A stretch of 64,000 nt of DNA, from the NCBI RefSeq assembly GCF_018619335.1, contig NZ_JAHHDX010000084.1, positions 1-64,000 on the forward strand, given 5' to 3'. The translations under genes were made by a program, and so were the position numbers. This DNA comes from Alteromonas sp. ALT199 (GTDB taxonomy: Bacteria; Pseudomonadota; Gammaproteobacteria; Enterobacterales; Alteromonadaceae). Below, one piece after another: positions 1 to 64,000 of this stretch; within the stretch, counting starts at the first letter, position 1; each line of letters starts with the position of its first letter. Under the pieces are notes generated by a model. It searched no databases and had not been told where the DNA came from. It worked only from the letters and a program-made list of their open reading frames with translations.

Positions 1-119
1 TGGCAGCAAAAGCTGCAGAGTTAGCATTAAAGTACGCGTCGGGAAGTAAACCAGAAGAAGGCCTAACTTTTAAGTATACCCCTACCGTAGTGAAACGAGA
101 TTCAGTAGTTAGAGTATAG
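1..119 (+). CDS. C-terminal end of a LacI-type/sugar-binding-fold protein (partial)
   Basis: Only the last 38 codons are inside the window, read from base 3 to a TAG at 117-119. The tail ends in PTVVKRDSVVRV after a helix-like stretch. This resembles the C-terminus of LacI/GalR regulators and type-1 periplasmic sugar-binding proteins, where the last strand commonly reads P.LVVRDS. Too little is present to choose between regulator and transporter component. A strong hairpin terminator follows, so this gene ends its transcription unit. Confidence 0.5.
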   Translation, partial: AAKAAELALKYASGSKPEEGLTFKYTPTVVKRDSVVRV

Positions 120-159
120 TCTTCCCATATCTGAAATAGTTAGACAGAACACAAAATGA

Positions 160-186
160 ATACCCGCCATCGGCGGGTATTTTATT
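160..186 (+). terminator. Rho-independent terminator
   Basis: A 9-bp GC-rich stem (ATACCCGCC pairing with GGCGGGTAT, loop ATC) is followed by TTTATTTAA. It lies 40 bases after the stop codon of the partial gene at the window start. Confidence 0.85.
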
Positions 187-262
187 TAATCAGTTATAAG
201 TCTGTTTGAAGGGAGATTAATCGCCTTTCGATGTTTTACTATGCAACTGTATTCTAAAAATT

Positions 263-472
263 TTATGACACGAAACTATTGACAAAAATACTCGCTTGAT
301 CATTTTCCTCAAGACTTTTATCCCCAATTCGGAAAATTGCTTGATCCTTCGTACCGTTACGATCAAAAAACATAAAGATCGGCGATGATAGCTCTACAGC
401 ACTTGAATTAACTGGTATTTCGTGATCCGACCAGAAAGTGGCAGCAAGATCGTGATCTGTTGTCCTATATGG
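263..472 (-). pseudogene. Decayed 3' fragment of an unidentified gene
   Basis: The minus strand is open from just after TAG/TAA stops (473-478) to a TAA at 263-265. The 69 codons have protein-like composition, including SPIFMFFDRNGTKDQAIFRI near the end. Just upstream, another minus-strand frame carries VVENLVGKSVNSHI and runs into this frame near 468 if one frameshift is allowed. There is no convincing start codon or ribosome binding site. The fragment is cut off by the hydrolase gene beginning at 532. I read it as a gene remnant. Which family it came from is unknown. Confidence 0.35.
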
Positions 473-531
473 CTATTAACAGACTTACCAACAAGGTTTT
501 CCACTACTTATCCACAGTGAATAAGTTAAGC

Positions 532-1395
532 TTATTGAGTAAATCTCGCTAGAAATTGATTGTACTGCTCAATAGCATAGTCGCTTTTTAGCGTCGCGTT
601 GTGCGTAGCTCCCGGAATGACTGAAATGTATTTCTCGCTACTTGAGGCATCTTCTAGCAACTGTTGACTGATTGGATAAGGGGTTATCTTGTCTTGCTCA
701 CCTACCAACAACCACAGCGGGCCCTCATAGTGACGAAGAATAGGCGCAATCTGCATACTGTGGACCTCGTCGTGAAGCTTCATATTGGTAAATGAATTAG
801 AGAACCCTGGTACCATATTAGCAATCAAATCAGATATGTTGTTAAAAGCTCCGTCTAGGACCAGTGCATCAATGTTTCGATTGGCAGCGACATAACTTGC
901 AAAATAACTGCCTATACCGCGCCCATGCACTATGGTGGGAAGCGAGGCATCAAAAGCATTTTCAACATAATCGAACTGAGTTAACGCGTCTTGTTTTATA
1001 GCGTTTATACTCAAATTTTTTGCCTTATCACTTGCCCCTACCCCCTGATAATCGAGCCATAAAATATTAGCGGGCAGTTGCCCTAGCCTGTGAATAATAC
1101 TGTTATTCTCGCTCACCGGCATACGGTTGTCTGCAAAGAAAACAATATTAACGATAGGGTCAGGGTATGAAACGGCAACACCTCTTAGGGTTAATCCATC
1201 TTCACTTTTAACTTCAACACGGGTGATGCCGGCTGAGGTTTTATCTTTTTGAATGGCCGCGTGCAGCTTTGTGGTATCAAGGGGCTTTTGTTGAGAGTCT
1301 TGATAAAAGAAGGCCGAAGGAGATACGTTAATCGCACACCCTAATAGTGAAACACTTGCTACTACAGTAATTATAGCGTTTTTAACGATCATCAT
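532..1395 (-). CDS. Lipid-anchored alpha/beta-hydrolase-fold protein with altered nucleophile elbow
   Basis: The 287-residue product has a lipoprotein signal peptide with lipobox L17-L-G-C20, so it should be anchored to a membrane facing the periplasm. The rest follows the alpha/beta-hydrolase pattern: a WLDYQGVGASD oxyanion-side segment (about 113-123), a nucleophile-elbow region VHGRGIGSY (156-164), the acid in GEQDKITP (D235) and the His in PGATHN (H265). The family elbow is GxSxG. Here the serine position is Gly160 (G-R-G-I-G), so the usual nucleophile is missing although acid and base remain. It may be a pseudo-enzyme, or Ser163 may stand in. The gene is divergent from the lipoprotein gene at 1627. 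No precise family is recognised. Confidence 0.75.
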   Translation of the reverse strand: MMIVKNAIITVVASVSLLGCAINVSPSAFFYQDSQQKPLDTTKLHAAIQKDKTSAGITRVEVKSEDGLTLRGVAVSYPDPIVNIVFFADNRMPVSENNSIIHRLGQLPANILWLDYQGVGASDKAKNLSINAIKQDALTQFDYVENAFDASLPTIVHGRGIGSYFASYVAANRNIDALVLDGAFNNISDLIANMVPGFSNSFTNMKLHDEVHSMQIAPILRHYEGPLWLLVGEQDKITPYPISQQLLEDASSSEKYISVIPGATHNATLKSDYAIEQYNQFLARFTQ

Positions 1396-1626
1396 TTAAG
1401 AACTGTCCATGTTGAATGGTTATGGCGAAATTTATATTCAGGTTATTTAAGCTTAATGGTCGTGTCGCTGACCAAAAATCCGTACAGCAAAATAAACAGT
1501 CCCTTACCTATGCTAAACAAGCTGTAACAGTTTGCAACAGTTGTTCTATTTCTTAGCAATACAAACTTCCTTATACTTGAGTCTACATTACTTCCATAAA
1601 CCATCTACACGAACCAAGTTAAAATA

Positions 1627-2235
1627 ATGCAAAGTAGAATATTTTCTTTACCTCGCGTAATGCCACCAGCACGATTATTTATTGCCTGCTGCACTCTACC
1701 ATTGCTTGTCGCCTGTGAGTCTACCCCACCTGAATTGGACACTTCTTTAATACCCGAGTCACAAAAGGCCGATTATCGACTGAATATGTCTAAGGCGAAG
1801 GCTTGCCCGGTAAACTTAGCGGAACTTGTCGATACTCGGTCCAGCAAAGACTTGTTGGTAGGAAATAGTAGTGTAGCTGAAGATACCCTTTATGCGCTGC
1901 TACAGCAAAGCTTAGAAAATATGAATGTAAGCCCGAACATTGACGCAAGTAATAGCGTGAAAGTTGTGCTTAACCGCGCTTTCGTGAAAAGCCTAGGGAG
2001 CAATATGGTTGCTACTGTCGTACTTGAAGTTAGGTTCAAGCCAGCTTATGCAGAAGCGTATTCACCGGTTACTGTTTTTAAAGGTAGAAGCATGAACGTG
2101 AATACTGATGAAGAAGAGAGTAATCAAATTGCCATTGATGCTATGAAAACTGCCATTGATGATGCCACCAAACGCATAAAATCTTCACTCTTGCACAACT
2201 GCGGAGATGCGCTAAGTGAACTAGAGGCGGTTTAA
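1627..2235 (+). CDS. Putative lipoprotein, function unknown
   Basis: The 202-residue product starts with a signal sequence ending in L27-V-A-C30, a lipobox, so it is probably a periplasm-facing lipoprotein. The mature part has a central region of likely beta strands (VKVVLNRAF, MVATVVLEVRF) and a C-terminal helix rich in charged residues. This resembles small envelope lipoproteins such as YajG in general layout, but I cannot assign a family. Met12 is an alternative start that would still leave a normal signal peptide. The gene stands alone, divergent from the hydrolase, with its own terminator. Confidence 0.7.
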   Translation: MQSRIFSLPRVMPPARLFIACCTLPLLVACESTPPELDTSLIPESQKADYRLNMSKAKACPVNLAELVDTRSSKDLLVGNSSVAEDTLYALLQQSLENMNVSPNIDASNSVKVVLNRAFVKSLGSNMVATVVLEVRFKPAYAEAYSPVTVFKGRSMNVNTDEEESNQIAIDAMKTAIDDATKRIKSSLLHNCGDALSELEAV

Positions 2236-2241
2236 CTTAAT

Positions 2242-2270
2242 AAAGCACTCACGATGAGTGCTTTAATCTT
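2242..2270 (+). terminator. Rho-independent terminator
   Basis: A perfect 10-bp stem (AAAGCACTCA with TGAGTGCTTT, loop CGA) starts 7 bases after the lipoprotein stop. A short T-rich tail follows. The A-rich left arm means it could also act on transcripts from the opposite strand. Confidence 0.75.
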
Positions 2271-2321
2271 ATTACTGGCGACAGAATGGGTTAAGCTCAC
2301 TGCTTAATTCACGAAATACCT

Positions 2322-2915
2322 TTAGTAGATAAGCCGCGTGTTATCGATCATAAAGCAGGCCATACCGCCATCAATGGCCGCTTTTTTGCCCATCTCGGTA
2401 TCCTCGAATACCACACAATGTTGTGGAGCTACGTCCATTAATTCAGCGGCACGCACAAAGGTTTCAGGATGTGGCTTACCATTGGTCACATCATCTGCTG
2501 TTACCAGCGCTGATAATTGCTCTAATAACCCATGCTCATTTAGCACCCATTTCGCATGCTGCCTATCTGAACCCGTGCCTACAGCAATAGGCATACTTCC
2601 TCTGTAGTGATTGAACACGTCTAGGGTATCTTGAATAAGCGTTGGTACATGGTCTAGCCCTTCAAAAGCCTGTTTTTTATATAAGGCGACTTCTGCTGGT
2701 TCATGGCTTTTACCATACTTGGCATTCATAAGATGAACAGTTTCAAAGGTAGGAACCCCACCTAGACTGTATTGATAATCCCGGTCAAAGGGATAGCTAA
2801 AGGCATCGCAGGTCAGCTGCCAGGCATCAATATGCGCGCCCATTGAATCAACCAAAGTGCCATCCATGTCAAAAATAATGGCTTTATAACTGCTTAGGTC
2901 AATCATGGTGCTCAC
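2322..2915 (-). CDS. yqaB: HAD phosphatase, YqaB/beta-phosphoglucomutase-like
   Basis: The 197-residue cytosolic HAD-superfamily enzyme has motif I FDMDGTLVDS (nucleophile D16, acid/base D18), motif II GTGSDRQ, a motif III lysine in NGKPHPE and motif IV VFEDTEMGKKAA. The length and the helical cap between motifs I and II match the beta-phosphoglucomutase/YqaB subgroup. In E. coli, YqaB removes phosphate from fructose-1-phosphate and similar sugar phosphates. That substrate is an inference from the family. The start MSTMIDLSSY fits the usual short N-terminus, with Met4 as an alternative. Confidence 0.85.
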   Translation of the reverse strand: MSTMIDLSSYKAIIFDMDGTLVDSMGAHIDAWQLTCDAFSYPFDRDYQYSLGGVPTFETVHLMNAKYGKSHEPAEVALYKKQAFEGLDHVPTLIQDTLDVFNHYRGSMPIAVGTGSDRQHAKWVLNEHGLLEQLSALVTADDVTNGKPHPETFVRAAELMDVAPQHCVVFEDTEMGKKAAIDGGMACFMIDNTRLIY

Positions 2916-2971
2916 TTCCTTTTCAAAATTGTATGGTATTAATCTTTGAGAGTTTTAATGCACCGCTCTTG

Positions 2972-4327
2972 TTATGCTGACAACACATCTCGCGCTTTTA
3001 CCGCGTCAAAGTCACGGTCTACTTTAAGATATACCGCATTATTTTGACCGTTTAAAGTCACTTCCAGTACACCTGGTACTAACATTAAATTTGATTTAAT
3101 AGTAGAAGCTTTTGAACTATCAAACTTTGCGTTCATCATTACGCGCTTAACTCGGCTCACTTCTTTCACACCAAAAATAATGAAAAGCCATAGCAGGGTA
3201 CTAGCCGCACCAATTCCATAAGCAAACTCTTGCGACCATATGTCAGTCACTAATCCTGAAATCACACCGCCTAAAAACGCACCAAAAAACTGAAAACTGG
3301 CGTAAAGCCCCATGGCCGTTCCTTTTTGTCCTGCAGGAGCAATACTTGACACTAAAGCAGGGAAATTCGCTTCTAAATAATTGAAGCCAGTAAAGAAGAG
3401 TACGACCGCTGCCGTCACCCACCACCAGCTGTGGTCTTCTAAGCTAAGCGCTAAAAATGCGCCGCCCATTAGCACCACACCGGTTACAAGAAGTGATTTT
3501 GGGGTACGGCCTCTTGCAGCTCCCATCATAATGATAAGACCAACAATTGACGCGCCTAGCACCGGCAGATAAATAGTCCAGTGGCTATCTAGTGCCATGT
3601 CGAAGTTAAGTAAAGTTACGGGCAATTGCACAAACAGCAGCGTTATTAACATATGAAGAAGCATTACGCTGACGTTTAAACGCCATAACTGAGAAGAAAA
3701 AATTAAACGCTTTAGCTGGTCTTTTTGCGGAAGAGTATCGCCGCTACTAAGTTGCACACCGTTTGGCACTACCCATTTAACCAACGGAATACATAGAATG
3801 GCCAGAATGCCAGTAACGCCAAACACACCTGCTAGACCATAGCTGTTAGCAATAAGCGGCCCTACAATTACGGCTAAATAGAACGAAAAGCCAATGGCTA
3901 TGCCTATGATAGCTAACACTTTAGCTCGCTGACTTTCTCGGCTTACATCGGTCGCTAGCGCCATAATTGCACCAGCAATCGCGCCTGCACCTTGAAGAAT
4001 ACGCCCAAAAATCATCATGACCATGCTGTCGGCATTGGCCGCCACAAAGCTGCCTAGTGCAAATACAGCAAGACCCATCAAAATAACGGGTTTACGCCCC
4101 CATTTGTCAGACATCATGCCCATGGGAATTTGCAGCGCGGCTTGGGTTAAGCCATATCCACCCACAGCAAGCCCTACAAGTAACGGCGAATAATCTGGAT
4201 AGTCCATGGCGGCTACGGCCAATACCGGCATAACCATGAACAAACCCATCATGCGTAATACGTAAACGGAGGCGAGTGCAAGCGCGGCGCGTAATTCCAA
4301 AGCGTTCAAAGCGTCTGTTTCCCTCAA
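2972..4327 (-). CDS. yajR: MFS transporter with C-terminal YAM-like domain (YajR type)
   Basis: The 451-residue inner-membrane protein has twelve predicted membrane helices. The major-facilitator motif A is GMMSDKWGRKP (70-80), and the second helix pair has ATDVSRESQRAK. The last 55 or so residues form a soluble beta-alpha-beta region (NLMLVPGVLEVTLNGQN...VYLKVDRD). This resembles the ferredoxin/HMA-like YAM domain known at the C-terminus of E. coli YajR. Family knowledge suggests a proton-driven exporter of unknown substrate. It is transcribed away from uvrA, with 422 bases between them. Confidence 0.85.
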   Translation of the reverse strand: MRETDALNALELRAALALASVYVLRMMGLFMVMPVLAVAAMDYPDYSPLLVGLAVGGYGLTQAALQIPMGMMSDKWGRKPVILMGLAVFALGSFVAANADSMVMMIFGRILQGAGAIAGAIMALATDVSRESQRAKVLAIIGIAIGFSFYLAVIVGPLIANSYGLAGVFGVTGILAILCIPLVKWVVPNGVQLSSGDTLPQKDQLKRLIFSSQLWRLNVSVMLLHMLITLLFVQLPVTLLNFDMALDSHWTIYLPVLGASIVGLIIMMGAARGRTPKSLLVTGVVLMGGAFLALSLEDHSWWWVTAAVVLFFTGFNYLEANFPALVSSIAPAGQKGTAMGLYASFQFFGAFLGGVISGLVTDIWSQEFAYGIGAASTLLWLFIIFGVKEVSRVKRVMMNAKFDSSKASTIKSNLMLVPGVLEVTLNGQNNAVYLKVDRDFDAVKARDVLSA

Positions 4328-4749
4328 TAAATCAAATCATAAAAACGTAAAAGCGCGCAGAGAACACCTGTTTCTGCAGCATTGAGAATAAGGTCGCGAA
4401 GTGTAGCATAATACCAGTCCGCATGGATAATTACCCACTCAGCGAGACTTGAAATGTTCGTAATCGCGGCGTGTTACCGCAGGTATAGTGGTTCTACATT
4501 AAGGTGACACAACAAAGAGTACGGACATTTTAAAATCGCCCTTCAGAAGTTGATTTAGCCCTTTTGTTTTCATAGGGGTTTAAAAGTGGGGATAAAATCA
4601 CCATTTTGCAATGTCGTACCGTTAGATCTAATCGTAAGCTTATGCCCGTAAGGTGATCTGCTTACTCCACTCACAGTATAACTTGAATGTCATATCACTT
4701 TACTTGACACCTATGGCATACTGATTCTTTTTCTCTCATTTAGGCTTCA
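4328..4749. other. Intergenic region between the MFS gene and uvrA
   Basis: These 422 bases separate two divergent genes and should hold both promoters. A perfect TTGACA lies at 4704-4709, but no good -10 box sits at the right distance. No CTGT-N8-ACAG LexA box was found on reading the region, in contrast to uvrD. No protein-like open frame is apparent. Confidence 0.5.
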
Positions 4750-7581
4750 ATGGATAAAATCGAAATTCGCGGTGCTCGCACCCACAACTTGAAAAACATC
4801 GATTTAACACTGCCACGAGACAAACTGGTGGTGATAACCGGCCTTTCTGGTTCGGGTAAATCGTCTCTTGCATTCGACACGCTTTATGCGGAAGGTCAAC
4901 GTCGTTACGTTGAGTCTTTGTCTGCCTACGCGCGTCAGTTTCTTTCTATGATGGAAAAACCTGATGTTGATCATATTGAGGGCTTGTCACCTGCAATATC
5001 CATTGAACAGAAATCAACGTCGCACAACCCCCGCTCCACCGTGGGTACCATCACTGAAATTTACGACTACCTGCGTCTAATGTTCGCCCGCGTTGGCACG
5101 CCACGTTGCCCCGAGCACGATGTGCCGCTAGATGCGCAGACGGTTAGTCAAATGGTAGACAGAGTGTTAGCTATGCCAGAAGGCAGTAAGCTGATGCTAC
5201 TTGCGCCCATCGTTAAAGAGCGTAAAGGTGAGCACGTTAAGACACTGCAGAACCTGTCAGCACAAGGCTTCATTCGCGCGCGTATTGATGGTGAGGTTTG
5301 CGACTTATCCGATCCTCCACCGCTGGACTTACACAAGAAACATACCATTGAAGTCGTGGTCGACCGCTTTAAAGTGCGTGAAGACATGGCACTGCGTTTA
5401 TCAGAATCATTTGAAACAGCACTAAGCCTTGCTGGTGGTAACGCTGTTGTAGCTGATATGGACGACAAAGACGCGGAAGAAATTGTGTTTTCTGCCAACT
5501 TTGCTTGCCCTCACTGTGGTTACAGCATTAGCGAACTAGAACCGCGTTTGTTTTCATTTAATAACCCGGCAGGTGCCTGCCCCACCTGTGACGGGCTAGG
5601 TACAAGACAGTTCTTTGATCCGGCACGCGTGGTCGGTAATACCGAATTAAGTCTTTCTGGTGGCGCGATTCGAGGATGGGACAAACGTAGCTACTACTAT
5701 TTCCAAATGCTGCAAGCGGTAGCAGATCATTACAAATTTAGTCTTACTGCGCCGTTTGAGGAACTTGATAAAAAGCACAAAGACATTGTGCTTTACGGGT
5801 CTAAAGGCAAGTCGCTGTCGTTTAAGTACATAAACGAGCGCGGCGACGTGATGGAACGCAAACATCCATTTGAGGGCATAATCCCTAATATGGAGCGTCG
5901 TTATCGCGAAACCGAGTCGAATTCAGTACGTGAAGAGCTAGCAAAATATTTAAGCCAACAACACTGTAGCAGTTGTAACGGCGCACGTTTGCGGGTTGAA
6001 GCGCGCAATGTATTTATACAAGACACCAACCTGCCTGCTATCGCAGAAATGTCGATTGCAGATGCGTTCAGCTTCTTCGAATCATTGAGTCTGGAAGGCC
6101 AGCGAGCGCAAATAGCTGAAAAGATTTTAAAAGAAATTATGGACCGCTTAAGTTTCTTGGTGAATGTGGGCCTTAACTATCTTTCTATGTCGCGTAGCGC
6201 CGACACGCTATCAGGTGGTGAAGCCCAGCGAATTCGACTAGCAAGTCAAATTGGCGCAGGTCTTGTTGGCGTAATGTACGTCCTCGATGAACCGTCCATT
6301 GGTCTTCATCAACGCGATAACGAACGATTACTCGGCACTCTTACGCGCTTGCGCGACCTAGGTAATACGGTATTAGTGGTTGAGCACGATGAAGATGCGA
6401 TACGTGAAGCCGATTACATTGTGGATATTGGCCCGGGTGCTGGTGTACACGGTGGTGAAATTATTGCCGAAGGTTCGCTGGAAGACATTAAAAACAGTGA
6501 AGACTCACTTACCGGAAAATACCTATCTGGTAGAGAGAAAATAGATATACCTGCTAACCGCACGCCAGTTAAAGAGGATAAGTGGTTAGAGCTTTTAGGC
6601 GCTACTGGTAACAATTTGCAATCCGTAGATTTACGTATCCCTACGGGTGTGATGACCTGCGTAACAGGTGTGTCTGGCTCGGGTAAATCAACGCTGATTA
6701 ACGACACCTTCTACAAAATTGCGCAGCGCGAACTAAACAAAGCGACTACTTCTGAACCTGCACCGCATAAGTCGATGACGGGGTTAGATGAACTCGACAA
6801 AGTGGTAGATATTGACCAAAGCCCAATTGGTAGAACACCGCGTTCTAACCCTGCGACTTACGCTGGCATTTTCACTCCTATTCGTGAAATGTTTGCAGGC
6901 ACACAAGAGTCACGTTCACGGGGTTATAAACCTGGCCGCTTTAGCTTTAACGTGAAGGGCGGGCGCTGTGAAGCGTGTCAGGGCGATGGTGTTATCAAAG
7001 TAGAAATGCACTTTTTACCAGACGTTTACGTGCCTTGTGATGTATGTCAGGGCAAACGCTATAACCGTGAAACTTTAGAGATAAAATACAAAGATAAGAA
7101 CATTCACGAAGTATTAGAAATGACCGTGGAAGACGCCCGTCAGTTCTTTGATGCCATTCCGGCTATTTCACGCAAGTTACAAACACTAATGGATGTGGGT
7201 TTGTCTTATATCCGACTGGGGCAAGCGGCCACCACGTTATCTGGTGGTGAAGCGCAGCGGGTTAAGTTGGCGAAAGAGTTATCAAAAAGAGACACTGGGC
7301 AAACACTTTATATCTTGGATGAGCCGACTACAGGTTTGCACTTCCACGATATTAAGCAGTTATTAGCCGTACTTCACCGACTACGCGATCACGGTAATAC
7401 CGTTGTGGTTATTGAGCATAACCTGGATGTGATTAAAACCGCAGACTGGATTGTCGACCTTGGACCTGAAGGCGGATCCGGAGGTGGCCAGATTATTGCA
7501 GAAGGAACACCAGAGCATGTGGCAGAACAAGAAGTTTCACATACAGGACGATTCCTGAAACCCATGCTCACGCAAGCTTGA
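4750..7581 (+). CDS. uvrA: UvrABC excinuclease subunit A
   Basis: The 943-residue ATPase recognises damage for nucleotide excision repair and loads UvrB. Two ABC modules are complete: the first Walker A is GLSGSGKSS (31-39) and the second is GVSGSGKST. There are two LSGGEAQR signature motifs and Walker B regions [12 protein letters not shown] and [11 protein letters not shown]. Zinc-binding cysteine pairs appear as CPHC...CPTC and CEAC...CDVC. Length and order match E. coli UvrA (940 residues). The first ATG after the intergenic region gives the family N-terminus [14 protein letters not shown]. In many relatives uvrA is divergent from ssb; here the neighbour is an MFS gene. uvrD in this window supplies the helicase of the same pathway. 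Confidence 0.98.
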
Positions 7582-7631
7582 GCCTGTTTAGATGTAAATT
7601 CGTAGGCGTTAAGCGCACGACTTCTTCTTGT

Positions 7632-7660
7632 AAGCTGCTGTGTAATTTACACGGCAGCTT
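7632..7660 (+). terminator. Long hairpin after uvrA, possible terminator
   Basis: AAGCTGCTGTGTA pairs with TACACGGCAGCTT (one G-U pair) around the 3-base loop ATT, giving a very stable stem 50 bases after the uvrA stop. No T-run follows (GTAAAAAG), so intrinsic termination is uncertain. It may instead protect the transcript 3' end. Confidence 0.4.
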
Positions 7661-7784
7661 GTAAAAAGTGCGCGTTGACGTTTATTTACACGTTTTTTCA
7701 TGCTGGTCAGAGCTTGTTTTGGCAAATCATACGTTACGATGATTTATGTGAATTTTGCAGTAAGAATTGCTGGAGCGAAACCCA

Positions 7785-7952
7785 ATGACTCAAACGCCAC
7801 CACTAGCCTTAGTTAAGACTTGGTACCACTTACTTTCATCGTCTGAAGATAACGATGTAAAAGCGCGCGCACAAGAAATGCTGTTAAATGCTTTCGAGTC
7901 GCCAGAGGCTATCGCAGTTTATTTGAAAGAACACAATATTCTTAAGCACTAA
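7785..7952 (+). CDS. Small conserved-looking hypothetical protein (55 aa)
   Basis: The ATG at 7785 is preceded by GGAG at 7772-7775 with 9 bases between, a good ribosome binding site. It is chosen over a TTG at 7767. The 55-residue product begins MTQTPPLALVKTWYHLL and is largely helical, with no signal peptide, cysteines or recognised motif. The gene stands alone between uvrA and yegD and ends in a clear terminator, which supports it being expressed. No function can be assigned. Confidence 0.7.
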   Translation: MTQTPPLALVKTWYHLLSSSEDNDVKARAQEMLLNAFESPEAIAVYLKEHNILKH

Positions 7953-7958
7953 TTAAAA

Positions 7959-7995
7959 AAGCCTTAGCGTAGTCTATTTTACTGCGCTAAGGCTT
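7959..7995. terminator. Bidirectional terminator between the 55-aa gene and yegD
   Basis: AAGCCTTAGCGTAGT pairs with ACTGCGCTAAGGCTT, a 15-bp stem with one G-U pair and a CTATTTT loop. It has an A-run on the left (T-run on the minus strand) and a T-containing tail on the right, so it can stop transcripts of both convergent genes. Confidence 0.85.
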
Positions 7996-8029
7996 AGTGT
8001 TTTTCATACCTGAAACAAAATAGAAAAGG

Positions 8030-9532
8030 TTAAGCGTGCTTAGCTGCTTGAATCGCTAGCCCTTCGCACACTGAATTAAACGCGTCATTCTCTAACCGTG
8101 GTAAACCTGTAAGCAGTTTTTCATACAGCGCATCAACCACGATAGGCGATAAACTCATCCCCCCGGTTATCATCACCACTTCTGGTTTTTCACTGCTGTT
8201 TTCCAAACATTCCACCACTAACGCTTTCACTTTATCTAGCCAAGGTTTTAACGCCTTTTTAAGTGAGTCTTGTGAAATCTCTACGTCAAAGTCGTCTTCA
8301 ATATAGTGAAGTGGCAGCGTAATATTCTGCTTGCTTGAAAGTAGTTCTTTGGCCAATCTCGCTGAGTTTACTACTCGAGCAGACAACTTGTTTTCTTGCA
8401 CAATAAGCAAGCGTTCTAGCTGAGCAGGCTCTTTAATTACCGACATAGTTTGAGAAATATCTAACCCGTAGTCATCAGAGAAAAAGCGCGTAAGCGCTGG
8501 AATGTTGTCAACAGCGCACATATCAGAAAAATAAGTAGGCGGAACGGGTAGCCCGTTAATCATTTTAAGGCCCATACCCATTTCTGGGGCAATGCCTTTA
8601 AGAACCAAGCTTTTATCACAGTCCATGCCGCCTAAACGTCTGCCTGTTACCGCTAGCACATCGTCTTTGCGGTCAAGTTGATTAGAGCGCTCCGGCGAAA
8701 GCTCTATACAGCAAATATCTGTTGTCCCACCACCAATATCAACAATTAGCGTAGTGGTATCTCTTGGCAAGGTCTGTTCAATTTTATACGCCGCTGCAAT
8801 AGGTTCATCTAAGAAGTTAACCTTAGAAAAACCAGCTTGGTTCGCAGCTTCAGTCATGATTTGAATGGCTTGGACGTTGCCTTCTTCACCGCGGGTACCG
8901 TGAAACTTAACAGGTCTGCCGATAACAGCATTGTTTACCACCTTGCCTAGCTGCTGTTCGGCACACTCTTTAAAGTAAGCAAGCTGCTTGGCGATAATGC
9001 CGATGAATGCCTGTTTCTGGTCGCCATCTAGCGAAGCACCTAGAAAGTTCTTGGGTGAATAGATAAGTCGGCCTTTGTCGGGCATTTTAAGAAAGCGTCT
9101 AAAACCCTCTTCACCAAATGCAAACTTGCCGTGCTCTACCAAACGCAGCAAAGGAATTTCGTCTAGCGACATAGCGTGCATTAACTGCTGAATCGCTTTG
9201 CGTTGAAGAGCTGGCTTGTTATGCAGGTCACCACGCAGCGAGTCGATTCGGCTGCTATACATTGCCTGCTCTTTCGGGTCTTTTGCCGAGTAATAGCCGT
9301 CTTTGGCTTTGTCTATCTGTTCGCTGATCACTCGCTGTAACTGCGCAACTTTCGCTTCCACCATAGCATCAGGAGGCGGCGGCAGTTCATCTTCAAAGTA
9401 GATGAACACCGAAGAACGAATTTTATTGCCCTTCTTATCTAGCGGGTCAAGTTTGATGTGCTGATGGGCCGTTCCATCAAAATACACAACCTCAGAATTT
9501 GATGTACCGTAGTCAATCCCAATCGCAGTCAT
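8030..9532 (-). CDS. yegD: Hsp70-like ATPase, YegD family
   Basis: The protein has the actin/Hsp70 nucleotide-binding fold: phosphate-1 loop GIDYGTSNSE at the N-terminus, phosphate-2 loop VDIGGGTTDI, and adenosine motif ITGGMSLSP near the C-terminus. The usual Hsp70 substrate-binding domain is absent. This is the pattern of E. coli YegD, a chaperone-like protein of unknown client. The start at 9532 (MTAIGIDYGT) places the phosphate-1 loop where the family has it; an upstream frame extension of 19 residues is probably not translated. At 500 residues it is about 50 longer than E. coli YegD, with extra charged helices after residue 35. Confidence 0.88.
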   Translation of the reverse strand: MTAIGIDYGTSNSEVVYFDGTAHQHIKLDPLDKKGNKIRSSVFIYFEDELPPPPDAMVEAKVAQLQRVISEQIDKAKDGYYSAKDPKEQAMYSSRIDSLRGDLHNKPALQRKAIQQLMHAMSLDEIPLLRLVEHGKFAFGEEGFRRFLKMPDKGRLIYSPKNFLGASLDGDQKQAFIGIIAKQLAYFKECAEQQLGKVVNNAVIGRPVKFHGTRGEEGNVQAIQIMTEAANQAGFSKVNFLDEPIAAAYKIEQTLPRDTTTLIVDIGGGTTDICCIELSPERSNQLDRKDDVLAVTGRRLGGMDCDKSLVLKGIAPEMGMGLKMINGLPVPPTYFSDMCAVDNIPALTRFFSDDYGLDISQTMSVIKEPAQLERLLIVQENKLSARVVNSARLAKELLSSKQNITLPLHYIEDDFDVEISQDSLKKALKPWLDKVKALVVECLENSSEKPEVVMITGGMSLSPIVVDALYEKLLTGLPRLENDAFNSVCEGLAIQAAKHA

Positions 9533-9718
9533 AGTATGTTCGCTCAAAAAGTTAGAAGCGGATTGTAATGCAAAAGAACCTAACGGCACACCCCCTGTAA
9601 GCTAATCAAAACACAACGATTTGCCTTAAACACAATCGCTTACACAAGGGCTTACTGAAAACTCCTGCCCATAATGCTAGAGTAGGATTTAAACTTATAA
9701 CAATGCCTACAAATAATT

Positions 9719-10138
9719 ATGAGTAATACAGCACCACTTATCACTTCTTTTGACGTGCGTTTTTGCGAAACCGATGCCTTACAACATGTTAGTAATACGG
9801 CACTAGTTGCGTGGTTTGAAGCAGCCAGAGAGCCCATTTTCAGAATGTTTACGCCTGAGCTAGACTTACAAAACTGGCCGCTAATTTTAGCCAGCTACAA
9901 GGTCGACTTTTTAGCGCAAATTTTCTATGGCAAACCTGTGACGGTTAAAACCTACATTAGCCGGCTAGGCAACAGTGCATTCGACGTGTTTCAAGAGTTA
10001 TGGCAAGACGACAAGCTATGCTCAACTGGCGTTACCACCATGGTGCATTTTGACTACAAAACACAGCGCTCTGCGCCTATTCCAGATAATGTGAAGTCGG
10101 AACTACAGTCACATTTTAAAGAGCTACCCACTAAGTAA
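9719..10138 (+). CDS. Acyl-CoA thioesterase, 4HBT/YbgC-like hotdog protein
   Basis: The 139-residue single-domain hotdog-fold protein has the N-terminal signature RFCETDALQHVSN, matching the 4-hydroxybenzoyl-CoA-thioesterase/YbgC/FadM pattern D.DxxgHVnN with the catalytic Asp (D18-D19 region). It should hydrolyse acyl-CoA thioesters in the cytosol, with chain length unknown. The next gene, a 2OG-Fe(II) oxygenase, starts only 22 bases later on the same strand, so the two are likely cotranscribed. Confidence 0.8.
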   Translation: MSNTAPLITSFDVRFCETDALQHVSNTALVAWFEAAREPIFRMFTPELDLQNWPLILASYKVDFLAQIFYGKPVTVKTYISRLGNSAFDVFQELWQDDKLCSTGVTTMVHFDYKTQRSAPIPDNVKSELQSHFKELPTK

Positions 10139-10160
10139 TAAAGCGCAGCACGAGGTATCC

Positions 10161-10859
10161 ATGAGCGATTTAATTGAAGTTATTGATGATGTTTTACCAC
10201 CTGAGCTGTGCTCGCAGCTTATGGCGCGCTTTGAAAGCAGCCCTAATTTGAGCCAAGGTCGCACCGGTGGTGGCGTTGACCTAGATAAAAAACGCAGCAT
10301 GGATGTGTCGATAAGCCGAAGCCCGGAATTCAAAGACTTATTCCAGCAAGTAATGCAGTACACTGGAAAACAGCTGGTTGCCTATATCGAAAAATACTAT
10401 TTTGCGCTTGTTGGGCCTATTGGCTTAACCGTGCGTCACCCCAAAACCGGCGAGCCGGTAAAAGTAACTGGGGAGAATTTTGAAGAAGTGGGTAAGCCAA
10501 ATTTAGCCAACCTGGTTAACTACCTATTCCGTGTAGGCGATGTTAATGCACAGCGATACACTGCGGGCAACGGTGGCTACCCCTACTGGCACTCAGAAGT
10601 GTACCCGCAGCTTCAACATAACGATGCGCTGCACCGCGTATTGCTGTTTATGTACTACTTAAACGATGTGGAAGAAGGCGGCGAGACAGAATTTTACTAC
10701 CAAAACCGTGCGGTTAAACCCAAAGCAGGCAGAATGGTAATTGCCCCCGCTTATTTTACTCATACACACCGCGGCCAAATTCCAAAAAGTAACGACAAGT
10801 ACATTTTAACGTCGTGGCTTTTGTTTAACCGCGCTGAACAAATTTATACGCAAGGCTAG
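10161..10859 (+). CDS. 2-oxoglutarate/Fe(II)-dependent oxygenase, prolyl 4-hydroxylase type
   Basis: The 232-residue protein has a C-terminal double-stranded beta-helix domain. The iron-binding triad is visible as WHSE (first His and an acidic ligand), followed by HTHRGQ with the distal His. The basic residue binding 2-oxoglutarate is probably the Lys in SNDKYIL or the Arg in HRG. Most prolyl hydroxylases use HxD; here the acid is Glu (HxE). The region FMYYLNDVEEGGETEFYY is typical of the P4H family. The substrate is unknown. GAGG before the ATG supports the start, and it likely shares a transcript with the upstream thioesterase. Confidence 0.82.
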   Translation: MSDLIEVIDDVLPPELCSQLMARFESSPNLSQGRTGGGVDLDKKRSMDVSISRSPEFKDLFQQVMQYTGKQLVAYIEKYYFALVGPIGLTVRHPKTGEPVKVTGENFEEVGKPNLANLVNYLFRVGDVNAQRYTAGNGGYPYWHSEVYPQLQHNDALHRVLLFMYYLNDVEEGGETEFYYQNRAVKPKAGRMVIAPAYFTHTHRGQIPKSNDKYILTSWLLFNRAEQIYTQG

Positions 10860-10865
10860 TTGCCA

Positions 10866-11780
10866 CTAACTCAACGATAACAGCCCAATAATCTGTTCTA
10901 GCTCGCCGTACTCGTTCTTGTCGATAGGTAAGAAGGGTGCAGGCAAGCTAGGCGTTTCACAATAGCCCAAAATTTCTGCCGCGGCTGCAACCACACGTAA
11001 GCCGCCGCCATTTCGTGCAAACATATTCCATATTCCGCTTAAGGCTTGTGACTGTGCTTGTGCATCAACAGCATTACCAGACCGAGCGGCGTCGATTATG
11101 CGCATTACAGTTCGCGGGAATATTCCCCCAATAACAGAAAGCCAAAGGTCGCAACCTTCAATCATTCCAGCTGCGCCAAAGCTATCTCCGCTAACGCCTA
11201 TGGCAACGTCTGCAGGCATTATCTCTCGTAATGATGCTAATCGGCGCACACCGTCACTAACACTACCATCATCTGCGCTTTTGCCAAATGGCGTACCGGG
11301 TATTTTAATCGCCCCAATATTCGGTAGTTGCCCTATGCGGCGATATAATTCATCGCTAAAGGTAAAATTAGTGACTCGTGGGTTTTCGTATACGCAGATA
11401 GGGACAGATACTTCACGGCTAACGGCTTCATAAAGACCATACACTTCTTCTTCGTTAAGCACTTGATAGGAAACTGGCGCTAACAGCACAGCATTAACAC
11501 CTGCTTGCTGAACAGCTTCAACGTTTTTTAGCACGTCATAGGTACGAAGTGCCCCAACGCCTGCCATAACGGGAATGCCTTGTGCGTGGTTAACGGCGTG
11601 CTTTACGACGTTGTACTTTTCTTCTCGCGTTAGGTAAGGATACAGCCCGGTAGAGCCAATAGCGCAAATTGAATCTACGTTAGCTGAGGCTAAATTATCA
11701 ACAAGCCCTTGAAACGCTTTGTAGTCGATAGCCTCTTGCTTAAATGGGGTAATGGGAAACGCTGATAGCCCTGTAAACAC
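10866..11780 (-). CDS. DapA/NAL-family class I aldolase (dihydrodipicolinate synthase-like)
   Basis: The 304-residue TIM-barrel enzyme of the DHDPS/N-acetylneuraminate-lyase family has GSTGLYPYLTREEK (substrate carboxylate loop), YENPR with the catalytic Tyr, and the Schiff-base lysine in GAIKIPG. The true dapA would normally carry GTTGE, so this is more likely a paralogue acting on another 2-oxo acid. The start is a GTG at 11780 preceded by AAGGAC. It converges with the oxygenase gene with a gap of 6 bases and no visible terminator between. Confidence 0.82.
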   Translation of the reverse strand: MFTGLSAFPITPFKQEAIDYKAFQGLVDNLASANVDSICAIGSTGLYPYLTREEKYNVVKHAVNHAQGIPVMAGVGALRTYDVLKNVEAVQQAGVNAVLLAPVSYQVLNEEEVYGLYEAVSREVSVPICVYENPRVTNFTFSDELYRRIGQLPNIGAIKIPGTPFGKSADDGSVSDGVRRLASLREIMPADVAIGVSGDSFGAAGMIEGCDLWLSVIGGIFPRTVMRIIDAARSGNAVDAQAQSQALSGIWNMFARNGGGLRVVAAAAEILGYCETPSLPAPFLPIDKNEYGELEQIIGLLSLS

Positions 11781-11919
11781 CTGATGTCCTTTTTTTTAAA
11801 ACGCTAAATGTTCCCTAACGTTAACCCATCACCTATGCGATGTCTCTATTCAGCTCGCCGCGACACTTGAGATAGTAGAGGTAACCTTCTTTAGCGTGAT
11901 TGTACATTCAAGGCTACCA

Positions 11920-12429
11920 CTAGAACCCCTCGACCGCCTCACCTTTCAAACGGTAACCTACAGATGCGATATCGCCTTTCCAGCCGTCAGTCGACAGTTC
12001 GCCGGTTACCCATATCGCGTCGTAGATATTATCTATTCGCACACCTTCCTCAAATTTCACGTACACAATTTGATTAGACGGTGGCGGTGGTACGTGAATA
12101 CAGGCGCCAAAATAAGGAACAAGTAAGAACTCGGTGGTAAGCTCAGCGGTACCTTCTAGCGGCACAACAAACCCCGGAATTTTCACGCGCTTCCCGTCAA
12201 AGGTATCGACTACTGGGGCGTCAGGTTGAAGCTGGCTCATCTCACCATTGTGTTGAACAGAAGGAGGTGCAAGCTCATTAAATCCCTCGGGCACAAGGTC
12301 TTCCCAATAAACTTCTACAGGATCGTTGACAGGTGTTTTAACCGACGCCTCATCTGCAATAGCGTTGAAAGTTACAACCATCATAAGTACTGCAAATAAT
12401 GAGGTCACGGATAATTTCAGGTAAGTCAT
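11920..12429 (-). CDS. Exported DUF3299-family protein
   Basis: Starting at the ATG at 12429 (GAGAG 8 bases upstream), the product is 169 residues with a Sec signal peptide ending about ...FNAIADEA. The mature part has the DUF3299 pattern: VEVYWEDLVP, then VRIPGFVVPLEG-like text (VKIPGFVVPLEG) and YFGACIHVPPPPSNQIVYV. The function of the family is not established. It often sits near ABC transporters for outer-membrane or lipid traffic, but no such gene is next to it here. The longer frame from 12495 adds a lysine-rich stretch that is unlikely to be translated. Confidence 0.78.
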   Translation of the reverse strand: MTYLKLSVTSLFAVLMMVVTFNAIADEASVKTPVNDPVEVYWEDLVPEGFNELAPPSVQHNGEMSQLQPDAPVVDTFDGKRVKIPGFVVPLEGTAELTTEFLLVPYFGACIHVPPPPSNQIVYVKFEEGVRIDNIYDAIWVTGELSTDGWKGDIASVGYRLKGEAVEGF

Positions 12430-12515
12430 ACTGCTCTCTATCGTTGAGTATTTTGTTCGCTTTTTTTTGTATCGGCTTTTGCTTTTTGTTTTCAATCTTC
12501 ACTTTTTAGCCACAT

Positions 12516-12546
12516 ACAAAAAGGGCTGGTATTACACCAGCCCTTT
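12516..12546 (-). terminator. Rho-independent terminator of ppa
   Basis: AAAGGGCTGGT pairs with ACCAGCCCTTT (11 bp, loop ATTAC). On the minus strand the stem is followed by a T-run. It lies 27 bases downstream of the ppa stop. Confidence 0.88.
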
Positions 12547-12572
12547 GTATCATCAATTTAAAGCAGCGTGAA

Positions 12573-13103
12573 TTATTCTGCTTCGAAACGCGCGATGCTT
12601 GCGGTAATTTCTTCTTTTGCAGCAGCAGTGTCTGCCCAACCGTCAATCTTCACCCACTTGCCTTCTTCAAGATCTTTATAGTGCTCGAAGAAGTGCTCAA
12701 TTTGCTTAAGAAGAAGTGGAGGTACGTCTGCAATTTCTTTAACATCGCGATAGATAGTAGAAAGCTTGTCTACTGGTACCGCTAGTACTTTTGCATCTTT
12801 ACCAGACTCGTCAGTCATGTTTAGCACGCCAACTGGACGACACTTAATGACAGAACCCGCAAGTAGTGGGAACGGTGTCATTACTAGTACGTCAACTGGG
12901 TCACCGTCTTCAGACAAGGTGTTGTTCACGTAACCGTAATTAGTTGGGTAGTGCATGCAAGTTGCCATGAAACGGTCAACAAATAGCGCACCTGTGTCTT
13001 TGTCTACTTCGTACTTCACCGGGTCAGCGTGTGCTGGAATTTCGATGATCACATTTACTTCGTCTGGTACATTTTTACCAGCAGAAATAGCACTTAAGCT
13101 CAT
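12573..13103 (-). CDS. ppa: Inorganic pyrophosphatase (soluble family I)
   Basis: The 176-residue cytosolic enzyme hydrolyses pyrophosphate to two phosphates, driving biosynthetic reactions. The family signature [11 protein letters not shown] (magnesium-binding aspartates) is intact, as are PVKYE near the N-terminus, YPTNYGYV and the C-terminal [17 protein letters not shown]. Length matches E. coli PPase (175). It is a single-gene unit with its own terminator, next to fbp on the same strand. Confidence 0.97.
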
Positions 13104-13235
13104 TCTTTGGTCCTTTCAATGATATATAAGAAATTTTGGGTTAAGTATACGGTGACAGCAGCAAAATAAAAACGCTTTACGACCCATGTCGTACTAATCT
13201 CTTTATTTTTCGTTAAATTTTGCTGCTTTTTAAAC

Positions 13236-13263
13236 AACAAATGGCCTTAAAAGGCCATTTGTT
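13236..13263 (-). terminator. Hairpin terminator of fbp
   Basis: A perfect 13-bp inverted repeat (AACAAATGGCCTT / AAGGCCATTTGTT, loop AA) ends 2 bases from the fbp stop codon. The following minus-strand bases are only moderately T-rich. Confidence 0.65.
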
Positions 13264-13265
13264 AG

Positions 13266-14243
13266 CTATTCCGCGTTATCGTTATAGCTTAAACACATAT
13301 CAACTTCGTCTTTAGAGCCAATAATGCAAGGTACACGCTGATGAATTTCTTCAGGCATAACTTCTAAAATTCGGCCTGCACCGGTTTCTGCTTTACCACC
13401 CGCCTGCTCCATTAAAAAAGCCATTGGATTGGCTTCATAAAGCAAACGCAATTTACCTGGTTTTGACGGGTCTCTTTTATCAAACGGATACATAAAGATG
13501 CCGCCACGACAAAGTAAACGGTGAATATCACCCACCATTGCCGCCACCCAGCGCATGTTGAAGTCTTTTCCACGAGGGCCTTCTTTACCCGCTAATAAGT
13601 CGGCGATATATGCTTGCATTGCAGGTTCCCAATGACGCTGGTTAGACGCGTTAATTGAGAATTCAGACGTTTGTTCTGGTACTTGAATATTCGGGTGAGT
13701 AAGTAGGAAGCCACCGTGAGTTTTATCAAGAGTATAAATATGCGTGCCGCGACCTGTGGTCAGTGCCAACATCGTAGACGGGCCGTACAGCACATAACCT
13801 GCTGCAACCATTTGTGTACCTGGCTGCAAGAAAGCAGATGGGTCGTCTGGCTTCATCCACTGCGGGGCATGGGTAATAGAGAAAATAGTACCAATTAGGC
13901 TATTAATCTCGGTGTTTGACGAGCCATCTAGCGGGTCAAAGCTTACTAAGTAATTCCCTTCTGCATTGCACGGAACAACATCGTCTTCTTCTTCAGACGA
14001 AATGGCTTTAACGTAACCCGATTCCCTTAGCGTGTCTTTTAGGATGTGGTTAGAGATAACGTCGAGCTTTTTCTGTGTTTCGCCCTGTACGTTTTCCGAA
14101 AGGGTAGAACCGAGCACGCCAGCAAGTGCGCCTTGACTCACGCGGAAAGATATTTCTTTACAACCCGCTAGCAGTGTACGAATAAGCAAGATTAACTCAA
14201 GCGGTGCACCGTCTTGTTGCAATTGAGAGTTTAAACGTTTCAT
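13266..14243 (-). CDS. fbp: Fructose-1,6-bisphosphatase class I
   Basis: The 325-residue gluconeogenic enzyme converts fructose-1,6-bisphosphate to fructose-6-phosphate. The metal-binding motif [10 protein letters not shown] and the upstream EEED acidic cluster are present, as is the substrate motif [19 protein letters not shown] and the C-terminal GGKAETG. Length matches the E. coli enzyme (332). It is divergent from mpl; the region between holds two nested inverted repeats. fbp and mpl are next to each other in many gammaproteobacteria. Confidence 0.97.
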
Positions 14244-14324
14244 TGAATGTAAGCCTTTTTTTATGTGTAGGGTGTTGTGCTACCAGTCGCTCAGCTTTCC
14301 TTACTGGCTTTGTTCTGGAGCACC

Positions 14325-14355
14325 CAGGTTTTAAACCTGTGGTTAGATTGTAACC
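14325..14355. promoter_or_regulatory. Paired inverted repeats between fbp and mpl
   Basis: CAGGTT-TTA-AACCTG (14325-14339) is directly followed by GGTTA-GATTG-TAACC (14341-14355). Two adjacent perfect inverted repeats in a 307-base divergent intergenic region suggest an operator or overlapping regulator sites. No known regulator consensus was recognised. Confidence 0.3.
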
Positions 14356-14550
14356 GTGTTCTTGGTTAAGTGGAACACACCATCAAAAAGTCATTCACAC
14401 ACCATACCAGTTTGAAAGCTGCGAATATTCAAATGTTTGCTCTAAACAAAGGCTGGCGGCCACTATTATTCGATGAAAATTGAATTATCTATCAGTCGTA
14501 GGGTTCTGATACAGTACCCCAATAATATGATAAATCACCGAGAATGCGCT

Positions 14551-15909
14551 ATGCATGTACATATTTTAGGCATTTGTGGAAGTTTTATGGGTGGCATCGC
14601 CGCCATTGTCAAATCACTAGGCCACAAGGTTACAGGCTCAGATAAAAACGTTTATCCTCCTATGAGCTCCCAGCTTGAAGCGCTAGGCATCGAGCTTACG
14701 GAAGGCTATTGCGAAAGCCAATTTGATCCCGCACCAGATATGGTAGTAATTGGTAACGCCATGTCGCGCGGTAACCCGGCGGTAGAGTACGTGCTAAACC
14801 GTAATTTACCTTACACCAGCGGCCCACAATGGCTGTTAGATAATTTGCTGAAAGATCGTTGGGTTATTGGTTTATCTGGTACCCACGGTAAAACGACAAC
14901 CAGCAGCATGGTGGCGTGGATTCTAGAACACGCTGGTCTAAACCCTGGTTATTTGATTGGCGGTGTTCCAGAAAACTTTGGCGTATCGGCTCGCGTGGGC
15001 GAAAGCCCCTTTTTTGTAATTGAAGCCGACGAATACGACAGCGCATTTTTTGATAAACGCTCTAAGTTTGTTCATTACCGTCCAAAAACCCTGGTTATCA
15101 ACAACCTTGAATTTGACCATGCAGATATTTTTGCTGACCTTGCAGCTATACAAACCCAGTTCCATCATCTGGTCCGTATGGTGCCTGAAAACGGCCTTAT
15201 TCTTACGCCAAACAGTACGCCTGCCATTGAAGATATGCTAAAGAGAGGCTGTTGGTCTTCTCGACAATCACTGGGCAAAGAATGGCATGCTGAGCTGCTA
15301 AAAAAAGACGGTAGTGAATTCAGCGTCTTACATAACGGCGTTATAGCCGGTACCGTAACCTGGTCGCTGGTAGGTCAACACAATGTAGACAACGCCTTAA
15401 TGGCCATTGCCGCAGCCCATCATGCAGGGGTTACTTTACCCGACGCCATAGCAGCTTTATCTTTTTTTAAGAATGTTAAGCGCCGCATGGAAGTAAAAGG
15501 TGAAGTAAACAACATTACCCTTTATGACGATTTTGCACATCACCCTACTGCAATAGCAACTACGCTAGACGGGTTGCGCAAAAAAGTAGGCAATGCACGT
15601 ATTTTGGCCGTACTTGAGCCACGCTCGAATACAATGAAAATGGGCGTACACAAAGATACGCTGGCAAATTCATGGCAGAAAGCCGATGAGGTTTACCTTT
15701 ATGAGCCTGAAGGCATGGATTGGTCGCTAGTCGATTCTGTAGCACACAGCAATGCACCTACTCACTGCTTCAGAGATGTAGAGAAGATCGTTCAAGACGT
15801 TTGTAACGTAGCACAACCGGGCGATCATATTCTTGTAATGAGTAACGGCGGCTTTGAAGGTATTCACAGCCGCATTCTCGACGCTTTGAAAATGAAGTCC
15901 AAACTTTAA
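14551..15909 (+). CDS. mpl: UDP-N-acetylmuramate:L-alanyl-gamma-D-glutamyl-meso-DAP ligase
   Basis: Murein-tripeptide recycling ligase of the Mur family: it joins the recycled tripeptide to UDP-MurNAc. It has the N-terminal Rossmann segment HVHILGICGSFMGG, ATP-binding loop SGTHGKTTTSS, the EADEYDSAFFDKR motif typical of Mpl, and NNLEFDHADIF. The chosen start at 14551 gives 452 residues, close to the family's about 457; an upstream ATG at 14473 adds 26 unlikely residues. It is followed by ubiX and a nuclease on the same strand. The link to DAP chemistry fits lysA/dapF further on. Confidence 0.95.
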   Translation: MHVHILGICGSFMGGIAAIVKSLGHKVTGSDKNVYPPMSSQLEALGIELTEGYCESQFDPAPDMVVIGNAMSRGNPAVEYVLNRNLPYTSGPQWLLDNLLKDRWVIGLSGTHGKTTTSSMVAWILEHAGLNPGYLIGGVPENFGVSARVGESPFFVIEADEYDSAFFDKRSKFVHYRPKTLVINNLEFDHADIFADLAAIQTQFHHLVRMVPENGLILTPNSTPAIEDMLKRGCWSSRQSLGKEWHAELLKKDGSEFSVLHNGVIAGTVTWSLVGQHNVDNALMAIAAAHHAGVTLPDAIAALSFFKNVKRRMEVKGEVNNITLYDDFAHHPTAIATTLDGLRKKVGNARILAVLEPRSNTMKMGVHKDTLANSWQKADEVYLYEPEGMDWSLVDSVAHSNAPTHCFRDVEKIVQDVCNVAQPGDHILVMSNGGFEGIHSRILDALKMKSKL

Positions 15910-15982
15910 AAATAGATAAAATAAAAACGACGTTATATTCGATAGGCAAGCCGCAAGGCTGGTTATCTACAGAGGCTATAAA

Positions 15983-16615
15983 ATGAAACACGACAAGCAA
16001 GTCACGCTTGCTATTACAGGTGCATCTGGCGCACCTTACGCCCTAACACTACTGCAATCGCTGGTTAATGCAGACTATCAAGTTTACGTACTTATCTCTT
16101 CAGCGGCCAAGGTGGTATTTGCCACTGAAGAGAACGTAAAAATTCCAGGTCGCCCCGAAGACGCAGCCGCGTTTTTTACCGAGCACTGCAATGCTAAACC
16201 CGACCAAATAAAAGTGTTTGGTAAAGAAGAATGGTTTTCACCGGTAGCTTCAGGCTCGGCCGCGCCGGCTAAAATGGTGGTGTGCCCGTGCTCAACAGGC
16301 ACTCTGTCTGCCATTAGTATTGGCGCTAGCGATAACCTTATTGAGCGCGCGGCAGATGTAGTGCTAAAAGAACGAGGCCAACTTATTTTAGTGCCACGTG
16401 AAATGCCGCTTTCGTCTATTCATTTAGAAAATATGCTTAAGCTTTCACAAATGGGCGCTACCATAATGCCCGCAGCGCCTGGTTTTTATCACAACCCCAA
16501 GACTATCGACGATTTGGTAGATTTTGTGGTAGCGCGCATACTAGACCACCTAGGTATTGAGCAGTCTCTTGTCGCAAGATGGGGCTATCAGTCATCCAAA
16601 CATTCTGAGGATTAA
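15983..16615 (+). CDS. ubiX: Flavin prenyltransferase UbiX
   Basis: The 210-residue flavoprotein makes the prenylated FMN cofactor needed by the decarboxylase UbiD in ubiquinone synthesis. The signature [15 protein letters not shown], the conserved SGSAAP segment, [26 protein letters not shown] and RE-MPLSSIH are all present. It lies between mpl and the nuclease gene, whose ATG comes 2 bases after this stop, so the two are likely translated from one mRNA. No ubiD is in this window. Confidence 0.95.
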
Positions 16616-16617
16616 TC

Positions 16618-17427
16618 ATGTTCGCGTTTGCAAACAAGATTTGCGCAGTAGCGCTGAGCACACTATTTACATTGTGTATTTCGTCACCCGCTTTCGGCTG
16701 GGGACAAACAGGTCATAGAGTAACGGGTGCTATTGCCCAGCAGTATCTAAGCCCCCTTTCACATGCAGCACTTATGGAATTGCTGCCACATGGCTCATTA
16801 GCTGAGGCCTCGACCCATGCTGACGAAATGCGTTCTAACCCGAGCGAATTTTGGCAAAAAGCCGCTAGTCCTTGGCACTATGTATCTGTACCCAAGGGTA
16901 AAACTTATGAGGAAGTTGGCGCACCAAAGCAAGGTGATGCGGTAACCGCTTTGAAGCAGTTTACTGAAACCTTAAAAAGCGACACAGCCAGCATTGAAGA
17001 AAAGCGCTTAGCCCTTCAGTTTATCGTGCATATTATTGGCGACTTGCATCAGCCACTTCACGCAGGTAACGGTACTGACCGTGGAGGCAACGATGTAAAA
17101 GTGCGCTTCTTCTGGCAAGATTCTAATTTACACCGTGTGTGGGATTCTCAAATGTTAGACCAGCGCGACTTGTCGTACTCTGAGTGGACTGAATGGCTTA
17201 CACAAACCATTAGCTCGAAAGACATTCGCAGTTGGGCTACTACCGACCCTATGGTATGGATTGAGGAAAGTACCGCTATTCGCGATACCATTTACCCAAA
17301 TGACGCAAACAATATGAGCTATGACTATTTGTATAACCACCTGCCTACCGCGAAAAAGCGTTTGCAGATGGCTGGTATTCGCATCGCTATGTATTTAAAC
17401 CAGGTGTTTGACGAAGCGAACAAGTAG
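16618..17427 (+). CDS. Secreted S1/P1-type nuclease
   Basis: The 269-residue protein has a Sec signal peptide cleaved near ...SSPAFG-WGQTGH. The exposed N-terminal Trp and following His are the first zinc ligands of the S1/P1 family. Further ligands appear in STHADEMR, WHYVSVP, HIIGDLHQPLHAG (His-Asp) and LHRVWD. Members are trinuclear-zinc enzymes that degrade single-stranded DNA and RNA outside the cytoplasm, which fits nutrient scavenging by a marine bacterium. A strong terminator follows, closing the mpl-ubiX-nuclease run. Confidence 0.9.
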   Translation: MFAFANKICAVALSTLFTLCISSPAFGWGQTGHRVTGAIAQQYLSPLSHAALMELLPHGSLAEASTHADEMRSNPSEFWQKAASPWHYVSVPKGKTYEEVGAPKQGDAVTALKQFTETLKSDTASIEEKRLALQFIVHIIGDLHQPLHAGNGTDRGGNDVKVRFFWQDSNLHRVWDSQMLDQRDLSYSEWTEWLTQTISSKDIRSWATTDPMVWIEESTAIRDTIYPNDANNMSYDYLYNHLPTAKKRLQMAGIRIAMYLNQVFDEANK

Positions 17428-17521
17428 TTTTCAAGCAATACTAGCGTCTTTTCTGAATATGTCAGGGCTGATTAACTAGCTCTGATTGTGACTTCACAAA
17501 CGTTACTAGTGACAAAAACGC

Positions 17522-17549
17522 AAACGGAGGCCTTACGCCTCCGTTTTTT
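17522..17549 (+). terminator. Rho-independent terminator
   Basis: AAACGGAGGC pairs with GCCTCCGTTT (10 bp, loop CTTAC), followed by three further T. It lies about 95 bases after the nuclease stop and also faces the convergent rraA gene. Confidence 0.88.
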
Positions 17550-17595
17550 ATTGTCTATTTTTTAAAAGCCGACAGTGTCTACACACCGTTGAACT

Positions 17596-18081
17596 TTAAT
17601 CTAAATCTAGCGGTTCAGGAGAAAGGATAACGCCCGTGCTATCGGCATATAAATGGTCTTCAGGTAGAAACGTGACGCCACCAAAGTTAACCGGCACGTC
17701 AACTTCGCCAATGCTTTCACACTCTGCATTTACTGGAATTGCTGCTACAGCCAAAACGCCAATATCCAGTTCGGCAAGGCTATCAACTTCACGTACGCTG
17801 CCGTAAATCACAACCCCTTCCCAATCGTTATCAATAGCGACTTGAGCAGATGAAGAATCAAACAAAGCACGGCGGCTAGAGCCCCCACCATCTATTAGCA
17901 GCACTTTACCCGCGCCAGGCTGAGCAAGTACACGGTCAATCAAACCTCGGTCTTCAAAGCATTTAACAGTGGTAATTTCACCACCAAAAGAATAACGGCC
18001 ACCAAAGCTTGCGAAAATCGGATCTACTACGTCTACGCTATCAGCAAACAAGTCGCATAATTCAGATGTGTTGTATTCCAT
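17596..18081 (-). CDS. rraA: RraA, regulator of RNase E activity
   Basis: The 161-residue RraA-family protein has the signature core [18 protein letters not shown] and [19 protein letters not shown]. In E. coli RraA binds RNase E and lowers mRNA decay. The family shares the menG/demethylmenaquinone-methyltransferase-like fold but has no methyltransferase activity. Length matches E. coli RraA (161). The start [12 protein letters not shown] agrees with the family N-terminus. Confidence 0.94.
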
Positions 18082-18316
18082 TATTTTGCCTTACTAAAAT
18101 TGAGAAGCGTTGAAGCTCTATGCTCGTTAAACCTAGCATAGCATTTATTCTGGTGATTCAAACGGTTGATTTAGCGCGTTTCATCAAATTTTTAAGTTTT
18201 GTCAAAAATGCAGGAATTACCCTTAAACATGCCCTAAATGAGCACGTATTTTGCTTCTTATATTTACTTAAAACCCTTTGCTAGAAAACTCGGCTTTATA
18301 AGCCACTTTCACCGTC

Positions 18317-18406
18317 TGTCCGAAAGGGGGGTACGGAAACCCGTAAGTTGTCAAAAAAGTTTCTTTTTTCCGTCACCCACTGGTCACAGACGCACTTTAG
18401 CCTGTG
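18317..18406 (+). other. Possible structured 5' leader upstream of the PAP2 gene
   Basis: Three short hairpins lie in the 353-base gap before the PAP2 gene: TACGG-AAAC-CCGTA (18332-18345), AAAAAAG-TTT-CTTTTTT (18353-18369) and CACAG...CTGTG (18385-18406). A G-run sits just upstream. The arrangement could be an RNA leader or small RNA. It matches none of the riboswitch consensus sequences I know. A 61-codon open frame (18238-18423) across it has poor coding character. Confidence 0.2.
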
Positions 18407-18434
18407 CAGTAATTAACCGATAGGGGACAAGGCG

Positions 18435-18953
18435 ATGTTGATGAAATCCTTGACCAAATACGACACTGACTTATTTTATCGCCTCTACAAACTGACGCAA
18501 AAAAGAGACTGCAGAAGTATTGTATGGCTGTCGAAAACAGGTGACGGCTACTTATACTTTTTTATCGGTATGCTGCTTTGGGCTTTTGAGCCAGAGCACG
18601 GTGAGCTTTTCCTTTACACAGCGCTGATGGCATATGCGCTGGAATTACCCATCTATGTGCTGCTTAAGAAAATGTTCAAGCGCCCTCGCCCTTGCGATTT
18701 TCTAATGAATTTAACAGCACATGTTACGCCGTCTGATAAGTTTTCCCTTCCCTCGGGTCATACTGCTGCTGCTACACTAATGGCCTGTATAGTCGCGCAC
18801 TATTATCCACCTTTTGCCTTACTTGCCTACAGCTGGGCAGCACTTATTGGGCTATCGCGTGTGCTTCTAGGCGTGCATTACCCATCTGACGTGGTCGCAG
18901 GCTCTCTGCTAGGCGTAACTATTGCAACACTAAGCATTTCTATTTTGGGGTAG
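18435..18953 (+). CDS. PAP2-family membrane phosphatase
   Basis: The 172-residue membrane protein has all three PAP2 motifs: KKMFKRPRP, LPSGHTAA and SRVLLGVHYPSDVVAG, with the catalytic His residues in the second and third. It should remove phosphate from a lipid phosphate or pyrophosphate on the outer face of the inner membrane. AAGG lies 5 bases before the ATG. Its stop is one base from the ATG of the glycosyltransferase that follows, so the two are translationally linked. Together they suggest a small lipid or glycolipid pathway. Confidence 0.9.
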   Translation: MLMKSLTKYDTDLFYRLYKLTQKRDCRSIVWLSKTGDGYLYFFIGMLLWAFEPEHGELFLYTALMAYALELPIYVLLKKMFKRPRPCDFLMNLTAHVTPSDKFSLPSGHTAAATLMACIVAHYYPPFALLAYSWAALIGLSRVLLGVHYPSDVVAGSLLGVTIATLSISILG

Positions 18954-18954
18954 C

Positions 18955-20022
18955 ATGAAATTATTGTATGGTGTGCAAGGCACCGGTAACGGACATATTG
19001 CCCGAGCCCGAATTATGGCGGCTGCATTAGCCGAACGAGACGATGTTAACGTAGACTTTGTTTTTACCGGTCGTGCCCCCGAAAAATATTTTGATATGGA
19101 AGTGTTCAAAGATTACCGAACATACAAAGGGCTAAGCTTTATTACTAAAAGCGGGCGCGTAGACAAATGGTCTACCGTTAAAGACGCCAACCTTCGTCAG
19201 CTTAATAAAGATATAAAAGCATTCGATACCAGCGGTTACGATTTGCTGGTTAACGACTTCGAACCCGTAACGGCCTGGGCTGCGAAAAAACAGGGGCTAC
19301 CTTCTATTTCTATCAGCCACCAAGCGGCGTTCACGTACAACGTGCCCAAAAGTGGCAATACTATTTTTGATAGTTTGTTAATGAAGCTGTTTGCGCCTAC
19401 CGATCTTCAGTTAGGTGTACACTGGTATCATTTTAATCAACCTATCATTCCGCCTTTCGTTGCAGAAAAGCCTTTGATATCGTCGGGTAACGGCCACGTT
19501 TTAGTTTATTTACCGTTTGAAGATGTAGAAGATATCCAACAAATGCTTGAGCCACTAAGCGATCAAGTATTCGAATGCTTCCATCCAAACATCGACGAAG
19601 CGAAAGAAATGGGTCATATCCATTGGCACCCAACCTCTAAAAAGCACTTTCAAAAAGCGCTACAACATGCCAGTGGCGTAATTGCTAATGGCGGCTTTGA
19701 GCTATCGAGCGAAGCACTTCAACTAGGCAAAAAGCTACTCATTAAGCCGTTACACGGGCAGTTTGAGCAGCTATCCAATGTGTTAACCCTCAACAAATTG
19801 GATTTATGCCAGACCCTGTTTCAACTTGATACCGATATAGTGGAAGAATGGCTTGAGGCGCCTGAAAACGAAGCTATTGCCTTCCCAGATAACCCAAACA
19901 TCCTTATTGACTGGCTTAAAAATAAAGACTTTTCTGATACCAAAAGCCTGTGCGATACGCTTTGGAAAAACGTTCAATACGGCGATAAAACACAAGAACG
20001 ATTATTGGCTCTTGCAATTTAA
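18955..20022 (+). CDS. Glycosyltransferase, MJ1255/VC2487 family
   Basis: The 355-residue GT-B-type protein has the N-terminal loop YGVQGTGNGHIARA, characteristic of the MJ1255/VC2487 family and of related UDP-sugar transferases. The C-terminal donor-binding part has VIANGGFELSSEAL and KPLHGQFEQLSN. It has no membrane helices or signal peptide and is probably cytosolic or peripheral. It is tightly coupled to the PAP2 gene upstream. The acceptor and donor are not known. Confidence 0.85.
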   Translation: MKLLYGVQGTGNGHIARARIMAAALAERDDVNVDFVFTGRAPEKYFDMEVFKDYRTYKGLSFITKSGRVDKWSTVKDANLRQLNKDIKAFDTSGYDLLVNDFEPVTAWAAKKQGLPSISISHQAAFTYNVPKSGNTIFDSLLMKLFAPTDLQLGVHWYHFNQPIIPPFVAEKPLISSGNGHVLVYLPFEDVEDIQQMLEPLSDQVFECFHPNIDEAKEMGHIHWHPTSKKHFQKALQHASGVIANGGFELSSEALQLGKKLLIKPLHGQFEQLSNVLTLNKLDLCQTLFQLDTDIVEEWLEAPENEAIAFPDNPNILIDWLKNKDFSDTKSLCDTLWKNVQYGDKTQERLLALAI

Positions 20023-20073
20023 CACCGCAATGCGATGATAGCGGCATTTGTCGTATTCTTTGCGGGATTTTTC

Positions 20074-20271
20074 GTGCTTAAAAAGTCAGTTGTTTTCTTG
20101 TTAACGTTCACAGCATTATGTGGCTGTGGTTATAAAGGGGCGCTCTATATTCCTGACGCGCCTGCACAAAACACCTCTACTGAACCAACGTCTTCTGAAA
20201 ATGCAGAAGTCGATGCTTCGACAAGTGCCAATACCCCATTCCCCGCAACTACTTCTGGAGAGCTGAACTAG
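20074..20271 (+). CDS. lptM: LptM-like lipoprotein (YifL family)
   Basis: The small lipoprotein has the family core LCGCGYKGALYIPD: lipobox L-C-G-C followed by the conserved GxKGxLYxP motif of LptM, which helps mature the LPS translocon LptDE at the outer membrane. I choose the GTG at 20074, with GGGA 6 bases upstream, because it puts two lysines directly before the hydrophobic stretch; an ATG at 20035 would add 13 hydrophobic residues. The C-terminal part is low-complexity Ser/Thr/Ala/Pro. Its TAG shares its last base with the lysA GTG. In E. coli lptM also precedes dapF. Confidence 0.85.
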   Translation: MLKKSVVFLLTFTALCGCGYKGALYIPDAPAQNTSTEPTSSENAEVDASTSANTPFPATTSGELN

Positions 20272-21521
20272 TGGATTTTTTCGCCTACAGCCAAGGTCAG
20301 CTGCACGCTGAACAAGTGGCTGTTTCTGATATTGCAGCCCAGCACGGAACGCCGGTTTATATTTACTCACGCGCTACGTTAGAGCGTCATTGGCATGCAT
20401 TTAATGACGCAATTGGCGAACACCCTCACCTTGTGTGTTATGCAGTAAAAGCTAACTCAAACATTGGTGTGTTAAGTGTTTTAGCGAAGTTAGGCTCAGG
20501 CTTTGACATCGTTTCAGCGGGAGAACTCGCCCGTGTAATCGAAGCCGGTGGTGACGCCAGCAAAGTAGTATTTTCAGGCGTAGGCAAAAAACACGACGAG
20601 ATTCGCTATGCGCTAGAACAAGGCATAATGTGTTTTAACGTAGAATCAGAGCCAGAGCTTCACCGCATCAATCAAGTTGCTGGTGAAATGGGCGTGAAAG
20701 CGCCTATATCACTGCGTATAAACCCTGATGTGGACGCCAAAACTCACCCATATATTTCTACGGGTTTGAAGGCCAACAAATTTGGGATTGCTCGTGAACG
20801 CGCGCTTGCTACCTATGAGTTAGCTGCATCTCTCCCTCATTTAAATGTGGTTGGCATGGACTGTCACATCGGCTCACAGCTTACCGAAATTGGACCTTTT
20901 GTTGATGCATTAGAGCGCCTACTTCTGCTAATTGATGAACTGGCTGAGCGCAACATTATTATTGAGCACTTAGATGTAGGTGGTGGTCTTGGTGTAACTT
21001 ATAACGACGAGCAACCGCCTCATCCTAAAGCCTACGCGCAAGCCATGGCTGAAAAAATGGTAGGTCGTGAAAACCTTAAGCTTATCCTTGAACCAGGTCG
21101 TGCTATTGCAGCTAACGCGGGTATTCTGGTCACTGAAGTTGAATTTATCAAAGAAGGTGAAGAGAAGAGCTTTGCCATTGTCGATGCCGCAATGAACGAT
21201 TTATTACGCCCTGCCCTTTACTCTGCATGGCAAAATATTATTCCTGTGAAAGAAGGAAGCACGGCAACGGCTAGCACCTATGACGTTGTAGGGCCTGTAT
21301 GCGAAACCGGTGATTTTATAGGAAAAGATCGTGAATTAGCTATTGAGCCAACCGACTTACTTGCGGTTCGAAGCGCTGGTGCCTATGGTTTTGTAATGGC
21401 GTCAAACTACAATAGCCGCTGTCGCCCAGCGGAAATTATGGTAGACGGCGATAAGGCAATTGTGGTTCGCGAAAGAGAAAAACAAAAAGATCTCTGGCAA
21501 GGTGAGTACAAACTTCCGTAA
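20271..21521 (+). CDS. lysA: Diaminopimelate decarboxylase
   Basis: The 416-residue PLP enzyme, a fold-III alanine-racemase-like barrel, converts meso-DAP to L-lysine. The PLP lysine lies in CYAVKANSN. Also visible are GSGFDIVSAGEL, the HIGSQ segment, the LDVGGGLG phosphate-binding loop, EPGRAI, and the second-domain GPVCETGDF with the catalytic Cys. The start GTG overlaps the lptM stop by one base. The usual E. coli lptM-dapF order has lysA inserted here, putting both meso-DAP enzymes side by side. Confidence 0.96.
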   Translation: MDFFAYSQGQLHAEQVAVSDIAAQHGTPVYIYSRATLERHWHAFNDAIGEHPHLVCYAVKANSNIGVLSVLAKLGSGFDIVSAGELARVIEAGGDASKVVFSGVGKKHDEIRYALEQGIMCFNVESEPELHRINQVAGEMGVKAPISLRINPDVDAKTHPYISTGLKANKFGIARERALATYELAASLPHLNVVGMDCHIGSQLTEIGPFVDALERLLLLIDELAERNIIIEHLDVGGGLGVTYNDEQPPHPKAYAQAMAEKMVGRENLKLILEPGRAIAANAGILVTEVEFIKEGEEKSFAIVDAAMNDLLRPALYSAWQNIIPVKEGSTATASTYDVVGPVCETGDFIGKDRELAIEPTDLLAVRSAGAYGFVMASNYNSRCRPAEIMVDGDKAIVVREREKQKDLWQGEYKLP

Positions 21522-21556
21522 ACTAGAGACAAACTAACAAGATAGATGCGCGTTTA

Positions 21557-22387
21557 ATGCAGGTTCAATTTTCTAAAATGCACGGCTTGGGTAACGATTT
21601 CATGGTTATTGATAACGTTACTCAAAACGTCTTTTTCTCTAAAGAGAAAATTCAGCAATTAGCTAACCGAAACTTCGGTATTGGCTTCGACCAGCTGTTG
21701 ATGGTAGAACCGCCATACGACCCTGAACAAGATTTCCACTATCGCATCTTCAATGCAGACGGCTCAGAGGTAGAACAATGCGGCAATGGCGCGCGCTGTT
21801 TCGCACGCTTTGTTAAGCAAAAAGGCCTTATTAACCGCAACAAGATAGTGGTAAGCACCAAAGCAGGAAAAATGGTGCTTTACCTAGAAAAAGACGGGCA
21901 AGTAACCGTTAACATGGGCAAGCCTGAATTCGAACCTGCGAATATTCCGCTTACAGCCAACAAGCAAGAGAATACATATATTTTGCGTGTGGGCGAACGC
22001 ACCTTATTTATTGGGTCAGCATCTATGGGCAACCCCCATTGCGTAATGGAAGTTGACGACGTAAATACGGCCAATGTAGCCGAAATTGGTCCGCTTGTTG
22101 AAAAGCACGAGCGCTTTCCCGAAGGTGTAAACGTGGGCTTTATGCAGATAATTAACGAGTCGCATATCAAACTTCGGGTATTTGAGCGTGGTTCAGGTGA
22201 AACCCTGGCCTGCGGCAGTGGTGCATGTGCAGCAGTTGCAATTGGTCAAATACAGGGTAAATTAAGCAAAGACGTACGGGTAGATTTGCCTGGAGGCAGT
22301 TTACGTATACGCTGGCCAGGCCCAGATAACGTGTTAAAAATGACAGGGCCTGCCGAACATGTATATGACGGACATATAAATTTATGA
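21557..22387 (+). CDS. dapF: Diaminopimelate epimerase
   Basis: The 276-residue racemase interconverts LL- and meso-diaminopimelate for lysine and peptidoglycan synthesis. The two catalytic cysteines are present in [10 protein letters not shown] and in ACGSGACA. The N-terminus [14 protein letters not shown] is the family signature. Its end overlaps the ATG of the DUF484 gene by 4 bases (ATGA), showing translational coupling as in E. coli dapF-yigA. Confidence 0.97.
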
Positions 22388-23079
22388 GCGAAGTATCAGG
22401 GCAATCTAACGCCACGCAATTAATTGAGCCATTTAACGACACAACGGAATTGTCGAGTGCTGATGTGCGCGCGTTCTTATTACAAAACCCTGAGTTCTTT
22501 GCCGAGCATGCCGACCTTCTCGAAAAAATCAAGCTTCCCCATGACCACAAAGGCAGTGTTTCACTTGTAGAAATTCAAAGTGATCAGCTAAGACAAAAAG
22601 TCAGGCAGCTTAATTACAAGCTCAATCAGCTAGTCACTATCGCAAAGCAAAACGAGAAAATTTATCGCGTTTATACCGACTTAAACGTACAGCTACTGCG
22701 CTGTGAAAGCGTAGCCGAAGTGCAGTTTACGCTAGAAGATGTGCTGCAAGAGCGTTTGCAGTTGTCTGCCGCGGTGATCAAAAGCTTTAAAGGCCCCCAC
22801 GCCATTCCTGAATTGCAACAACGATTGTTCACGGAAAAGCGCTTTAAAAATACCAACTTCTTCTTTGGGCGTTTGTCACAGCACGAACGTCAACTTCTTT
22901 TCGGAGAAAGCCCGGCAGAGTCTGTAGCGTTAATGCTGCTTGGTGATAACCGTGAATTAGGTATTTTGGGTATTAGCAGCAGCGATGCTAGTCATTTTAC
23001 GCCAGATATGGATACGCTTTTGCTACAACAGCTTCAGCAAGTTCTAAATATTATCTTGCCTGAAATGATGGGATATTAA
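22384..23079 (+). CDS. yigA: DUF484-family protein YigA
   Basis: The 231-residue cytosolic protein of the DUF484 family has N-terminal [29 protein letters not shown], the hallmark of the family, then a coiled-coil helix ([20 protein letters not shown]) and a GAF-like C-terminal half. The biochemical role is unknown. It lies between dapF and xerC in most gammaproteobacteria, and this exact place is conserved here, overlapping dapF and 5 bases from xerC. Confidence 0.92.
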
Positions 23080-23084
23080 GTGCT

Positions 23085-24005
23085 GTGTCTACGGACGCCT
23101 TAGTCAGCGAACCTTGCCAGCAATGGCTCGATAAATTTCTACTTCATTTGCAGGTAGAGCGCGGTTTATCCCTACACACCATCAAAAATTACCAGCGCCA
23201 GCTAACCGAAGTGGCAAAGCTACTTGGGCTTTACGAATGGTCTGGGCTCACGCCAAGCGATATTAAGCGCGTTATGGCCGACGACAAGATGTCTGGGCAC
23301 AGCCCACGCAGTATTGCGCTTAGGCTATCGGCACTAAGAACCTTCTGCCAATACCTTATTGACCACCAGCAGCTATTCAGCAACCCTGTTGAGGGCATCC
23401 AAGCCCCGAAACAGGGAAAGCCATTACCTAAGCAGCTTAGCGTGGATGAGATGCAGCAGTTGCTTAATGCCTCGCCTCGAAGCAGTGACGATGATGAAGG
23501 CATGCAGTTAAGAGATGTGGCCATGTTTGAGCTACTTTATGGCTGTGGTCTGCGCTTAAGCGAACTTACCGGTCTTAATTTGGCCGACTGTTTAAAAGAC
23601 GGCACAGTAAAGGTAATGGGTAAAGGGAGTAAGCAACGTATACTGCCACTAGGGCGGCACGCGCAAAAAGCACTTAACGCCTGGTTAAAAGTACGCCCCG
23701 CCTATGCATCGCCCTATGAAAGTGCAGTATTTGTCAGTAAGCGTAAAACCCGTATCTCGAATAGGCAAGTCGCAAATCGTTTGAACAAAATGGCGCAAGA
23801 ACAGTCTCTATCGCAAAAAGTAAGCCCTCACAAACTGCGCCATTCTTTCGCTACCCACGTATTAGAATCCAGTGGCGATTTACGTGCGGTTCAAGAGTTG
23901 TTAGGTCACGCTAACTTATCGACAACACAAGTTTATACTCATCTCGACTTCCAGCATCTCGCCAACGTATATGATGCCGCTCATCCGCGGGCGCACAAGA
24001 AATAA
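23085..24005 (+). CDS. xerC: Tyrosine recombinase XerC
   Basis: The 306-residue recombinase, with XerD, resolves chromosome dimers at dif under FtsK control. It has the N-terminal SAM-like domain (LQVERGLSLHTIKNYQRQL) and catalytic residues in GCGLRLSEL (Arg), GKGSKQR (Lys), HKLRHSFATH (His, Arg), LLGHANLSTT (His) and QVYTHL (Tyr nucleophile). The GTG at 23085 is the only start that fits both length and family N-terminus. Position after DUF484 is the conserved one. Confidence 0.96.
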   Translation: MSTDALVSEPCQQWLDKFLLHLQVERGLSLHTIKNYQRQLTEVAKLLGLYEWSGLTPSDIKRVMADDKMSGHSPRSIALRLSALRTFCQYLIDHQQLFSNPVEGIQAPKQGKPLPKQLSVDEMQQLLNASPRSSDDDEGMQLRDVAMFELLYGCGLRLSELTGLNLADCLKDGTVKVMGKGSKQRILPLGRHAQKALNAWLKVRPAYASPYESAVFVSKRKTRISNRQVANRLNKMAQEQSLSQKVSPHKLRHSFATHVLESSGDLRAVQELLGHANLSTTQVYTHLDFQHLANVYDAAHPRAHKK

Positions 24006-24025
24006 AGCTAACCTAAGGTTTCTCC

Positions 24026-24766
24026 ATGCAGTTTTTCAGGTCTATTAACAAAGTTGAGGCAATGACCTTCGACCTTGACGACACCCTTTACAATAACGAA
24101 CCTATTATTCGACGGGCCGAAGAAGCCCTTCAAGCGCACATTGCTAAGCACCATAAGTCAGCCGCCGCGTTGTCGGCAAACGACTGGCTTGCACTTAAGC
24201 GAGCTGCCATAAAAAAGGATCTGCGCTTAGCCTCTGACATGGGACAGCTTAGACGTGTAGTGCTTACCGCAGCACTGTCTAATACGGCTCCCGAAAAGTT
24301 AAAAACTGACCTGACTAACAGCGGTGAGCTTAGTGGTGCGGTAGAGGCTTGCTTTAACTGCTTTTACAATGCAAGAAGTAACTTCGAGCTCGCTGACGAT
24401 GTGCACGAAGCGTTGAAAGCTGTGAGCAGTAAGCTACCGCTTATTGGTATTACTAATGGTAACGTAAACGCACAAAAGGTAGGTATTGATGGCTACTTTG
24501 AAACCATTTATCACGCCAGCACATCACGCCCTATGAAGCCGGCCCGCGACATGTTTGATGAAGCCGCAGCACGTTTACAAATTGCACCGAAACACATTCT
24601 TCATGTAGGCGATAACATCATTAAAGATGTTCAAGGGGCAATTAACGCTGGCTACCAGGCAGCATGGTTTGCCTGTAACAGACCTATGAAACTAGCCAAC
24701 GAGCCTGTAAGCGTGCTTCCCCACATCGCACTAGACAACCTCAACGAATTAACCCACTTCCTATGA
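24026..24766 (+). CDS. yigB: HAD phosphatase YigB
   Basis: The 246-residue HAD hydrolase has motif I TFDLDDTLYNN, motif II GITNGN, the motif III Lys in SRPMKPARDMF and motif IV HVGDNIIKDVQGA. YigB of E. coli dephosphorylates the pyrimidine intermediate of riboflavin synthesis and FMN. The genomic position after xerC is the same. A REP-like repeat begins 5 bases after the stop, separating it from cysE on the other strand. Confidence 0.93.
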   Translation: MQFFRSINKVEAMTFDLDDTLYNNEPIIRRAEEALQAHIAKHHKSAAALSANDWLALKRAAIKKDLRLASDMGQLRRVVLTAALSNTAPEKLKTDLTNSGELSGAVEACFNCFYNARSNFELADDVHEALKAVSSKLPLIGITNGNVNAQKVGIDGYFETIYHASTSRPMKPARDMFDEAAARLQIAPKHILHVGDNIIKDVQGAINAGYQAAWFACNRPMKLANEPVSVLPHIALDNLNELTHFL

Positions 24767-24771
24767 ATAAA

Positions 24772-24860
24772 GGGGTCAGAGTACTTTAATAGCTTAAATG
24801 TGGGGTCAGAGTACTTTTAACTTTTACGAAGTATAAAAAGGGGAAGGTACTCTGACCCCA
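24772..24860. repeat. REP-like palindromic repeat cluster
   Basis: The core GGGGTCAGAGTAC occurs twice in direct orientation (24772-24784, 24802-24814) and once inverted (24847-24859). The second and inverted copies form a perfect 14-bp stem around a 32-base loop. GGGGTCAGAGTAC-type motifs are, to my knowledge, widely dispersed in Alteromonadales and related genomes, often near REP-associated transposases; none is encoded here. It sits between convergent yigB and cysE and could serve as a terminator for both. Confidence 0.8.
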
Positions 24861-24864
24861 TATC

Positions 24865-25668
24865 TTAGTTGTCTTCTAGGACGTTTTGGCGCATGGATTC
24901 GCAGGGGCTTTGACAAACTGGTCTCCCAACCACTTTGGCTGGAACGCCCACCACGGTCACGTGGGCTGGAACACTGTTAAGTACTACGCTGCCAGCGCCA
25001 ACTTTTGAGCCTTCACCTATCTCGATATTTCCTAAAATCTTAGCGCCTGCGCCAATTAACACACCTTGGCGTATTTTAGGGTGGCGATCGCCCGACTCAT
25101 TACCCGTACCGCCAAGGGTAACACTTTGCAAAATAGACACGTTATCTTCCACAACTGCTGTCTCACCCACCACAATACCGGTAGCATGGTCAAACATAAC
25201 GCCCTTACCAATGCGCGCTGCTGGGTGGATGTCTACACCAAAGCTCGAAGAATTGCGACTTTGCAAAAACAGAGCTAACTGATGACGACCGTGAACCCAT
25301 AGGTAATGCGCCATACGGTGAACTTGTACTGCGTGGAAGCCTTTAAAATGAAGTAAAGGAGTAAGGTAATCATTTACTGCGGCATCGCGTGAATTAATCG
25401 CCATGATATCTGCAATGGCCGCTTCACTGATGCCTGGCTCTAACAGATAGGCTTCATCAAACACTTCACGAATAGCCAATGCTGGCATGACATCGTCAGC
25501 CATTTTATTTGACAAAATAAAGCTTAACGACGATTCGAAATTGTGATGCGCCAGTACACTGGCATGCACGTAGCTAGACAGTAAGGGCTCGTTTTTAGCA
25601 ACAACTTGCGCTTCTTGTTTTAGCGTCGACCAAAAATCGATAGGCGTAGATAGTGCGGTCATGAGCAT
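24865..25668 (-). CDS. cysE: Serine O-acetyltransferase
   Basis: The 267-residue enzyme acetylates L-serine with acetyl-CoA, the first step of cysteine synthesis. The N-terminal helical region (FWSTLKQEA...LSFILSNKMAD) is followed by the left-handed beta-helix of hexapeptide repeats, with catalytic residues in FGVDIHPAARIG and the MFDHATGIVVGETAVV segment. Length matches CysE (273). It is inserted between yigB and uvrD, which are adjacent in E. coli, and reads in the opposite direction. Confidence 0.96.
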   Translation of the reverse strand: MLMTALSTPIDFWSTLKQEAQVVAKNEPLLSSYVHASVLAHHNFESSLSFILSNKMADDVMPALAIREVFDEAYLLEPGISEAAIADIMAINSRDAAVNDYLTPLLHFKGFHAVQVHRMAHYLWVHGRHQLALFLQSRNSSSFGVDIHPAARIGKGVMFDHATGIVVGETAVVEDNVSILQSVTLGGTGNESGDRHPKIRQGVLIGAGAKILGNIEIGEGSKVGAGSVVLNSVPAHVTVVGVPAKVVGRPVCQSPCESMRQNVLEDN

Positions 25669-26058
25669 GTCCCGTTGGTGTAAAAGTCTCGTGTACTGGA
25701 AATTAGTTATACAGGCAATAACGCCAAGTATTCACTGTACAAGGTTGGAATACCAGTAAGCGTGGCAACCTTGAAAAATTAGATACAAGTGAAAGTTTAC
25801 CCGAGTTTAATGCGATTCAATACCGATGTGTTACCCCTCGAGCGCACAATTCGATCATTTTATCGAATTAATTCGTTATAGCTAATAACAGTTGTGAGTA
25901 ACTTCAAAAAAGGTTGTCTCTTTTTTATAGGCACACACTTTCGATCGCATTCGCAAAGCCATTATATAGAGTCGCCAAAGAATATTGCTAATAGATACCG
26001 TTAAACCTTGATACACAATCAGCAATAGCGTCTTAGGTCGAGCATCCGTAAAACTGGA
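25669..26058. other. Intergenic region upstream of cysE and uvrD
   Basis: About 390 bases without protein-like open frames between divergent cysE and uvrD. Apart from the inverted repeat at 25848-25869 and the LexA box at its uvrD end, I see an A-run/T-run pair at 25906-25926 but no clear sigma-70 promoter pair. Confidence 0.4.
25848..25869. repeat. 8-bp inverted repeat, possible operator
   Basis: AATTCGAT-CATTTT-ATCGAATT is a perfect palindrome with a 6-base spacer, 180 bases upstream of the cysE start. It could be a regulator site for cysE. No named consensus was recognised. Confidence 0.25.
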
Positions 26059-26074
26059 CTGTATAAATTAACAG
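26059..26074 (+). promoter_or_regulatory. LexA-binding SOS box of uvrD
   Basis: CTGTATAAATTAACAG fits the enterobacterial LexA consensus CTGT-N8-ACAG exactly, with an AT-rich centre. It lies 60 bases before the uvrD ATG, and TATAAA inside it could be the -10 element. E. coli uvrD is a known LexA target. Confidence 0.82.
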
Positions 26075-26134
26075 GCTGATGGCATAATAGCGTGCTGCTG
26101 AATGTGTAACAATATCAACTTACAGGTGCTAACT

Positions 26135-28306
26135 ATGGATGTATCTCGACTGCTAGACGAGCTTAACGACAAACAGCGTGAAGCAGTAGCAGCCCCATTA
26201 TCTAATGCTCTAGTATTAGCTGGTGCAGGTAGTGGTAAAACCCGTGTATTAGTGCATCGCATTGCGTGGTTGATGGAAGTCGAAAACATCGCACCTTTTT
26301 CTATTCTAGCGGTTACCTTTACCAATAAAGCAGCCAAAGAGATGCGCGGCCGTATAGAATCTTTAATGGGTCGCAGCCTACACAATATGTGGATTGGTAC
26401 CTTCCACGGGCTTGCACATCGCCTATTGCGTGCGCACCACGCTGAAGCTAATTTGCCTGAAAACTTTCAGATAATCGATTCTGACGATCAGTATCGTCTG
26501 ATTCGCCGCATTTTAAAAGCTATGAATTTAGATGAAAAACATTGGGCCCCTCGACAAATCCAGTGGTATATAAATGGTAATAAAGACGAAGGTCTGCGCC
26601 CTCAGCACATCGAGACCCACGGCGATCATATCCAAAAGACCATGCGTGAGGTCTATGCTGCATATCAAGACGCCTGCGATCGTTCAGGCTTGGTAGATTT
26701 TGCTGAGCTATTGCTGCGCGCTCATGAATTGTGGGCAAAGAACCCAGAAGTGTTAGCCCATTATCAACGCCGCTTCCGTGCTGTGTTAGTTGACGAGTTC
26801 CAAGATACCAACAACATCCAATATGCATGGCTTCGTATGCTATGCAGCGGCGACAATAATAACATTATGATTGTTGGCGACGACGACCAGTCTATTTACG
26901 GTTGGCGTGGCGCGAACGTAGATAATATTCAGCATTTCCTAAAGGACTTTAACGATCCTACCACCATTCGCCTTGAGCAGAATTACCGCTCTACTGGGAA
27001 TATTCTGAAAGCAGCGAACACGGTTATCGACAACAACACAGGCCGTTTAGGAAAAGAGCTTTGGACGGAAGATGCCCAGGGCGAGCTCATTTCTGTCTAT
27101 GCAGGTTTTAACGAACTCGACGAAGCGCGCTTTATTGTTTCAAAAATTAAAGACTGGCTCAATCAAGGTAATGCTCTTAGCGATACCGCTATTCTCTACA
27201 GAAATAATGCCCAGTCACGCGTATTGGAAGAAGCTTTATTACACGAAGGGTTGGCCTATCGCATTTACGGCGGTTTGCGCTTCTTCGAGCGTCAAGAAAT
27301 TAAAGATGCCCTTGGCTACATGCGCATGGTAAGCCACCCTCATGATGACGCAGCCTTCGAGCGTGTGGTAAACACCCCAAGCCGCGGTATTGGTGAGAAA
27401 ACCCTCTCGCAAGTACGAGACACTGCGCGCATGCATAACTGTTCGATGTGGCAGGCTAGCCAGCTGCTTATAAACGAAGGCGGCTTTAAAGGTCGTGCGT
27501 TGAACGCCATGCAAAGCTTCGTATTACTTATCACCGAGCTTGAGCAAGCCACATTAGACGAACCTCTTGACCAGCAAGCCGATAAAGCCATTCGCCAGTC
27601 TGGGCTTTACGCCATGTACCAAGCTGAGCGTGGAGAAAAGGCCCAAGCAAGATTAGAAAACTTAGAAGAACTGGTCAGTGCATGTAAAACCTTTATCGTA
27701 CCGGAAGAAGCTGAAGAAATGACGCCTCTGGCCGCCTTTTTGGCCCACGCCTCTCTTGAAGCGGGCGAAACCCAAGCAGACAAAGATCAAGATGCTGTAC
27801 AGATGATGACTATCCATACAGCCAAAGGCCTTGAGTTTCCATTGGTATTCTTAGCCGGCGTAGAAGAAGGTATGTTCCCAAGCCAAATGACCAACGACGA
27901 ACCAGGACGAATGGAAGAAGAGCGTAGGCTCTGCTATGTTGGAATGACACGCGCTATGCAAAAGTTGTATATCACTTATGCAGAAAGTCGTCGATTATAC
28001 GGTCAAGATAAGTATCATACGGCTTCGCGGTTTATTCGAGAGATGCCAGCAGATTGTGTGGAAGAAGTCAGGCTTAAGTCCACCATTTCGCGACCTATAC
28101 ATAATCGCTTTAGCCAAGCTACCTCTCACGCCAGTTTTGAAGAAACTGGTTTTAGTTTGGGTGAGCGCGTGGTGCATCGTAAGTTCGGCGAAGGCATTGT
28201 TCTTAACTACGAAGGCAGTGGTGAGCATGGTCGAGTACAAGTAAACTTCGACGAATTTGGCAGCAAATGGCTGGTACTTGCTTACGCAAAGCTGGAGAAA
28301 GCGTAA
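26135..28306 (+). CDS. uvrD: DNA helicase II UvrD
   Basis: The 723-residue superfamily-1 3'-5' helicase acts in nucleotide excision and mismatch repair. Motifs in order: Q motif LNDKQREAV, Walker A LAGAGSGKTR, Ia VTFTNKAAKEM, II VDEFQDTN, III GDDDQSIYGWRGA, IV LEQNYRST, V IHTAKGLEFPLVF and VI VGMTRAM. The tudor-like C-terminal tail (VVHRKFGEGIVLNYEG) is present. The start is ATG 26135 (MDVSRLLDELN), after AGGTG. The upstream frame start at 26102 lacks such a site. Expression is probably SOS-induced through the LexA box. Confidence 0.97.
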   Translation: MDVSRLLDELNDKQREAVAAPLSNALVLAGAGSGKTRVLVHRIAWLMEVENIAPFSILAVTFTNKAAKEMRGRIESLMGRSLHNMWIGTFHGLAHRLLRAHHAEANLPENFQIIDSDDQYRLIRRILKAMNLDEKHWAPRQIQWYINGNKDEGLRPQHIETHGDHIQKTMREVYAAYQDACDRSGLVDFAELLLRAHELWAKNPEVLAHYQRRFRAVLVDEFQDTNNIQYAWLRMLCSGDNNNIMIVGDDDQSIYGWRGANVDNIQHFLKDFNDPTTIRLEQNYRSTGNILKAANTVIDNNTGRLGKELWTEDAQGELISVYAGFNELDEARFIVSKIKDWLNQGNALSDTAILYRNNAQSRVLEEALLHEGLAYRIYGGLRFFERQEIKDALGYMRMVSHPHDDAAFERVVNTPSRGIGEKTLSQVRDTARMHNCSMWQASQLLINEGGFKGRALNAMQSFVLLITELEQATLDEPLDQQADKAIRQSGLYAMYQAERGEKAQARLENLEELVSACKTFIVPEEAEEMTPLAAFLAHASLEAGETQADKDQDAVQMMTIHTAKGLEFPLVFLAGVEEGMFPSQMTNDEPGRMEEERRLCYVGMTRAMQKLYITYAESRRLYGQDKYHTASRFIREMPADCVEEVRLKSTISRPIHNRFSQATSHASFEETGFSLGERVVHRKFGEGIVLNYEGSGEHGRVQVNFDEFGSKWLVLAYAKLEKA

Positions 28307-28348
28307 CATCATTAATTGGCAAGGTAGCCTTAAACTAAGTTGAAATGT

Positions 28349-29626
28349 ATGCAGCAACACGTGCTGATCATCGAAAATGGTGTAGGTAACCTTGAACTTA
28401 TAGCGAAATTAGTGCGCCGCTCCAGCCTTACCCCCATTGGCGCAACCTCGCTCACCGAAGGAAAGGTTCGTTTCGCACAAGAAGTCCCTGAAACCTTTTT
28501 GTGCGCCATTGTCGCCTACTCATTACCCGATGCGCCAAAAGGGGAAGCCATCGACTTCGCCGTCGAATCTTTCATTCCTACCATTGCGACAACGGAAAAC
28601 CTAGATAATGCTATTCGTGACAAGGTCCTAGAGAGAGATGTTGTCGATTATATTCCCAAAGAAAACTCACAAAACTACGACTACCTTAACCGCCTTATCA
28701 GCCGCTTAGAAAAAAATAAATCCACGGGTGTTGTGGTAGTGAGTACGAATCGAGTGCTACGTTCAAAAACCGTTTCGTTACTTCAGCGCCACAACTTCAT
28801 CGCGTTTGAATGTTTGACCGCTACCGATGCAATGCAATGTCTCTCTGATCATAAAAATGTACGCCTTGTGATTACTGACAACACGCTACCCGACATGACA
28901 GGAACACATTTTGTCGCTAGCTTAAGAAAGGCATTTTCTAAAGAACAGCTAGCCATAATGGGTGTTGCTGGAGGCAAAGGCATGCTGATGTCTGCACACT
29001 TTATCAAAAGCGGTGCTAATGACTTTTTACGCGTACCCTACTGCCATGAGGAATTTTTATGTCGGGTAATGCAAAACGTTGAATATATTGAAAGCGTAGA
29101 AGAAATTCGCCGTGTGGCTAACACGGACTACCTGACGGGTTTACCCAACAGGCGGCACTTCTTTTATATGGTCACCGTGCAGCATCAAAAACTATCTGAA
29201 GATCATGCCCTTGCACTTATCGATCTCGACTTCTTTAAGTCGATTAACGATACCCATGGCCATGACGCAGGTGACATTGTGCTAAAGGCCATCGCGGCGC
29301 TTATTGAGTTTTATTTTTCTGATGAAATAATTTCGCGCTTTGGCGGTGAAGAATTTTGTATTTATATGCCTTCAACGCCGCTAGAAGAAGCCTGCGAACG
29401 CTTGGAAGATTTCAGAAAAGTGGTGGAAGCTGAAGTTATCCAGCTGCCTAAAACCGATATAAAAGTTACTTGCAGTATTGGAGCAAGCGGCGCCCATACC
29501 CAACAGGTGGATAAGCTGTTGAGCCTAGCTGATAAACAGCTGTACGCCGCCAAAAATAGCGGCCGAAATCAGGTTAAATGCGAACCTCCCGATGCAGCTT
29601 ACCAAGAGCAAGGCTCGTTGTTGTAG
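28349..29626 (+). CDS. Response-regulator diguanylate cyclase with two receiver domains
   Basis: Starting at ATG 28349, the 425-residue product has REC-REC-GGDEF order. The first receiver (about 1-125) has lost the phosphoacceptor Asp: AIVAYSLPDA aligns with LVITDNTLPDM of the second, so Ala replaces Asp. The second (about 130-245) keeps its Asp and the later Lys/Pro region (FLRVPYCHEEF). The GGDEF domain has TDYLTGLPNRR, DLDFFKSINDTHGHDAGD and an active GGEEF, so it should make c-di-GMP. No RxxD inhibitory site precedes GGEEF. No histidine kinase is adjacent, so it is an orphan regulator. Confidence 0.88.
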   Translation: MQQHVLIIENGVGNLELIAKLVRRSSLTPIGATSLTEGKVRFAQEVPETFLCAIVAYSLPDAPKGEAIDFAVESFIPTIATTENLDNAIRDKVLERDVVDYIPKENSQNYDYLNRLISRLEKNKSTGVVVVSTNRVLRSKTVSLLQRHNFIAFECLTATDAMQCLSDHKNVRLVITDNTLPDMTGTHFVASLRKAFSKEQLAIMGVAGGKGMLMSAHFIKSGANDFLRVPYCHEEFLCRVMQNVEYIESVEEIRRVANTDYLTGLPNRRHFFYMVTVQHQKLSEDHALALIDLDFFKSINDTHGHDAGDIVLKAIAALIEFYFSDEIISRFGGEEFCIYMPSTPLEEACERLEDFRKVVEAEVIQLPKTDIKVTCSIGASGAHTQQVDKLLSLADKQLYAAKNSGRNQVKCEPPDAAYQEQGSLL

Positions 29627-29803
29627 CCTTGTTGCCCTAGCACCATGACTCTAGCGTAGCGGCGCTAGCTTTACCGGTAGATCGAGTTTTTTACCACAAG
29701 CGTCTGTTCCTCAAAAAAACCAACAGTTTTCGCTTAATAAGCTTTTTTTACTGTGCCTTTAACAGGCTTGCAGAATCTGCGTGTTTTTCTGTGGGCTTGT
29801 TTC

Positions 29804-30730
29804 TTACTCTACTACTAACTTTTGTGCTTTACGCTGATTGCGGAAATGTACTAACGAGTCGGCACTAAACAAGATAAGTGCAAGCCACACAAAGCCGAAG
29901 GTAACCAAACGCGACTCTTCAAGTGGTTCGCCATAAAGATAGACGGCCAGTATGAACATGAGTGTTGGTCCAATGTACTGAAAAAAGCCTAGGGTTGAAT
30001 ACATAATGCGTCGCGCAGCAGCGGTAAAACAAAGCAGCGGCGCTGTAGTAACAATACCTGCCGCAAGAATAAGGGTGTTTAACGTGGCGTTGTTATTAAA
30101 TAAGTTACTGTATTCAGAGCCAAAGAATATCCAGTAGGCGATAGCTAACGGTGAAAGCATTAAGGTTTCAATGAAAAGACCCGGTAGCGAATCTACTGCC
30201 ACCTGCTTACGCAACAAGCCGTACACGCTGAAGCTTCCTGCAAGTACTAAGGCAATCCACGGCACGTGACCGTAAGAGAAGATAAGAATGGCAACGCCAA
30301 TCACAGCAAGCCCAACCGCTACGCGTTGAAGATTGCGTAGTCTTTCGCCTAAGAATAGCCGACCCAAGAAAACGTTGATAAGAGGGTTAATGTAATAGCC
30401 AAGGCTAGCATCAAGAATATGGTCGTTATTAATCGCCCAAATGAACAAGAGCCAGTTGGCTCCAAGTAACAGACCGGCGACGAACAAAATCTGCATAACA
30501 CGCTTATTGCGAAGGGCAGCGCCCACTTTTGGCCATTGCTTTAGCGCAGCGATAAGCCCAACTAAAAGCACGACAGCCCAGATTACCCTGTGCATGAGTA
30601 TTTCAGCCGCGGGCAAAACCATCAACTGTTTAAAGTATACTGGTGCAACACCCCACATACTGTATGCGGCAATTGCGCAAATAACACCGACTTGTGCGGC
30701 ACTGGCTTGCTTAGACAAGACTGGCTCCAA
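29804..30730 (-). CDS. rarD: RarD-type EamA/DMT permease
   Basis: The 308-residue inner-membrane protein has ten predicted helices and the RarD signature AAYSMWGVAPVYFK near the N-terminus, LMHRVIWAVV, and DASLGYYINPLINVFLG. The family is drug/metabolite transporter-like with unknown substrate; E. coli RarD was first named for chloramphenicol resistance. The start codon appears to be a TTG at 30730, since a TGA lies four codons upstream in frame and no ATG occurs before the first helix. The region before the gene shares the mgtE terminator. Confidence 0.88.
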   Translation of the reverse strand: MEPVLSKQASAAQVGVICAIAAYSMWGVAPVYFKQLMVLPAAEILMHRVIWAVVLLVGLIAALKQWPKVGAALRNKRVMQILFVAGLLLGANWLLFIWAINNDHILDASLGYYINPLINVFLGRLFLGERLRNLQRVAVGLAVIGVAILIFSYGHVPWIALVLAGSFSVYGLLRKQVAVDSLPGLFIETLMLSPLAIAYWIFFGSEYSNLFNNNATLNTLILAAGIVTTAPLLCFTAAARRIMYSTLGFFQYIGPTLMFILAVYLYGEPLEESRLVTFGFVWLALILFSADSLVHFRNQRKAQKLVVE

Positions 30731-30840
30731 CGAAATTCAGGGTAATAAAGGCGCGTATTGTTCATCAGCTTAAATGAATACACAACCCTTAACGCTTTCC
30801 AATGGGGCAAAGCACGTAAAGTTCGTAAATATTCAATGAA

Positions 30841-30876
30841 AAGGCCACGCTGAATGTTATGATTCAGTGTGACCTT
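30841..30876 (-). terminator. Rho-independent terminator of mgtE
   Basis: AAGGTCACACTGAAT pairs with ATTCAGCGTGGCCTT on the minus strand (15 bp with one mismatch and one G-U), followed by TTCATT. It lies about 33 bases after the mgtE stop. Confidence 0.7.
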
Positions 30877-30908
30877 AAACGCAATAGCATGTTTACAGCG
30901 GGAAGAGG

Positions 30909-32246
30909 TTATAAGAGGAAAAGCGTACCCAAACCTAAGAACGCCACAAAGCCTACAATATCGGTAACAGTAGTCAGGATAACTGAGCCCGATAATGCAG
31001 GGTCTATTTTTAGCTTGTCCAATATGACGGGCACAAATACTCCAGCCAAGGCTGCGGCCACAATATTGAACAGTATGGCTAAACAAATTACCAAACCAAG
31101 CATAGCGTCGGTGAACCAGAAATAAGCCACTACGCCTATCACCAACGCCCAAATAACGCCATTCACCCCACCTACTTTCAGCTCTTTTACCATAAGCGCC
31201 CGTAAGTTGGCAGGCGTCACCTGCCCCAACGCCAGGCCTCGTACAATCAGGGTGAGCGTTTGACTACCCGCGATACCGCCCATGCTTGCCACCACCGGCA
31301 TTAACACCGCAAGGGCAACAACCTGTTGCAACGTGCCTTCAAAAAGCCCAATAAACCAAGACGCCATAAACGCGGTAAGCAGGTTAATACCAAGCCATAG
31401 GGCACGGTTTTTGGCACTTTTTGCCACAGGCGAGAATAAATCCTCGTCCTCATCCATACCGGCCGAAGCCATCACTTGGCGTTCATAAAACTCATTTACT
31501 AGCTCACTTGCCGAGGTTACATCCAATCGACCAAGCAGTTTGTTATTCTCGTCAACCACTGGTAGCGACGCCAGCCCCGAGCGCTGTACAAGAAGCGACG
31601 CATTCATGGTGTCATCCGCTCCCTGAATGGTAGTCACATTTTCTTCCGACAAGTCAAATAGCGACACGTGATCTTGTGCATTAAACAGGTGGCTAATTTT
31701 AACCAATGCTGAAAACTGACCTGAGCGATTTACCAAGAAAATGCTGTCGCAGTGTTGAGGTACGTCACGTCTTAACAAACGCAAGCCTTCGCGCACTTTG
31801 GCGTTCGATGGCAATACTAACTGCTCGTGGTTTACCCAGTGACCTATTTGATTATCGGGAAACTGCGTAGCTTCTCTGAAGTACTTTCGCTCTTTTGAAT
31901 CGAGGGATTCATAGGCCATATCAACTAAACGCTTTGGCAATGAATCAAGTAGCTCTAGCAAATCTTCGGCATCAATATCAGCAAAGATAGACGCCCATTC
32001 ATTGTGAGGCGTATTATCGATGAGGATTTCACGAGGGTCGCTACGCATCTCGACGAGCACATCGAGCTTACGGTCGCGAGAGATGCCATCCCACACTGCT
32101 AGGCGCTCTTCAACAGGCAGTGACTCTAACAGCGATGCGATATAAACCTCATCTTGCCCGCTTAAAGCAGCGAGTAAGGTGGCGGGGTCGTCAGCCATAC
32201 TTTCAGTGACAATCTCTTCAATTAAATCTGGTAGTGGCTCTGCCAT
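30909..32246 (-). CDS. mgtE: Magnesium transporter MgtE
   Basis: The 445-residue protein has the full MgtE layout: an acidic N-terminal superhelical domain (LLAALSGQDEVYIASLLESLP...IFADIDAEDLLELLDSLP), two CBS domains (about 130-255, including SLPVVDENNKLLGRLDV), a plug helix and five membrane helices. The pore signature VLMPVVASMGGIAGSQTLTL and PANLRALMVKEL are present. It imports Mg2+ through a channel closed by cytosolic Mg2+. A strong GGGAGG precedes the ATG at 32246. Confidence 0.95.
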   Translation of the reverse strand: MAEPLPDLIEEIVTESMADDPATLLAALSGQDEVYIASLLESLPVEERLAVWDGISRDRKLDVLVEMRSDPREILIDNTPHNEWASIFADIDAEDLLELLDSLPKRLVDMAYESLDSKERKYFREATQFPDNQIGHWVNHEQLVLPSNAKVREGLRLLRRDVPQHCDSIFLVNRSGQFSALVKISHLFNAQDHVSLFDLSEENVTTIQGADDTMNASLLVQRSGLASLPVVDENNKLLGRLDVTSASELVNEFYERQVMASAGMDEDEDLFSPVAKSAKNRALWLGINLLTAFMASWFIGLFEGTLQQVVALAVLMPVVASMGGIAGSQTLTLIVRGLALGQVTPANLRALMVKELKVGGVNGVIWALVIGVVAYFWFTDAMLGLVICLAILFNIVAAALAGVFVPVILDKLKIDPALSGSVILTTVTDIVGFVAFLGLGTLFLL

Positions 32247-32331
32247 GCTATACCTCCCATTGTATCGCTAACTTCCTATACACAACGCAGCACAGCCATT
32301 TAAGGATGATGAAACCCCATTATCGAGAATA

Positions 32332-32943
32332 CTATCCCAGCATGTATGTACCCGTGCCAAAGGCTATATGATCGCCTTTTTCGTTGTGCAATTCCATTCT
32401 ACACACCACTAATTTACTGCCCTTGCGTATAATCGCTGCTGTTGCAATAAAGCGCTCGCCTCTTCCCGGCCTTAAGTAATCAACGCGCATATCGACCGTG
32501 CCCATGGTAGGCAATCTGACTTGAAGGTCCACAAGGTGTTCAATTGAGGTTTGTTTGATGGTTTCTATAATTGAGACTAAACCACCGATGGTGTCTAGCA
32601 TAGTCGCTGTTACACCGCCGTGTAGAATTTTTTGCATTGGGTTGCCGGTAAGCGAGGGTTGCCAATTAAGATGCAAAGAAATCTGCGTTTCTAAACCTGA
32701 ACCTTGTGTAACAAATTCTAACCCTAAAAGCTGGTTGAACGGCATATTATCACGAAAAACGCTATGACATGACTGATCATAACTTGATGATTTATTTTCT
32801 TGTTGGTTGTAGTATTTTCGCTGATAGGCATTTTGTAATCCATTCGCTTCAACAGTATTGGTAACATTACTACTGAATACAAAGGGTAAGGAAATTCTTC
32901 CAACCAATGATGAATAATCAAGGTTGCTTATAGGCCAAATCAC
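32332..32943 (-). CDS. YigI-like hotdog thioesterase; 5' end uncertain, possible frameshift
   Basis: Residues from M67 (base 32745) on match the YigI/PaaI-like acyl-CoA thioesterase family: MPFNQLLGLEFV, ILHGGVTATMLDTIGG and VDYLRPGRGERF. The continuous open frame begins with a GTG at 32943 and adds 66 residues that do not look like the family, and no good ribosome site supports any start. A different frame directly upstream reads MPISENTTTNKK...HVIAFF from ATG 32831. It would join at FFRDNMPFN if the T5 run (A5 at 32755-32759 on the plus strand) had one more T. This suggests a frameshift or a sequencing error. In the YigI family about 20 residues precede MPFN. Confidence 0.7.
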   Translation of the reverse strand: MIWPISNLDYSSLVGRISLPFVFSSNVTNTVEANGLQNAYQRKYYNQQENKSSSYDQSCHSVFRDNMPFNQLLGLEFVTQGSGLETQISLHLNWQPSLTGNPMQKILHGGVTATMLDTIGGLVSIIETIKQTSIEHLVDLQVRLPTMGTVDMRVDYLRPGRGERFIATAAIIRKGSKLVVCRMELHNEKGDHIAFGTGTYMLG

Positions 32944-33101
32944 TATTAGTTAGGCCTAACGTTTTCACATTCATACTTTGCTCAAAAAGTACCCCACTTA
33001 CTTTTCTAACTATTGATAAAGAACGCTATCGCTGAATTTTAGTCTAGTTTTTTAAATTGCCCCGTGAAGACATGACCAAAAACGCGTAAAATCCCGCACC
33101 T

Positions 33102-34943
33102 ATGACAACTGCAATAGATTCATCAGAGCTAGCGTCTGAACTCCAACGTGCAAAAACGCCAGAATCCGTCTTAAAAGATGTATTTGGCTACGATGCTTTT
33201 CGCGACGGTCAAGGCGAGGTCATTCACCATGTATGTGAAGGTAAAGACGCGCTTGTTTTGCTACCTACAGGTGGCGGTAAGTCGCTGTGCTATCAAATTC
33301 CTGCTCTAGTGCGAAGCGGCACCGCTATTGTCGTGTCACCGCTTATCTCATTGATGCAAGATCAGGTAGAACAATTAAAGGCGCTAGGCGTAAAAGCCGC
33401 TTATCTTAATTCAACGCTGGAAGTTGACGAACAAGCGCGTATAAACGATGCGCTACAAGCAGGTAAACTCGATTTACTGTACGTGTCACCTGAGCGTTTA
33501 ATGCAGTACTATTTTCAACAGTCGCTAGCACATGCAGACATTGCCTTATTTGCAATTGATGAGGCCCATTGCGTTTCCCATTGGGGCCATGATTTCAGGC
33601 AGGATTATCGCGCCTTAGGGCAGATAAAGTCTCGCTTTCCCTCTATTCCTGTAATTGGCTTAACGGCCACAGCAGATTCAGCGACTCAAACAGACATACT
33701 AACGCAGCTCAATCTTAGCGACCCATTGGTTTACAAAGGCAGCTTCGATAGACCCAACATCCGCTACCGCGTAATGAGTAAGTATAAGGCTTTCGATCAA
33801 GTTGTTGCTTACGTAAAACAGCAAGAAGGTAGCGGCATTATTTACTGCAACAGTCGCGCTAAAGTCGACGACCTTCACGCCAAGTTGTTCAGACTAGGCT
33901 TTCGCTGTGCGGCGTATCACGCGGGTATGGATAACGACGAGCGCGAGCTGGTACAGCGCCAGTTCTTGAACGACAAAATCGATATTGTGGTTGCTACCGT
34001 TGCCTTTGGAATGGGTATTAATAAATCGAACGTGCGTTATGTGGTTCATCACGACGTACCGCGTAGTGTTGAAAGCTATTACCAAGAGACCGGCCGAGCC
34101 GGGCGAGATGGTCTTGAATCTGAAGCTTTACTCTTGTTCGACGAAAAAGACGCAGCCCGTGTAAAACAATGGATAGAGCAAGGCGAAATAGCCGAGCGCA
34201 ATCAAATAGAGTTACAAAAATTTGCTGCTATGGAAGCCTTTTCCGAAGCACAAACCTGTCGTAGACAAGTACTGCTGAACTATTTTTCGCAATTCAGCGA
34301 CAGCGCTTGTGGTAACTGTGATATCTGCCTTGACCCACCTAAAATGATAGACGGTTTGGTGATTGCGCAAAAAGTACTATCTTGTGTACTAAGGCTTTCA
34401 CAGCAAGCATCTAGTCAATATGTTATTGACGTATTGCGAGGCAAGCAGTTAAGGCGCCTTCAGGAAGCAGGTCATCATCAGCTTTCTACGTACGGCATAG
34501 GTAAAGACAAATCAGATAGCTACTGGCACAACATTATTAACCAGCTTGTTCACAAAGGGCTTATTCGCGTTGACATTACTGCTCACGCCGCGTTGAGGTT
34601 GACCGAAGCAGCACGACCTGTACTGAAAAACGAAGTAGCGGTTCAACTTGCCGTACCGCGACTTGAATTTAAGCCCGATAAGAAAAAGGCTAAGCAAGCG
34701 CCCGCTAACTACGACAGAACTTTGTTTACGCGCCTTAAGCACCTGCGCAAAGTGTTAGCGGAAGAAAATGAAGTGCCGCCGTATGTAGTGTTTAGCGACG
34801 CCACTTTAGTTGATATGGCGTGTAAGCTTCCCACTACGCGCAACACTTTATTAGAGGTAAGCGGTGTAGGCCAAACCAAACTCGAACGCTATGGCGAAGC
34901 CTTTATTCAATTAATTGGCGACTATATACATCGAGACCACTAA
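33102..34943 (+). CDS. recQ: ATP-dependent DNA helicase RecQ
   Basis: The 613-residue superfamily-2 3'-5' helicase for recombination and replication-fork repair. Motifs: motif 0 FGYDAFRDGQGEV, Walker A LLPTGGGKS (53-61), DEAH box AIDEAHCVSHWGHDFR, TATA region GLTATAD and motif VI GRAGRDG. The RQC zinc-binding cysteines are in CRRQVLLNYFSQ...CGNCDICLDPP, and an HRDC domain forms the C-terminus (TLLEVSGVGQTKLERYG). Length matches E. coli RecQ (609). No SOS box was seen upstream. Confidence 0.97.
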   Translation: MTTAIDSSELASELQRAKTPESVLKDVFGYDAFRDGQGEVIHHVCEGKDALVLLPTGGGKSLCYQIPALVRSGTAIVVSPLISLMQDQVEQLKALGVKAAYLNSTLEVDEQARINDALQAGKLDLLYVSPERLMQYYFQQSLAHADIALFAIDEAHCVSHWGHDFRQDYRALGQIKSRFPSIPVIGLTATADSATQTDILTQLNLSDPLVYKGSFDRPNIRYRVMSKYKAFDQVVAYVKQQEGSGIIYCNSRAKVDDLHAKLFRLGFRCAAYHAGMDNDERELVQRQFLNDKIDIVVATVAFGMGINKSNVRYVVHHDVPRSVESYYQETGRAGRDGLESEALLLFDEKDAARVKQWIEQGEIAERNQIELQKFAAMEAFSEAQTCRRQVLLNYFSQFSDSACGNCDICLDPPKMIDGLVIAQKVLSCVLRLSQQASSQYVIDVLRGKQLRRLQEAGHHQLSTYGIGKDKSDSYWHNIINQLVHKGLIRVDITAHAALRLTEAARPVLKNEVAVQLAVPRLEFKPDKKKAKQAPANYDRTLFTRLKHLRKVLAEENEVPPYVVFSDATLVDMACKLPTTRNTLLEVSGVGQTKLERYGEAFIQLIGDYIHRDH

Positions 34944-34951
34944 AGGCGTAT

Positions 34952-34982
34952 TGGCCAGCTAGGTTTATCTTTAAGCTGGCCA
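34952..34982. terminator. Hairpin between recQ and the GST gene
   Basis: TGGCCAGCT pairs with AGCTGGCCA around a 13-base loop, in the short gap between two convergent genes. There is no T-run on either side, so it is a weak intrinsic terminator at best. Confidence 0.4.
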
Positions 34983-35014
34983 CTGGGCATGACAACTGAA
35001 TAACGGTTCAAAGG

Positions 35015-35683
35015 CTAGGCATAAGCGTACTCACCGCCTTTTTCTAACGCGGCTTTGTAAGCTTCTCTGGCATGAACACGCTTAACGTAACCTTGAATAG
35101 CGGTGAAATCTTTAGCGCGCCCACTGGCCACCAACGACTCTAACGGAAATATCATTTGAACATCTGCGCCGCTAGGTGCATTACCTGCAAACCAGGTGTT
35201 TTTCGCTAAGTAAGATTCTACATATCGCAAACTCTGCGCTAAATTAGGGCCATAGTATGCGTTCAAAATCCCGTCTATCAACTTATTGGTGACAGGTTTG
35301 ATAAAAAAGGGTTTCGAGCCCTTTTGACGGGCTTTTTCTAATACCAAATTGGCAACCAATGGTGGCATTAGCGAGCCTTCGGCGAAGTGAAGCCAAAACC
35401 AATATTGTTGAAGTGCTTCTGGGTCTTGGGGCGCAGAAAACGCATCTGTAGCGTGATGGCGAACAAGGTATTCCACAATAGCACCAGATTCTGCAATCGC
35501 ACCGTGAGGCGTAGTAAGCACCGGAGAGCGCCCCAACGGGTGAACCGCACGAAGTGAGTCCGGCGCCAAGTTCGTGTTACTATCTCTTTGATAGAATTCT
35601 ATTTTATACTCTACGCCTAGCTCTTCTAAAAGCCATAAAATTCGCTGTGAGCGAGAGTTGTTCAAATGGTGAAGTGTTAGCAT
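35015..35683 (-). CDS. Glutathione S-transferase
   Basis: The 222-residue cytosolic protein has a GST N-terminal thioredoxin-like domain: MLTLHHLNNSRSQRILWLLEELG, with the catalytic-type Ser in the SRSQR turn, and the glutathione-binding GRSPVLTTPHGAIAESGAIVEYL (cis-Pro, Glu-Ser). The helical C-terminal domain contains FAGNAPSGADVQMIFPLE. Substrate and physiological role are unknown. It converges with recQ and has GGACGGGG just before the ATG. Confidence 0.9.
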   Translation of the reverse strand: MLTLHHLNNSRSQRILWLLEELGVEYKIEFYQRDSNTNLAPDSLRAVHPLGRSPVLTTPHGAIAESGAIVEYLVRHHATDAFSAPQDPEALQQYWFWLHFAEGSLMPPLVANLVLEKARQKGSKPFFIKPVTNKLIDGILNAYYGPNLAQSLRYVESYLAKNTWFAGNAPSGADVQMIFPLESLVASGRAKDFTAIQGYVKRVHAREAYKAALEKGGEYAYA

Positions 35684-35788
35684 ACCCCGTCCTTAATACG
35701 CTTGAATAAACGCTATTGTTTTTGTGTTGTACTATATACAACTTTTAGAGCAAGCGGGTTTACAATAGCCTACAAATTGATAAATTCT

Positions 35789-36106
35789 ATGCAAAATTTC
35801 ACAAAAGAAGATATTAAAAAGAACGCCGTCGTTAACGAATTAAGTGTAGAAATTCGCCTTACGTTACCTACTACGCCACTTAAAACCCAACAATGGGCAG
35901 AACAATTTTGCACTATGTTTAACTTCAAGCTTTCAGAGACTGATTGGGGGGCCGATCGTTTTCAGGCGGTTATTACTACAGAAACAAGCGATGCAGATTT
36001 ACAGTGTATGCTATGTATAGAGTGGCTTTGCGAAGCGATATGGCTAGAACCTATAGGTACACAACAGTCACCATCCACTCTTTTTAATTACCTTATGCAA
36101 GCATAG
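35789..36106 (+). CDS. Small hypothetical protein, possibly DUF3630
   Basis: With the ATG at 35789 the product is 105 residues (MQNFTKEDIKKNAVVNEL). The upstream frame from 35702 adds a cysteine-rich hydrophobic stretch unlike the rest and is probably not translated. The text ETDWGADRFQAVI followed by CMLCIEWLCEAIWLEP resembles small cytosolic proteins of the DUF3630 type found in Alteromonadales, but I am not certain of the family. It has no signal peptide or membrane helix and is divergent from the GST gene. Confidence 0.65.
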   Translation: MQNFTKEDIKKNAVVNELSVEIRLTLPTTPLKTQQWAEQFCTMFNFKLSETDWGADRFQAVITTETSDADLQCMLCIEWLCEAIWLEPIGTQQSPSTLFNYLMQA

Positions 36107-36257
36107 TTTTTCGAGCCCCCCTTTCTCGTTGGGTTTGGCTTTTCGTAAAGAGTAGTATTATTCTAATGAAAACTCCCGAAGGATAAGAGGGCTTAAAGGT
36201 ATACAATTTTACCTGTAAAAAAACATTCTCTTATCATGTGGCTCAAGGAATTAACGA

Positions 36258-39098
36258 GTGGTTACAGCCCGGCTATTTAATTGCGTATCAGCGTTGCTCA
36301 TCAGTTGGGTTTTGCTGAGTGTAAACGTTTCGGCTAGCAGTCAGCTTACCGTTAATGAATCATTCCAACGGGAAGTAATTAATCACTATGCTCATTTATC
36401 TATCGCTCCAACCAGCGCCACGTACTTTGATGTTTTAAACGGGAACATTGCAAATAACTCAACGCTAGCTTCTTCATCCAACGAGCGTGTTTGGTATTCC
36501 ACTGAACTCGTACATACCGGTTACAGCCCCGTTCCTTTGGTGCTAAATATTGACCGATTAAACGTTGACGACCTACAAATATTTCTTCTTGATAGCAGCC
36601 AGCGAATCATTAAATCCTATCGTTATCAGGCAGGTAAAGGAGACTTTTCGCTAAGGCAACCTCTTCCCAATATCAGGCTCGCTTTTACCCTTCAACCATA
36701 CCAAGACGCGCGCTTATTAATAGCGGTAAAAGATGAAGGGCTAAAGTATTTTCCCATTACCCTGTGGGAAAGAGACCTTTTAGCGCAGTACGACACCAAT
36801 ATGCTTATTTTACTTGGTACGGTTACGGGTGTTTTGGCGCTGATTACTCTCTATTTCTTGTTTTCTTATCTGCACGAGCGCATTCCCTCTCGATTTTGGC
36901 TCACCATGTCATCGCTTGTTCTTATCGCATTAGTGTTTATTACTGCGGGGGGGGTAGCTATTTGGCCGAGCTTAACTAACAACATTGAGCAGTTTTATGC
37001 CGTTTGTTTTTGCATGCTATTACTGTGCTTTGGCAAAGTGACACATCACCTATTTGCGCCTATTCCTCTTATCTTGAGGTCTATAAACTACCTTATCCCT
37101 CTGTTCGCTACCGTCTATTGCCTAGCCGTAAACGCCTACGCTGCAACTATTACGCTTCTGTTACTAACAGCAGGCATGGGGCTTTATCACCTTTCGCTGG
37201 CATTATTGTTTAAAGACAAAAGTGAGCACACGATCAGTACTACTTACATTACTGCATGGCTTTCTCTTTTTGTATTTTATGCATTGGTCACGCAGAACTT
37301 GTTCGGCAACTTGGTTTACACCGTTAGCGTTGCCATAGGTATGCTTCTTTTCGTGACTTTAGGCTTCTTGTGTTTCGGCTTTACCGTTATCACTAAAGAA
37401 GAGGTATTGAATCAACGACAGCTGTCAACACAAGCAGAAACAATTTCAAGCTTGAATCACTTCTACGATTTGTTCAGACATTCGGCAGAGGGACACTACA
37501 CGTCAACATGGGATGGACAGCTTATTTCAGTCAACCCCGCCATGTACAAAGTTTTCGGTTATGACAACGAAGAGGAGATGATCAACGAAGCCAAGAACAC
37601 GGAAGCTTTCTACGCCAATGCTGAAGACAGGCAGATTTTGCTTGGCGAAATATCCCAGAAGGGCCACGTAACGGGAAAGGAAATTCGAGGCAAGCGCCGT
37701 GACGGTAACGAATTTTGGTTTTCGCTATCATGCCAACTTCGAGAAAGTGGTAAAGGCAGCTTTCTTTACGGCTCTATCTCTGATATCACCGACAAGAAAC
37801 AGTCAGATTTAAGCCTCCAGTATTTAACCACCCATGACTCATTAACTGGTGTCTACAATCGAAGGCAGTTCGAATCGTTATTCAAAGAGAAAGTACTTAG
37901 CGCTAAACACACGCAGTTGTGTTTGCTGTTTTTAGATCTCGACAGGTTCAAGATAGTTAACGATACTTGCGGTCACAAAGCCGGAGATGTACTCATTAAA
38001 GACATTTGCCGCTTAATAGAAAACACAATGCTTTGTGAAGCTCAATTAGGGCGCCTGGGTGGCGATGAATTCGGTATTATATTCTCGGATATTGATACCG
38101 ACTCGGTTTATTTGAACGCAGTGAAAATACTCAATGCTGTACAAGCTTATCGCTTTATGTGGGATAACCGTATTTTCAACTTGGGGGTGAGCATAGGAAT
38201 GGTGGTATGCGACGACACCGATGTTAACCCCGGCCAGTATCTAAGCATGGCCGATGCAGCGTGTTATTTTGCTAAAGAGCAAGGCAGGAATCAGGTTCAT
38301 AGATACAATAAAAATGATGAGAGTATTCAGCGCTACCAGCGCGAACTTGATTGGGTATCTTCTATTAACACTGCATTAGAAGAAGGCCGCTTCGAGCTTT
38401 TTTATCAATCGCTAAGGCCATTAAATAAAACCAGTGATGGGCACTACTACGAAGTGTTACTGCGTCTTCGAGAGGAAGACGGAAAGCTTGTAGAACCTGC
38501 CAACTTTTTGCCCACCGCTGAACGATTTGAAATGAACGTGAGTGTAGACAAATGGGTGGTCACTAATACGTTCAAATGGCTATCTGAAAATCCGAATCAT
38601 CTTGAAGAGCTTAAGCGGTGTAGCATTAACTTAAACTGTCACTCTTTGGCAGATAGAGACTTTACATTATTTATATTAAACGCTTTCGAAACATACAGCA
38701 TTCCTTACAATAAAATTTGCTTTGAAGTTATCGAGTCAGTCGCCATAATTAAAATGGAAGATACCCTTGCCTTCATGCGCACCTTTAATCGTCTTGGTTG
38801 CTCTTTTGCGCTCGACGACTTCGGCAGTGGCTTTTCTTCCTACAGTTACCTCAAAAGCCTGCCTGTTAATCAAGTTAAAATTGACGGCATGTTTATTAAA
38901 GACATGCTGAACGACAGTGTAGATACAGCTATGGTCGCTTCAATCAACGATGTTGCGAAAGCCATGGGAATGCAAACTGTAGGGGAGTTTGTTGAAAATG
39001 AAGGTACTATGGCGCAGCTAGGCAAAATGGGCGTTGATTTCGCTCAAGGCTACGGCGTGGCCAAGCCAGCCCCTTTACATGAATTTAAACCTCTGTAA
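36258..39098 (+). CDS. 7TM-sensor PAS-GGDEF-EAL protein
   Basis: The 946-residue inner-membrane c-di-GMP protein starts at a GTG with AAGGAA 7 bases upstream. It has a signal peptide, a periplasmic 7TMR-DISM extracellular-type domain (about 30-180), seven membrane helices (about 185-385), a PAS domain (about 400-515), GGDEF with intact GGDEF at 601-605, and EAL. The EAL signature is changed to EVL (732-734, YEVLLRLR), but the metal-binding DDFGSG (853 on) and the QGYGVAKP end are kept. Both synthesis and breakdown are possible; substitutions of the EAL Ala/Leu occur in active members. The sensor ligand is unknown. Confidence 0.92.
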   Translation: MVTARLFNCVSALLISWVLLSVNVSASSQLTVNESFQREVINHYAHLSIAPTSATYFDVLNGNIANNSTLASSSNERVWYSTELVHTGYSPVPLVLNIDRLNVDDLQIFLLDSSQRIIKSYRYQAGKGDFSLRQPLPNIRLAFTLQPYQDARLLIAVKDEGLKYFPITLWERDLLAQYDTNMLILLGTVTGVLALITLYFLFSYLHERIPSRFWLTMSSLVLIALVFITAGGVAIWPSLTNNIEQFYAVCFCMLLLCFGKVTHHLFAPIPLILRSINYLIPLFATVYCLAVNAYAATITLLLLTAGMGLYHLSLALLFKDKSEHTISTTYITAWLSLFVFYALVTQNLFGNLVYTVSVAIGMLLFVTLGFLCFGFTVITKEEVLNQRQLSTQAETISSLNHFYDLFRHSAEGHYTSTWDGQLISVNPAMYKVFGYDNEEEMINEAKNTEAFYANAEDRQILLGEISQKGHVTGKEIRGKRRDGNEFWFSLSCQLRESGKGSFLYGSISDITDKKQSDLSLQYLTTHDSLTGVYNRRQFESLFKEKVLSAKHTQLCLLFLDLDRFKIVNDTCGHKAGDVLIKDICRLIENTMLCEAQLGRLGGDEFGIIFSDIDTDSVYLNAVKILNAVQAYRFMWDNRIFNLGVSIGMVVCDDTDVNPGQYLSMADAACYFAKEQGRNQVHRYNKNDESIQRYQRELDWVSSINTALEEGRFELFYQSLRPLNKTSDGHYYEVLLRLREEDGKLVEPANFLPTAERFEMNVSVDKWVVTNTFKWLSENPNHLEELKRCSINLNCHSLADRDFTLFILNAFETYSIPYNKICFEVIESVAIIKMEDTLAFMRTFNRLGCSFALDDFGSGFSSYSYLKSLPVNQVKIDGMFIKDMLNDSVDTAMVASINDVAKAMGMQTVGEFVENEGTMAQLGKMGVDFAQGYGVAKPAPLHEFKPL

Positions 39099-39230
39099 TA
39101 ACCATGCTTAATTCGTGCATTGCGAAAAAAGTGATAGCACAAGCGTCATCTCGCGTATAAAAAAGTGGTAGACTTGCAAAAATAGAAGTCATCCCCACTT
39201 ATTGCCTACTGTCCAAAGTGTAGAAGTAAC

Positions 39231-39845
39231 ATGAGTAGCAAACAGCCTAAATACGAATATGTCAGTACTGCAAAATTGCCCACTAGAATGGGTGAATTTA
39301 AAATTCACGGTTTTGTTGAAGCCAGCGGCCAAGAGCACGTTGCCCTTTCCTACGGAGAGTGGAAAGCTGATGATGTAGTGCCTATTCGTATTCATTCAGA
39401 ATGCCTGACCGGCGATTCTTTATTTAGCACCCGCTGTGACTGTGGTTTTCAGTTAGAAAAGGCCATGCAAAACATTGTAGATAACGGTTACGGCGTTTTG
39501 CTGTACTTGCGACAAGAAGGCCGTGGTATTGGTCTTTTAAACAAAATTCGCGCCTACAATCTTCAAGATAGCGGCATGGACACTGTTGAAGCTAATGAAC
39601 ACCTTGGTTTTGACGCTGACCTTAGAAGCTACGACATCTGCAAACTAATGCTAGACACGCTTAATGTGAAGCATGTTGAGCTTATGACGAACAACCCTAA
39701 AAAGCTTGCTGCATTAAAGGCACTTGGCATAGACGTGGTGGCAAGAAAGCCTATTGATCACGGCATCACGAAAGACAACAAGCATTATCTTAAAACGAAG
39801 ACAGAGAAGCTTGGTCACGCCTTCGACCCGCATGTTTTCAAATAG
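39231..39845 (+). CDS. ribA: GTP cyclohydrolase II
   Basis: The 204-residue zinc enzyme opens GTP in the first step of riboflavin synthesis. Zinc cysteines occur in [19 protein letters not shown], the catalytic segment is [13 protein letters not shown], and the C-terminus has [16 protein letters not shown]. It is the stand-alone form without a fused RibB domain, close in length to E. coli RibA (196). No FMN riboswitch was recognised in the short upstream region. yigB, acting later in the same pathway, is also in this window. Confidence 0.97.
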
Positions 39846-39898
39846 CTAGAGACATTGTCAAAGCCCAATACACGCTAGCATTAATTATCTTCTTAAAG

Positions 39899-39922
39899 CG
39901 CCCACAGTAACGTGGGCGTTTT
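39899..39922 (+). terminator. Rho-independent terminator of ribA
   Basis: CGCCCAC pairs with GTGGGCG (7 bp, loop AGTAAC), followed by TTTTC. It lies about 55 bases after the ribA stop. Confidence 0.85.
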
Positions 39923-40026
39923 CTATTCAGCTTGGGTTAATTATCTGTTGACTATATTGTATACAGACTTACCACATTGCGCGCGAAAAGCAGCTGCTTT
40001 GCAGCATAGCAATGTAAGGAGAATGT

Positions 40027-41475
40027 ATGAAAAACATAACTTTATCTGTGATTATTGCTCTTTCAAGTGTATCTGCGCTGCCTGTCTTTGCTCAATCAAA
40101 CTCAAGCGTCGCAGAGGCTTCTTCTGCGACTCAGCAATATTCTGACGCAGATTTAGACAGTGCACTTGCGCCCATCGCGCTTTATCCCGATACGCTTCTT
40201 ACGCACATTTTAATTGCCTCTACCTACCCTCTAGATGTTGTAGCAGCCGACCGCTGGCGTCAAAGTAATAGCCATTTAACGCCGGAACAAGTAGAAGGAG
40301 TATTAGATGGCGTAAGTTGGGACCCGAGCGTAAAAGCGCTCACCCCTTTTACCGAACTACTTAACACAATGGCCAGTGATCTTGAGTGGTTGCAGCAGCT
40401 TGGTGACAATGTACTTATCGACCAAAGCCGTGTGCTAGACCGTGTTCAAGTTCTTCGGCAGCATGCACATAACACCGGCAACCTAACAACTAACGACTAC
40501 ATTGAAGTTGAAAGAGAGCGTGATAGCAGTCGTGAAATTATTTATATAGAGCCGCGTCAGAGGGAGGTGGTGTATGTACCATATTACGACCCGAACATTG
40601 TCTATGGCCATTGGTGGCATGCGACTTCCCCTGTACGCTGGCGTCACCACGTAAGCTATCATCACTATAGCAATGTATATTGGTCTCCAAGTGTGCACCT
40701 TTCTACTTTCTTTTTCTTCGGCAGCGTGCACTGGCATAACCGTAATGTTGTTATTCACCGCGAGCCCGTACGTAGGTATTACCACGGTAGCCCACGAAAA
40801 CGAGTTGTAAGCCGCGATTATCGCCGCTGGGAGCACAGTGCTGTGCATCGTCGTGCACGTTACTCTAATCGCGTAGTTCAAAGCGCGCCGTCACGCTATG
40901 AACATGCAGGTGTTACGCGGGCCAAACACGTATCTAATAGACATACCAAAACGGTAAACACTTCAACACGTCATAGCAATAAGCACTCTAATGAGTCAGT
41001 AGCGCATACTAAGAATGCTAAGCCTATTAAACGAACTATAGAGCCCAAGCGGGTAACGCCGCTTCGAGAAGCTCGTGTGCAGAACAAACAGGGCTCTGTG
41101 AAACGCAAGCAGTCGATAGAGCATGCACTAAAGCGCAACCAAGCGGTGGCCAGAAGTGAAAAGCCGTCACGCGATAACACATTAAGAGCGTTAAAGCGTG
41201 ACAAGCCGACTCGGATGACGCCTTCACCACAGCCTAAAAAGGCTGCAAACAGAAATGGTACGGTCCAACGTTCAGTGAAGCAAAACGTCAATCGCCAGCG
41301 CGTTGAAAGGACGAGCCCACAGAATCGCTCTATTGCCCGCGAAAGCGGCAAACCAAGACGTATTGAACGAGCAAGTAATAATAGGTCGGTAAAACATACT
41401 CAACGTGAGAGACCACAAAGACAAATATCTCGAGTGGAACGCAGCAGCGACAAGCGTAACAGCTATAAGCACTGA
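40027..41475 (+). CDS. DUF3300 exported protein with very basic C-terminal tail
   Basis: The 482-residue protein has a Sec signal peptide (ending ...LPVFAQS). DUF3300 (about 40-240) has the family text LAPIALYPDTLLTHILIASTYP, VVAADRW, VKALTPFTELL and VYVPYYDPNIVYG. The stretch 200-235 is rich in His, Trp, Tyr and Phe. From about 250 to the end the protein is low-complexity and extremely basic (Arg, Lys, His, Ser, Asn), suggesting that it binds nucleic acid, acidic polysaccharide or the cell surface. AAGGAG precedes the ATG. The function of the family is unknown. Confidence 0.85.
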   Translation: MKNITLSVIIALSSVSALPVFAQSNSSVAEASSATQQYSDADLDSALAPIALYPDTLLTHILIASTYPLDVVAADRWRQSNSHLTPEQVEGVLDGVSWDPSVKALTPFTELLNTMASDLEWLQQLGDNVLIDQSRVLDRVQVLRQHAHNTGNLTTNDYIEVERERDSSREIIYIEPRQREVVYVPYYDPNIVYGHWWHATSPVRWRHHVSYHHYSNVYWSPSVHLSTFFFFGSVHWHNRNVVIHREPVRRYYHGSPRKRVVSRDYRRWEHSAVHRRARYSNRVVQSAPSRYEHAGVTRAKHVSNRHTKTVNTSTRHSNKHSNESVAHTKNAKPIKRTIEPKRVTPLREARVQNKQGSVKRKQSIEHALKRNQAVARSEKPSRDNTLRALKRDKPTRMTPSPQPKKAANRNGTVQRSVKQNVNRQRVERTSPQNRSIARESGKPRRIERASNNRSVKHTQRERPQRQISRVERSSDKRNSYKH

Positions 41476-41509
41476 AATTTAACAGCGGTTTGCGATAAAG
41501 GTTGTACTT

Positions 41510-41545
41510 AGAAAGGGTTAGCAGCAACGTTTGCTAGTCCTTTCT
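41510..41545. terminator. Hairpin between the DUF3300 and ATP-grasp genes
   Basis: AGAAAGGGTTAGCA pairs with TGCTAGTCCTTTCT through 14 pairs, two of them G-U. It lies between two convergent genes. The flanking T-run is short, so intrinsic termination is likely but not certain. Confidence 0.5.
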
Positions 41546-41554
41546 ATTATGCAC

Positions 41555-42427
41555 TCAGCGTGCTGCTTCATGAAATTTCAACAAAGCCTCCACAAAGCGA
41601 ATTGGAGACTGGTCATCAAGGTTGAAGTACAGTGAAGGCTCAATAAGCTCTAGTTCCATTATTGCCCAGTCATTATTCTGCCTAACCAAATCAACTCGCG
41701 CATATAGCGCATCGCAAGGCATGGCAGACAAGGCGTTTTGGGCAATATCCAATTGCGCACTGTCTACAGCAACAAGGTGTAAACTGCCTCCATGTTCTTC
41801 TTGTACGCGGAAATCGCCTTTTTTCGGTACCTTCTTAATAGCATGGCTGAATTCTCCACCGAAATAAAACAGTGAATACTCACCTTCATCTACGACACTA
41901 CTCAAAAACCGCTGCACCATGAAGTCCCGTTGATTGAAGGTATCGAAAAGCACTTGTTGTTTAGTAGACCAGTCTGCTTTTGACAGCTTGAACGTGTCAT
42001 CAGCGTTAGCACTGAGCGTGGGTTTAATGACTAGGGTATCGCAATGTAAACTTAAGAATGCCTCTTCAATTATGCTGTTATTAAACGTGCTTCCCCACAT
42101 CGTTTCAACAATAGGCACCCCTTTATCTTCCAAGTCTTTTAGATAGTGCTTTTCGATATTCCATTGCATCAATGGCAATGGATTTAGCAGAGTAGCGCTA
42201 GAGGCCTCTATGCTTTGAAGGCAAGCTAGAAAAGCTTCAGCATGTTGCTGATAGTCCCACGTACTTCGCACGATTACGTAGTCAAATGCATCCCAACCCA
42301 CAGACTTCATGTGCCAAGATATGGTGTTCACACTCCAGTCTTTTTGCTCAAAAAAAGGGATGAGCAATTCGTCGTAGACAAAAAAATCTTCAAGGTTATC
42401 CGTAGAGAGAAAGGCGACAGAAGGCAT
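41555..42427 (-). CDS. ATP-grasp protein (RimK/glutathione-synthetase-like)
   Basis: Starting at ATG 42427 with AAGGAA upstream, the 290-residue product has a pre-ATP-grasp Rossmann part (VRSTWDYQQHAEAF) and the ATP-grasp fold: NPLPLMQWNIEKHYL, LVIKPTLSA, MVQRFLSSVVDEGEYSLFYF, KKGDFRVQEEHGGS and the metal-binding YARVDLV...MELELIEPSLYF. This pattern is that of a ligase joining a carboxylate to an amine or thiol, as in the group that includes D-cycloserine biosynthesis DcsG. The substrate is unknown. There is no biosynthetic cluster around it. Confidence 0.82.
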   Translation of the reverse strand: MPSVAFLSTDNLEDFFVYDELLIPFFEQKDWSVNTISWHMKSVGWDAFDYVIVRSTWDYQQHAEAFLACLQSIEASSATLLNPLPLMQWNIEKHYLKDLEDKGVPIVETMWGSTFNNSIIEEAFLSLHCDTLVIKPTLSANADDTFKLSKADWSTKQQVLFDTFNQRDFMVQRFLSSVVDEGEYSLFYFGGEFSHAIKKVPKKGDFRVQEEHGGSLHLVAVDSAQLDIAQNALSAMPCDALYARVDLVRQNNDWAIMELELIEPSLYFNLDDQSPIRFVEALLKFHEAAR

Positions 42428-42589
42428 TGAAATTCCTTGCACTAAAGGCATTAAGATTTTTTAAGAATAGACACTATTAGACCAAAGTTAAATGTCTAAA
42501 AATCTGTTAGTTACGTAAAATTTGCTGAAATTTAGCACGCCTGTAATTTTTAACCTACACTTTATTACAAATACGTTTCGGAGATTGAT

Positions 42590-44071
42590 ATGCGTTACCC
42601 TTGGCTGCTGGAAGGTCATAAGATTTTTCGCGTAGTGATCATTGTACAACTTGTTATCGCCGTTGCTATTGGGCTTTTTACTGGTGAAATATTGCCAGCA
42701 TTTATTTTTGGTGTACCGATTGCCGTTGTACCTTTGATATTGAGCTCGCAAAACCCGTATTCTGCAATTAGCCGCCACGCTATGGCGATTGGCGTGCAGC
42801 TACTTACCGCACTGCATATTCACCAATCTTTTGGGTTAATTGAAGTTCACTTTGAAATTTTTGTAATACTTGCGTTTCTTTCTTGTTTTAGAGATTGGAA
42901 GGTAATACTAACGGGCACAATAGTGGTCGCTGTTCACCATGTCTCGTTTTTCTTCTTACAGGTAAATGGTTTACCGCTTATTATCTTTGAAGAGGGTCAT
43001 GTTACTTTTCCAGTTCTGCTTTTGCACGCCGGATTTGCGTTAGCCGAAGGTGGTGTTTTGATTTACATGGCCAAGCAAGCCCACCAAGAAGGTGCAGGCG
43101 CCGCCGAACTACGCCTAGCCATTGAAACCATGCAGCAAACTGATGGCAAACTCGATTTGTCTGTTGAACTAAATCGCGATAATAAAATAGTAAGGCCTTT
43201 CGCTGAACTTATTGATCAAGTGAAATCGCTCATTGAGCTTGCTTCTAATTTGACTGATGAAGTGGTTAAAGGGGCTACAAATATGGAGCTAGCGGCAAAT
43301 AATATGTTTGAAATCAGTAAGAATACTGACCAAGAGCTTGCCATGGTTTCCGCATCGTCAGAAGAAATCGCACAAACCATGCAGCTTTCAACAGAGCAAA
43401 CTACACTTGCTAGCGATAAAGCGTCAGCTGCGCAAAACGCGTCTCAGTCTACGCGGGATTCTATTTCTAAATCCAGCAATACTATAGACTCGTTGCGCAA
43501 CACGTTAAATGCAGCAGCACAAACTAACACAGCACTAAATGAACAATGCTCACATATTTCAGATTCCATGCGCTCAATTACTGCCGTGGCTGAACAAACC
43601 AACTTGCTTGCACTCAATGCCGCTATTGAGTCAGCCCGTGCTGGCGAACATGGTCGCGGCTTCGCCGTGGTAGCCGACGAAGTGCGCACACTAGCCATTC
43701 GCTCAAAAGAAAGTGCAGACCAAATTACCAGTATTACCGAACAACTCGTTGCGCAAACGGCAAGCTCGGTTGATCAAATGCAAACCTGTATACAACTGGT
43801 CGATGAAGCTGTTGTTTCAAGTGATAGCGCTACCTCGGCTATGACAGAAATTATGCAGCAAATTCGCGAAGCCAGCGAAAGTATGACCGAAATTGCTACG
43901 TCTGCAGTTGAGCAGGAAAGCGCGTCGACTTCGATAGCACAAAGCACCGCGCGTTTGAGTGAACTTACTTCTGAAGAACTTGCTACCGCTGAGTCGCTTG
44001 CAGGTGAAGTTGAAGTGTTGTCACAAATATCTCAGCGCATGCGCAGCGCTATTGAACGCTTTAAGCTTTAA
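42590..44071 (+). CDS. Methyl-accepting chemotaxis protein with integral-membrane sensor
   Basis: The 493-residue transducer has an N-terminal 165 or so residues with about five or six membrane helices and no periplasmic ligand domain. Histidine-containing segments HIHQSFG and [10 protein letters not shown] lie at helix ends. No clear HAMP is visible. The signalling domain is complete with the hairpin tip [36 protein letters not shown], and long heptad coiled coils. It should signal to CheA/CheW. No CheR/CheB tether pentapeptide is present at the C-terminus (ends ERFKL). GGAG lies before the ATG. Confidence 0.92.
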
Positions 44072-44109
44072 GCACAGAACTTAAAGCACGGTCGAAGGCG
44101 TTTTGCTTC

Positions 44110-44628
44110 ATGCATAAAAAAGCGAGCTGGCTGCTACTTGTATTATGGGCGATAGGGCTGCTTTGTGCCCTATTGGCGTATGGTCAACGTCAGCTATCAG
44201 ACTTCGACCCTAACGGCGAATTGCTTCACCGCACCACCGCACCAGACTTTGACGCATCCCTCGTTGCAATTTTAGAAAAACAAGGTATCCAACCAGGTTC
44301 TGTGATTCATGTGGGAACACAATACCGCTGCTATTGCGACACCCTTACTACACCACATCAAACTCAGCTTACGGCCAAGCTTGGTAGCAACTTTCGTCAG
44401 GTCAGACTGATTGTAGAAGATGTACCTGAGCTAGCAGCTATGCTTGAGGCTGTGCCGGCACTTATCGTGTTAGATAAACAAAACCAACTTCGCTATCTAG
44501 GCCCTTATGCCACAGGCTACGGTTGCTTCACTGGCAAAAACCTTGTCGAACAGGTGGTTAGCTACACCACGCAACTTCCCTATGCAGGCGCCGTTATTAA
44601 TACTGATGCTACCGGTTGCTTCTGCTAA
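44110..44628 (+). CDS. Membrane-anchored thioredoxin-like protein (possibly DUF6436)
   Basis: The 172-residue protein has one N-terminal membrane helix (WLLLVLWAIGLLCALLAYG), so the rest faces the periplasm. The soluble part looks thioredoxin-like: SVIHVGTQYRCYCDTLT has a CxC pair where a redox centre would be, then a cis-Pro-like VPALIVLDKQNQLRYLGPYATG, and it ends in a second CxC, TGCFC. I tentatively link it to DUF6436. The next gene, 121 bases later, is a glutaredoxin/MauE fusion, so the pair may act in thiol redox or metal handling. Confidence 0.65.
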   Translation: MHKKASWLLLVLWAIGLLCALLAYGQRQLSDFDPNGELLHRTTAPDFDASLVAILEKQGIQPGSVIHVGTQYRCYCDTLTTPHQTQLTAKLGSNFRQVRLIVEDVPELAAMLEAVPALIVLDKQNQLRYLGPYATGYGCFTGKNLVEQVVSYTTQLPYAGAVINTDATGCFC

Positions 44629-44749
44629 AACGCTGGCACAAATTATGTAACCCTCTTTGTATCTCGCAATATCACTTTAGATAGAGCAATAAACGGGCAA
44701 ATCTTGCACGCACATTGCTCTTTAGTGAAAGCTTTACAAGGAGTTCACA

Positions 44750-45490
44750 ATGTCTAAGCGCGCAATACTTTATCGCATGGTTACCCCAGAGCATATTTGC
44801 CCTTTTGGACTCAAATCAAAAGACTTGCTCGAGAGGAACGGTTATGAGGTTGATGATCATCATTTAACTAACCGAAGTGAAACCGATGCATTTAAAGAGA
44901 AGCATGGTGTGAAAACAACTCCGCAGACGTTCATAGACGATAAGCGTATTGGCGGCTATGACGATTTAAGAGATTACTTCAATTTAAAGCAAGAAAGTGA
45001 ATTTGGGTCGCGCTACACCTCTATCATCGTAATTTTTTCTCTAGCGGCACTTATGGTGTTCGCGCTTATGCTCAAAGGAGGGCTACCAACAGGCCTTGAG
45101 CCTTTTGTATTGAATTTTATTGGTGTGGCTATGGTGATACTCGCCCTGCAAAAGCTACAAGACTTAGTGGCTTTCTCAAACCAGTTTATCACCTATGACT
45201 TACTGGCAATGAAGCAGGTACGATACGCTTATGTGTACCCTTTTGCAGAGGCGTTTGCCGGGCTCGGCATGCTTGCTGGTCTTCCTGCGCTATTGGTTTC
45301 ACCAGTTTCCATTTTTATCGGCGCTATTGGTGCGGTTTCTGTTATTAAGGCGGTATACGTCGATAAGCGTGAACTTAAATGCGCCTGTGTGGGTGGTAAT
45401 TCAGATTTACCCCTTGGCTTTATCTCATTAACTGAAAACCTAGCCATGTTAGGGGCAGGACTTTACATGTTGTCTGCATGGCTAGCCTAA
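44750..45490 (+). CDS. Glutaredoxin-MauE/DoxX-like membrane fusion protein
   Basis: The 246-residue protein has an N-terminal glutaredoxin-like domain (1-80). Its active site reads CPFG, a single-cysteine form, and it keeps the glutathione-binding KTTPQTFIDDKRIGGYDDL. It is followed by four or so membrane helices resembling MauE/DoxX-type proteins, with a CACVGG pair between helices near residue 210. MauE is needed for disulfide formation in methylamine dehydrogenase, so a thiol-transfer role at the membrane is plausible. An AAGGAG site 7 bases before the ATG is strong. Confidence 0.8.
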   Translation: MSKRAILYRMVTPEHICPFGLKSKDLLERNGYEVDDHHLTNRSETDAFKEKHGVKTTPQTFIDDKRIGGYDDLRDYFNLKQESEFGSRYTSIIVIFSLAALMVFALMLKGGLPTGLEPFVLNFIGVAMVILALQKLQDLVAFSNQFITYDLLAMKQVRYAYVYPFAEAFAGLGMLAGLPALLVSPVSIFIGAIGAVSVIKAVYVDKRELKCACVGGNSDLPLGFISLTENLAMLGAGLYMLSAWLA

Positions 45491-45584
45491 GTAAAGTGAA
45501 GGCTGATAGAGCCGTGGGGCTGCTCGTTACCAACTCGTAAATCAGATGCATATAGCGTTATTTTAAATGACTTAGTGCGGTGCC

Positions 45585-46565
45585 CTATTGAGCATCTTCA
45601 ATAGGGCGGCTCATCCCCTTTATATGCGCCACTACGCTTCGGCCCAACGCACTTAAATCATAACCGCCTTCTAGCATACTTACGATACGACCTTCGCAAC
45701 ATGTATCTGCAACCGCGCGAAGCTGTTGGCTTACCCAAAAATAATCATCTTCTACTAGGCGTAGGTGAGCCATTGGGTCTTCAGCGTGAGCATCAAAACC
45801 TGCAGAGATAAAAATAAGTTCAGGTTGAAAGTTACGTAATGCTTCGAACCAATGCTGCACTTTTTCCCTGAAAACTTCTCCCGTAGCCCCCGCTTCAAGC
45901 GGCACTGAAAGAATATTACTTGCTGAAACCGGCGAGCCACTATGGGGATAGAAGGGGTGCTGGAAACTACTGCACAGCATGATGCGCTGGTCGCCAGCTA
46001 CAATTTGCTCGGTACCGTTACCGTGGTGCACGTCGAAGTCGACAATGGCAACTCGTTTTAGCTCATAGTTTTGAAGCGCGTAGCGAGCCGCTATAACAAT
46101 GTTATTGAAAATACAAAACCCCATAGCACTATCGTATGTCGCATGGTGTCCAGGTGGCCTAGTAGCACAAAAGGCCTGCCTGTCATTACCTTCCATTACC
46201 CAATCGACAGCATTACACCCTGCACCGGCCGACTCTAGCGCAGCGTTTAAGCTGTGGCGCATTAAACCTGTGTCTTCATCTAACCAAGCCACATTGTCTT
46301 TCTTTTCTGAATAGAGTGTTTTTTCGTGGTCACTAAATATAGATTGGGCCGCGCGCTCAAATACATTTTTCACATAATATGGGTCATGCGCGAGTTTAAG
46401 GTAGGCTTCGGCAATGGGAGTAGCATCGGCATGCTCACACACCATTTCTAATCCAGAAGATAGCAACTGGTCGTCTATAGCAAATAAGCGGTCAGGAGAT
46501 TCAGGATGGTCTTTTCCTAAATCGTGCTTGGTGCCGTGTTTGCCGCGAAATATTTTTATCGTCAT
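45585..46565 (-). CDS. Histone-deacetylase-family amidohydrolase
   Basis: The 326-residue zinc amidohydrolase of the HDAC/acetylpolyamine-amidohydrolase/AcuC superfamily carries RPPGHHATYDSAMGFCIFNN (His-His charge relay), VDFDVHHGNGTEQIV with zinc ligands Asp and His, SAGFDAHAEDP with the third zinc Asp, and LEGGYDLSALG with the catalytic Tyr. It should remove acetyl from lysine or polyamine substrates. Its ATG overlaps the stop of the acetyl-CoA hydrolase/GNAT gene by 4 bases, so both are made together. A hairpin overlaps its 3' end (45582-45607). Confidence 0.92.
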   Translation of the reverse strand: MTIKIFRGKHGTKHDLGKDHPESPDRLFAIDDQLLSSGLEMVCEHADATPIAEAYLKLAHDPYYVKNVFERAAQSIFSDHEKTLYSEKKDNVAWLDEDTGLMRHSLNAALESAGAGCNAVDWVMEGNDRQAFCATRPPGHHATYDSAMGFCIFNNIVIAARYALQNYELKRVAIVDFDVHHGNGTEQIVAGDQRIMLCSSFQHPFYPHSGSPVSASNILSVPLEAGATGEVFREKVQHWFEALRNFQPELIFISAGFDAHAEDPMAHLRLVEDDYFWVSQQLRAVADTCCEGRIVSMLEGGYDLSALGRSVVAHIKGMSRPIEDAQ

Positions 46566-48409
46566 GTCAAAGATGCCACATCTAGTACTAACTCTACATC
46601 ACTGGGGTCGCCAGTAAACTTCCGTTTAAATTTCGCTTGCTCGAAGATGGTGATCATAGGGCTATTATCGCCACGTACATAAGCCATCATTTTCGCAATA
46701 CCTCTTACTTTTGCTACGGTGATAAGCTCATTTAAAAGCCGGCTAGCCATACCTTTCCCCTGCTGGGTTTCACGGGTAACAAACGCGGCTTCACAAGTAT
46801 TGTCGCTTGGGTTGTAGTAAAACCTGCCCACCGCATGAATGGTAATACGAGAACCTTCTTGTCTTACAATACACAAAGCCGCATCAGAGCTTTGGTCAAC
46901 CGACACCAGGTTACATGATTTCTCACGAGACATTTGTTTAGGGTCGTAGTTGTAGCGCAGCCTCAGCGTCTCTTTGGTGTGGGAGTAAAAGAATTCTTGC
47001 AGGCGCCTTTCATCTGCCGGGTTTAACGGGCGCATGTAAAAGGTTTCACCTTGTATATTTAGCTTCTTTAACTGTATGGCACCTAGCTCAGGTATATCAG
47101 TTGGAAATTTAGCTTGATAATGGGGAACCCAATAATGCTGTCGAACCTCTTCTAACAGTGCTGAACGAAATTTAGGGTGTGCCACACGAATAAGCTCTAA
47201 TGCGCGCTCTCGAATACTCTTTCCTTTAAGAGACGCAATGCCGTACTCAGTCACTACATATTGAACATTTCCCCGCGAAGTCACCACGCCAGCACCTTCG
47301 CTTATGCGCGGCGTAATACGAGAAACGGTCTCATTTTTTGCGGTCGATGGTAGTGCAATAATCGCTTTACCACCTTTACTGATAGATGCACCAGTAACAA
47401 AGTCTACCTGACCACCTATTCCACTATAGAAGTCGTAACCAATCGAATCAGCGACCACTTGCCCGGTTAAATCTACTTCCAGCGCACTGTTTATCGCTAC
47501 CATATTGTCGTTTTTGGCAATATTAGTAGGCTTGTTGACATAACTACTCGGGTAAAATTCAATATGCGGATTATTGTTAATTAGGTCGTAGAGCTTGCGC
47601 GTACCGATCGCAAAACTGGTTACGATTTTTCCAGGGTGAAAGGTCTTTTTCTTGTTGCTAATAGCACCAGACTCTAACAGTTCAATGATACTGTCGGTAA
47701 GCATTTCGCTGTGAATACCTAAGTCCTTGTGATTACATAAATATTGAAGCGTTGCACTTGGAATTTTACCAATACCAAACTGCAGCGTGGCGCCATCGTC
47801 CACCAGCATAGATACGTATTGACCAATTCGTTCAGCCACTGAATCAATAGGCGGCGGTGTTACCTCAACCAGTGGCTCTTCGGCCTCTATACAGGCTGTG
47901 ATTTCGCTGATATGAATATAAGAATGTCCTGCGGTCCGTGGCACCTGAGGGTTTATTTGCGCAATAACTTTCTTACTCTGCCTAATGGCCGACATAGCAA
48001 TATCCACTGCAGGGCCTAACGAGCAGTAGCCGAATTCATCTGGAGGGCTAACGTTGACTAGAGCCGCATCGAGCGCCAGCGTGCCATCGCTAAACAAGCT
48101 TGAGATTTCAGACAGAAAAACGGGGGTATAGTCTGCACGCCCTTCATCGACTGCTTTTCGCATCGCCTCACCGCCAATGAAGAAGGTATTCGCCTTAAAT
48201 AGGTTTTTGTATTCTTCTTTAACCCAGCGTGTATCGCCGAGTGCCAGCATGTGAACAAGCTCTATATCGCTAAAACCTTCGCTGTTATCAATAAGGTGCT
48301 GCACGAGTGCGTGAGGTACTGACGCGTTTCCGCCTACAAAAACACGGCAACCCGACTTTATTAAAGACGACCACTGTGGTGCTTGAGGTAAACTAAATGC
48401 CATTTCCAT
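46562..48409 (-). CDS. Acetyl-CoA hydrolase/CoA-transferase fused to a GNAT acetyltransferase
   Basis: The 615-residue fusion has an N-terminal part (about 1-440) belonging to the acetyl-CoA hydrolase/4-hydroxybutyrate CoA-transferase family: VGGNASVPHALVQHL, LQFGIGKIPSATLQ, the catalytic-Glu motif GIHSEMLTDS, and GGQVDFVTGAS. The C-terminal part (about 455-615) is a GNAT domain with acetyl-CoA loop QQGKGMASRLLNELI. Thus one protein may both use acetyl-CoA and transfer the acetyl group to an amine. It overlaps the deacetylase gene downstream by ATGA, giving opposing activities in one operon. The start is at 48409 or two codons later. Confidence 0.9.
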   Translation of the reverse strand: MEMAFSLPQAPQWSSLIKSGCRVFVGGNASVPHALVQHLIDNSEGFSDIELVHMLALGDTRWVKEEYKNLFKANTFFIGGEAMRKAVDEGRADYTPVFLSEISSLFSDGTLALDAALVNVSPPDEFGYCSLGPAVDIAMSAIRQSKKVIAQINPQVPRTAGHSYIHISEITACIEAEEPLVEVTPPPIDSVAERIGQYVSMLVDDGATLQFGIGKIPSATLQYLCNHKDLGIHSEMLTDSIIELLESGAISNKKKTFHPGKIVTSFAIGTRKLYDLINNNPHIEFYPSSYVNKPTNIAKNDNMVAINSALEVDLTGQVVADSIGYDFYSGIGGQVDFVTGASISKGGKAIIALPSTAKNETVSRITPRISEGAGVVTSRGNVQYVVTEYGIASLKGKSIRERALELIRVAHPKFRSALLEEVRQHYWVPHYQAKFPTDIPELGAIQLKKLNIQGETFYMRPLNPADERRLQEFFYSHTKETLRLRYNYDPKQMSREKSCNLVSVDQSSDAALCIVRQEGSRITIHAVGRFYYNPSDNTCEAAFVTRETQQGKGMASRLLNELITVAKVRGIAKMMAYVRGDNSPMITIFEQAKFKRKFTGDPSDVELVLDVASLT

Positions 48410-48551
48410 CTGCCCTTTTTATCGCAATATCTCATGATGCCATAAAAACAGGGCCATTCCTGCTTTTGAATACTAGAGCGCTATAAGCGATTGGTCGTAG
48501 ATCAAGTTAGAAAAGTGTCAACGCTATTTAGGTCGGGTTATAAGTAATAAA

Positions 48552-48573
48552 AAAGCCCACAAAAGTGGGCTTT
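48552..48573 (-). terminator. Rho-independent terminator of the small hydrolase gene
   Basis: AAAGCCCAC pairs with GTGGGCTTT (9 bp, loop AAAA). On the minus strand it is followed by TTTATTAC. It lies about 47 bases after the hydrolase stop. Confidence 0.8.
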
Positions 48574-48577
48574 AAAC

Positions 48578-48602
48578 ACGTAAGTGCGTGGCGCACTTAC
48601 GT
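48578..48602. repeat. Perfect 11-bp hairpin beside a terminator
   Basis: ACGTAAGTGCG-TGG-CGCACTTACGT is a perfect inverted repeat between the hydrolase stop and its terminator. No T-run follows. It may stabilise the 3' end of the mRNA. Confidence 0.6.
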
Positions 48603-48619
48603 CAGTAATATTTAGAACG

Positions 48620-49117
48620 TCAGTAGCGAAATTTTTCTAACCAATTTCTAAAAAATGGTGATATGACCGACTTACTATTTGCTAGACGATGGCCATCATT
48701 CAACAATAGAAGCTGGGCTTTCTGATGGCGGGCATACTTAAGACTGTTTTCAATGGGAACAACATCGTCGTTCCAACCGTGTACCAGACTTACGTAACCG
48801 TCATAGGGAAAGCGCTGAACTTTATAATTCGGTAAATACAGTGCGGGAGCCATAAGGAACACGCCCCGCGCCGATATCTGACTCGCTGCTGCCAGCGACA
48901 CATAACCACCCATGCTAGAACCTACAAGTACAACGTCATTGCACTTTTCAGCAATAGTCTCTTTCAAACGTTCTAGCCGGGCCTCGGGGCAGTCAAGATC
49001 TTGATAATCAATACTCTCAACACCAAAGCCCATATCATTTGCAACATTAGAAAGCGTGGTTATTTTACTGCCCCAAGGGCCACTCTCTTTACCGTGAGAA
49101 AAAACAACAGTGGTCAT
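48620..49117 (-). CDS. Small alpha/beta hydrolase (YqiA-like)
   Basis: Starting at ATG 49117 (AGGGAT upstream), the 165-residue cytosolic protein has a minimal alpha/beta-hydrolase fold. The oxyanion HGKESGPWGSK is followed by nucleophile elbow VGSSMGGYVSL (Ser), acid HGWNDDVVP (Asp) and His in NDGHRL. Size and motif spacing resemble the YqiA/YcfP type of small esterases. The substrate is unknown. It forms its own unit with a terminator. Confidence 0.82.
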   Translation of the reverse strand: MTTVVFSHGKESGPWGSKITTLSNVANDMGFGVESIDYQDLDCPEARLERLKETIAEKCNDVVLVGSSMGGYVSLAAASQISARGVFLMAPALYLPNYKVQRFPYDGYVSLVHGWNDDVVPIENSLKYARHQKAQLLLLNDGHRLANSKSVISPFFRNWLEKFRY

Positions 49118-49177
49118 AACCAATATCCCTATTTAAAAAAGTGAAACGTTTTTTTCCCACTCTAGCGCAATTAATTG

Positions 49178-52100
49178 TTACTTGTCTTCCCTATGGAATA
49201 GTTTTTCTACCATCACATAGAACATAGGCACGAAGAATATAGCCAAGAAGGTCGCAGCAAACATGCCACCCATTACCGCAATACCAATAGCATTTTGGCT
49301 TGCAGCGCCCGCGCCACTGGCTAGTGCTAGCGGCGTTACCCCTAAGATAAACGCCATTGACGTCATCAAAATTGGGCGGAAACGCTGGGCCGCAGCGTTA
49401 GAAACAGCCGTCATTAGGTCTTCACCATTTTCGTACTGCTCTTTAGCGAATTCAACAATCAGGATAGCGTTTTTCGCTGCTAGACCTACCGTCGTTAGGA
49501 ACGCTACCTGCAAATAAACATCATTAGGTAAATTAAAGATAAAGGCAGCGGTAACTGAACCCAATATCCCTAACGGCACCACCAGCATAACAGCAAATGG
49601 AACCGACCAGCTCTCATAAAGTGCGGCTAGACATAGGAATACCACTAAGATTGAAAGCGCGTAGAGCATAGGCGCTTGTGAGCCTGCTTCTTGCTCTTCA
49701 TAAGATAAGCCTGACCATTCAATAGCAAAGCCTGAAGGTAGTTGCTCAACCAACTTCTTCATTTCATCCATCGCTTCGCCTGAAGAAACTCCTGGAGCTG
49801 CACTACCTTGGATGTTTACCGACGATATACCGTTAAAACGTTCTAACTTAGGCGAACCATATACCCACTCGGTTGTTGAGAAGGTGCTGAAAGCCACCAT
49901 TTCCCCATCGCTATTGCGTACAAACCACTTGTCGAGGTCTTCTGGCGTCATACGATGCGGTAAATCTGCCTGCATATACACCCGCTTAATACGACCCTTA
50001 TCAATAAAGTCGTTAACGTAGCTGGAGCCCCATGCAATTTGCAGTGCGTTGTTAATGTCGCTTAAGTTCAAGCCAAGCGCCGACGCTTTCTCGCTGTCGA
50101 TATTAATTTTAAACTGAGGCACATCGCTAAGCCCGTTAGGACGAACTCCCGAAAGCTTAGAGTTTTGAGCAGCCATGCCTAGCAGTTGATTTCGCGCATT
50201 CATAAGGGCCTCATGGCCATTACCACCACGGTCTACCAACTGCATATCGAAGCCCGTAGCATTGCCTAATTCCATAATAGGAGGCGGCACAATTGGAAAC
50301 GCTGACGCATCTTGAATCTGACTAAATGCGCCGAAAGATCGCTTCATTACGGCGAAGGCTGAGTTATTTTCGTCTCTCACACTCCAATCGTTGAAGTTTA
50401 TGAACGCCATACCTGCATTTTGCGCCTGACCTGCAAAGCTAAAGCCCACTACAGCAAACATACCGTTTACCGCTTCGTTCTCTTGCTCAAGAATGTAGTC
50501 TTCAACCTGTTTAATAGACTCAAGAGTACGTCCCGCGGTCGCACCAGGTGGCGTGCTAACTAGCACCATCATCCGTCCTTGGTCTTCATCTGGAAGGAAG
50601 GCTCCAGGGAGTTGGCTGAAAATAAACACCATGCCACCAACAAGTAAACCATACACTACGAAGTAGCGCTTAAAACGCTTTGCCATGTGGTTGGTTGTTT
50701 TTTGATAGCGGTCACGGCCTTTATTAAATGTGCGGTTAAACCAGCCGAAGAAACCTTTATTCTTGTCGTGATCTTCCGAGTGCTGTTTCAATAAGGTGGC
50801 ACATAAAGAAGGCGAAAGTACGATGGCCACAAGCACTGAAAATGCCATGGCAGAAACAATAGTTACTGAGAACTGGCGATAGATTGCACCTGCTGAACCG
50901 CTGAAAAACGCCATTGGGATAAACACAGTTGATAGCACAGCGGCAATGCCCACAAGTGCGCCTGTGATCTGCGACATAGACTTCTTCGTCGCTTCGGCTG
51001 GCGGTAAGCCTTCTTCTTCCATGATGCGTTCAACATTTTCTACAACGACGATAGCATCATCAACAAGAAGACCGATAGCCAGTACCATGGCAAACATGGT
51101 CAATACGTTGATACTAAAACCAAAAGCCAGTAGCACTGAAAAAGTGCCAAGTAGTACAACAGGGACAGCAATGGTAGGAATTAGCGTTGCGCGCCAATTT
51201 TGAAGGAACAGCAACATTACCAAAAATACTAATACTACCGCCTCAATCAGTGTATGTACCACTGACTCTATAGAAAGCTCGATGAAAGGGGAGCTATCTA
51301 CCGGGTAAACCACTTTTACTGTATCGGGCAAGTTTGAACGCAGTTCTTCAACGCGAGCTTTCACTGCTTTGATGGTATCAAGCGCGTTTGCGCCAGAAGC
51401 GAGGCTTATTGCCATACCAGAAGCTGGTTTGCGGTCATAACGAACAATAACGTCATAACTTTGTGCACCAAGTTCAACGCGGGCTACATCACGCACGCGT
51501 ACCTGTGAACCGTCGGTGTTCACACGAAGCACAATGTTTTCAAAATCTTTAACCGTTTGAAGGCGGCTTTGCGCTTGAATAGTTGCGTTTATTTGCTGAT
51601 TTTCAATTGCTGGCATGCCACCTAGTTGCCCTGCCGAGACATCAGTATTTTGCACCTGCACAGCTGCCTGTACGTCAGTAGGCGTTAGGTTGTAGCTATA
51701 CAGTTTGTCAGGGTCTAACCAAATACGCATAGAGCGCTGCGCCCCGAAAACTCGTACATTACCTACACCATTGACACGAGAGATAGGGTCCTGAAAGCTC
51801 GATACTAGCATGTCGCTTAAGTCGAACTGCGTCATGGAATCGTCTTCAGAGTAGAAACCTACAGCCAACGCAAATGCGCTGTTTGCTTTGTTTACCGTAA
51901 CCCCTTGTTGCTGCACTTGGGTAGGTAGCAACGGCAGTGCACCTTGCACTTTGTTTTGCGTCTGAACTTGCGCAATGTCGGGGTCGGTACCGGGTTCAAA
52001 CGTGAGCGTAAGTGATACGCTACTATTTGAACTGCTTGCCGAGAAATAACGTAAATTATCAATACCCGTAAGGCTTTGCTCAATAACTTGGGTAACCGAG

Positions 52101-52276
52101 TTTTCTACTGTTTCAGCCGACGCCCCCGGATAGGTAGCAGAAATCGTTACAGAAGGTGGAGCCACCTTCGGATACTGCTCAATTGGCAGTGAGGTAATGG
52201 CTAGTACACCAGCCATCATAGTGATAATTGCCAGCACCCATGCAAACACGGGCCTGTCTATAAAAAAACGAGCCAT
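49178..52276 (-). CDS. RND multidrug efflux pump, HAE-1 (AcrB/MexB) family
   Basis: The 1032-residue inner-membrane pump has twelve helices and two large periplasmic loops. The N-terminus MARFFIDRPVFAWVLAIITM and the proton-relay helix 4 text MFAMVLAIGLLVDDAIVVVENVERIM (adjacent Asp residues) identify the HAE-1 subfamily of hydrophobic and amphiphilic drug exporters, as do GGSVTAAF-like helix text and GLAAKNAILIVEFAKE. It follows the adaptor gene by 21 bases, so they form an adaptor-pump operon. No outer-membrane channel gene is present; TolC encoded elsewhere is the likely partner. Confidence 0.95.
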   Translation of the reverse strand: MARFFIDRPVFAWVLAIITMMAGVLAITSLPIEQYPKVAPPSVTISATYPGASAETVENSVTQVIEQSLTGIDNLRYFSASSSNSSVSLTLTFEPGTDPDIAQVQTQNKVQGALPLLPTQVQQQGVTVNKANSAFALAVGFYSEDDSMTQFDLSDMLVSSFQDPISRVNGVGNVRVFGAQRSMRIWLDPDKLYSYNLTPTDVQAAVQVQNTDVSAGQLGGMPAIENQQINATIQAQSRLQTVKDFENIVLRVNTDGSQVRVRDVARVELGAQSYDVIVRYDRKPASGMAISLASGANALDTIKAVKARVEELRSNLPDTVKVVYPVDSSPFIELSIESVVHTLIEAVVLVFLVMLLFLQNWRATLIPTIAVPVVLLGTFSVLLAFGFSINVLTMFAMVLAIGLLVDDAIVVVENVERIMEEEGLPPAEATKKSMSQITGALVGIAAVLSTVFIPMAFFSGSAGAIYRQFSVTIVSAMAFSVLVAIVLSPSLCATLLKQHSEDHDKNKGFFGWFNRTFNKGRDRYQKTTNHMAKRFKRYFVVYGLLVGGMVFIFSQLPGAFLPDEDQGRMMVLVSTPPGATAGRTLESIKQVEDYILEQENEAVNGMFAVVGFSFAGQAQNAGMAFINFNDWSVRDENNSAFAVMKRSFGAFSQIQDASAFPIVPPPIMELGNATGFDMQLVDRGGNGHEALMNARNQLLGMAAQNSKLSGVRPNGLSDVPQFKINIDSEKASALGLNLSDINNALQIAWGSSYVNDFIDKGRIKRVYMQADLPHRMTPEDLDKWFVRNSDGEMVAFSTFSTTEWVYGSPKLERFNGISSVNIQGSAAPGVSSGEAMDEMKKLVEQLPSGFAIEWSGLSYEEQEAGSQAPMLYALSILVVFLCLAALYESWSVPFAVMLVVPLGILGSVTAAFIFNLPNDVYLQVAFLTTVGLAAKNAILIVEFAKEQYENGEDLMTAVSNAAAQRFRPILMTSMAFILGVTPLALASGAGAASQNAIGIAVMGGMFAATFLAIFFVPMFYVMVEKLFHREDK

Positions 52277-52297
52277 ATTACTTAAATCCCTTGTTTG

Positions 52298-53443
52298 CTA
52301 TCGTGAGCCGCGCGAAGACGGTTGCCATTCAGACGGGTTGACTTTTGCGCCAGGTTTTACCTTTTGGTAGCCTGTCACAATTACCTTTTCTCCCTCGCTC
52401 ACACCACTTATCACTACATATTTGTCACGATATATCTTGCCAATTTCTAATGTCCGACCTTCAACCTCATTGTTCTGATTCACTACATATACAGAAAGCG
52501 AACCGTCGGGCTGACGAGTGGTAGCACGCTGTGGAACCAACAGCGCATTCTCACGACCGGTAATAACATGACCTTTTACGAATAAACCAGGTAGCAACAC
52601 GCCATCAGGATTAGGCATTTCGGCGCGAAGCGTCACCGAACCGGTACTTTCATCTACTGTAACTTCTGAAAATTTCACACTTCCGGTTTTGTCATAACGC
52701 TCGCCGGTAACTTCGTCTACCGTAAGCTCAACATCCATTGAACCTTGCTTACGCATAGACTGACGTAGTGTAATAATGGACGACCCCGATTCCTGCATAT
52801 CAATATAAACAGGGTCTAATTGAGTAATGGTAGCTAACTGTTGCGCTTGGTTGGTTGTAACCAGCGTGCCTTCAGTAACATATGAACGGCTAATTCGACC
52901 GCTTATGGGCGCGTACACCTTGGTATAACCCATGTTCACTTTTGCTACATCAACCGCGGCTTCCGCCACGCTAATAGCAGCTTGAGCCTGATCTTTTTGA
53001 GCAATTACGTCGTCATACTCCTGCTTACTTACCGCATTCTGTGCCACAAGGTCATCGTAACGTCGCGCTTTTGCTTCCAATGTTTTAAGGTTTGCCTGAA
53101 CGCTTTTAAGGTCAGCTTTGGCACTATTTAGCTGAGCTAAATAACGAGCCTCATCTATTTGATAAAGCTGCTGGCCTTTTTCCACATGCGCACCTTCTTC
53201 AAATAAACGTTCAGTGATAACACCATCCACCTGAGGGCGTACTTGCGACTGGCGCGACGGGCTTACTCGCCCCGGAAGCACCATTTCATGTACTACAGGT
53301 TGCTGATTCAGCGTAACTACCGACACTGAGGGTGCAGGCATACCTTGCTGAGCACTTTGCTGTACTTGTTCGCCTTCATTCGAACAACTAATAACACCTA
53401 ACAGAGTTATAAATGCTGCAGTAACATAAAAAATGCGACTCAT
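52298..53443 (-). CDS. RND efflux periplasmic adaptor lipoprotein (AcrA/MexA type)
   Basis: The 381-residue membrane-fusion protein starts at ATG 53443 (MSRIFYVTAAF), preceded by GGGAAAAAG, and has a lipoprotein signal ending GVISC. Features in order are a lipoyl half-motif (PGRVSPSRQSQVRPQVDGVI), a coiled-coil hairpin with AQLNSAKADLKSVQANL, a second lipoyl half YAPISGRISRSYVTEG, and a beta-barrel and membrane-proximal domain (VPQRATTRQPDGSLSVYVV). It links the RND pump to an outer-membrane channel. No TetR-type repressor gene flanks the operon. Confidence 0.94.
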   Translation of the reverse strand: MSRIFYVTAAFITLLGVISCSNEGEQVQQSAQQGMPAPSVSVVTLNQQPVVHEMVLPGRVSPSRQSQVRPQVDGVITERLFEEGAHVEKGQQLYQIDEARYLAQLNSAKADLKSVQANLKTLEAKARRYDDLVAQNAVSKQEYDDVIAQKDQAQAAISVAEAAVDVAKVNMGYTKVYAPISGRISRSYVTEGTLVTTNQAQQLATITQLDPVYIDMQESGSSIITLRQSMRKQGSMDVELTVDEVTGERYDKTGSVKFSEVTVDESTGSVTLRAEMPNPDGVLLPGLFVKGHVITGRENALLVPQRATTRQPDGSLSVYVVNQNNEVEGRTLEIGKIYRDKYVVISGVSEGEKVIVTGYQKVKPGAKVNPSEWQPSSRGSR

Positions 53444-53650
53444 AAATTTTCTTTTTCCCAATAACTTTTATACAAAACACTGTCTTGGTTCTGTAACTAT
53501 CAATTAAACGTTAATTTTTGCTTCCAATGCGCCGAACCATCCCAACCCTTAAAAACTGGATACATAGAATAATCGGAGAAGGTGTGACGTAGCTAAGCAA
53601 TCATTTATACGGAACTACGCTCAAGTAGGTCATATTGTGCGCATTTGGTG

Positions 53651-53728
53651 ATGATAATGGAAGTCAATGAAGTTGAAGTTACAGTTGTTGTCGGTCAATC
53701 ACCGCCCCCGTATACATTATCCGAATAA
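53651..53728 (+). CDS. Possible 25-residue peptide upstream of the RND operon
   Basis: A short frame (ATG 53651, TAA 53726) encodes a Val/Glu-rich peptide ending GQSPPPYTLSE. It lies in the 311-base gap between the RND adaptor and the DnaJ-related gene. The repeated V-E-V pattern and triple proline are unusual for random sequence. No convincing ribosome site precedes it, and the reading is opposite to both neighbours. It could be a small gene or chance. No function is proposed. Confidence 0.2.
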   Translation: MIMEVNEVEVTVVVGQSPPPYTLSE

Positions 53729-53754
53729 TTCAAAACTTAAAGGTTGAATGTGTT

Positions 53755-54426
53755 CTATTTAAACGAATAGTAACGAATTAGGATTTGATACGCTTGAATG
53801 ACTGATTGAGCCTCTTGCTGCGTTCCGCCCTTATCAGGATGCGCTGATTGAAGGGTGCGTTTGTATATGCGTTTTAACTGCTGAAGGGTGACAGGCGAGT
53901 CTTTCGGAACGCCAAGTACAAGGTGGGCTTTTTCAATATCGCTTTGCTCGTAGCCACTTCCATCATCTTGCTCCATCTTTTTCCAAAACGCATCTAAAAG
54001 GGTATCGACAGCATCACGATCGGTCTTCTCAAAATTGCCCCAGTCTAAGTAATACTCTGCAAGTAAGTCTGGTTTATCTAATACGGTAGTACTTTCATCG
54101 GCAGAACTTTGCATTAGGACACTGGCATTAAATAGGTTTAGCTTTATGCTGAGCGCGTGAATATCTAAAAAGCCTTCTCTTTGTTCTATCCAGTGTGTCT
54201 TTAGCTGATACAGTGCATGAAAAAGAACAAAGTGCGTTTTAAAAAGCATGAATGGGTCTCGTAATGCGTCTTCATCAAACAAGCGGAAAGGTGCTTTTTT
54301 TAAAATATTAATGAGCTCATACTCAGTAATTCCGGCGACAAAAAGCGACTTTTGTGTCGATAAAATATCAACAAGAAGTTCGGCTTGTAGCTCATGCGCT
54401 TCATTGGTGCTCGACTGTGAATGCAA
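53755..54426 (-). CDS. DnaJ-related protein with C-terminal J domain
   Basis: The 223-residue cytosolic protein has an N-terminal helical region (about 10-150: ELQAELLVDILS, DEDALRDPFMLFKTHFVLFHALY) typical of the DNAJ-related family, and a C-terminal J domain (about 165-223). The HPD tripeptide that activates Hsp70 lies in QSAHPDKGGTQQ. It is a likely DnaK or YegD co-chaperone. The start appears to be TTG 54426, with AAAGGGA upstream, as no early ATG is in frame. Confidence 0.85.
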   Translation of the reverse strand: MHSQSSTNEAHELQAELLVDILSTQKSLFVAGITEYELINILKKAPFRLFDEDALRDPFMLFKTHFVLFHALYQLKTHWIEQREGFLDIHALSIKLNLFNASVLMQSSADESTTVLDKPDLLAEYYLDWGNFEKTDRDAVDTLLDAFWKKMEQDDGSGYEQSDIEKAHLVLGVPKDSPVTLQQLKRIYKRTLQSAHPDKGGTQQEAQSVIQAYQILIRYYSFK

Positions 54427-54586
54427 ACCTAGTCCCTTTCATTTAGCTTAGTTAATACATATTAAACCCAGTGTACAAAGATGTTTTACGTCGTCCTAAT
54501 TGAATTTTTCGACGAAAGTAAACCAAATTCCCCCATTCACTGTTAAAGTAAACTGGTCAAATTAAAATAATAGCCTTGGAGTTCAC

Positions 54587-55303
54587 TTGAAAGCACTCAT
54601 TGCCCTTACCAGTATTGTTGGTTTTTTAATGGTGGTATTACCTGGTCCACTATATCAGTACGCAGGTGTTAGCTTAGGTACCGCATTTACGTCACTTCGT
54701 TTCGGTGTATACGTGGGCGGCGCAGCGTTAATACTTATTGTTCTACAAGTACTAATCAATCGTAAAAACGTGAGCTGGGGAAGCACATTTGTTTGCGCCG
54801 TTCTTGCTCTGGTCGCTGTAGGTATGCCTGTTAGTATGATGAGCAAAGCCAGCGCAGTTCCACCAATTCACGACATTAGCACTGATGTAACCAACCCACC
54901 TGAATTTGTTGCCATTGCACCACTTAGAGAAGGCGCGCCAAACTCAGTTGCTTATGAAGGCGGTGATGTTACTAAACAGCAGCTAGAAGCATACCCTGAA
55001 ATTAAAACTCAACTACTACCTCAACCAATTAATGAAGTTTATATGGCCGCAGAAAAAGCAATAGAAGCACTCGGTTGGGAACGAGTAAGTGAGGGGGCAT
55101 TGCCGAATACGCTAGAAGCCACCGACACAACGGCGTGGTTCGGCTTTAAGGATGACGTAGTCATTCGTTTAACAGCAAAAAGCGATGACACCCTTGTTGA
55201 TGTACGCAGTAAGTCGCGAGTAGGTAAAAGTGACTTGGGTAAAAATGCTGAGCGTATAGAAACCGTTATGGCCGAGCTAAGAAACCAGCTTGGTTATCAG
55301 TAA
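54587..55303 (+). CDS. DUF1499 membrane protein
   Basis: The 238-residue protein has three N-terminal membrane helices followed by a periplasmic or cytosolic DUF1499 domain, recognised from PPIHDISTDVTNPPEF and the C-terminal FGFKDDVVIRL...VDVRSKSRVGKSDLGKNAERI. The family's function is unknown. The start is a TTG at 54587 with GGAG 5 bases upstream, which decides it over later codons. A strong terminator follows. Confidence 0.85.
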   Translation: MKALIALTSIVGFLMVVLPGPLYQYAGVSLGTAFTSLRFGVYVGGAALILIVLQVLINRKNVSWGSTFVCAVLALVAVGMPVSMMSKASAVPPIHDISTDVTNPPEFVAIAPLREGAPNSVAYEGGDVTKQQLEAYPEIKTQLLPQPINEVYMAAEKAIEALGWERVSEGALPNTLEATDTTAWFGFKDDVVIRLTAKSDDTLVDVRSKSRVGKSDLGKNAERIETVMAELRNQLGYQ

Positions 55304-55331
55304 TTTCGCCCAGAAATTTACGCTCAAACTA

Positions 55332-55364
55332 AAAAGCCCGACAGTGAATGACTGACGGGCTTTT
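55332..55364 (+). terminator. Rho-independent terminator
   Basis: AAAAGCCCG-A-CAGT pairs with ACTG-A-CGGGCTTTT (14-bp stem with one A-A mismatch, loop GAATG). It sits after the DUF1499 gene. The A-run on the left arm could also serve the opposite strand, but the next gene there ends further on. Confidence 0.85.
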
Positions 55365-55439
55365 AGATAACTGGAGCGGCTTATTTCTAGTTAAGCTGAG
55401 TTTAAACAGTAACCATTCAAACTCAGAGCCGACTTTTTG

Positions 55440-55757
55440 TTAGTGAGCTAGCTTTAATACCACCACGCCTGCCACAATAAGAGCAACACCGAAGTAACGT
55501 GCTAGCGACGACGGGTCACCATAAATTATAACGCCTACCAAAAACGTGCCTGCAGCACCTATCCCAGTCCACACGGCATACGCGGTACCAATAGGAATTT
55601 GCTTTTGCGCCGTCCACAGGCAAAAGCCACTAGCCGCCATAAACCCTATCGCAAGCAGAATTCCCATTACTCGAGTTTCCGCCTCTTGCGACATTTTAAG
55701 TCCTACGGGCCATCCAATCTCCAGTAAGCCCGCAATAATCAAATAAATCCAACTCAC
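55440..55757 (-). CDS. sugE: SMR-family exporter, SugE/Gdx subtype
   Basis: The 105-residue protein has four membrane helices. LLEIGWPVGLK has the essential membrane Glu and the Trp that marks the SugE/Gdx branch, as opposed to EmrE. IGTAYAVWTGIGAAGTFLVGV in helix 3 also fits Gdx. Family members export guanidinium or quaternary ammonium ions against protons as dual-topology dimers. No guanidine riboswitch was seen upstream; AAGGAT precedes the ATG. Confidence 0.85.
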   Translation of the reverse strand: MSWIYLIIAGLLEIGWPVGLKMSQEAETRVMGILLAIGFMAASGFCLWTAQKQIPIGTAYAVWTGIGAAGTFLVGVIIYGDPSSLARYFGVALIVAGVVVLKLAH

Positions 55758-55866
55758 TTATGCATCCTTAAAATCAGAAGTTTTGGTTTATCGGTACTAG
55801 TATATCTGTTCAGAGAAAGCGAAAAATTCAGCGCATCTTAGTATTTAGCTATTCAGCGCTTTCTAA

Positions 55867-56469
55867 CTAAAGGCTTGCCAATTGGATACTCACCATTCCA
55901 AGTACCGCTGCATTCAAGCGATTAAACCAGCGCCAAAACTTAGGGCGCTGCATGTGGTGGGCAAAGCGTGATGTCAACGTACTTAACCCTATAAACCACA
56001 CAATAGATGCACCGATCGCGCCGCCTACAAACCACCATTTGTTCTCTTGCCACTGGCTCGCTAAATTACCCATTAGCAGCAGAGTGTCTAAATAAAAATG
56101 CGGATTAAGCCAGGTTACCGCTAACGCAATAAGTAACGCTTTCTTGAAAGACAGCTGCTTTTTTGCCATCTCTAGAACAAGCGCGTCATTAGCTAAAGAA
56201 GACTTTATTTTGTTAAACGCTATCCACAACAAAAAGGCTACGCCAGCCCACTTGGTAACGGTTACCAGCATTGGATACTCTTGCAGCAATAAGCCAAAGC
56301 CCATAGCGCCCAAGCTAATGGAAATGGCATCGCTTAAGATAAAAAGTAAAACAAATAGCGAGGTCCATTGTCGTTTCATAGACTGCTCTATTAGAAAGCT
56401 GTTTTGAGCGCCTACTGCGATAATAAGAGTACCGCCCATCACGAAACCACTGGTTGCTGCCGCCAACAT
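55867..56469 (-). CDS. argO: LysE-family amino-acid exporter, ArgO-like
   Basis: Starting at ATG 56469 (AAGGC upstream), the 200-residue protein has about six membrane helices. Its N-terminus GFVMGGTLIIAVGAQNSFLIEQ is the LysE/ArgO signature, and TWLNPHFYLDTLLLMG is the conserved central loop. The longer frame from 56607 adds 46 basic residues that do not fit the family. It exports arginine or other basic amino acids. The divergent LysR gene argP lies across a 223-base AT-rich region, the same arrangement as the lysE/lysG pair. Confidence 0.88.
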   Translation of the reverse strand: MLAAATSGFVMGGTLIIAVGAQNSFLIEQSMKRQWTSLFVLLFILSDAISISLGAMGFGLLLQEYPMLVTVTKWAGVAFLLWIAFNKIKSSLANDALVLEMAKKQLSFKKALLIALAVTWLNPHFYLDTLLLMGNLASQWQENKWWFVGGAIGASIVWFIGLSTLTSRFAHHMQRPKFWRWFNRLNAAVLGMVSIQLASL

Positions 56470-56692
56470 GATAAATGCCTTTTCGAATAAAAAATTGAAT
56501 AAATAATTTGTACGCTCTTTGCTTGTGCTTTTGTTTCGTGGCCTTTGCCGCTTAACATTGAGTGTGGGTATCCAAGCAACATTTCGAACTGGCGCCATTT
56601 TATACATCTTGCACTACTTAATTAAATTAATGATACTTGTTTTAAATAAGCAAAATTAATAATTTTAACTTTCCCTTCACAGGCTTTGAAAA

Positions 56693-57577
56693 ATGCTAGA
56701 TTACGATGCGCTTCGGTGCTTTCACGAAGTTTTGCGCTATGGTGGTTTTGAAAAAGGCGCTCAGGCATTAAACCTTACGCAATCAGCGGTTTCGCAAAAA
56801 ATCAAACGTCTTGAACACAGCGTTGGCGGGCCTGTTATGGTACGAACTAAACCCCTTCGTGCAACACCGCTGGGAAAAGAGCTACTTGCCCATATACAAA
56901 AAGTTAGTGTGCTGGAAGAAGCGTTGAATATTAAAAGTGGTTTAGAAGCCTCGGCGGTGCCTATCAGCGTGGCAGTGAATAACGATGTACTTGCTACTTG
57001 GTTTTCGCAAGTTATGGCAGTATTTAGCGATAAGCGCGCCAACCCTGTTCACATTGTTAATGCGGATCAAACTCAAACCCGAGACATTCTTCAGCAAGGC
57101 CGCGTTATGGCGTGTATTAGTCAAACAGGTACACCGGTCAGTGGCGGTCAATCGGTGAGACTGGGCACCATGCGCTATCAGCTTTATGCGTCACCGCGGT
57201 TTATTGAGCGATATCTTCACAAAGGCATCACGCCTGAAAGCGTGATGAATACGCCAGGCCTTTTGTATGATGAGTACGATGTTACTTTACTTACTGACTA
57301 TCAAAGAGAGTGTTTAAATATTGCACCAACGTTCACCACGTGTCACTGGTATCCATCGTCTCACGGTTTTGTGAAAATGGCGCTAGATGGTGTAGTTTGG
57401 GCTTTGCTTCCCACACTTCAGGTTGTGCAAGAAGTAAACGAGGGCGACCTTATTGCGCTTTTTCCAGACAAAGAGCTTGGCGTGCCTCTTTTTTGGCATT
57501 ACGCAACACTAGAGTCGGCTGCCCTTGCCGACCTTACTAAAGCTGTTAAACAGGTCGCAAAGGCACAATTAAAATAA
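56693..57577 (+). CDS. argP: LysR-type regulator ArgP-like
   Basis: The 294-residue regulator has an N-terminal winged helix (LDYDALRCFHEVLRYGGFEKGAQALNLT-QSAVSQKIKRLE) with the QSAVSQ recognition helix of LysR proteins, and a C-terminal substrate-binding-like effector domain with SHGFVKMALDGVVWALLP. Similarity to ArgP/LysG/IciA and the divergent argO-like exporter support the assignment. It is expected to activate the exporter when basic amino acids are abundant. It converges with the next gene with a 7-base gap. Confidence 0.88.
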   Translation: MLDYDALRCFHEVLRYGGFEKGAQALNLTQSAVSQKIKRLEHSVGGPVMVRTKPLRATPLGKELLAHIQKVSVLEEALNIKSGLEASAVPISVAVNNDVLATWFSQVMAVFSDKRANPVHIVNADQTQTRDILQQGRVMACISQTGTPVSGGQSVRLGTMRYQLYASPRFIERYLHKGITPESVMNTPGLLYDEYDVTLLTDYQRECLNIAPTFTTCHWYPSSHGFVKMALDGVVWALLPTLQVVQEVNEGDLIALFPDKELGVPLFWHYATLESAALADLTKAVKQVAKAQLK

Positions 57578-57584
57578 CGCCACA

Positions 57585-59132
57585 TTAAGAGCTAGCGGCA
57601 TATTCCGCGTTTTTACGCTTTTCTTTCACGCTATACATCAATTTATCGGCGTGATTTAACAAGCTCGACAAGTCTTTGTAGCGTTCTTTTGTAATGTAGG
57701 CGCCGACACTCGCTGTTGTGTTTATCACAACGTTTTCTGTTCTGATATCACGATCAGCTAAGCTTTCCTCTATGCGGGCAGCGAGTCGTTCAGACTGACC
57801 TTCACTATAGCAATGGCTTAACACCACAAACTCATCGCCTCCTAAGCGGCCCACTGCATCTTGCTCTCTACAACGACTCATCAAAATTTTAGCTATTACT
57901 TGCAGCACTCTGTCTCCAGCATGGTGACCATACTGGTCATTAATTTCTTTAAATTTATCAATATCAATGAAGAGGAGTGTTAAATAGCCACCTTCTTTAT
58001 TGAAGTTATTCAACAGCGACTGCGCTACTCCTTCCCAACCGCTGCGGTTTAATACTTTACATAAGGAGTCTGTCGATGCGCGTTTAAATGCACTAAGCCT
58101 GTCGTCATTAAGTTTTTTAACTTTTCTTGAAGTAGCAATAGCAAAAATAAAGGCTTCTATAGTTATCCCTAACACAAGGGAGTATCGATACAAAAATGGC
58201 GATACTTCTGTAAAAACTAAACGGAAAAGCATGGACAAAACCATCGCTGCGATCCCCAGCATTACTAAATTTGCACAATGCACTTTGCGATAGGCAGCGT
58301 AAACACAACTTGATAGCGTGCACGTCATAGTAATAAGGGTAATTAGACTCAACATGCTGTTTATTTTCATGGCATCTGAGACTGGAAGAATAAGCTGGAC
58401 TACGGAAAACGCGAGTGCTGCACATGCCATTCCTAACATAAATTGGCGCTGCCACCCTTTTAGAAGCGCTTTAAAATCAAGTAGCTGATCTAAGAATTTC
58501 ACGCCTGCAAAAAGGGTGATCCCAGCAAATAGTAAATGCAGTTGGAAATTCGCAAGCAAAGCGACTTGCGGAAATACAATGTTTAACAACCCTTCTTGGA
58601 GTAAAAAGAATACACCAGCACTGAAAACGTAAAAGCTATAGGAGTACAGGCCATAGTTGCGCATACTTGCCCCCAGCATGCCTACGTATAGAGTAAGCGC
58701 CAGACAAAAGCCAATAAATAGGCTCATCGTGAGGGTGTGAATAGATGCGAATTTATGGAAATTACCAAGCGATGTCACTTTAAACGATACGCGGCGTTCC
58801 ACCTGAGCATTAATATCCAGATAAAAGCGGTTGCTTGAACTGTCAATTAAGTATGCTTCAAAGGCACTAGGTAACCTTTCAACTTTGCGCATTTTGCTAT
58901 CGTATAGCTGGTTGTAATTAATATAATTACGCGGGAAATACAAAACATACTGCGCATCGACATTACAGCTTAACACAAGTCGCTGATCGCCCGCTTTAAG
59001 AAGAAAGGCTGTTGTAGTGGGCGCATCAATTTCGTTTTCAAAGTTGCATTTAGCAAGCGAGTGGGCACTTGCTGCACATAAAACAAGCCCTATAAATAAG
59101 CGAATAAAACTACCTGACACACGCCATGTCAT
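57585..59132 (-). CDS. 7TM-type membrane diguanylate cyclase
   Basis: Starting at ATG 59132 (AGGAAG upstream), the 515-residue protein has a signal peptide, a periplasmic 7TMR-DISM-like sensory domain (about 30-130), about seven membrane helices (about 130-330), and a GGDEF domain with intact RLGGDEFVV (G431-F435), TDSLCKVLNRSGWEG and DIDKFKEINDQYGHHAGD. It should make c-di-GMP in response to a periplasmic signal. There is no EAL partner nearby. This is one of three GGDEF proteins in the window. Confidence 0.92.
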   Translation of the reverse strand: MTWRVSGSFIRLFIGLVLCAASAHSLAKCNFENEIDAPTTTAFLLKAGDQRLVLSCNVDAQYVLYFPRNYINYNQLYDSKMRKVERLPSAFEAYLIDSSSNRFYLDINAQVERRVSFKVTSLGNFHKFASIHTLTMSLFIGFCLALTLYVGMLGASMRNYGLYSYSFYVFSAGVFFLLQEGLLNIVFPQVALLANFQLHLLFAGITLFAGVKFLDQLLDFKALLKGWQRQFMLGMACAALAFSVVQLILPVSDAMKINSMLSLITLITMTCTLSSCVYAAYRKVHCANLVMLGIAAMVLSMLFRLVFTEVSPFLYRYSLVLGITIEAFIFAIATSRKVKKLNDDRLSAFKRASTDSLCKVLNRSGWEGVAQSLLNNFNKEGGYLTLLFIDIDKFKEINDQYGHHAGDRVLQVIAKILMSRCREQDAVGRLGGDEFVVLSHCYSEGQSERLAARIEESLADRDIRTENVVINTTASVGAYITKERYKDLSSLLNHADKLMYSVKEKRKNAEYAASS

Positions 59133-59297
59133 AGATTTGCTTCCTACTGATACCGCAGCCAAATCCATGTAGCAAAAATATCCCTGTACGGCTATTACAC
59201 TAAGATAAGTTATGCTTGGTTATATTTAGGTATAAAAACCAACACACATTAAGTTTAGTTTATAAATTTCAGTTCGCTCGAAAAAAGTTACTTTTAT

Positions 59298-59606
59298 TTA
59301 GCGTCGCTCAATGGCTGGTATAGCAAAGTAAGCATCTAAGTCTGATTCTTTTAATGCGTCGAGTTTGCGCTTTCTCTGTGCCCTTTCGTTAATGGTTTCT
59401 CCAAATACTTCCATGTGCAAATCGGCTATAAGGGCCTTACCTTGTTCTTTGCTGATTAAGCCTATTACTTCACCGGCGTGCATGAACCCTTGCACGCGAT
59501 ATTTTTCTGCCTCTACTTTTTTCCCATCTTTACTTGCCTTGTAAAGACTTACCAGTTGCGCTTTGCAGGCGTCTAAAAATAGTTGTTTTTCACTCTCGTT
59601 TTGCAT
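59298..59606 (-). CDS. Hypothetical protein (102 aa)
   Basis: The 102-residue, mostly helical, charged cytosolic protein has AAGGGATG upstream of its ATG. Segments FLDACKAQLVSLYKASKDGKKVEAEKYR and GFMHAGEVIGLISKEQGKALI suggest two or three helical hairpins. No cysteine cluster, signal peptide or known motif. I do not recognise it. It sits alone between the diguanylate cyclase and the outer-membrane-like protein. Confidence 0.65.
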   Translation of the reverse strand: MQNESEKQLFLDACKAQLVSLYKASKDGKKVEAEKYRVQGFMHAGEVIGLISKEQGKALIADLHMEVFGETINERAQRKRKLDALKESDLDAYFAIPAIERR

Positions 59607-59817
59607 TTTCGCATCCCTTTTATTTGCCTGTATACCTTAGCGGTATTTGCTAGTTTTAGATAGCTGCCTTTACCAAAGGTCCAGTATTGTTTTTCTACTG
59701 TTTTTGATGGGTACAACTAAAGTTCATTGGTGAGGATGAGGCATAACACCTACGCTTTATTAAGTGCTAGAGGTTTAATCTTCTAGGAAGTCACGGGTAA
59801 AAAAAGCGAGCTCCACT

Positions 59818-60297
59818 ATGCGAGTATCAACACTTTTAGGTATTGCCACTTTCTTGGTATTTCCCCCCATTGCTGAAGCTAAGGGGGCTGCAAATGGCGC
59901 TGCTCATCATTGGGAAACGTCACCCCATCATTTATCGGCACTAATAGGTACCACTTACACAAAAGAGTGTGGCAACGCATTCACATTGGGCATCGATTAT
60001 GAGTATCGGCTTAGCGACTTTTTAGGCGTGGGGTTTGTTGCAGAATACGCTTTTGAAGACTTAGACGCTTATACTTATTTGCTAGTTGCCGACCTTCATA
60101 TTACAAATAACTTTATTGCACAGATAGGCCCTGGCGTTGAGTTTCACGGTAGCCATAAAATGGAAGTGGCAAGGTTGGGCTTTCTATACGAATTTGAAAT
60201 GTCGGGCATTACCGTGTCGCCGCAGCTTCATTACGACTATCATCGAAACCACAAAAGCGCGGTTGTTGCGGGGCTTGCGATTGGTATGTCGTTTTGA
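59818..60297 (+). CDS. Small outer-membrane beta-barrel-like protein
   Basis: The 159-residue product has a signal peptide (ending ...IAEAKGA). The mature part alternates polar and aromatic residues in strand-length runs (FTLGIDYEYRLSDFLGVGFVAEYAF, YLLVADLHI, FIAQIGPGVEF) and ends in Phe (GLAIGMSF), as is usual for outer-membrane barrels. It is rich in His and acidic residues. Its function is unknown. It is the last gene of ordinary backbone composition before the accessory region. Confidence 0.72.
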   Translation: MRVSTLLGIATFLVFPPIAEAKGAANGAAHHWETSPHHLSALIGTTYTKECGNAFTLGIDYEYRLSDFLGVGFVAEYAFEDLDAYTYLLVADLHITNNFIAQIGPGVEFHGSHKMEVARLGFLYEFEMSGITVSPQLHYDYHRNHKSAVVAGLAIGMSF

Positions 60298-60521
60298 TGT
60301 TCAGGAACAATAAAGTTAGTACACTAATTAAAGCCTTAGTGTAAAACTGTCATACTTTTTGCCATCAACTCTAAACCATTCATTATTAATATTTCGTGAA
60401 ACCTATAGGTATTTGAGTAAACAGGATGCTTGTGACTCTCTAGAAATCAAGTTGCTTTTGATGCATATGTATCCCCCACAACTACCGCAAAAGCCCGTAG
60501 ACATCTAACGCAGGCTATCGA
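60298..60521. other. Non-coding junction before the accessory region
   Basis: No open frame with protein-like text is seen. A perfect 7-bp inverted repeat ACACTAA...TTAGTGT lies at 60321-60342. The rest is AT-rich and may hold the left boundary of the cassette that follows. No attachment-site tRNA was found. Confidence 0.35.
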
Positions 60522-60910
60522 CTATATCCATTCATCCTCGAGCCAAGCAACTCCATCATTAGTTACTCTTCCCCTCAAAAAATCAATACGAAACCTCTGT
60601 TGTGTCGTGCCGGAAAAAACTTCGCCAGATTCAAAGCGATCAAACAAAGCACGAATTATTCGTGCATACCTCCCATTTATGCTAACGTGCTTATCTAAAA
60701 AGGGAGTAAGAAAGTCAAGTTCCGCAAAAGAGTAACTACAGCTTATTTTTGAATGTCTGAAGTAGGAAAGATGTCTTCTCAATACCTCGGGTTTAACTTC
60801 AAGTACTTCTTATGGGAAACTATTTCCGTAACTGCCGCCGAAGCAAATTCACTCAAATACAATTCCGCCATTCCATCTAAACGGAGCTTCACTTCTTCCC
60901 AATTAAACAT
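60522..60910 (-). pseudogene. Frameshifted orphan gene next to the methyltransferase
   Basis: Two minus-strand frames join naturally. The first, from ATG 60910, encodes MFNWEEVKLRLDGMAELYL on to ...TEIVSHK and reaches a TGA at 60779-60781. The second, open from about 60816 to TAG 60522, encodes EVLEVKPEVLRRHLSYFRHS to ...GVAWLEDEWI. A -1 step near 60820 would give one protein of about 130 residues. No family is recognised. The reading is divergent from the DNA methyltransferase. It is either a broken gene, a programmed frameshift or an assembly error. A TTG at 60952 could extend the N-terminus by 14 residues. Confidence 0.55.
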
Positions 60911-61021
60911 AATGTCATTTTGTCCATATCCTTGACGTCCATAAAACTTCAACCATTAGAAAATAGCTTTTTATACATATCTAAGTAAAATATGCTCCCG
61001 CATTAGTTTTGAGTATTTTGG

Positions 61022-62200
61022 ATGACAGTTAAAGCAATAGATTTATTCGCTGGTGCGGGTGGCTTCACTTGTGCGGCGCATGATGCAGGAGTTGAAGTTA
61101 TTGCTGCAATTGAGTTTGATCAAGCTGCATCAATAACTTATCACAAAAACTTTATTGAACGCGAAAATCGCAAAATTGATTTGAGATCGGGTCCTTTCGA
61201 TGGCGATATTAATAATGTCGACCCAAAAAAGCTCCGTGTTAATCTAAGACTAAAGCAGAAAGAATTAGATTTGATTCTAGGTGGACCGCCATGTCAGGGA
61301 TTTTCTACTCACCGCATTAAGGACACTGGAGTAAATGATCCTCGAAATACCCTCCTCTTAAGGTATTTCGAATTTGTCAATGAGTTCAAACCAAAAGCCT
61401 TTCTAGTTGAGAATGTCGCTGGGCTACTTTGGACGCGTCATAAAGAATTCTTGAAGCAGTTTCTTACACTAACTCAAGAAGCAGGCTATGCAATCAAATT
61501 CTGCGATATAATAAATGCCAAAGATTATGGGGTTCCGCAGAATCGTAAACGAGTGTTTATCTTCGGCCTTAGAAACGACCTAGACAGTAAGGATATTGAA
61601 TTTCCTCCACAACCTACACATTTTTCACCTACCTCAAGTAAAAAACCTCACTGGGAAACTGCCTCAAGTGTTTTTGAAAAAGTGCCAACTGAGCTATACG
61701 AAAAGTATTGGCTGCACTATTTCAAAAATAAATCAAAACTCAATAAAAAGCAGACTTTCGAGCTATTAGATTCGCTTAGCTACGGAGAGCCATTCAAAGA
61801 AAATGACCAGTGCGATATAAAAATGGAACCCACCTCAATGATGAAAGAACGACTTTCTGATACTCCGCTGAACGGAAGTAGAGAGGATGCAGGAGAGAAA
61901 CATAGGCTAAAATGTCACTCTAATGGATACAAAGGCCACAAAGATGTTTATGGTCGCATATTAATTCATTTGCCCAGCAATACGGTTACTACTGGCTGCA
62001 ATAATCCTTCTAAGGGCCGTTTTGTTCATCCGTGGCTCAACCATGGTATTACGCTTAGACATGCAGCGAGATTGCAATCTTTTCCTGACGAGTTTAATTT
62101 TTATGGAAGTTCAACCGAGAAAGCGCGGCAAATTGGTAATGCAGTGCCACCATTACTCGGCAAAGTATTGATAAGTGATATATGTAGTAGATTGAACTAA
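61022..62200 (+). CDS. C5-cytosine DNA methyltransferase
   Basis: The 392-residue Dcm-type enzyme has motif I IDLFAGAGGFTCAAHDAG (7-23), catalytic motif IV GGPPCQGFS (Cys91), motif VI VENVAGL (130-134), motif VIII PQNRKRVFIFG, a variable target-recognition region (about 225-330), motif IX LRHAARLQSFPDEF and motif X GNAVPPLLGK. All motifs are in the usual order and appear intact. It should methylate a specific DNA sequence that cannot be read from here. It is followed after 49 bases by a GHKL ATPase on the same strand, and a broken gene lies on its other side. Base composition is lower in GC than the backbone, suggesting transfer. Confidence 0.95.
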   Translation: MTVKAIDLFAGAGGFTCAAHDAGVEVIAAIEFDQAASITYHKNFIERENRKIDLRSGPFDGDINNVDPKKLRVNLRLKQKELDLILGGPPCQGFSTHRIKDTGVNDPRNTLLLRYFEFVNEFKPKAFLVENVAGLLWTRHKEFLKQFLTLTQEAGYAIKFCDIINAKDYGVPQNRKRVFIFGLRNDLDSKDIEFPPQPTHFSPTSSKKPHWETASSVFEKVPTELYEKYWLHYFKNKSKLNKKQTFELLDSLSYGEPFKENDQCDIKMEPTSMMKERLSDTPLNGSREDAGEKHRLKCHSNGYKGHKDVYGRILIHLPSNTVTTGCNNPSKGRFVHPWLNHGITLRHAARLQSFPDEFNFYGSSTEKARQIGNAVPPLLGKVLISDICSRLN

Positions 62201-62249
62201 ATAAAGTGCATACAATGTTAAGCACTTATTTAATAAATAACTATCTGAC

Positions 62250-64000
62250 ATGACTGAAAAAATAACAAAGAGATCTGTTTCGTTTAAGGCTCAAGCGCGA
62301 ACGATAGACCATCTTGGTAAGGGGCAAATCGCGGATGCTCCAACGGCTGTCAGTGAGCTTTGGAAAAATTCATACGACGCTTATGCGCGGAACGTAGCAT
62401 TGCATTTATTCGATGGCGATAACAAATGCGGATCAATAATTGATAATGGCTGCGGCATGACATATGACCAGCTTATAAATAGTTGGCTTACAGTTGGTAC
62501 TGCTTCAAAAACTAAGAAAAAGTTACTTCCAGAAGAAGATAGATTTGGTCTTGATGACAGGTATACACAGGGTGAAAAAGGCATTGGTAGATTATCTACA
62601 GCTTTTCTCGCGCCAGTAACCCTGATCGTAACAAAAAAAATGAACACTAAATTTTCGGCTGTTCTGATTGATTGGCGTTTATTTGAAAATACTTATCTAG
62701 GCCTGAATGATATTAAAGTGCCTATGGAAGAGTTTGATAGCTTGAAACAATTGCCAGAAATATGCTCTGGCTTACAAAAAGAAATGCTTTCGAATCTTGC
62801 TTTAGAGCCTAAAACAGAGGACGAAAAGCTTTTGCGTCGAATGTGGGAGCTATTCACTGTAGATGAAAAAGAAGCGTTCGAACTTCGCCACAATCCAACC
62901 AATAATGACACCTTCGTCTCGACAGAAGATAAGGTTGAGGAACTATGCAATAATTTTATTTTTAATCCTAACTTCACTGATAGCTGGCAACCATTATTAG
63001 AAAAAGTTGAAGTACTAGATGGTTCGCAACATGGTACGGCATTGTACCTGTTAGATCTTGGAAGAGATTTAGAACTGCTAACTAATCGTGGAGATATGAG
63101 TAGAGACTCATCTGAATATCAAGAGGTTAAAAAAGACCTAGTAGACACTCTTCGAGCATTCGTTGATCCATTTAGCCGCAACCATCAAACTAAGAATGAA
63201 TTTTTATATGAAATCAAAGGGTTTGATTCGGATGGCTATTTATTAGGTGAACAAAACGAGATCCTTAATTATCAAGAAGTCTTCGGTTATGAAGAGTTTA
63301 AAGAGCTTGAGCATAAGGTTGAAGGAATAGTTGATGAAAAAGGTTGGTTCCGTGGAAGCATTACAGCTTTTGGAAAAGATTATTCAGATGTCGTTATTCC
63401 GTGCCGTTCTCCTGGTATGGAAGCTTTTACAAAGTCTGGACCCTTTGCTCTTAAGATTGGTACGTTTGAGATAGAGTTGTCTAAATCAACACATGAACCA
63501 GAGCATCACGCATTATTAAAAGAGCAAGCAGAAAAGTATGCAGGCTTTATGATTTTTCGCGATGGTCTTCGAGTTTTACCTTATGGACGGGCTAATAACG
63601 ACTTTTTCGAAATTGAAGAGCGACGAGGTAAAAACGCAGGTCGGTACCATTGGGCTACGCGTAGAATGTTTGGTCAAATCAAATTAGACCAAAAGGAAAA
63701 CAAGAGACTAGTAGATAAAGCTGGCCGAGAAGGGTTTGTTAAAAATCAAGCAGCAAGAGAGCTCAAAGCCTTAATGACTAATCTCTTGGTCCAATTAGCT
63801 GACAGTTATTTTGGTACTAAATCTGATGAACGAAAATCACTTTTAGAGCAATTATCTAAGGATAAAAAAAGGCAAAATAGAGCTCGTAGTTCGTCAGCTA
63901 GAATCAATAAACAAGTATTTGTTCAAGCATTGGAAACCAATCTTCCGAAACTTAATATCCAAGTTGAAAATGCTCGTAACGTTCATAAAGAGCTTGAAAA
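62250..64000 (+). CDS. MORC-like GHKL ATPase (partial, runs off the window)
   Basis: From ATG 62250 the frame is open for 583 codons to the window end with no stop. N-terminal GHKL/Hsp90-type ATPase motifs are clear: N-box SELWKNSYDAYA (E36, N40, D43), G1 IIDNGCGMT (65-71) and G2 GEKGIGRLS (108-116). A second domain follows (about 260-480), with MIFRDGLRVLPYGR near its end. The last 60 residues are charged helices of likely coiled coil. This fits the bacterial MORC/MutL-like ATPases described in restriction-modification systems. It is 49 bases after the methyltransferase, so they are probably one operon. Confidence 0.85.
   Translation, partial: MTEKITKRSVSFKAQARTIDHLGKGQIADAPTAVSELWKNSYDAYARNVALHLFDGDNKCGSIIDNGCGMTYDQLINSWLTVGTASKTKKKLLPEEDRFGLDDRYTQGEKGIGRLSTAFLAPVTLIVTKKMNTKFSAVLIDWRLFENTYLGLNDIKVPMEEFDSLKQLPEICSGLQKEMLSNLALEPKTEDEKLLRRMWELFTVDEKEAFELRHNPTNNDTFVSTEDKVEELCNNFIFNPNFTDSWQPLLEKVEVLDGSQHGTALYLLDLGRDLELLTNRGDMSRDSSEYQEVKKDLVDTLRAFVDPFSRNHQTKNEFLYEIKGFDSDGYLLGEQNEILNYQEVFGYEEFKELEHKVEGIVDEKGWFRGSITAFGKDYSDVVIPCRSPGMEAFTKSGPFALKIGTFEIELSKSTHEPEHHALLKEQAEKYAGFMIFRDGLRVLPYGRANNDFFEIEERRGKNAGRYHWATRRMFGQIKLDQKENKRLVDKAGREGFVKNQAARELKALMTNLLVQLADSYFGTKSDERKSLLEQLSKDKKRQNRARSSSARINKQVFVQALETNLPKLNIQVENARNVHKELE

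Follow-up and report, generated by a model that had tools for sequence, protein, structure and literature searches.

A three-gene methylase, MORC-like/histidine-kinase ATPase, and receiver module within an Alteromonas insertion: a candidate phosphorelay-gated conflict system

At the edge of the analyzed window (the whole stretch of 64,000 nucleotides, bases 1 to 64000 of a 198,009-base contig of Alteromonas sp. ALT199), a 7,266-bp insertion carries genes for a C5-cytosine DNA methyltransferase, a hybrid ATPase, and a Response_reg_2 (receiver) protein. Positions above 64000 are given in window numbering on the same contig. With the kinase half of the ATPase and its receiver partner located beyond the window edge, the genes are best read, from their sequences, as a phosphorelay-gated, methylation-linked conflict system, a reading partly in print since 2021 (consulted sections of PMC8011034). 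The features of the locus are as follows.

60296-64000, no strand: in-window part of the 7,266-bp insertion, which ends at 67561 (congener alignments, G+C content)
60522-60782, minus strand: 86-aa ORF without a Pfam match
61022-62200, plus strand: C5-cytosine DNA methyltransferase, 392 aa (Pfam PF00145, NCBIfam dcm TIGR00675)
62250-65267 (in the window to 64000), plus strand: MORC-like/histidine-kinase hybrid ATPase, 1,005 aa (ORF, Pfam, AlphaFold model of P0121, fold matches)
62292-63833, plus strand: N-terminal MORC/Hsp90-like module of the ATPase, residues 15-528
62343-62687, plus strand: HATPase_c_3 domain of the ATPase, residues 32-146 (Pfam PF13589, E = 6.1e-14)
63825-64000, plus strand: start of the long helical (coiled-coil-like) connector of the ATPase, residues 526 to ~813 (DSSP of the model)
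Beyond the window: HEF_HK-like stretch of the ATPase, residues 789-846 (Pfam, 23.0 bits)
Beyond the window: HATPase_c domain of the ATPase, residues 895-999 (Pfam, E = 7.9e-15)
65268-65576 and 65657-67171, wholly outside the window: Response_reg_2 (receiver) gene, in two pieces

Genes and domains of the module

The methyltransferase, described as intact in the initial annotation, is so: the ORF matched DNA_methylase (E = 1.3e-66) and the dcm family (188.2 bits; cut-off, 100.65), and the motifs DLFAGAGG, PPCQG, ENV, QNRKR, and QIGNAV were all present. The GHKL ATPase reported 49 bases downstream was likewise found, starting at 62250 and still open at 64000, with the N-box, DNGCGM, and GEKGIG motifs in its translation. 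One protein contains both an N-terminal HATPase_c_3 domain (53.9 bits; cut-off, 25) and a C-terminal HATPase_c domain (55.7 bits; cut-off, 26.4). The HEF_HK-like stretch scored under its Pfam cut-off of 24.1 bits, and the 89% identical protein P0121 is annotated with PF19191; histidine and glutamate occupy positions 799 and 800. In the AlphaFold model of P0121, from which the structure was read, the best N-terminal fold match was Morc3, and residues 15 to 528 aligned with the ATPase modules of Morc3 and SMCHD1, an alignment from which an S5 part is predicted in the N-terminal half. The ATPase is a MORC-like module, a coiled coil, and a histidine-kinase half. The coiled coil that had been seen as a tail is therefore a coiled coil in the middle of the protein, since the kinase half continues to residue 1005, and the MORC label is right for the part visible in the window, with the kinase half and the receiver partner lying past 64000. 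A nuclease had been suggested there; the next gene, starting directly after the ATPase end (65267 to 65268), encodes the Response_reg_2 protein, and no nuclease was recognized in the insert. The earlier interpretation as a whole is partly supported.

The receiver gene is not one open frame in this assembly but runs in two. Its larger, second piece matched Response_reg_2 with 28.8 bits (cut-off, 27) and the first with 12.8 bits, and the match in this genome reached 63.8 bits when read through a stop, with one TAG inside. A relative's protein matched the locus in two frames (residues 1 to 96 in one and 85 to 635 in the other), and the eight closest relatives (P0242 to P0249) are uninterrupted single proteins of 634 to 635 aa. 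These observations argue that the frameshift is real, the receiver gene broken, and the module a relic in this genome, which is rather probable and would fit any proposed function; against it stand the reading of the frameshift from a 178-contig assembly and the fully open methylase and ATPase genes. Either the receiver protein is inactivated here or the assembly is in error, and the frameshift implies that this copy of the module is probably silent or decaying unless the assembly is wrong.

The receiver protein consists of a receiver domain and a C-terminal domain without a recognized fold, in which N, G, C-x4-C, and R-x-G are conserved. Nothing reliable was returned for the C-terminal domain from Pfam up to an E value of 5, with filters that drop most weak matches, or from PDB sequences, Foldseek on PDB, and Foldseek on viral models. 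Rows of VIA-align covered the receiver part only and barely probed the C-terminal domain, which may have a known fold. A nuclease or other known fold was considered for the domain and set aside, as no reliable match appeared in the sequence or structure searches; nuclease activity is conceivable. No DNA-binding domain was recognized in the receiver protein.

Across 398 genomes, nine had matches to the C-terminal domain at an E value of ≤0.01, seven of them at ≤2.8e-4. The seven comprised G087, G235, the genome analyzed here, G052, G221, G430, and G338, and context was covered for the first four: the surroundings in G087 and G235 were both methylase-ATPase-receiver sets, and in G052 Response_reg_2 lay on the same contig as the match. 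Of the two weaker matches (L053 and L054), L053 was inspected, and its frame presumably reads like MetE. Very divergent receivers (21.6 and 32.8 bits to the family profile) were observed within methylase-ATPase-receiver sets at L139 and L140, from which the family appears deeper than its close relatives show.

Insertion, distribution, and conservation

Alignments to four congener loci (L014, L042, L012, and L043) stop at 60295 and restart at 67562, with a 3-base overlap; congeners thus show the exact empty sites of the 7,266-bp insertion. The right-hand flanking gene was present in 35 of 35 genus genomes searched, with loci retained for 30, including this one. Among the 29 congener loci compared (L012 to L040), the flanks abut in four (L012, L014, L015, and L017) and lie ~1 kb apart in L013; the 24 without a left-flank match are uninformative on insertion. 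The more AT-rich composition initially noted was confirmed (38.1% G+C in the insert versus 44.9% in window positions 1 to 60000). Response_reg_2 was found in 5 of 60 related genomes and, within the genus, in 4 of 36 including this one, of which G002 is right at the cut-off. Exact empty sites and this patchy distribution together indicate that the module is mobile cargo. No integrase was seen in the insert, and no convincing terminal inverted repeats were found. The search for phage carriage gave two weak matches among 50,697 records, and the one inspected was unannotated.

Several side observations were made on these sequences. The cut-off-level Response_reg_2 match in G002 (L010; G002:C15:129363-129665) lies within a 1,169-aa open frame, longer than the aligned receiver proteins. 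A stretch of ~57 bases upstream of the methylase (60847 to 60905) was 84 to 89% identical to Vibrio, Enterobacter, and Shewanella plasmid DNA (seven plasmid records), its counterpart lying at an SprT-family metalloprotease gene in six of the seven; it is perhaps a gene remnant within the insert. Just 3' of the receiver gene, one frame of L002:6674-7066 (window 67173-67565) reads as what we take to be a short transposase-type helix-turn-helix remnant.

A contig scan produced 140 ATPase relatives, and the best 80 of these 140 were analyzed. In all 80, the receiver gene comes immediately after the ATPase gene (gap of ≤3 bases; median overlap of 14 bases, with longest starts used). A C5 methylase was present in 78, and the other two loci (L077 and L120) are truncated by the end of a contig. 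When encoded on the same strand, the methylase lies upstream in 55 loci and downstream in 13; when on the opposite strand, it lies downstream in 9 and upstream in 1. Both ATP sites (E36, N40, D65, and K110 in the first; N904/N908, G937, and G959/961/963 in the second), the kinase histidine (H799), and the receiver aspartate were conserved in 80 of the 80 loci, with position 800 being E in 75 and D in 5.

Neighbor families were taken as BLASTP clusters at an E value of 1e-6, in which distant members may be missed; the Vsr, HNH_2, and phage-integrase families were named by Pfam from one member each. Vsr-type genes stood out, occurring within 1.5 kb in 32 of the 80 loci. HNH_2-type genes (6 of 80), a phage-integrase family (4 of 80; 7 of 80 at any distance within the locus), and two unnamed families (3 loci each) were also found within this distance. 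By these clusters, no nuclease was common to the 80 loci, 48 being without a Vsr-cluster gene and 74 without an HNH_2-cluster gene.

Pairwise identities over the 78 three-gene loci were correlated most strongly between ATPase and receiver (rho = 0.887), compared with ATPase and methylase (rho = 0.344) and receiver and methylase (rho = 0.32); shuffling gave maxima of 0.13 to 0.21. With the module described here added, 11 of 118 pairs with ATPases at least 60% identical had methylases less than 45% identical, and in all 11 the methylases differed in position or strand, although some four loci (L068 or L069, L102, L111, and L112) account for these pairs. These sequence comparisons suggest, at modest strength, that the kinase-receiver pair is the core and that the methylase is exchanged at times; the claim is modest because the two correlations are nearer above 60% ATPase identity (0.61 versus 0.48). 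Exchange of the methylase would argue against a clamp that reads one fixed motif and would slightly favor a clamp that senses a general DNA state or the absence of the methylase.

Among 5,426 complete Escherichia coli genomes, a three-gene lineage was represented by the methylase in 205, the ATPase in 206 (at least 80%), and the receiver in 207 (at least 80%), and coverage of the three-gene stretch reached 80% or more in 205 genomes, a few with interruptions. One opened example adjoins genes for a MobH relaxase and ArdC. At L137 and L143, the three-gene module was observed next to a gene annotated as a phosphorothioated-DNA-binding restriction endonuclease, with ArdC and MobH relaxase genes also at L137; the defense genes at these two loci are cargo of a mobile element. 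A restriction system would be expected to lose its effector genes while keeping the methylase, but ATPase and receiver genes were not significantly more often broken than methylase genes (5 of 60 and 3 of 53 versus 2 of 60; Fisher P = 0.44 and 0.66), as counted from feature names among the matches listed (60 of 205 for the methylase, 60 of 207 for the ATPase, and 60 of 231 for the receiver, the last being 53 at full length and 7 short remnants), one ATPase match with 21% of the gene not being scored as broken.

A second, nearly uniform lineage was recognized in 560 of the 5,426 genomes by coverage of 80% or more of the ATPase-receiver stretch. The four loci inspected each combine a receiver gene with a 572-aa ATPase lacking the MORC half, and none has a methylase; in the first of the four, the receiver gene is itself truncated. 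An IS3 element lies upstream in three of the four. Loci of this kinase-half form (L135, L138, L141, and L142) were also observed to adjoin an integrase-domain gene, with ssrA next in L138 and L142.

Proposed mechanism and its alternatives

The preferred reading, held with slightly less than even confidence, is a mobile three-gene HEF_HK/Response_reg_2 module in which methylation marks self, a clamp senses unmarked DNA, and a kinase switches on a receiver effector, giving the module a presumptive role in defense. The methylase would label host DNA as self at a single cytosine motif, and the ATPase would dimerize via its N-terminal MORC-like GHKL module and close on DNA. The clamp would serve as the sensor of the histidine kinase, with unmarked or otherwise foreign DNA as the signal; its closure would act via the coiled coil on the C-terminal kinase domain, which would phosphorylate its own histidine, H799, and the neighboring receiver protein would then accept the phosphoryl group on its aspartate (D124 in P0242). 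Phosphorylation would free the receiver C-terminal domain, which would harm the invader or arrest the cell. The further proposal of methylation-guarded phosphorelay immunity, with a MORC-type clamp as the sensor of a soluble histidine kinase and contact with unmarked DNA sending a phosphoryl signal that releases a new effector domain, is tentative and looks possible rather than probable. The candidate effector domain has conserved C-x4-C and R-x-G, and no nuclease motif was recognized in it.

Among the alternatives, a regulatory two-component system survives best, although it is considered unlikely: the MORC-like half would respond to the state of the DNA or to nucleotide levels, and the receiver would regulate genes, perhaps the methylase, without any attack. 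Intact kinase and receiver residues are consistent with regulation, which is proposed in the Discussion of PMC8011034 and is near the reading of Bellieny-Rabelo et al., who by the consulted sections of that paper were led to these genes because they are activated on potato tubers. The lack of a recognized DNA-binding domain in the receiver protein argues against regulation, and the patchy mobile spread (5 of 60 relatives) and insertion as a unit resemble defense or addiction cargo more than housekeeping regulation.

Distinctly unlikely is an addiction module, in which loss of the methylase would leave host sites unmarked, the clamp would fire on host DNA, and the receiver would kill the cell, so that the element is retained. 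The methylase does travel with the pair in 78 of the 80 loci, the exceptions being those cut by contig ends, and the E. coli form without a methylase is also missing the MORC half at each of the four loci inspected, as expected if an unpaired intact sensor were harmful; this form fits an intact clamp not being tolerated without a methylase. Against addiction, the same form is nearly uniform, with IS3 upstream in three of four loci, and looks like one event, and the ATPase occurs in one more E. coli genome than the methylase (206 versus 205).

Classical restriction, the idea of the initial annotation, in which the clamp would call in a nuclease whose gene is adjacent or located elsewhere, is very improbable: the N-terminal half resembles a restriction-enzyme family (BbrUII/HgiDII and PADLOC REase_II) and 32 of the 80 loci have a Vsr-type gene within 1.5 kb, but Vsr is a mismatch-repair nuclease and not a restriction enzyme, and a nuclease beyond 64000 was rejected both here, none being recognized in the insert, and as a partner common to the 80 loci (BLASTP clusters at 1e-6).

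To our knowledge, two-component phosphotransfer has not been established as triggering DNA-based immunity. If the phosphorelay mechanism is true, the HEF_HK/Response_reg_2 family joins bacterial MORC-like ATPases with two-component phosphotransfer in DNA-based immunity. The mechanism is bold and worth testing, the kind of module being already known from 2021 (consulted sections of PMC8011034), and tests are within reach, with the three-gene lineage covered to at least 80% in 205 of 5,426 E. coli genomes and uninterrupted environmental relatives available (L005, from Pseudoalteromonas sp. Bsw20308, and L060, from Shewanella saliphila).

Comparison with known systems

Searches of PADLOC-DB 2.0.0 revealed no known anti-phage system over the full ATPase or receiver length. 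The receiver proteins (four relatives and both pieces of the gene described here) matched none of its families, and the ATPase matched REase_II over residues 16 to 141 (E = 5e-13), with weak matches in its helical middle to JetC2 (E = 3.5e-4) and LmuB (E = 0.042). No cognate nuclease gene of a type II restriction-modification system was recognized in the 7,266-bp insert. The ATPase shares N-terminal GHKL homology with the BbrUII/HgiDII restriction enzymes (NCBIfam NF050001; residues 17 to 212, 64.2 bits), whose namesakes have the C5 methylases M.HgiDII and M.BbrUII (consulted sections of PMC5867850); the score is far under the family cut-off of 550, and the match ends after the ATPase domain.

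VcSduA, the paraMORC3-Shedu protein of Vibrio cholerae, also has an N-terminal GHKL ATPase and was shown to be anti-phage (PMC12137116). Identity with VcSduA, a possibility raised by the literature searched, is ruled out by its different architecture, a single protein with a C-terminal PD-(D/E)xK nuclease, the consulted sections of PMC12137116 mentioning no kinase half, receiver, or methylase.

As in the MORC and paraMORC ATPases of restriction operons defined by Iyer et al. in 2008 (PMC2292703), an N-terminal GHKL domain is followed by an S5-like module, with methylase and Vsr neighbors; unlike those described in the consulted sections, the ATPase here has a second, kinase-type GHKL domain and no recognized helicase or nuclease partner. 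The features given there for the paraMORC group are found here (an N-terminal GHKL domain with all ATP motifs, and a restriction-type context), with the S5 part predicted from the model. The MORC-specific S5 motif, in the exact form quoted from that source (GhXhhpXXRhl), was found in 0 of 81 sequences (this one and the 80 loci), and a variant one residue longer was found in 38 of the 81, this one included.

In the literature searched, with most subscription papers and bioRxiv preprints outside its scope, no functional test of the HEF_HK/Response_reg_2 family and no report of phosphotransfer between the ATPase and the receiver protein was found. The module is of the kind described by Bellieny-Rabelo et al. 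in 2021 as the two-component-like HEF_HK (PF19191)/Response_reg_2 (PF19192) module (PMC8011034), in which 174 of 222 HEF_HK proteins belong to "group 1," with the three-domain layout HATPase_c_3, HEF_HK, and HATPase_c. It shares the adjacent Response_reg_2 gene and the upstream C5 methylase, and its ATPase appears to have the group 1 layout, with the HEF_HK-like stretch just below the Pfam cut-off. It differs from the module described there in its frameshifted receiver gene; those authors, who also encountered one genome with a split receiver gene, read the split as a minor misassembly or gene-prediction error. Relative to the consulted sections of PMC8011034, the MORC3-like fold of the N-terminal half, the conserved C-terminal domain of the receiver protein, the co-divergence of the partners, and the exact empty site are new.
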